From a virus, in the IMG/VR virus record IMGVR_UViG_3300042197_004335, positions 1 through 22,041 of that record: DNA of 22,041 nucleotides; one strand, 5' to 3'. Below, piece after piece: positions 1-22,041 of the stretch. Numbering within the stretch: the first letter of the stretch is position 1; each line of letters begins with the position of its first letter. Under the pieces are notes generated by a model that was given only the letters and a program-made list of their open reading frames with translations, was not told where the DNA came from and made no database searches. Position numbers and translations under genes: made by a program.

Positions 1-3000
1 CAACTAATTCTATAGGCTGCGGATTGATTCTCAACGAATTTTCAGAGACAGGAATTTCAAATTCCGAAAATCCATCATTGGCCCCATATTGACCTACCCT
101 TAATGCCCACAGCTCGTGGAATTCGATGCTGTCTTTTTCAGAAAAATTAAGCGCATCAAACATCTTAGATAAACTGTTTTTAGTACCTTTTTCTCTGATA
201 AACCCCTGATAAAATTTATACTGAGCAACATCGTCATTTATGATATTTGCTAGATATTTTCTATTCTGATATCCTATTAGATGCTGGGCGAATTTCTGTT
301 GATCGAGATCAAAACTATCAGTGTCCAAGTCATAAAAATCCGCGAATTGATTAGCTCGATATTCCCAGTTAGGAATAAACTTAGATTCTGGTTTTCTATC
401 CAATCTATACCAGAGGGAAGGGTCGAATTCTAACGAGCCCGAAACATTATTTTTTGCGCTATAATAAAATTCTTTATATTTGACACTATCACCGCTGGCA
501 TAATCAGTCCAGGGCTCCCAGTTAAAAAGATTGACCCTGTCATAGACAAATCCGGGCACAGAAAAATCTCCTGACCAGCCTTCTGTCCTGTATCCAACTA
601 CTTTTATTTTTTCCTGCCTATAACCCGAAATCTTTTCGTAGAGAACATCGTTAAAAATAGTATTATCGTCTAATATCACTACATGTTCTTTGTTTACTAG
701 GACGAGAGCTGCATGATAGATTCCGTCGGCAGTTTCCGTCGGCGATAGATTAAAAGTATTTTTAATTCTGACAGAATTAAGGAAATTTGGTGACAATACA
801 TTTCCATCTTCTTTTAAAATATTATAAGGAGGCAGTGCTCCATTAAAAATATCGTCGACTACCGAATATTCTGATTCGAATTCGAGATTATTCGCTGCTG
901 GGCTTAGAGAAATCGCTGCTCCAGTTTCCCAATTTTGAGTGGTCCAGAACGCAAACTCTCGTGCTGCTGTTTTCCAATCTACGATAGTTTCCAATCGGTC
1001 GTTAAATTTATCAAATTTAAAGCCTAGAGATTCTAGATACTTTCCATACCCTAACAGAAAATCAACTACATCCTGTATGCTGAATAATGTTTGCCCATAA
1101 TATAACGTAGAAATTTTACTGTCAAATCGAGATCTTAATATAATATCTCGACCGCCCTCAACAGGTACGCTGCTTAATTTAGAAAAATATTTTAGTTCAA
1201 AGGATAATGTACTAGTATGATCTACTGTAGAACGATAGAAGGCATTGTCATATCTAACTATGGTGCCTCTAGGATATATTCTATCTGAAGACCAATCAAC
1301 ATACGGACTGGTTATTCCGCCCACATTAATAACCACATCTGACTGCGAAGCTAGGGGTTTAAAAAATCTAAATTCTGCCGAATCTAAGTTATATCCGGAA
1401 ACGGCAAAACCGCCCGACGATCTTTCAACGACTACTCCACTGTAGACGACTTTGGAAATTGGACTGCTCTTGATTAGATGCACATGATAGTTCTCTTCGG
1501 GGACAAAAACATTGCCTTCATTTAAAGGTGTCCTGCTATCTAAGATCAATTTAAATTTATCTTTCGATACATATCCTTCAGTTTTAATCGCTAGATTTGC
1601 TGTCAATCTAGAAAAACGATCTTTATACTTTTCAAAAATATCTAAACTTTGATTACTGGTATAATCTGAAAGATAGTTCACTAATCCGCTGGTAAAAATA
1701 CGATCACTGTCATAGGCTGTGCTAGGAAATATCGCCCATAGAGAAGAAAATCTCTTATCTCCCTCGGATGTTTTATAGACTAACTGTCCATCATCTATTC
1801 TAACCTGCCTCGATACATCAAAAAATCTAGCAAACATTTCTGCGGGTTTCAATAAAAGCAAGCTAGAAATCACTGCAAACGGATACTGACTAGATCTTCG
1901 CCAAGCTGCTTCGACAGGAGCATCGTCGCCTAGCGAAAATGCCGAAGCTACAAAATCACTGTAGTATTGTTTGATAAAATTTGATTCTATTGGATTAACT
2001 AGATTTCCGCTTGCATCGACAGGAATATGATTTAGAATCGTTGGTCGGGCATATCTCGGATCAAATCTAGGAATTTCTGAATCTCTGATTTTTCCTTCTG
2101 CGATGTCACTCCATAAGATTAAGTTGTTACTGGTGTAGGGTGGCGGACCATACTGCGATGACCACCAAGCGGGCTGCGAAGAAAATCCTAGGATTTCCCA
2201 TGGATGGCTATGAGGTCTATCTGTGTCGTAGACAAATTTATACACACCTCTCCAAAAACCGGGAAGAGGTGTTTGGTCGTCATATCCTAGAAATCTATTA
2301 TGATTATAAGTCCAAGTATCTGATTCGTCGAAGAAATCATTCGAGGTATAATCTTTGTTAATCGACGAGTTCCATTTCAGAAAAAATTGAGAAATCGTAG
2401 AATTAAAATCATCGATCGTGAATCCCGTCTTTCTATAATAGCCAGGAAGCATGTCAATGAGGTCACCGTTATATTTGACTTTTATATTATTATAGATACG
2501 AGTTTCTAATTCGAGGAGCAGATCATCTCTAAAATCATTAAAGGCCACTATTATGCTTCCGTCATGACCTTGTATAGTGTTGACTGGTTCTCTGTATGTT
2601 TGATCGTATATAAATTGAGGTTGGTATAACGGATATAATCCTAGTTTCGTCGGTGTTGGAGGTATAAAACAACCGTCTGTAGAGTCATAGTTTATTAACA
2701 GTAAATTGTCTCCTCGCGTGACCTGATACACCCTAACAAAATTATTAATAAAAATATAATCTCTCTCGTGCAATAACTGTTCATCATTTTTGTACACTAG
2801 AACCGCTTTGTCTGAAAGAGAATTTAAATCAAAATCAAACAACAGAGGATAATCTGTGACTGAATCATCTATGACTATATGCTCTACTGTTTGATTAGCT
2901 CGATATGGAACCATATCGCTGAGATAAAAAGAAGAAGACTTGTCTTTATCTTTAAACATCTCGATCAATATCCTATCGAGGTGCTGTTTAGGATCACCAT

Positions 3001-5731
3001 CGAAGCCAAAATCTTCGGCTACTTTTAAAAAGTTTCTTTTAAATTTAACATACTCGTCGGCGGCAAATCTAACGGAGAAAAATACGTTATAATTTTTTTC
3101 AGTGAAATGATATATTATCGGAAGCAGAGATGCTGAGTGCTGTACTACTTTTCTTCCATACAGCGATATTTCTCCGAGGTCTCTGAGATTGTTCCTGCCT
3201 ATGGGCCTTCCTTCGAAATCAGGAACATTATCAGTGATGGTAGAGACATGATCTATAATCAATCCAAGAGTTAGATCGGATATATTTTCGTTTAAAGGAT
3301 TGGATTCTAAGTTAGACGGAAATTCATAATACCCCGCGGAGTTCTTAGTCGCTGAAGACCTAGTTTTTACGATCAAAACATCTCCAGCTTTTAAATCTTC
3401 AAACATCCTTACATATGCCGAAGAATTTTCTCTATAAATTTCAAAATCTAGTATATTTTGTTTTACGTTGTTGAGATATACTTTAACTTCCAGATCGTCG
3501 AGATCACCAGAACGATCATAAACATCGATAGGAAAATAATTTTTAAGGGTGTTCGATATATCATATTGACGTATCACCCACTGTGAAGTTGATTCGGACA
3601 TCGGGGTCCATAGATTCACTAGTTTAAAATCTAGTCCTTGATATTTTTTAAGATATCCGTACTGTATCTTTTTTTCAAAATTATTTCTTTCGAGCTTGTA
3701 AGAGAAAGAATCTAAATGAAAATTACAATCAAAAACTATATCTCCAATATTTTCGATGTTTCTATAGGTTATATCAAAACCTAACTCGGGATCATAATAG
3801 CTGCCAGGCTTATAACTAAAAATCTTAGTACCACTAAAAGTAGATCCTAGATATTTTTCACCGTCGGAAAAACTGATATCCTCGTCATCAAAAGCATCAA
3901 ACAATGGCGATTGATTTTGTTTTGTTTTTTGCTGAGCTAACACCCATTTACCATCCTTGTAATGATAGACGGTTCCTGCAGATTTTCCTTGTTTGGCTAT
4001 CGCTACTTCGCCTTCTTCAGGTATAGCATCGCTTTCTTCTATCAGTGTTATACGTCTAGTACCAAGATGTGTCACTGACGCTACACGATAAATCCTGCCA
4101 TTTACTAGAGAATCTCGATCCTTGGTAAAAAGCACACGCATCCCGTCGACCAAAGAAACCCCGTCGACGATATAACCGAGACTGCCTTCGACGCCATATG
4201 TTACACCGGCCACAGGTGACGATCCAAACACGTCAATGGTAAAAGTATCTATGAGGTCGACATATTTTTTAGCTTTGTGACCGAAATTAAAAAGTTTCAA
4301 TCCCGGAGAAAATTCGATGATCGGTCTTTTGGCTCTAGACTCTTGGTCTAGATCTAATAATACCCCCGTTAATCTAGCACTCTCTTCTATGACCGATCTG
4401 TGAAACCATTTGTTATATCTGCTCCATTGATTCCTGTCAGGAGCAGCTCTATTGATTATTATGTAATCTTTTTTAGACGGAAACGCATAGTTAAAATCAA
4501 ACCCCTGACTGTCAAACGTTTCATTGTCGAATTCTATAGCGTTGTTATCTGATATAGGGCCCGGAAGCAGCAGTTCTTCTTCTGGAATTAAGATTATAGC
4601 TGAACCGACTCCCTCGACATACCAACTACCAGTGGCATAAGCAGACGGTGTCACTTCACCGATAAACTTGATTTTCATACCATTAGATAAAGATGTTCCG
4701 TTATCTAGAGTATATGTTTTCTTGCCTAATATTTCTTTTTCTACATCGATGGATGTCGCTTCATCTATCTCGAAAATCTTGATAAGTCCGCTAGAATTAA
4801 TATTATTCTTGCTGACATAGTATAAAAGATTAGGTGAATTTTCTGGTATAGTAAATTCTATCGTGCCTTTCTCGACATAGACCGTAGCTGATTTAACGCC
4901 CTCAGTCCAGATATCATAGAGATTAGACGGACCCGAGTCTACTTTAGCCACTGCTGTGTTATACGCCCAAGAGCCGGCATCAAACGAAACTAGATCAAAA
5001 TTGCTGACATCATAGAGACCACCAGTTTCTATACCAGACTCTGTGGCTATTATCAAAGACTGTGAAGGAAAGAAACTCCTAGTAGTGCTGAAAGCTATAG
5101 GTTGGCCGGGGCAATCGATGTCAAATCTATAAGTCTGTCCTCTGTACAATTTTAGCGTGGGGTTAGGTGTTAGACCGTCAGGAGTAAACATATAGGCTTG
5201 ATTATCGCCCTGATCTGATAACCTCACGGTATAGGTACTGACTATGTTTTTGCTCTGTCCTTTTACGGTCACTGTCTGTGGCCCCGTAGGCAGCCAATAA
5301 TATTCTCTGTAATTTACGATCATATCCCAATTGATATAGGGATTCCAAGCGTACGACTGCTGTTTATTGATTATGTCATGATTGGTTATTTTAGAATTTA
5401 GTATAGATAATTGGTTATTATAGTCTACATAATCACCAAAATACTCGATGTTATCGAGCGTGTCGCGACAGACGACCGTAGGCTCAAGTCGATAGGGTTT
5501 TCTGTTTTCTATCACAGAATCGATAAAAGTGTCTGCGGGTCTGTAAGATTTGGCTGTTTTCCTACCGATGTATCCGTTGATCTTAGACACCGATCCTTCT
5601 GATATAAATTGATCTAACGTCGAAGATAAAAACTTTTTATTAGAATCTGTTCTAAATATCTTAGGTAAAAATTCCAGAGATGTTCTTTGTTCTAGATTCT
5701 CAGATGTTTGTACGTTTTTTTTCTTGGCCAT
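1..5731 (-). CDS. very large virion structural protein, next to gp6 (gp7 position), partial
   Basis: An open frame runs from an ATG at 5731 to the left window edge, at least 1910 codons; I sampled it at many places and found no stop. The ATG lies 3 bases downstream of the gp6 stop, so the two are co-transcribed and probably translationally coupled. The N-terminus is basic (MAKKKNVQTSE). A YRGQTYRF segment with cupredoxin-like flavour lies near residue 190. A Trp/Pro-rich block near residues 1175-1205 (HPWEILGF, then QPAWW, YGPPPYTSNN) followed by YARP and IPVD resembles, as I recall, large structural proteins of marine T4-like phages. T4 places baseplate wedge gp7 (about 1030 residues) right after gp6, so a wedge or wedge-attached fibre role is inferred from position. 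The C-terminus is not in the window. The structural role is likely; the gp7 equivalence is only positional. Confidence 0.75.
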   Translation of the reverse strand, partial: MAKKKNVQTSENLEQRTSLEFLPKIFRTDSNKKFLSSTLDQFISEGSVSKINGYIGRKTAKSYRPADTFIDSVIENRKPYRLEPTVVCRDTLDNIEYFGDYVDYNNQLSILNSKITNHDIINKQQSYAWNPYINWDMIVNYREYYWLPTGPQTVTVKGQSKNIVSTYTVRLSDQGDNQAYMFTPDGLTPNPTLKLYRGQTYRFDIDCPGQPIAFSTTRSFFPSQSLIIATESGIETGGLYDVSNFDLVSFDAGSWAYNTAVAKVDSGPSNLYDIWTEGVKSATVYVEKGTIEFTIPENSPNLLYYVSKNNINSSGLIKIFEIDEATSIDVEKEILGKKTYTLDNGTSLSNGMKIKFIGEVTPSAYATGSWYVEGVGSAIILIPEEELLLPGPISDNNAIEFDNETFDSQGFDFNYAFPSKKDYIIINRAAPDRNQWSRYNKWFHRSVIEESARLTGVLLDLDQESRAKRPIIEFSPGLKLFNFGHKAKKYVDLIDTFTIDVFGSSPVAGVTYGVEGSLGYIVDGVSLVDGMRVLFTKDRDSLVNGRIYRVASVTHLGTRRITLIEESDAIPEEGEVAIAKQGKSAGTVYHYKDGKWVLAQQKTKQNQSPLFDAFDDEDISFSDGEKYLGSTFSGTKIFSYKPGSYYDPELGFDITYRNIENIGDIVFDCNFHLDSFSYKLERNNFEKKIQYGYLKKYQGLDFKLVNLWTPMSESTSQWVIRQYDISNTLKNYFPIDVYDRSGDLDDLEVKVYLNNVKQNILDFEIYRENSSAYVRMFEDLKAGDVLIVKTRSSATKNSAGYYEFPSNLESNPLNENISDLTLGLIIDHVSTITDNVPDFEGRPIGRNNLRDLGEISLYGRKVVQHSASLLPIIYHFTEKNYNVFFSVRFAADEYVKFKRNFLKVAEDFGFDGDPKQHLDRILIEMFKDKDKSSSFYLSDMVPYRANQTVEHIVIDDSVTDYPLLFDFDLNSLSDKAVLVYKNDEQLLHERDYIFINNFVRVYQVTRGDNLLLINYDSTDGCFIPPTPTKLGLYPLYQPQFIYDQTYREPVNTIQGHDGSIIVAFNDFRDDLLLELETRIYNNIKVKYNGDLIDMLPGYYRKTGFTIDDFNSTISQFFLKWNSSINKDYTSNDFFDESDTWTYNHNRFLGYDDQTPLPGFWRGVYKFVYDTDRPHSHPWEILGFSSQPAWWSSQYGPPPYTSNNLILWSDIAEGKIRDSEIPRFDPRYARPTILNHIPVDASGNLVNPIESNFIKQYYSDFVASAFSLGDDAPVEAAWRRSSQYPFAVISSLLLLKPAEMFARFFDVSRQVRIDDGQLVYKTSEGDKRFSSLWAIFPSTAYDSDRIFTSGLVNYLSDYTSNQSLDIFEKYKDRFSRLTANLAIKTEGYVSKDKFKLILDSRTPLNEGNVFVPEENYHVHLIKSSPISKVVYSGVVVERSSGGFAVSGYNLDSAEFRFFKPLASQSDVVINVGGITSPYVDWSSDRIYPRGTIVRYDNAFYRSTVDHTSTLSFELKYFSKLSSVPVEGGRDIILRSRFDSKISTLYYGQTLFSIQDVVDFLLGYGKYLESLGFKFDKFNDRLETIVDWKTAAREFAFWTTQNWETGAAISLSPAANNLEFESEYSVVDDIFNGALPPYNILKEDGNVLSPNFLNSVRIKNTFNLSPTETADGIYHAALVLVNKEHVVILDDNTIFNDVLYEKISGYRQEKIKVVGYRTEGWSGDFSVPGFVYDRVNLFNWEPWTDYASGDSVKYKEFYYSAKNNVSGSLEFDPSLWYRLDRKPESKFIPNWEYRANQFADFYDLDTDSFDLDQQKFAQHLIGYQNRKYLANIINDDVAQYKFYQGFIREKGTKNSLSKMFDALNFSEKDSIEFHELWALRVGQYGANDGFSEFEIPVSENSLRINPQPIELV

Positions 5732-5734
5732 GGA

Positions 5735-8700
5735 TTATCTACTCGTTATACCAAAAGAATTTTCTATCACTGCAGTCAACACCGGTCCTAGAGACTTGAT
5801 CTTAGTCGCTGTTATTTCTTGTATGATTTCAATGTCGTCGACAGTGCAAGAACTAGAAAATATTTCATCTGCATTAGACTTAATTTCTTGCAGGCTACCA
5901 AAGGCTAGATCTTCTCGTTTAGGTACTATCACGATATTAGATATACGTGGAGCCATCTTCATCATAACATATGTCGCTAGCTCCGAAAAATAAAAAGTAT
6001 CTCCGAAGTCCCAGTTTTCTATGCTGAAGAATTCGTTTATAGCTTCCACTATACCGGATTTAATTTCGCTGTCGCTGATCACCAGTGATTCATTTTTCGT
6101 AACTTTAAAAGTGGCCTGCAACGAAGAATCAGCTTTACTGCCAAAAATATTTTTAAATTTTACAGAATGGTAAACTATTTCGTCGCTGATTGATTTGTTT
6201 TTTTCTATTTCTGAAGAAAAATTAATGTACAACGAATCTGTGCTCGGTGGCAGGGGTCGATTTTCTAGCTCTCCCTTGATCCATTGACCGTATTCGGTTT
6301 CATAATTTTTAGTCAGGATATAGATGTCAATTATATTAGTAGTAGAAGGATCTAATCTATAGCCGTCGCTGGCGTTGTGAATATATTGAAACTTTATTTT
6401 GTTTCTTCCGACTAGACCACGATAGTTAGGTTCTACAATAAATGTAGAGAGACCGGCGATATATCTTTTCACTGAATTTTCTTCTATCACGTATACCAAT
6501 GCACCATTGGCCACTGGTTGGCTATTAAGGGCCTCTTGGGTGGTAAAGACTTGGATTAAATTTTTTCCTTGGGGATAATAATAAAAATCATAGACGCCAT
6601 CGGGTCCTAGTCTATTTTCTTGGAAGATTATTTTATTTTGTGGATTAACATTTGGTGCTACGAAGAAATCAAATACACTGGGATCATCTACGACGCCGTC
6701 ATCGTCACTGTCGAAAAAGCTGACGGATATTTTCTTGGTATCAATATAACCGTCGGCACCTTTATAATCTTCGGTTATCTCCCAATCTAGATCGTTTTCG
6801 ATCGCAGCGATCGGTGGTTCTGGGAGAGTATTGATATCTAATATAGAAATCTTATCTTTAATAACTTTACCTGTTTTTAAATTAAAAATTTTATCTGAGC
6901 TGTCAAAAAAGAATCTTACCTCTTGCTCACTTTCGAAAACGTATCTTATTCCCCTATATGAAACCACATAATTGTCACCGTCGGTTTCAAAACGCACTAC
7001 CCAACTGGCATCTTGTTGCGTGCCCGATTGGTCACCCGACTTACCTAGATTAAATCTAGAATTTTTATTAATGTTAGTGCTGGTTATTATAGACCATGTA
7101 GTTTCTATCTGATCGTATCTCAGGCCAAATTCTCTACGAGCAAAGATTAATTCTATAGCTCTAGATTTAACTCCGTCTGATAAAACCGTAATTAAAGGAG
7201 GAACGATCGTCGATAGTATGCTATCTGTAGGAATGCTTTCATTAAACACGATTGGCCCCAATCCTGTGCTTAAGGTATAATCTTCACCGGCTGTGCCGTC
7301 ACCTACAACATTAACCACTTTTACCCAGATATATTTTTTAGCTCCGGCAGTGGCCGCAGACTGATCTATTATCTTGTTGTCCACCGAAAATAATTTACCG
7401 TCGGGTGGTACAAATTTTAACATCGATCCTACCTTCACAGATCGAAATATAGAAGATGTAAAATCACCGAGTTTCAGCGTGCTTCCTGTGGCTGTATCTA
7501 TCAGCACGCCCGTGGATCTATTATATTCATCAGTTACTTGATAAAAATAACAAAGGTCCTCTGGTTTAATATCTCTAAATGGAAAACTAGAAAGATAAAA
7601 ATCTCTAGTAGTTTTCATAGACAATATTTTTTCTACGTCATCGATCAATACCGCTTCTATGTCTGTAAGGGTATCAAACTTAAATCTAAAATTTTCTAGG
7701 ATTTCCTCTCTATACAAAATCCCGTCATTGGCAAAAATATTAGTATTACTGTATTTTCCCGTAGTGTCTTTAAGATCGAAAAACCTCGATATACCTGAAC
7801 TGGTTCGATTAACCGCTTTAGACTTTAAAATTTCTTGGTTGGTTGATATGGGAACTAGATTATAATCCTCTCCGGTGATCATCCTATTCTGAGTGTAGTA
7901 GACCGATGGTGCATTGTTTTTTATCGATTCTGTAGATTCAGTTTCGGTTGCATTTGTTACATTATATGTCAATGATAAAGTCAACGTTATTACTTCTTGC
8001 TTGTTCCTTCTGCTAAGGTAAGGTATCGATACTGTGACATTTTTAATAGAATTAGTGTCTATAGAATAGGTCAGACCGATAGCAGTTCTATAATATAATT
8101 TAAATCTACCTTTAGGTAGATCTCCGAAAGTGCCGTCCGAAAAAATCAACCTTACCTTGTCGTCGGTTCTAGTTAATACTGTATAGATTTTTCTTTCGTT
8201 CTTAGAAAGAGAATTATAAATGACATTGTTACCTACTACCGAATCTACTTTTTTCCATAAATCTGTTTCTTGATTAGCATCATCTAATTCGTAGAGCCAG
8301 ACATCGTCATTGTTAATATTAATAGATTCTACGTCAACGGTTTCGTTGGGAGATGGACTAGATATATTAAAGTTATTTTCTTTTAATGATCCTTGTTTAA
8401 ACATCATAAAGAATCCGGTATTCGAACTTGATGCACCGCGACCGTCATCTCGATATATAAAGGCCATCTTATTGCCGACGCGGGGTGCTTCTTCGTAGAT
8501 CTTATCTGCGTCCTTGAAGGATGATGACACTATCTCGAAGGACATGTTCCGACCGTCGATGTTCTTATCGAAAGAAAATAAAGGAACTTCCTCTAGGCTA
8601 GAATTGAATCTGTATTGTTGTGTCTTGATGCCGTCGATGGTTCGATCGTCGATGGGTCTGCCGTACTGGCTGGCTTCAGGGAGAGCGGCATTTATAGCTT

Positions 8701-9172
8701 TGATAAATTGCTCGTACCAATTTGTATTGGTTGGATCATTCCATACAATAGTAGAACCTGAAAGGTTCCTACCATTAGAATCTATTATGGTTTCAGAGGT
8801 AGAAACAGATAGGATTTTTAACAGACCTGACGCTGATTTGGTTCTTTGGGGAGAATAACTTAACAAGCGAGCTAATCTCAGCACGCTTTCTCGACGTTCA
8901 GCAAGTTCTATAAAATTTTCTCTGGCATTTAGATCGAATCTAAATGCTAGGTTTTGCCCTAGGAAAGAAATAAGATCGATTAGAGCAAGATATTCGCTGG
9001 ATTCTATGTAATCGTTGAAGTCCTCAGGATAGTTTTCTCTGAGGTAAGTGATCATAGTCCTTCTCAGGCTATCAAAATCATAGCTTCTAAAATCTGCGTT
9101 TTTAAGGCTTTGATAGATCTTCTTCCAATCTTCGGCTACCAGCAGTTTGTTTTGACGATCAACACTTGACAT
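5735..9172 (-). CDS. gp6: baseplate wedge protein gp6
   Basis: T4 gp6 forms the ring that joins the baseplate wedges around the hub. The first 120 residues look typical of the family: an acidic and aromatic helix region (DWKKIYQSLKNADF), then YIESSEYLALIDLISFLGQN and a conserved RLARLLSYSPQRTKSASG block, as in gp6/gpJ-type wedge proteins. The C-terminal 130 residues (FSIENWDFGDTFYFSELATYV, then APRISNIVIVPK) fit the gp6 dimerisation end. At 1145 residues it is far longer than T4 gp6 (about 660); the extra length is a beta-rich middle. It starts at ATG 9172 with AGAGGA about seven bases upstream. A late-promoter motif lies in the short gap before it, so it can be transcribed separately from gp25. 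The next gene begins 3 bases after its stop. Confidence 0.9.
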   Translation of the reverse strand: MSSVDRQNKLLVAEDWKKIYQSLKNADFRSYDFDSLRRTMITYLRENYPEDFNDYIESSEYLALIDLISFLGQNLAFRFDLNARENFIELAERRESVLRLARLLSYSPQRTKSASGLLKILSVSTSETIIDSNGRNLSGSTIVWNDPTNTNWYEQFIKAINAALPEASQYGRPIDDRTIDGIKTQQYRFNSSLEEVPLFSFDKNIDGRNMSFEIVSSSFKDADKIYEEAPRVGNKMAFIYRDDGRGASSSNTGFFMMFKQGSLKENNFNISSPSPNETVDVESININNDDVWLYELDDANQETDLWKKVDSVVGNNVIYNSLSKNERKIYTVLTRTDDKVRLIFSDGTFGDLPKGRFKLYYRTAIGLTYSIDTNSIKNVTVSIPYLSRRNKQEVITLTLSLTYNVTNATETESTESIKNNAPSVYYTQNRMITGEDYNLVPISTNQEILKSKAVNRTSSGISRFFDLKDTTGKYSNTNIFANDGILYREEILENFRFKFDTLTDIEAVLIDDVEKILSMKTTRDFYLSSFPFRDIKPEDLCYFYQVTDEYNRSTGVLIDTATGSTLKLGDFTSSIFRSVKVGSMLKFVPPDGKLFSVDNKIIDQSAATAGAKKYIWVKVVNVVGDGTAGEDYTLSTGLGPIVFNESIPTDSILSTIVPPLITVLSDGVKSRAIELIFARREFGLRYDQIETTWSIITSTNINKNSRFNLGKSGDQSGTQQDASWVVRFETDGDNYVVSYRGIRYVFESEQEVRFFFDSSDKIFNLKTGKVIKDKISILDINTLPEPPIAAIENDLDWEITEDYKGADGYIDTKKISVSFFDSDDDGVVDDPSVFDFFVAPNVNPQNKIIFQENRLGPDGVYDFYYYPQGKNLIQVFTTQEALNSQPVANGALVYVIEENSVKRYIAGLSTFIVEPNYRGLVGRNKIKFQYIHNASDGYRLDPSTTNIIDIYILTKNYETEYGQWIKGELENRPLPPSTDSLYINFSSEIEKNKSISDEIVYHSVKFKNIFGSKADSSLQATFKVTKNESLVISDSEIKSGIVEAINEFFSIENWDFGDTFYFSELATYVMMKMAPRISNIVIVPKREDLAFGSLQEIKSNADEIFSSSCTVDDIEIIQEITATKIKSLGPVLTAVIENSFGITSR

Positions 9173-9190
9173 AAAATATCCTCTTGATAA

Positions 9191-9199
9191 TATTTATTG
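9191..9199 (-). promoter_or_regulatory. T4-type late promoter motif before gp6
   Basis: On the minus strand this reads CAATAAATA, close to the T4 late consensus TATAAATA. It lies between the gp25 stop and the gp6 ATG and is followed by an AGAGGA ribosome-binding site. The same CAATAAATATT string stands before the first gene of the operon at 15284-15292. That repetition, in two of the few non-coding gaps, supports a gp55-dependent promoter. Confidence 0.6.
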
Positions 9200-9204
9200 T
9201 GTTT

Positions 9205-9222
9205 ATTAACTGCGCAGTTAAT
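9205..9222. repeat. 18-bp perfect palindrome at the gp25/gp6 junction
   Basis: ATTAACTGCGCAGTTAAT is a perfect palindrome that includes the gp25 TAA stop. As RNA from the minus strand it could fold as a seven-base-pair stem with a GCGC loop, without a U-run after it. It could be a weak 3' end or processing hairpin for the gp25 message, or a protein-binding site next to the late motif. The palindrome is seen directly; its role is not known. Confidence 0.5.
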
Positions 9223-9658
9223 TCAGCAAACTGTTATCTTTGTCAAACCTAAACTGCAGAGCTTCGGCTATGTTATATGGAAGATAGGTAAGTTCACACT
9301 CTATCTGTAATCCGTTTTCATACTGGCTAACAACAACATCGTTGGCTCGTATCCTGGGATCATAGTTTATTATTTCTTGTACATTGGCCACTATGGCATT
9401 CTTTAGTTCTTCAGTCAGCGGATCAAACAGCACATCCCAGATGATACAGCCGAATTCGGGATTTCCTAGTTTTTCACCTTGCCGTATGTAGAAATGATTG
9501 ATCAAGTCCTGCTTGATGAGATTGATGTCATAAAGAGAGACAGAGCCCGACGTAACGCCAACTGAGCTCATACCTTTATAAGTCCTAGTGCCCGGTATGA
9601 AAAATTCATTGCCCGGACTTTCTATAACCACTCTATTGTATATGGATTTTTCTGCCAT
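9218..9658 (-). CDS. gp25: baseplate wedge protein gp25 (lysozyme-like fold)
   Basis: gp25 is a small wedge component next to gp6 and gp53 and helps start sheath assembly. At 146 residues it is close to T4 gp25 (132). Family signs are IKQDLINHFYIRQGEKLGNP, then EFGC and a WDVLFDPLTEEL helix at residues about 47-80, followed by a DPRI motif near residue 101. The N-terminal 40 residues are a short extension that includes GTRTYKGMSS. The start is ATG 9658, ten bases after the gp5 stop. The reading order gp5, gp25, gp6 keeps hub and wedge genes together. Despite its fold the family is structural and no enzymatic activity is expected. Confidence 0.92.
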   Translation of the reverse strand: MAEKSIYNRVVIESPGNEFFIPGTRTYKGMSSVGVTSGSVSLYDINLIKQDLINHFYIRQGEKLGNPEFGCIIWDVLFDPLTEELKNAIVANVQEIINYDPRIRANDVVVSQYENGLQIECELTYLPYNIAEALQFRFDKDNSLLN

Positions 9659-9668
9659 GATAGTCTAT

Positions 9669-11354
9669 TTATTTGCCTATTTTTTTGAAGGTGTCCAGGG
9701 TCAATTCTTTGGTCCATTTTTCCGGAGTTTCATTCATCGAGGACGATTCGCCGTCCACCCTTCCGTCGACATCCCTGTCAGTTTTTTCAGGTTTAAATTT
9801 CTTGGGATCTAGATTTTCATGCAAGGGCCAAGGTTCATGCGAGGGCACTCGACGCATTATGCTCTTGACCATCTCTTTGCCGTCTTTGCCTGGAAGGACA
9901 TGTGTTTTTAACATCTTGGGTAACTCTGGTTTTTCTGAAGATTTTTCAGCTTTGGCTGCTTCTGCGGCGGCGCCTCCGTTCATCTGTATAGCCGGTGCTT
10001 CTTCTATGTGTTTTCCGCCAGACTTGATCTCTGTGTTCGAGCTGGCTGAAAGTTTGCTAGATCCTGAAACATTTAACTCGAAATCGTTGGCCACAGTAAA
10101 CTTGACACCGGCTTCGTTGGTTACGTCAACTTCGCCCTGTATCTTGTGTTTCATTGTGGCTTCATACTGTATGTCGACATCTTTTTTCACTAGGTGTTTG
10201 TATTTTTCGTCATAGGTCGCAGATACATCTTTTTTAACATGGATTTTTTGCATGCCATCGACGATCAATACCTGATCTTTGAGGACATTGGTATGCATCT
10301 CTTCTTTGACTTTGATGTTGAGATTGCGTCCAGCTTCTAGATTGATATCTCTGTCGGCGAAAAAATTTAAATCTTGCTTGGTATGCAGGCTAACACTATC
10401 TTCCGCATAGACATCAATCTTTCCGTCGCTGGTTAATTCTATCCAAGCAGTGCCTTTGGAATTGCCTATGTAGATGAGATCTTCTGAATTGTGCAGTACG
10501 ATCTGATGACCAGTCCTAGTACGTATCCTTATTAGCTCGTTGTGTGGTATCTTACTATCGCCCGATTCTCCGTTTTCTATGCTGGCGTATTCTGGTGGTC
10601 CTTCCGAGGGGGCTGTCTTCCTAACAAATTTGTCGTCACCGTCGTCCATGACGAAAGAACTGCCCCCTAGTCTGCTGACAAATGTCGTAGCTCGAGATTC
10701 GCTAAGGCCGACGTAACCAGTAGGACCAGACTTGTCTAAGGGGCCGGGGGTAGATATGCCGAACACAGAGCTAGGTACTTCTCTCCTAGCACTAGAAGTA
10801 GTGTAACCTCTGATTTCGTCTTTTTCTAGACCCTGGGTTTTTAGAGCTTCGTAGAAAGGATGCACCGGTTTTTCTATCTTGGTAGTATCTCCGGGGATAT
10901 TCGTATCAGTGGACAGGCTTTTATTATATTCAGCTACGGGTTTCCTTTCTCTATCTGGATTGTAGGTCGTAGCTGCTATTCCGGGAACCATAAAATTCAT
11001 GTATTCGTCTTGTACACAGCCGATCCAGAATCCCTGTTTAGGATCGCCTTCGGCGAATATCACCATGACTATAGTGCCTACATCAGGTGGCACCATCCAC
11101 ATGCCATAAGACTTCTGTGTAGCGTTATAATTTTGGTTTGGTGTGTTGAATGCGCGAGCGGTCACACCATAAAAAGGAGATAGATATCTAACAGTATAAA
11201 TCTGTCCTGTAAAGCTACGGAGGTTACCGACATCTCTTAACAGCTCTACCGTTAACGACCCCATATATTTGGAATCAATGTGGCTGACTATCTTAGCGAG
11301 ATACGGTCCTGAATCTAGGCTCGAAGACTCGGGTGATCTAATATATTCTGGCAT
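9669..11354 (-). CDS. gp5: baseplate central spike protein gp5-like, without internal lysozyme
   Basis: This forms the membrane-piercing spike at the centre of the baseplate. Residues about 15-130 fit an OB fold, ending in VGTIVMVIFAEGDPKQGFWIG. After a long polar linker, residues about 275-440 contain short beta repeats (GKIDVYAEDSVSL, DINLEAGRNLNIKV and similar) expected of the trimeric beta-helix. The C-terminal 90 residues are charged and contain MRRVPSHEPWPLHENLDP, a segment that T4 gp5 lacks. T4 gp5 carries a lysozyme between the OB fold and the helix; here no lysozyme motif is visible at that place, and a lysozyme-like domain is found on the preceding hub protein instead. The ATG overlaps the upstream TAA by one base (TAATG), which suggests coupled translation. 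Confidence 0.85.
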   Translation of the reverse strand: MPEYIRSPESSSLDSGPYLAKIVSHIDSKYMGSLTVELLRDVGNLRSFTGQIYTVRYLSPFYGVTARAFNTPNQNYNATQKSYGMWMVPPDVGTIVMVIFAEGDPKQGFWIGCVQDEYMNFMVPGIAATTYNPDRERKPVAEYNKSLSTDTNIPGDTTKIEKPVHPFYEALKTQGLEKDEIRGYTTSSARREVPSSVFGISTPGPLDKSGPTGYVGLSESRATTFVSRLGGSSFVMDDGDDKFVRKTAPSEGPPEYASIENGESGDSKIPHNELIRIRTRTGHQIVLHNSEDLIYIGNSKGTAWIELTSDGKIDVYAEDSVSLHTKQDLNFFADRDINLEAGRNLNIKVKEEMHTNVLKDQVLIVDGMQKIHVKKDVSATYDEKYKHLVKKDVDIQYEATMKHKIQGEVDVTNEAGVKFTVANDFELNVSGSSKLSASSNTEIKSGGKHIEEAPAIQMNGGAAAEAAKAEKSSEKPELPKMLKTHVLPGKDGKEMVKSIMRRVPSHEPWPLHENLDPKKFKPEKTDRDVDGRVDGESSSMNETPEKWTKELTLDTFKKIGK

Positions 11355-14119
11355 TATGCGAATCCATCTGAAATATCGTAGATATCGTTTGGTTGAGCTG
11401 TTACAAATTCTGGTTGCGGCGTGCCTACGGCTGCCCCTTCGGCAGACTTGCTCTGATTGGGCAATCTAAAAGCACGCAGGGTTTGGGTAAATTTTCCAGC
11501 TTTAAAAGAATTCGTCACTGAAACTAGTTGATATAAACCCGAGAATCCCTTAGCTATCTCAGTTTTTCCAAAATCTGCTAGGCCAGTATCGGGATCTATG
11601 TCCACAGGCGTCCTAAAATTAAAAATCACGTGTACTTCACCGTTTTGATAATCAACCTCGCCGTTGCTGGTTATATTGAAACTGCCCGTGTTTGACATGG
11701 AATAATTGGCCGTTCCCGAGCTGACTATGTAATAAGGATCGCCCATGATGTCAATGTCGGCTTGCAACATTTCTTCTGAGGAATTTAAAAGCTTTTCTTG
11801 AAAATTTCTTGCTAACAAAGATAGATCGTCATCAGTGGGACCACCGCCGATGCCGCGTCTTCTATCTATGCTAGCACCAGTTACAGGTCGTGGATTCCCC
11901 GGATCTTGGCCATCTAAGAATTCCGCTGGATCTTTTTTGATATAAGGTTTAGTATTTGATTGGTCTTGGCCAGCTGAGTTTAGTTGATCGCGATATCCAG
12001 AGTCTGTTCTATTTCCGTCAGCGAATGTCGTGGTAAAAAATGCCAGTTTTAGATTGATATTAAAATTTAAAACTTCTGTGTTTTTACCTGTATAGATGTA
12101 ATTGTATTCTTTTGATACATTGGACAACAGGCTGGCATAATCTGGTTTAGTGTTAGGGTGTGTTAGTCTCGACGAATGCGCTCTATATTTCACTATTCTA
12201 TACTGTATTTTGTAGGCTGGTCGACCTGTGCCCTGCGCTGGTGATATCGGAACAAACCCTGTTTCGATCCTAAACCAATCTATCATCCCGATCGGTTGTT
12301 GTACTTTTGATTCTAGAGATTTTTTACAATATTCGGTGTGCATCATGACTTCGTTGATTATAGAAATCATCGACGTTCCTTGTTTAAACTGAAACTGTCT
12401 GTTATTAGGATCATACTTTATATTTTTTCTATTAACATTATTATTTTCGATGACGTCTGACTCCTTGGATCCTGCCGTGGCTCCGCCTGTGTTCGCAGTA
12501 AATTTAAATTTAGTGTCTGCTAGATCGGTGGATCCCTCAGGAAACACTATCTCTACTTCGTCTGGAACGACCTTGGAATCTTTTACTAGGTCTTTGTTTC
12601 TACGATTGATCGCACCTTCTAGACTATCATCGGACTGCTTTAGGAGCTCTCCTAACGTATACGGACCGTTTTTCTTAAAAGAAAAAGAAATATCGCTTTT
12701 AATCTTACTGTAATTGTCTGAAAGAGCTTGCTCAGTCCACGGTATCGCAGAAATCTTATACCTAGATCCTTTGGTGTCTACATCGATCTCAACATTGGTC
12801 AATCTCAGAGCGACGTATCTAGTAGTGTTATCTATGGTTATAGGAGATCCGTCATCGTCATAGCCAACGAATTCGACCATTAAAACAAAAGCACCATTGG
12901 CGTAGTTTCCTGCTGTAGGATCTGCTTTTAGGGTAGCTACCTGTAATGCCTGAAGGAACAGTCCTATACTATAAGGTTCGACGATGTCAAAAGTGATATT
13001 CGTAACATTAGTGCCTTTGGATATGCGGCTATAGCCGATCAAAGATTCAATCTCAACATCGCCGAAATAAAACTCCCAGTCGCCGCCGTCGATGGTAACA
13101 CGGCTATCCGGACCGTTCCCAGATTCTACTATTTTAATCATTTGCGTGGGTTCGATGATGCTAGATAAAGATGCTGCAGGATACGCTCCAAGAGTTAATT
13201 TATAGTTAAACACAGAGAATTCTGACAGAGAGTTTGGCAATATTCCCGATGTCTGTCCTGCGACTCCTTGATTTCCTGACGCTGTAAACCACGAATCCTG
13301 TTCTGCTAGTATCCTAGTCTGCTCCGAATTGATGTCTGTTCCGTATCTATCAGCCGTGGTTTCTTGGAACTTCCTATATTCCGCAGCTTCGGCATCACCG
13401 AGCTCGCCGTCCTCGGTAGCACCTCTATAGATGTTTTGATTTGGTGTTTTTCTTATTTCGTTGCCGGCTGCAGTAGGTCTTCCGCTGTCTAACACTCGAC
13501 GGCGGGCAACTTCTTCCGGTGTAATCGCGTCAGGATCTCCAGATTGTTCTTGTCTCCTCGTAGCCTCAGCTCGATCTCTGTCTGTTACCTGTGCTGACTG
13601 TGGTGAGCTCTGTGCATTAGAAACTGCGGTCTTGCCTAGAGAAAAATAATCTCGATTAGTGGCACCGTTGGCATCGGTCCGGATGGCACCCTTAGATAAG
13701 TCTCTGGCACCGCCTGCTCCGCTGATGTGAGACGCGGCAGCATATCCTCCAATATCTGATTCTGGAGTATTAGAATCAACGACTCCCAGTCTTTTTAAGA
13801 TTTTGACATTCTGGCTGGCATATCTGTCAAACGCTTGATCCTGCAGTTCAGGGCTGTTTAAGAAAGTTTGTTTACCTCCTTTAACCGTCCATACGTTAGG
13901 ATCGTTTAATTTAGCATTATTTGTTACGTCAGACTGATTGGGATTATATGTGCCTTTTTTAACTAAGCCAACATCTTGCAGCGCAGCGGTACCGAATTGA
14001 TATCCACCAATGTAGCCTCTTTGATTTCCTGGTTGTTGATAATCATTAGAGCTTTCTCTAAATCTCACAGCATCCCGAACTGCTTTTGCTGATTCTGGTG
14101 AGAGGTCAGTGATGGCCAT
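11354..14119 (-). CDS. baseplate hub protein (gp27-like) with N-terminal lysozyme-like domain
   Basis: A 921-residue protein. Residues 1-165 look like a muramidase or transglycosylase domain: FRESSNDY places a candidate catalytic Glu at residue 22, followed by RGYIGGYQFGTAAL at about 34-47 and a conserved AAASHISGAGGA segment. A Gln/Arg/Glu-rich linker covers about 165-285. The rest resembles large hub proteins of marine T4-like phages: a beta-rich core, then DWFRIETGF and, near the end, GDPYYIVSSG and FSGLYQLVSVTNSF followed by KFTQTLRAFRLPN. The position between gp53 and gp5 suits the hub that holds the spike (gp27 in T4). ATG 14119 is six bases after the gp53 stop. Hub assignment comes from position and pattern and is less certain than the lysozyme-like domain. 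Confidence 0.75.
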   Translation of the reverse strand: MAITDLSPESAKAVRDAVRFRESSNDYQQPGNQRGYIGGYQFGTAALQDVGLVKKGTYNPNQSDVTNNAKLNDPNVWTVKGGKQTFLNSPELQDQAFDRYASQNVKILKRLGVVDSNTPESDIGGYAAASHISGAGGARDLSKGAIRTDANGATNRDYFSLGKTAVSNAQSSPQSAQVTDRDRAEATRRQEQSGDPDAITPEEVARRRVLDSGRPTAAGNEIRKTPNQNIYRGATEDGELGDAEAAEYRKFQETTADRYGTDINSEQTRILAEQDSWFTASGNQGVAGQTSGILPNSLSEFSVFNYKLTLGAYPAASLSSIIEPTQMIKIVESGNGPDSRVTIDGGDWEFYFGDVEIESLIGYSRISKGTNVTNITFDIVEPYSIGLFLQALQVATLKADPTAGNYANGAFVLMVEFVGYDDDGSPITIDNTTRYVALRLTNVEIDVDTKGSRYKISAIPWTEQALSDNYSKIKSDISFSFKKNGPYTLGELLKQSDDSLEGAINRRNKDLVKDSKVVPDEVEIVFPEGSTDLADTKFKFTANTGGATAGSKESDVIENNNVNRKNIKYDPNNRQFQFKQGTSMISIINEVMMHTEYCKKSLESKVQQPIGMIDWFRIETGFVPISPAQGTGRPAYKIQYRIVKYRAHSSRLTHPNTKPDYASLLSNVSKEYNYIYTGKNTEVLNFNINLKLAFFTTTFADGNRTDSGYRDQLNSAGQDQSNTKPYIKKDPAEFLDGQDPGNPRPVTGASIDRRRGIGGGPTDDDLSLLARNFQEKLLNSSEEMLQADIDIMGDPYYIVSSGTANYSMSNTGSFNITSNGEVDYQNGEVHVIFNFRTPVDIDPDTGLADFGKTEIAKGFSGLYQLVSVTNSFKAGKFTQTLRAFRLPNQSKSAEGAAVGTPQPEFVTAQPNDIYDISDGFA

Positions 14120-14125
14120 CGATGA

Positions 14126-14425
14126 TTATCCTAGGAATTCCATCAATCTGCTTTTCTTAGGAAGATAGATCCTAGTACCTGCTACGAAATCAAAGATAGA
14201 ATCAGAAATAGTATTCATGTTACGTCTGGCAAACACCCACCAAAGTCGATCAGTTCCGTAAAGATGGTAGGCCAGTAGATCTGGTCTATAATTATATTGA
14301 GATTCAATAGTATAAAGATAGTCGTCGGGCTCTGCTGGCACGGGTCGAGGTACTAGGATATCTAGATAATCTCCTACTGTAGGAGTGATAGTCCAAGGGT
14401 GTTTGTTTTTGTTAATCGCTGACAT
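14126..14425 (-). CDS. gp53: baseplate wedge protein gp53
   Basis: T4 gp53 joins adjacent wedges on the gp6/gp25 ring. Family signs are YTIESQYNYRPDLLAYHLYG, then DRLWWVFARRNMN at residues about 38-72, and a LysM-like end (DSIFDFVAGTRIYLPKKS). At 99 residues it is about half as long as T4 gp53 and covers the conserved core. A TTG at 14431 is also in frame, but ATG 14425 (MSAINKNKHPW) is preferred; it lies two bases after the TGA of the upstream gene, so translation is probably coupled. Neighbours on both sides are baseplate genes. Confidence 0.87.
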   Translation of the reverse strand: MSAINKNKHPWTITPTVGDYLDILVPRPVPAEPDDYLYTIESQYNYRPDLLAYHLYGTDRLWWVFARRNMNTISDSIFDFVAGTRIYLPKKSRLMEFLG

Positions 14426-14427
14426 GA

Positions 14428-15258
14428 TCAAATAAATCCGTTTTTATCTTCGCCTACTACATATTTTCCGTTGACAAAATCTTCGAGATTAAATTCGTTG
14501 ACTTTCTTCCTGCTGTATAGTGGATACAGGATTATATTCAAGGTACTCTTCACTGGAGCCCAGCTTATTCCGCTGGACACATCAGCGTCGTTCCAGAAAT
14601 CCGATCCTGCTCCGGCATAACCTAACCCCGTGGCAATATAATCAACGTCGTCGGGCAGAGTCATCTCGAAACTCTGTACTACAACGGGAACATTATTAAA
14701 AACGAAATCGCCGTACCCACTGAGCTTGACTACCGGTGGCGGTGACCCTAGATTAGCCGAGGTTCCAAAACTCATTTTCGTCAACGATCTAAGAAAATGT
14801 ACTGCTGCTACCCAATATCTAGCTTCATAGGTATCCTCTATGTAGAACTGAGCAGAGACATTTATAATTTCGACTTTGCTGTTCTGATAAGCGAGATAGG
14901 GATAATTACTATGCACCACATCCATAGGCTGATAGTTTGCCGTATGTCCGATTGTTATCAAAGGTGTATAAGGAAAAACTAGACCATCTGTAGTTCTAAG
15001 AACATCGAACAGCTCGCTGTCTACCATAGTAGGGGGAAGGCTTAATTTGACTCTCCAATCGAACTCGCCCATCGATCTCGTTGATACCACCGCTTTTCCG
15101 CTGGGGAGGCCGGCTTCTCCTCCGGCAGGAAAGTTTCCGGTTCTGGAGCTAAACTTACCTATGGCACTGCCTACTGCTTTGGCAACCCCTACTGCAGCCG
15201 TAGCTGTGGTCACGATCGCCGTGGCTTTGGTAAGAAAATTATTGACTTTGCTAACCAT
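14428..15258 (-). CDS. baseplate-tail tube junction protein (gp48/gp54-like)
   Basis: The protein has 276 residues. The N-terminal 40 residues are rich in Ala, Val and Thr, hydrophobic but interrupted by Lys. The core contains DWRVKLSLPP, then YWVAAVHFLRSLTKMSFGTS and GSPPPVVKLSGYGDFVFNNV, followed by LPDDVDYIATGLGY and SWAPVKSTLNIILYP. As I recall, this pattern belongs to the tail-tube cap or initiator proteins gp48 and gp54 of T4-like phages, which close the baseplate and start the tube; I cannot decide between them. It is the first gene of the minus-strand operon. It starts at ATG 15258 with AGAGGA ten bases upstream and a late-promoter motif at 15284-15292. Confidence 0.7.
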   Translation of the reverse strand: MVSKVNNFLTKATAIVTTATAAVGVAKAVGSAIGKFSSRTGNFPAGGEAGLPSGKAVVSTRSMGEFDWRVKLSLPPTMVDSELFDVLRTTDGLVFPYTPLITIGHTANYQPMDVVHSNYPYLAYQNSKVEIINVSAQFYIEDTYEARYWVAAVHFLRSLTKMSFGTSANLGSPPPVVKLSGYGDFVFNNVPVVVQSFEMTLPDDVDYIATGLGYAGAGSDFWNDADVSSGISWAPVKSTLNIILYPLYSRKKVNEFNLEDFVNGKYVVGEDKNGFI

Positions 15259-15278
15259 ACGATTTGGTCCTCTTTATA

Positions 15279-15294
15279 GTCAATATTTATTGAC
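15279..15294. repeat. inverted repeat shared by divergent promoters
   Basis: GTCAATA-TT-TATTGAC has two perfect seven-base arms around a two-base centre. It contains the whole minus-strand late motif CAATAAATA and reaches into the plus-strand -35 box TTGACA. It could be only the chance result of two overlapping promoter elements, or an operator for a dimeric regulator. Confidence 0.55.
15284..15292 (-). promoter_or_regulatory. T4-type late promoter motif of the baseplate operon
   Basis: The minus strand reads CAATAAATATT, identical over eleven bases to the motif before gp6. It stands 26 bases before the ATG of the gp48/54-like gene, with AGAGGA between them. It should need gp55, which is encoded by the divergent gene next to it. 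Confidence 0.65.
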
Positions 15295-15318
15295 ATTATA
15301 AACCGCTGAGTTTATTAT
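15290..15318 (+). promoter_or_regulatory. sigma70-type promoter of the gp55 operon
   Basis: TTGACA at 15290-15295, a 17-base spacer and TATTAT at 15313-15318 make a near-consensus promoter for the host RNA polymerase. The expected start lies just before the AAAGGA ribosome-binding site (15325-15330) and the gp55 ATG at 15336, giving a very short leader. This fits early or middle expression of the operon with the host sigma factor. Confidence 0.7.
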
Positions 15319-15335
15319 TAATCTAAAGGAAAAAA

Positions 15336-16169
15336 ATGAAAAAAGTAAACTACCTTAACAATCGAGATTTACTAGCAGAGATACACAAAAGCAAATGCAG
15401 TTATTCTAGTTTTACCAAAGCAGATTATCATAGATACGACATAATTCTAGCTAGTCTAGAAAAAATCAATATCAGGACTATAGCCGAAGCTAAGAGGAAT
15501 CGAGCCAAACGATTGGCCCATGAATTATACGAAGCAGAAAAAAAGCAGGATCCTAAAGTAAAACAGGCCGAATTTGAGATCGATTATAAAAAGATAGAAA
15601 AAACAGATCTAATCTTTAGGATCATGACCTACGATCACGTTCCTCTAGAACCAGGAAGGAAGCGCAGTCCAAAAACATCGGCAGATCACAGGGAAAAGGT
15701 CAACTTTCCGGCTTTCCAACATTGGAAATTCAATGACAAAGACGAGCTAGTCTGTGTAGGTAAAAGCCATTGGGTTGGTCCTATGAAATCTGGGCGTTTC
15801 TCTAAAGATCACGGCCAGATCACTGATAACCTAGCCCGCATGTTTATCAAACTCTGCGAGCGGTATGCTACCCGTGGTAATGTCCGTGGTTATACCTACA
15901 ACGACGAAATGAAGGGGCAAGCCATCCTACAGCTCACACAGATCGGTCTCCAGTTCGACGAAAGCAAATCAGACAATCCTTTTGCCTACTTCACTGCCGC
16001 TGTGACAAATTCGTTTGTGCGTGTGATCAACATCGAGAAAAAGATGCAGAACATTCGAGATGATATTTTAGAGATGAACGGCATGAATCCCAGTTACACT
16101 CGCACTATTAATGCAGAATACGATGCAGGATTAAAGAGAGAGCAGGACCTTAACAGAGAAGCTGACTGA
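15336..16169 (+). CDS. gp55: late-transcription sigma factor gp55
   Basis: gp55 is a minimal sigma factor that binds host RNA polymerase and recognises the TATAAATA late -10 element, working with the sliding clamp and gp33 in T4. The N-terminus (VNYLNNRDLLAEI) resembles the start of T4 gp55 (YVNNKELLQAI). Residues about 165-255 form the region-2-like core: KLCERYATRGNVRGYTYNDE, then LQFDESKSDNPFAYFTAAV and NSFVRVINIEKKMQNIRDD. Between them is an insert of about 120 residues with a basic helix, FRIMTYDHVPLEPGRK and a KSHWVG motif. It has 277 residues against 185 in T4. The ATG has AAAGGA five bases upstream. The stop TGA overlaps the gp47 ATG (TGATG), so both are made together. Late motifs elsewhere in this window are its likely targets. 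Confidence 0.92.
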   Translation: MKKVNYLNNRDLLAEIHKSKCSYSSFTKADYHRYDIILASLEKINIRTIAEAKRNRAKRLAHELYEAEKKQDPKVKQAEFEIDYKKIEKTDLIFRIMTYDHVPLEPGRKRSPKTSADHREKVNFPAFQHWKFNDKDELVCVGKSHWVGPMKSGRFSKDHGQITDNLARMFIKLCERYATRGNVRGYTYNDEMKGQAILQLTQIGLQFDESKSDNPFAYFTAAVTNSFVRVINIEKKMQNIRDDILEMNGMNPSYTRTINAEYDAGLKREQDLNREAD

Positions 16170-17173
16170 TGTTTAAAAAAATTGCAGCGTTCACCGATAT
16201 CCATTTTGGTTTAAAATCTAACAGTGCCACACACAACCAAGACTGCGAAGACTTCGTAGATTGGTTTATCGCAGAAGCTAAGAAAGAAGGCTGTGAGATC
16301 GGAATGTTCCTAGGCGACTGGCACCATAATCGCAACAGCCTAAACATGCTGACTATGGTCAGTAGCATCCGAAGCCTAGAAAAACTTGGCCGGGCTTTCG
16401 ATCAGTTCTATTTCTTTCCTGGCAATCACGACCTTTACTACAAAGACAAACGCGATGTACACAGTGTGGACTGGGGCAGACACATTCCTGGCGTGACCAT
16501 CGTGCAGGACATATTGACCATAGACGATGTTACCATGGTGCCGTGGCTGGTAGGCGATGAGTGGAAAAAGATGGAAAAACTCAAGAGCCGTTATGTATTT
16601 GGTCACTTTGAGCTGCCGTTGTTCATGATGAATGCCATGGTATCTATGCCTGATCACGGTGAGCTGCAGGCCCACCATTTTAAAAATCCCGAATATGTTT
16701 TTTCAGGACATTTCCACAAACGACAGGCCAAAGAAAATATAGTCTACATAGGTAATGCCTTTCCCCATAACTATGCCGATGCCTGGGACGACGACCGAGG
16801 GATGATGATCCTAGAAAGAGACCGAGCTCCTGTGTACAAAGTCTGGGACGATGCTCCGAAATTTAAAACCGTCAAGCTCAGCCAGCTCATAGACGGTGAA
16901 GACCATTTAATCCTTCCCAAGACCTACCTCCGTGTGGGCATAGATATAGACATCAGCTATGAAGAGGCTAGTTTCGTCAAAGAAACGTTCATGAAAAAAG
17001 CAGGTCTCAGAGAATTAACTCTGATTCCAGAAAAGAAAGATCTAGAAATCAGCACAGACATAGATGTACGACAGTTCGAAAGCGTGGATCAGATCGTGAG
17101 CAACCAGCTGGCTAGCATCCAAAGCGATGCTTATGATCCTAAAATACTACTAGCGATATACAACAACCTATGA
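16169..17173 (+). CDS. gp47: recombination nuclease subunit gp47 (SbcD/Mre11-like)
   Basis: gp47 is the phosphoesterase subunit that, with gp46, resects DNA ends for recombination-dependent replication and takes part in host DNA breakdown. All metallophosphoesterase motifs are present: DIHFG with D10 and H12, GDWHHN with D50, GNHD at 85-88, GHFE at 145-148 and SGHFH at 179-183. At 334 residues it matches T4 gp47 (339). The C-terminal third is the capping and gp46-binding part. The ATG overlaps the gp55 stop by one base and the gp46 ATG overlaps its own TGA (ATGA), so the three proteins are translationally linked. It should bind two Mn2+ or Mg2+ ions. Confidence 0.95.
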   Translation: MFKKIAAFTDIHFGLKSNSATHNQDCEDFVDWFIAEAKKEGCEIGMFLGDWHHNRNSLNMLTMVSSIRSLEKLGRAFDQFYFFPGNHDLYYKDKRDVHSVDWGRHIPGVTIVQDILTIDDVTMVPWLVGDEWKKMEKLKSRYVFGHFELPLFMMNAMVSMPDHGELQAHHFKNPEYVFSGHFHKRQAKENIVYIGNAFPHNYADAWDDDRGMMILERDRAPVYKVWDDAPKFKTVKLSQLIDGEDHLILPKTYLRVGIDIDISYEEASFVKETFMKKAGLRELTLIPEKKDLEISTDIDVRQFESVDQIVSNQLASIQSDAYDPKILLAIYNNL

Positions 17174-18954
17174 TCAAGATACGAGATTTAACCGTAAAGA
17201 ACTTCATGAGCGTGGGCAATACCACCCAGGCCGTGGACTTTGACAAAGAACAACTGACTTTGGTCCTAGGAGAAAATCTAGACCAAGGCGGAGACGACAA
17301 TGGCTCGCGCAACGGCACTGGTAAAACTACTATTGTAAATGCTCTGAGCTATGCATTGTTCGGGCAGGCTTTGACCAATATTAAAAGAGACAATCTGATC
17401 AACAAGATCAATGGTAAAAATATGTTAGTCACTGTTGAGTTTGAGAAAAATGGTAGACAATATCGCATCGAGCGGGGACGTAGACCCAATGTCTTAAAGT
17501 TTTTCATAGACGATCAAGAATGTCTAGAAGATGCTCAGGACGCAGACGACGGTCAAGGTGACTCTAGAGAAACGCAGAAAGACATCGACGAGCTGCTAGG
17601 GATGAGCCACGATATGTTCAAACACATCGTAGCTCTGAACACTTACACAGAACCCTTCTTGTCTATGAAAGCCAACGATCAACGAGCGATCATAGAACAG
17701 CTATTAGGCATAACTCTGCTGTCAGAAAAAGCTGAATCTCTCAAAGAACTGATCAGATTAACCAAAGAAGAGATCACTCAAGAAACCGTCAAGATAGATG
17801 CTGTCAAAGCCAGCAATGACAAGATACAGGAAAGCATCAACAGTCTAAGATTAAAGCAGTCCGCTTGGCAAAGGACTCGGATCGCAGAGATCGAAAAAAT
17901 CAAAAAGGTCATGGAAGAACTGTCTAAGGTAGACATCGATGCCGAAATACGGCAACATGAGAAACTAAAAATCTACGACGAGCAGGCTGCAAAGATAAAG
18001 AGTCTGAACAAGGAACGTGCTACCTTAGAAACTGCTATCATGCAGGCTGAAAAAACAGTGAAGAAATATCTCAAAGATCTAGAACAACTGGAAAATCATA
18101 CCTGTCCGGCCTGCGAACAGGAACTGCATGATCACAAACACAGCGAAATGATTAACACAGCAGAAAAAAATCTCAGAGATTCGGATACATATCTATCTAA
18201 GATTTCCGGAGATCTAAAAGCTATCAATAAAGAACTAGAATCTATCGGAGACATTAATGGTAGACCCGATACTTTCTACGAAAGTCTCAATGAAGCGTAT
18301 AACCATAGATCTAATCTAGACAATCTAGCTTCGCAGTTAAAAAACAAGGAGCAAGAAGTGGACACCTATCAAGAGCAGATCACTGAACTAGAGAACACAG
18401 CACTGCAACCAGTGACCTGGGATGTTATCAACAGCCTCACTTCTGTGAAAGACCATCAAGAGTTCTTGCTGAAGTTACTGACCAACAAAGATTCGTTTAT
18501 ACGGAAAAAGATCATCGATCAGAATCTAGCCTATCTCAACAACAGGCTGACCTACTATCTAGACAAGATGGGATTACCTCACACAGTAGTCTTCCAGAAC
18601 GACCTAGCTGTGGAAATCACACAGCTAGGTCAAGATCTCGATTTTGACAATCTCAGTCGAGGCGAGCGCAACAGATTGATACTGGGGTTATCTTGGGCCT
18701 TCAGAGATGTCTGGGAAAGCCTCTATCAAAATATCAACTTGCTGTTCATCGACGAGCTCATCGACTCGGGAATGGATGCCAACGGTGTCGAAAACAGCCT
18801 CGGTATATTGAAGAAGATGGGACGGGAGCGCAACAAAAACATCTATTTGATCAGCCACAAAGACGAGCTCATAGGCAGGGTTAACAACGTTCTCAAAGTC
18901 ATCAAAGAAAACGGATTTACTAGCTATGCCAACGACATAGATATCTATGACTAA
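17170..18954 (+). CDS. gp46: recombination ATPase subunit gp46 (SbcC/Rad50-like)
   Basis: gp46 is the SMC-like ATPase partner of gp47. Walker A is GSRNGTGKTT at residues 45-54, preceded by an acidic, Gly-rich stretch (DQGGDDN). Long charged coiled coils run at about 180-305 and 320-410, with the zinc hook CPAC at 312-315 at the apex. The ABC signature is LSRGE from residue 495, Walker B is LLFIDE at 524-529 followed by a DSGMD loop, and the H-loop is ISHKDE with H563. The 594 residues fit T4 gp46 (560). The ATG overlaps the gp47 stop by four bases. All catalytic elements are intact, so an active ATPase is expected. Confidence 0.95.
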   Translation: MIKIRDLTVKNFMSVGNTTQAVDFDKEQLTLVLGENLDQGGDDNGSRNGTGKTTIVNALSYALFGQALTNIKRDNLINKINGKNMLVTVEFEKNGRQYRIERGRRPNVLKFFIDDQECLEDAQDADDGQGDSRETQKDIDELLGMSHDMFKHIVALNTYTEPFLSMKANDQRAIIEQLLGITLLSEKAESLKELIRLTKEEITQETVKIDAVKASNDKIQESINSLRLKQSAWQRTRIAEIEKIKKVMEELSKVDIDAEIRQHEKLKIYDEQAAKIKSLNKERATLETAIMQAEKTVKKYLKDLEQLENHTCPACEQELHDHKHSEMINTAEKNLRDSDTYLSKISGDLKAINKELESIGDINGRPDTFYESLNEAYNHRSNLDNLASQLKNKEQEVDTYQEQITELENTALQPVTWDVINSLTSVKDHQEFLLKLLTNKDSFIRKKIIDQNLAYLNNRLTYYLDKMGLPHTVVFQNDLAVEITQLGQDLDFDNLSRGERNRLILGLSWAFRDVWESLYQNINLLFIDELIDSGMDANGVENSLGILKKMGRERNKNIYLISHKDELIGRVNNVLKVIKENGFTSYANDIDIYD

Positions 18955-19237
18955 GGAAAAGACAACAACTAACACTTCCGATGGGGTACCCAAGGAAAAA
19001 GACGACGACATACATGATCAGCTGATAAAACAGATGATCAAATATGCGTTCTGGAACACGAGATTTAAAGATTTTGGCTATCACCATAGCTCGATACGGG
19101 CTAGGAATGCTCTGACACAGATAGCAAAATTATGTAAGATTAGGCGAGAAGAGATACTCAAAGAAAGAACGAGATTGGATGCTATCTACAAAAACCAAAA
19201 GGCACTAAAAAGGAAATCAAAAAAACTACATAGTTGA
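18947..19237 (+). CDS. small basic protein downstream of gp46, unknown function
   Basis: The ATG lies inside the last codons of gp46 and the frames overlap by eight bases. The N-terminal 20 residues are Thr/Lys/Asp-rich and probably disordered. Residues about 24-60 contain IKQMIKYAFWNTRFKDFGYH, then RARNALTQIAKLCKIRREEI, and the C-terminus is Lys-rich (LKRKSKKLHS). I recall short proteins with a similar RARNAL..I.KL..RR pattern in T4-like cyanophages in the same place, without a known role. The basic helical character and the coupling to gp46 make nucleic-acid binding or a gp46/47 accessory role conceivable, but this is a guess. Ends at TGA 19235-19237, which overlaps the next ATG. Confidence 0.75.
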   Translation: MTKEKTTTNTSDGVPKEKDDDIHDQLIKQMIKYAFWNTRFKDFGYHHSSIRARNALTQIAKLCKIRREEILKERTRLDAIYKNQKALKRKSKKLHS

Positions 19238-19677
19238 TGTCATGGCTATACAAACATCAACCTGTGGAGGAAATACCAGAGGGCTATATCGGATTTGTTT
19301 ATATCATCACCAACAAAATCAACGGTAAAAAATACATAGGCAAAAAATTAGCTCAATTTAAAAGGACTAAACCTCCTTTAAAAGGCAAAAAACTCAAGAG
19401 AAGATCTACAGTAGAAAGCGATTGGCGAGAATACTGGGGTAGCTCTGAGCGTTTACAGGCAGATGTTGACCAACTAGGCCCAGACAACTTCACTAGAGAA
19501 ATCCTCTATTACTGCACTTCCAAGGCTGAAATGAGCTATATCGAGGCTAGAGAGCAATTCGATCGCAGGGTCCTAGAGACAGATGAATACTACAACGGTA
19601 TCATCAACGTCAGGATAGGCGGATCGGAAAAGCTGCGCAAGGCACTTTTAGAACAGCAAAATAGCAACGCCGTTTGA
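19237..19677 (+). CDS. GIY-YIG family nuclease, stand-alone
   Basis: The GIY-YIG signature is clear at the N-terminus: GFVYIIT at residues 19-25 and KKYIGKK at 31-37. A basic block follows (PPLKGKKLKRRSTVESDW) with the expected catalytic Arg region, then a YWGSS motif, EMSYIEAREQF with the candidate metal-binding Glu, and a YYNGIINV segment with the late conserved Asn. It has 146 residues, essentially one catalytic domain with no DNA-binding extension as in Seg homing enzymes. I recall similar single-domain proteins in many T4-like phages. It could degrade host DNA, act with gp46/47 in repair, or be a homing nuclease; the first two suit its fixed place in the operon better. ATG 19237 is chosen over the in-frame TTG at 19234 because it overlaps the upstream TGA (TGATG). 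Confidence 0.85.
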   Translation: MSWLYKHQPVEEIPEGYIGFVYIITNKINGKKYIGKKLAQFKRTKPPLKGKKLKRRSTVESDWREYWGSSERLQADVDQLGPDNFTREILYYCTSKAEMSYIEAREQFDRRVLETDEYYNGIINVRIGGSEKLRKALLEQQNSNAV

Positions 19678-19693
19678 TCGAGGTCGCTCGATC
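19676..19693. other. hairpin overlapping the GIY-YIG stop codon
   Basis: GATCGAG-gtcg-CTCGATC forms seven perfect base pairs around a four-base loop and begins inside the TGA stop. No T-run follows, so it is not a standard intrinsic terminator. It may protect or define the 3' end of the gp55-46 operon message. Confidence 0.5.
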
Positions 19694-19953
19694 CACCTTG
19701 AGATAGCCGAGGTCATGCTCGTCGCCGTCAGATCCTGGTGTGTTGCACGGAAGAAGTTAACGTAAGGCTTCAAAAGATTGGGCTCTGTGAAAAAGATACA
19801 ACCCAAGGGCAAGGGATTTCGCTTGATAGGGATCGTCTGCCTTCCGCGACTATTCGCGAATCTGGAGTAGGGGGTTTCAGGGTTGCCGCCTCCGCTGTAG
19901 GAATACAAATCTCCTTTATCAAGAGTGGCAGTTGTACTCGGATAATGCCCTTT

Positions 19954-19975
19954 ATTCGCCCGGAAACGGGCGAAT
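19954..19975. other. stable hairpin, nine base pairs with GAAA loop
   Basis: ATTCGCCCG-gaaa-CGGGCGAAT is a perfect nine-base-pair, mostly GC stem closed by a GNRA tetraloop, one of the most stable RNA loops. It is followed by TGTGACC, with no U-run on either strand. It fits a structural or 3'-protecting element better than a classical terminator. Confidence 0.65.
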
Positions 19976-20003
19976 TGTGACCGAAATATCTGGATAATCT
20001 TAA

Positions 20004-20076
20004 AGTGCTTCGCACTAGATCATTCGAAGACAATAAGTTCGAGCGCAAGCGAAGAACAGATGAACGAAGTTCATCT
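20004..20076. other. cluster of three short hairpins
   Basis: Three stems lie close together: AGTGC-ttc-GCACT (20004-20016), GTTC-ga-GC-gcaa-GC-gaa-GAAC (20037-20057) and AGATGAAC-gaa-GTTCATCT (20058-20076). The last two abut. All share CTTCG, GAAG or GCAA loop elements. Only three T residues follow the last stem. They lie directly before a late-promoter-like motif, so they may end upstream transcripts before the next gene. Confidence 0.55.
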
Positions 20077-20083
20077 TTGAATA

Positions 20084-20091
20084 ACTAAATA
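20084..20091 (+). promoter_or_regulatory. late-promoter-like motif before the 20118 gene
   Basis: ACTAAATA keeps the TAAATA core of the late consensus but differs at the first two positions. A start about six bases downstream would leave a leader of roughly 20 bases before the ATG at 20118. It is weaker evidence than the ATAAATA sites because only one copy of this form was found. Confidence 0.4.
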
Positions 20092-20117
20092 CCATATCAA
20101 CATCATTGGAAACACAA

Positions 20118-20747
20118 ATGAAGATTTCTGACTTAGACAACGATATCGCAGGATTAAACGAAGCTCCCGTTTCGGGATTCAAACAAGGCCTTAGGAGATT
20201 AGGTGCTGCTGCTCTAGGAACTATAGGTGCCACAGACACTGCCAGCAACATCGCAGGTAAAGCCGATGTCGGTGACAAAGCCAACCAGATGTATACCAAA
20301 TACAACAGATATCTAGGTAGGCAGAACTCATCTATCAACGATTCTACCGCAGGCGATCTCAAAGATTTCCTAGCTTCGATCAACGTCGACGACAAGTATG
20401 TCGCTAATCCCGACACCGAAATTCTAACCAAGGCAGAACTCAATGATGTATTCTTACAGATAGCCAAAGACAGTTTTAGGCAGGCTAGAGCTCAGTCTGG
20501 GACGGGTGCTGGCGGTGGCAATCCTGGAGGCGGTCCTTCTGCACCAAGCGCACCAGCACCTAGATCCGGCGGAAATAATCTCTTAGCTCAGATACAGAAA
20601 GATGTTGCTAGATTATCCAACGACGAAAAAACACAGCTGATAACCTATCTGCAGAAATCAGTCAAACAGTCTCCTAGAGATACACGCATCGAACCCACAT
20701 TAGGCAAGCCCGCAGATAACGTAGTACAGATGCGTGCCAGAGCCTAA
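20118..20747 (+). CDS. unrecognised protein with Gly/Pro-rich linker
   Basis: A 209-residue protein from ATG 20118, with GGA seven bases upstream; an in-frame TTG at 20106 is less likely. Residues 1-125 form a probably helical domain (MKISDLDNDIAGLNEAP, then SGFKQGLRRLGAAALG and GKADVGDKANQMYTKYNRYL). Residues about 126-154 are a Gly/Pro/Ala/Ser linker, and the rest is a short helical domain (LAQIQKDVARLSNDEKTQL) with a basic tail. No catalytic motif, signal peptide or membrane segment is seen. I recall proteins of this general build in marine T4-like phages but no function. A late-type motif before it suggests late expression, perhaps a virion-associated or assembly protein. Its stop overlaps the stop of the convergent minus-strand gene. 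Confidence 0.8.
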   Translation: MKISDLDNDIAGLNEAPVSGFKQGLRRLGAAALGTIGATDTASNIAGKADVGDKANQMYTKYNRYLGRQNSSINDSTAGDLKDFLASINVDDKYVANPDTEILTKAELNDVFLQIAKDSFRQARAQSGTGAGGGNPGGGPSAPSAPAPRSGGNNLLAQIQKDVARLSNDEKTQLITYLQKSVKQSPRDTRIEPTLGKPADNVVQMRARA

Positions 20748-20938
20748 AAGAACGGCATCTGAGTCTGTTTAGTAGTTTCTAGATTGTCCTTGATTAGATC
20801 GCTGATCATCTGGCGATCTTCGAAACTCAGAGAAGCTGCTTCATCTAGAGTTACCCCGCCTCGCATGTACCAACAGATGCGGAACAGCTCTGATTTGAGA
20901 TTTTTGCAGTCACCGTCTAGCTCTCCGACGATCTTCAA
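20744..20938 (-). CDS. small baseplate hub assembly protein, gp51-like
   Basis: A small protein with LFRICWYMRGGVTLDEAASL, then SFEDRQMISDLIKDNLETTK and an MPFF end. I recall this pattern in short proteins next to gp26 in T4-like cyanophages, where they are annotated as gp51, the baseplate hub assembly catalyst; similarity to T4 gp51 itself is not evident. It follows gp26 by about 30 bases in the same direction. The start is uncertain: TTG 20938 gives 64 residues, but the frame stays open upstream with protein-like sequence (RLFGLELDEI just before it) and no ATG or GTG. The real start may be a rare codon near the gp26 stop. Confidence 0.6.
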   Translation of the reverse strand: MKIVGELDGDCKNLKSELFRICWYMRGGVTLDEAASLSFEDRQMISDLIKDNLETTKQTQMPFF

Positions 20939-20967
20939 TATCTCGTCGAGTTCGAGGCCGAAGAGCC

Positions 20968-21822
20968 TTATACGAAAAAATTCGATTGGTCCATGGTTAT
21001 AGGAACATTCAGCTCATCTGGAGCACCTTTGGACCGTTCTTCTTCGGTGGTTATGATCTTCATAGGAGGTATGCTGAATTTTTTCTTCTGCTCCTCTAGA
21101 TGATCTATTATGCGTTTGTAGAATTCTTTGTCAGCGTTCTGTATGAATTCGTTGATCATAGCCTGATCTGTGACTTCTTCTCCGTCGACCTGTATTTTTT
21201 CCACGCTTTGTCCTACCATGTTTATAGTTAGGTCTGTGAGTTTTTTAAAACTGTTGGTAAACATGGATAGTTTTTTAGCATCGTCTATGGAATCATCGCT
21301 GACGATATTCAGTATCCGTTGCTCTTCTAGGCTCTTGATCGCGTTCTGCGTGAACTCTCTGTAGTTCAACGGTCTAGTATAGATCTTGAGATTATCGTCT
21401 ATTTCGATAACCGGATCGTAGACTGCTGCCAGCAGCCTGTCCAGCATCACCCGTAGGTCAGTCACATATGATCTCGATTCGTCTAGTCCTGGAATCACTG
21501 CAGTTATGTCTAAACTTTCACCGTAGGTAGCGATACGTATGGCTATTAATATAGCATCGATGTCGATAGAAGGGATCTGCCAGGCGTTCTTTATGTTGGG
21601 AATACAGCTTTGGATGACATCTACCGTGCTCTGACCGTTGATCAAAGCATCAGGGGTGCGTATGATCATCTCGTCTTTGGCGGTCATAGCAAACACTGGA
21701 TACTCACCGGTTTCGGTGTACTCTATAGATCCTTTGGGATAAAAATTTCCCGAGCTAGGTAATCTCAGATAGATCTTAGGCTGTCTATAGTATCGCTGCA
21801 AAGGGTTGCGTTGATTTTCCAC
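20968..21822 (-). CDS. gp26: baseplate hub protein gp26-like
   Basis: A 284-residue protein with the pattern of T4-type gp26 hub proteins: KIYLRLPSSGNFYPKGSIEY at residues about 16-35, then FAMTAKDEMIIRTPDALING and VDVIQSCIPNIKNAWQIPS, followed by DIDAILIAIRIATYGE. The C-terminal 100 residues are helical and charged (EFYKRIIDHLEEQKKKFS), ending in FFV. T4 gp26 is a hub component of about 208 residues. The start is GTG 21822 with GGGAG nine bases upstream; no ATG is near. A late-promoter motif stands about 45 bases upstream. With the gp51-like gene it forms a second, separate baseplate unit on the minus strand. Confidence 0.85.
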   Translation of the reverse strand: MENQRNPLQRYYRQPKIYLRLPSSGNFYPKGSIEYTETGEYPVFAMTAKDEMIIRTPDALINGQSTVDVIQSCIPNIKNAWQIPSIDIDAILIAIRIATYGESLDITAVIPGLDESRSYVTDLRVMLDRLLAAVYDPVIEIDDNLKIYTRPLNYREFTQNAIKSLEEQRILNIVSDDSIDDAKKLSMFTNSFKKLTDLTINMVGQSVEKIQVDGEEVTDQAMINEFIQNADKEFYKRIIDHLEEQKKKFSIPPMKIITTEEERSKGAPDELNVPITMDQSNFFV

Positions 21823-21836
21823 TGGTTTTTTCTCCC

Positions 21837-21844
21837 GATAAATA
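21837..21844 (+). promoter_or_regulatory. late promoter motif, rightward
   Basis: GATAAATA matches the T4 late consensus at seven of eight bases. Transcription would start near 21850 and give a leader of about 50 bases before the ATG at 21900. It faces an identical motif on the other strand at 21867-21874. Confidence 0.55.
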
Positions 21845-21866
21845 ATATGTCTTGGATCGTCAATGA

Positions 21867-21874
21867 TATTTATC
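21867..21874 (-). promoter_or_regulatory. late promoter motif of the gp26 unit
   Basis: The minus strand reads GATAAATATC, with the ATAAATAT core of the other minus-strand late sites. A start near 21861 would give a leader of about 40 bases to the gp26 GTG. Confidence 0.6.
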
Positions 21875-21899
21875 TGGGCAGTTTATGGTGAAAAAATAA

Positions 21900-22041
21900 A
21901 TGGCTGAAAGAGTAGAGATACGGGGTGGAGAGCTAGACGGCAGCGTGCTAGAAAACGCCGCATCTGAAGCCACTCTGCTCAGGCTGGTAGAATCTCTAGA
22001 AAGGATGTCTCGCGGCGGTGGACCAGCGGGACAACGTTCCG
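21900..22041 (+). CDS. start of a large plus-strand gene, perhaps tail tape measure (partial)
   Basis: The frame starts at ATG 21900 and is open for 47 codons to the window edge. The visible part reads MAERVEIRGGELDGS, then ENAASEATLLRLVESLERMS and a Gly-rich start of a linker. A short N-terminal strand and helix followed by a Gly-rich linker is what I recall from long tail proteins beside gp26 in marine T4-like phages; a gp29-like tape measure is the best guess. GGTGA lies about eight bases upstream. A tiny frame (MVKK and stop) ends just before the ATG and may be chance. The late motif at 21837 fits a virion gene. Confidence 0.6.
   Translation, partial: MAERVEIRGGELDGSVLENAASEATLLRLVESLERMSRGGGPAGQRS

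Follow-up and report, generated by a model that had tools for sequence, protein, structure and literature searches.

The gene for the late sigma factor gp55 and a baseplate operon diverge from one short junction in the window analyzed here, a virus fragment of 22,041 bases in IMG/VR, and this arrangement raises the question of whether use of a late promoter in the junction could limit transcription of gp55 itself. The gap between the start of gp55 (15336, plus strand) and that of the divergent baseplate gene (15258, minus strand) is 77 nt. A first-pass annotation had placed two promoters in this gap, a late promoter for the baseplate genes overlapping the -35 box of a near-consensus promoter for gp55, and had suggested that gp55, by loading polymerase on the late motif, should block its own gene.

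Two divergent promoters share bases in the gp55-baseplate junction

The features of the junction are as follows.

15336-16169, plus strand: gp55, late sigma factor, 277 aa (PHROG, structure match, gp47 and gp46 next)
14428-15258, minus strand: virion structural (baseplate) gene, first of its operon (PHROG virion structural protein, 2.5e-53)
15284-15291, minus strand: AATAAATA, -10 octamer of the T4-type late promoter for the baseplate operon (from sequence, 7-mer bias and relatives)
15290-15295, plus strand: gp55 promoter -35 box TTGACA; 15290-15291 are common to the late octamer
15313-15318, plus strand: gp55 promoter -10 box TATTAT (TATAAT in most relatives), 17 nt from the -35 box
15299-15314, strand not assigned: element E, TAAACCGCTGAGTTTA, 9 bp from the late hexamer
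15279-15294, strand not assigned: inverted repeat GTCAATA-TT-TATTGAC, incidental, with an arm that is missing in relatives

The gene at 15336 is assigned as gp55 by its match to the PHROG family 'sigma factor for late transcription' (4.9e-76), by a profile match (hmmsearch) to T4 gp55 (7d7c_F, 1e-9), and by its AlphaFold model, which matches the same chain at 1.3 Å over 88 columns in the sigma region 2 fold. It is followed by gp47 and then gp46, as in most named jumbo relatives. T4 gp55 has 185 aa; the jumbo-phage proteins carry an N-terminal extension of ~150 residues (residues 1-150 in the window) that is conserved and confidently predicted, with no recognizable match in the PDB. This extension was considered as a DNA-binding domain reading element E and rejected, the sole good structure match being to the sigma-2 part of T4 gp55. 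A hydrophobic C-terminal motif that binds the sliding clamp is a trait of the T4 gp55 family; inspected by eye only, the C-terminus of the window protein (...LKREQDLNREAD) has no obvious hydrophobic motif. On the other side of the junction, the baseplate operon also carries gp53-like wedge and gp5-like hub genes, the wedge gene being the second of the operon (PHROG baseplate wedge, 2.4e-26).

Sigma70-type promoters are defined by a -35 box TTGACA, a spacer of 16-18 bp and a -10 box TATAAT. The gp55 promoter, TTGACA-17-TATTAT, agrees with this consensus at 11/12 positions with a 17 bp spacer and is the best sigma70-like site between 12000 and 18500 of the window, in agreement with the first-pass description of it as near-consensus. 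Its -35 box directly abuts the late motif on the minus strand, where CAATAAATA spans 15284-15292, and the two truly share bases; all letters of the overlap are present as first described. The inverted repeat into which the late motif had been drawn (GTCAATA at 15279-15285, TT, and TATTGAC at 15288-15294) is also present, but is private to the window, and we rejected it as an operator, as relatives keep TATTTA-TTGAC without the GTCAATA arm. Among 20,000 random 77-mers with the dinucleotide composition of the window, a late motif arose in 2%, a promoter of at least 11/12 in 0.06%, and the two fused in none. The late motif by itself is not rare (10 matches in the window when up to one mismatch is allowed, where 11.6 would be expected), so what makes it credible is where it lies and that it is conserved.

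The late motif marks structural genes

T4-type late promoters carry an octamer at -13 to -6 (PMC1524935); the variant CTAAATA is known from Aeh1 (PMC1524935), and for jumbo phage CBB the late motif has been predicted to be ATAAATA (PMC5259590). The minus-strand octamer AATAAATA of the window resembles the T4 sequence TATAAATA, is kept in 78/78 relatives, lies at -13 to -6 of the predicted start position, and has a structural (baseplate) gene downstream. In a count of 7-mers in two large relatives and the window, in which no motif was assumed, ATAAATA had the strongest sense bias of any 7-mer in front of predicted genes (40 sense vs 11 antisense). Across four contigs, [A/C]TAAATA lies 15-60 bases upstream of 77/523 ORFs in the sense orientation vs 20 in antisense, and the ORFs that have it almost never carry a strong sigma70 site. 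Genes with the motif and a PHROG hit are largely structural, encoding tail sheath, baseplate and virion structural proteins, while those with a sigma70 site are replication genes and small genes, including a DnaB-like helicase, an ATPase and an HNH endonuclease. The motif is also found upstream of the baseplate wedge gene gp6 in 60/60 distinct loci. A gp55 homologue is encoded, and gp55-RNA polymerase is predicted to recognize the baseplate late promoter.

The overlap is fixed in close relatives

The first-pass annotation had proposed comparison of the junction among related phages, and in these the overlap is kept without exception. A protein search gave 80 IMG/VR loci with ~72-83% gp55 identity, of which 78, unselected for the junction, had readable upstream DNA. 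In all 78, TATTTA[K] and TTG are joined, with 0 or 1 base between them, and the -10 box lies 17 nt from the -35 box; TTGAC is complete in 74. The same spacer of 17 and the same gap of 0 or 1 are found in 174/174 readable sites, a set that includes contigs picked by pattern and is not independent. The flanking distances among readable sites are variable, from 15 to 63 between the -10 box and the gp55 start and from 11 to 59 between the baseplate start and the late motif, and high conservation is confined to a block of 36 bp, outside which it drops.

A scan of viral contigs for the exact fused element, TATTTAKTTGAC-N18-TATAAT, gave at least 119 sites; among the matches listed, 95 immediately precede gp55, and ~6 others are at gp55 starts truncated by the end of a contig. 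The fused overlap is nearly specific to gp55. In three contigs of 185, 183 and 160 kb, with 38, 23 and 14 strong sigma70-like promoters, only that of gp55 has TATTTAK within 60 bp upstream.

A conserved element upstream of the late motif ties the promoters together

In the spacer and -10 box of the gp55 promoter, conservation exceeds the requirements of a sigma70 promoter. The conserved sequence here, element E, reads TAAA[C/A]TACGCAC[A/T]TAA in the late sense and lies 9-10 bp upstream of the late motif; it lies under the gp55 spacer, fills most of it and runs into the -10 box. Related sequence occurs at two further sites in the window.

9191-9199, minus strand: CAATAAATA, late motif for the gp6-like baseplate wedge gene at 5735-9172; a motif is present at gp6 in 60/60 loci
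9206-9221, strand not assigned: TTAACTGCGCAGTTAA, a further copy of E that goes with the late promoter of gp6 and overlaps the stop codon of gp25
21867-21885, minus strand: late motif GATAAATA with a fused E-like sequence (offset -3), upstream of a baseplate hub gene (20968-21822)

The copy upstream of gp6 lies 5.5 kb from the junction, at a place with no divergent gene and no gp55 promoter. With a matrix built from gp55 junctions only, the best match to E upstream of gp6 falls at offset 9/10 in 58/60 distinct loci, compared with 3.2% in shuffled sequences, and scores of at least 10 are reached in 85% vs 0.5%. Since E recurs at the same distance at gp6 without a gp55 promoter, it belongs to the late promoter; TTGAC, which occupies the -35 position at gp55 and is not kept at the gp6 late promoter, belongs by the same comparison to the gp55 promoter. 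The late motif and E are thus the baseplate late promoter, and in the clade of the window the gp55 promoter lies over both. The two-promoter picture of the first-pass annotation was right about the shared bases and missed E, which ties the two promoters together.

These data bear on a simpler reading, in which the conserved block is a single plus-strand gp55 promoter, extended upstream, with the late motif a coincidence. Conservation of the whole 36 bp as a unit at gp55 is what such a promoter would give, but TATTTA and E recur together at gp6 where TTGAC and the gp55 promoter are missing, ATAAATA is sense-enriched upstream of structural genes, and the other strong sigma70-like promoters of the three large contigs have no TATTTAK within 60 bp upstream. 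We rejected a single extended promoter as very improbable, and continue with two promoters of which the late one includes E.

When all 242 late-like heptamers of the window and four contigs were examined, E was found at offset 9/10 in 13 cases, at -3 in 5 cases, mostly the hub-gene junction, and elsewhere in 3. Because these matches include orthologous copies, the independent genes with E are few: those of the gp55 junction, gp6, a 332-aa tail gene and the hub gene. A scan of the collection for E with the late motif, made in one orientation and at one spacing so that other classes may escape, gave at least 125 sites; among the matches listed, 78 belong to gp6 and ~41 to the baseplate gene that adjoins gp55, with a few at genes for hub or tail proteins. 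At the hub gene of the window (21867-21885) the E-like sequence is fused to the late motif, and three large relatives have a similar arrangement; this geometry, at offset -3, differs from that at gp6 and gp55.

E is an imperfect dyad with its best symmetry centered in the gp55 spacer (0.60). It was considered as a covarying operator and this was dropped, as the halves do not covary at gp55 or at gp6; we keep only the description as an imperfect dyad element. A separate putative DNA-binding protein at E, regulating the two baseplate late promoters, might nevertheless repress or time gp55, since its site would fill the gp55 promoter at the junction. That E has a fixed place in two baseplate operons, and at a small number of further hub or tail genes, is consistent with such a protein, as is the symmetry, whereas the lack of covariation between the halves and the dominance of the same orientation at both operons are more like a directional promoter element. 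We judge repression or timing of gp55 by an E-binding protein to be possible though on the unlikely side.

The junction in distant jumbo phages

The divergent order of baseplate genes and gp55 holds in the jumbo phages examined, which have a short junction with a late motif at different spacings. The distance from the late motif to the -35 box is 3-7 in most of the RaK2/CBB group, ~12 in SCTP-2, ~23-25 in PA5oct and XacN1 (~23 in PA5oct itself), and 73 bp in Phosso; in 23/38 PA5oct-like contigs it is exactly 36 bp. According to the first-pass annotation, motifs well separated in relatives would speak against the switch. Separation of this kind is found only outside the clade, and only in Phosso is the spacing clearly more than a single polymerase could span. 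As read from these junctions, the tight overlap is clade-specific, and the separation in more distant relatives counts against a general switch. No such junction is present in the cyanophages S-PM2 and MED4-213 or in Ochrobactrum phage OC, in which a uvsW-type helicase gene precedes gp55 and is oriented the same way.

Traces of E may extend to some of these phages. In PA5oct-like contigs, where the gp55 promoter has a different position, offset 9 is by far the commonest best position for E, although many single scores are weak, and in the alignment the ATAAAC and TTTTTAT arms are conserved. The best match is at offset 9 in Atu_ph07 (p = 0.003), Phosso (0.08) and PA5oct (0.10), and not in RaK2, CBB, SCTP-2 and XacN1. 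Several neighboring features were also seen: the rhizobial jumbo phages Phosso (L201, 3243-3785) and Atu_ph07 (L202, 3339-3893) have a nucleotidyltransferase-like gene between gp55 and the baseplate genes, a large unnamed ORF lies next to gp55 in XacN1, and the PA5oct-like contigs (L245-L291) share a conserved GAAA box immediately ahead of the gp55 -35 box.

The varied short junctions of other jumbo phages, together with the 77-nt gap of the window, are also what compact packing could produce; with little room, and with sigma70 transcription of gp55 already off late, the overlap would have no regulatory effect. The gap of 0 or 1 was considered as proof of selection for competition and set aside: because E and the fixed 17-bp spacer already lock the geometry, the constant distance between late motif and -35 box needs no such selection. 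Against packing, the overlap is exact in all 78 unselected relatives while the flanking distances vary, and no other strong sigma70 promoter is so placed in the three large contigs. Packing without regulatory effect is in our view an explanation to be taken seriously, with rather less than an even chance.

A model for transcription from the composite region

We return to the interpretation that the 36-bp region comprises two divergent promoters that would not be usable at once, with negative feedback on gp55 by occlusion, to which we give about an even chance. Early, host sigma70 polymerase would read TTGACA-17-TATTAT to express gp55, with gp47 and gp46. Later, gp55-polymerase would open the minus-strand late promoter AATAAATA for baseplate expression, helped or gated by E at about -21 to -36. 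The late complex would cover the whole gp55 promoter, and as late complexes fill, gp55 transcription would fall. In T4 the sliding clamp adds 13 bp to the upstream footprint of the late complex (PMC2988020); a late complex extended in this way would cover the gp55 promoter from the -35 box to about the start site, and it is because of this geometry that mutual exclusion is expected. CBB is reported to be without recognizable gp33 and gp45 (PMC5259590). Negative feedback on gp55 from use of the late promoter is plausible on the layout of the junction, although transcription from host sigma70 promoters may already have ceased by the late phase, in which case occlusion would be redundant. We infer the timing, the exclusion of sigma70 polymerase by a polymerase or an E-bound factor, and the importance in infection.

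A more speculative extension combines these elements. The late promoter would have two parts, a T4-type -10 element and E, be dedicated to two baseplate operons and be read by an undescribed factor, with gp55 wired into the same site, so that baseplate expression and gp55 shut-off would be one binding event. We hold this only tentatively.

Comparison with known systems

Overlapping divergent promoters with mutual exclusion are a general theme in bacteria and phages. As in those systems, two polymerases here would face away from shared DNA, so that occupancy of one promoter would block the other; the difference is that one promoter makes the sigma factor expected at the other, a possible self-limiting loop. 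T4 middle promoters have a MotA box at about -30, and the distance between E and its -10 element is similar, but E differs from the MotA box in sequence and has imperfect dyad symmetry, and the -10 element it accompanies is a late rather than a sigma70 one. As with T4-type late promoters (TATAAATA), an octamer, here AATAAATA or ACTAAATA, lies a short way upstream of structural genes, and the phage encodes a gp55 homologue. T4 late promoters are described without conserved upstream sequence (PMC7892883; PMC2988020), whereas the two baseplate promoters here, at the gp55 junction and gp6, carry conserved E at about -21 to -36. The closest arrangement is that of CBB and GAP32, in which gp55 is divergent from baseplate genes with the late motif 3-7 bp from its promoter; that promoter is of the middle type with a non-sigma70 -35 sequence, TGAAACG (PMC5259590), no E was found there, and the late motif and -35 share no bases.

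The junction is thus an assembly of known promoter kinds in a new, conserved and interlocked arrangement, with an upstream late element that is absent from T4. In the open literature searched, we recognized no paper on gp55 autoregulation or promoter overlap, and found no description of how T4-like phages lower their own late sigma factor; if the proposed occlusion is true, a phage may switch gp55 off simply by using a late promoter. In this group, in contrast to the -10-only picture from T4, a late promoter can include a specific element upstream, and E marks baseplate genes. The 36-bp region, conserved as it is in many environmental jumbo phages (giant T4-like phages) that form a large group, leads to a specific, testable prediction.

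Two further observations were made in the course of this analysis. A window ORF at 19234-19677, beginning MMSWLYKHQPVEEIPEGYIGFVYIITNKINGKKYIGKK and lying downstream of the gp46 gene, is GIY-YIG nuclease-like by eye. At locus L211 (G001:C1:29284-38609), strong promoters of the early type are clustered in front of small genes, and several of these promoters share TTGACWTTTTGG...AAGTGCGC-TATAAT.
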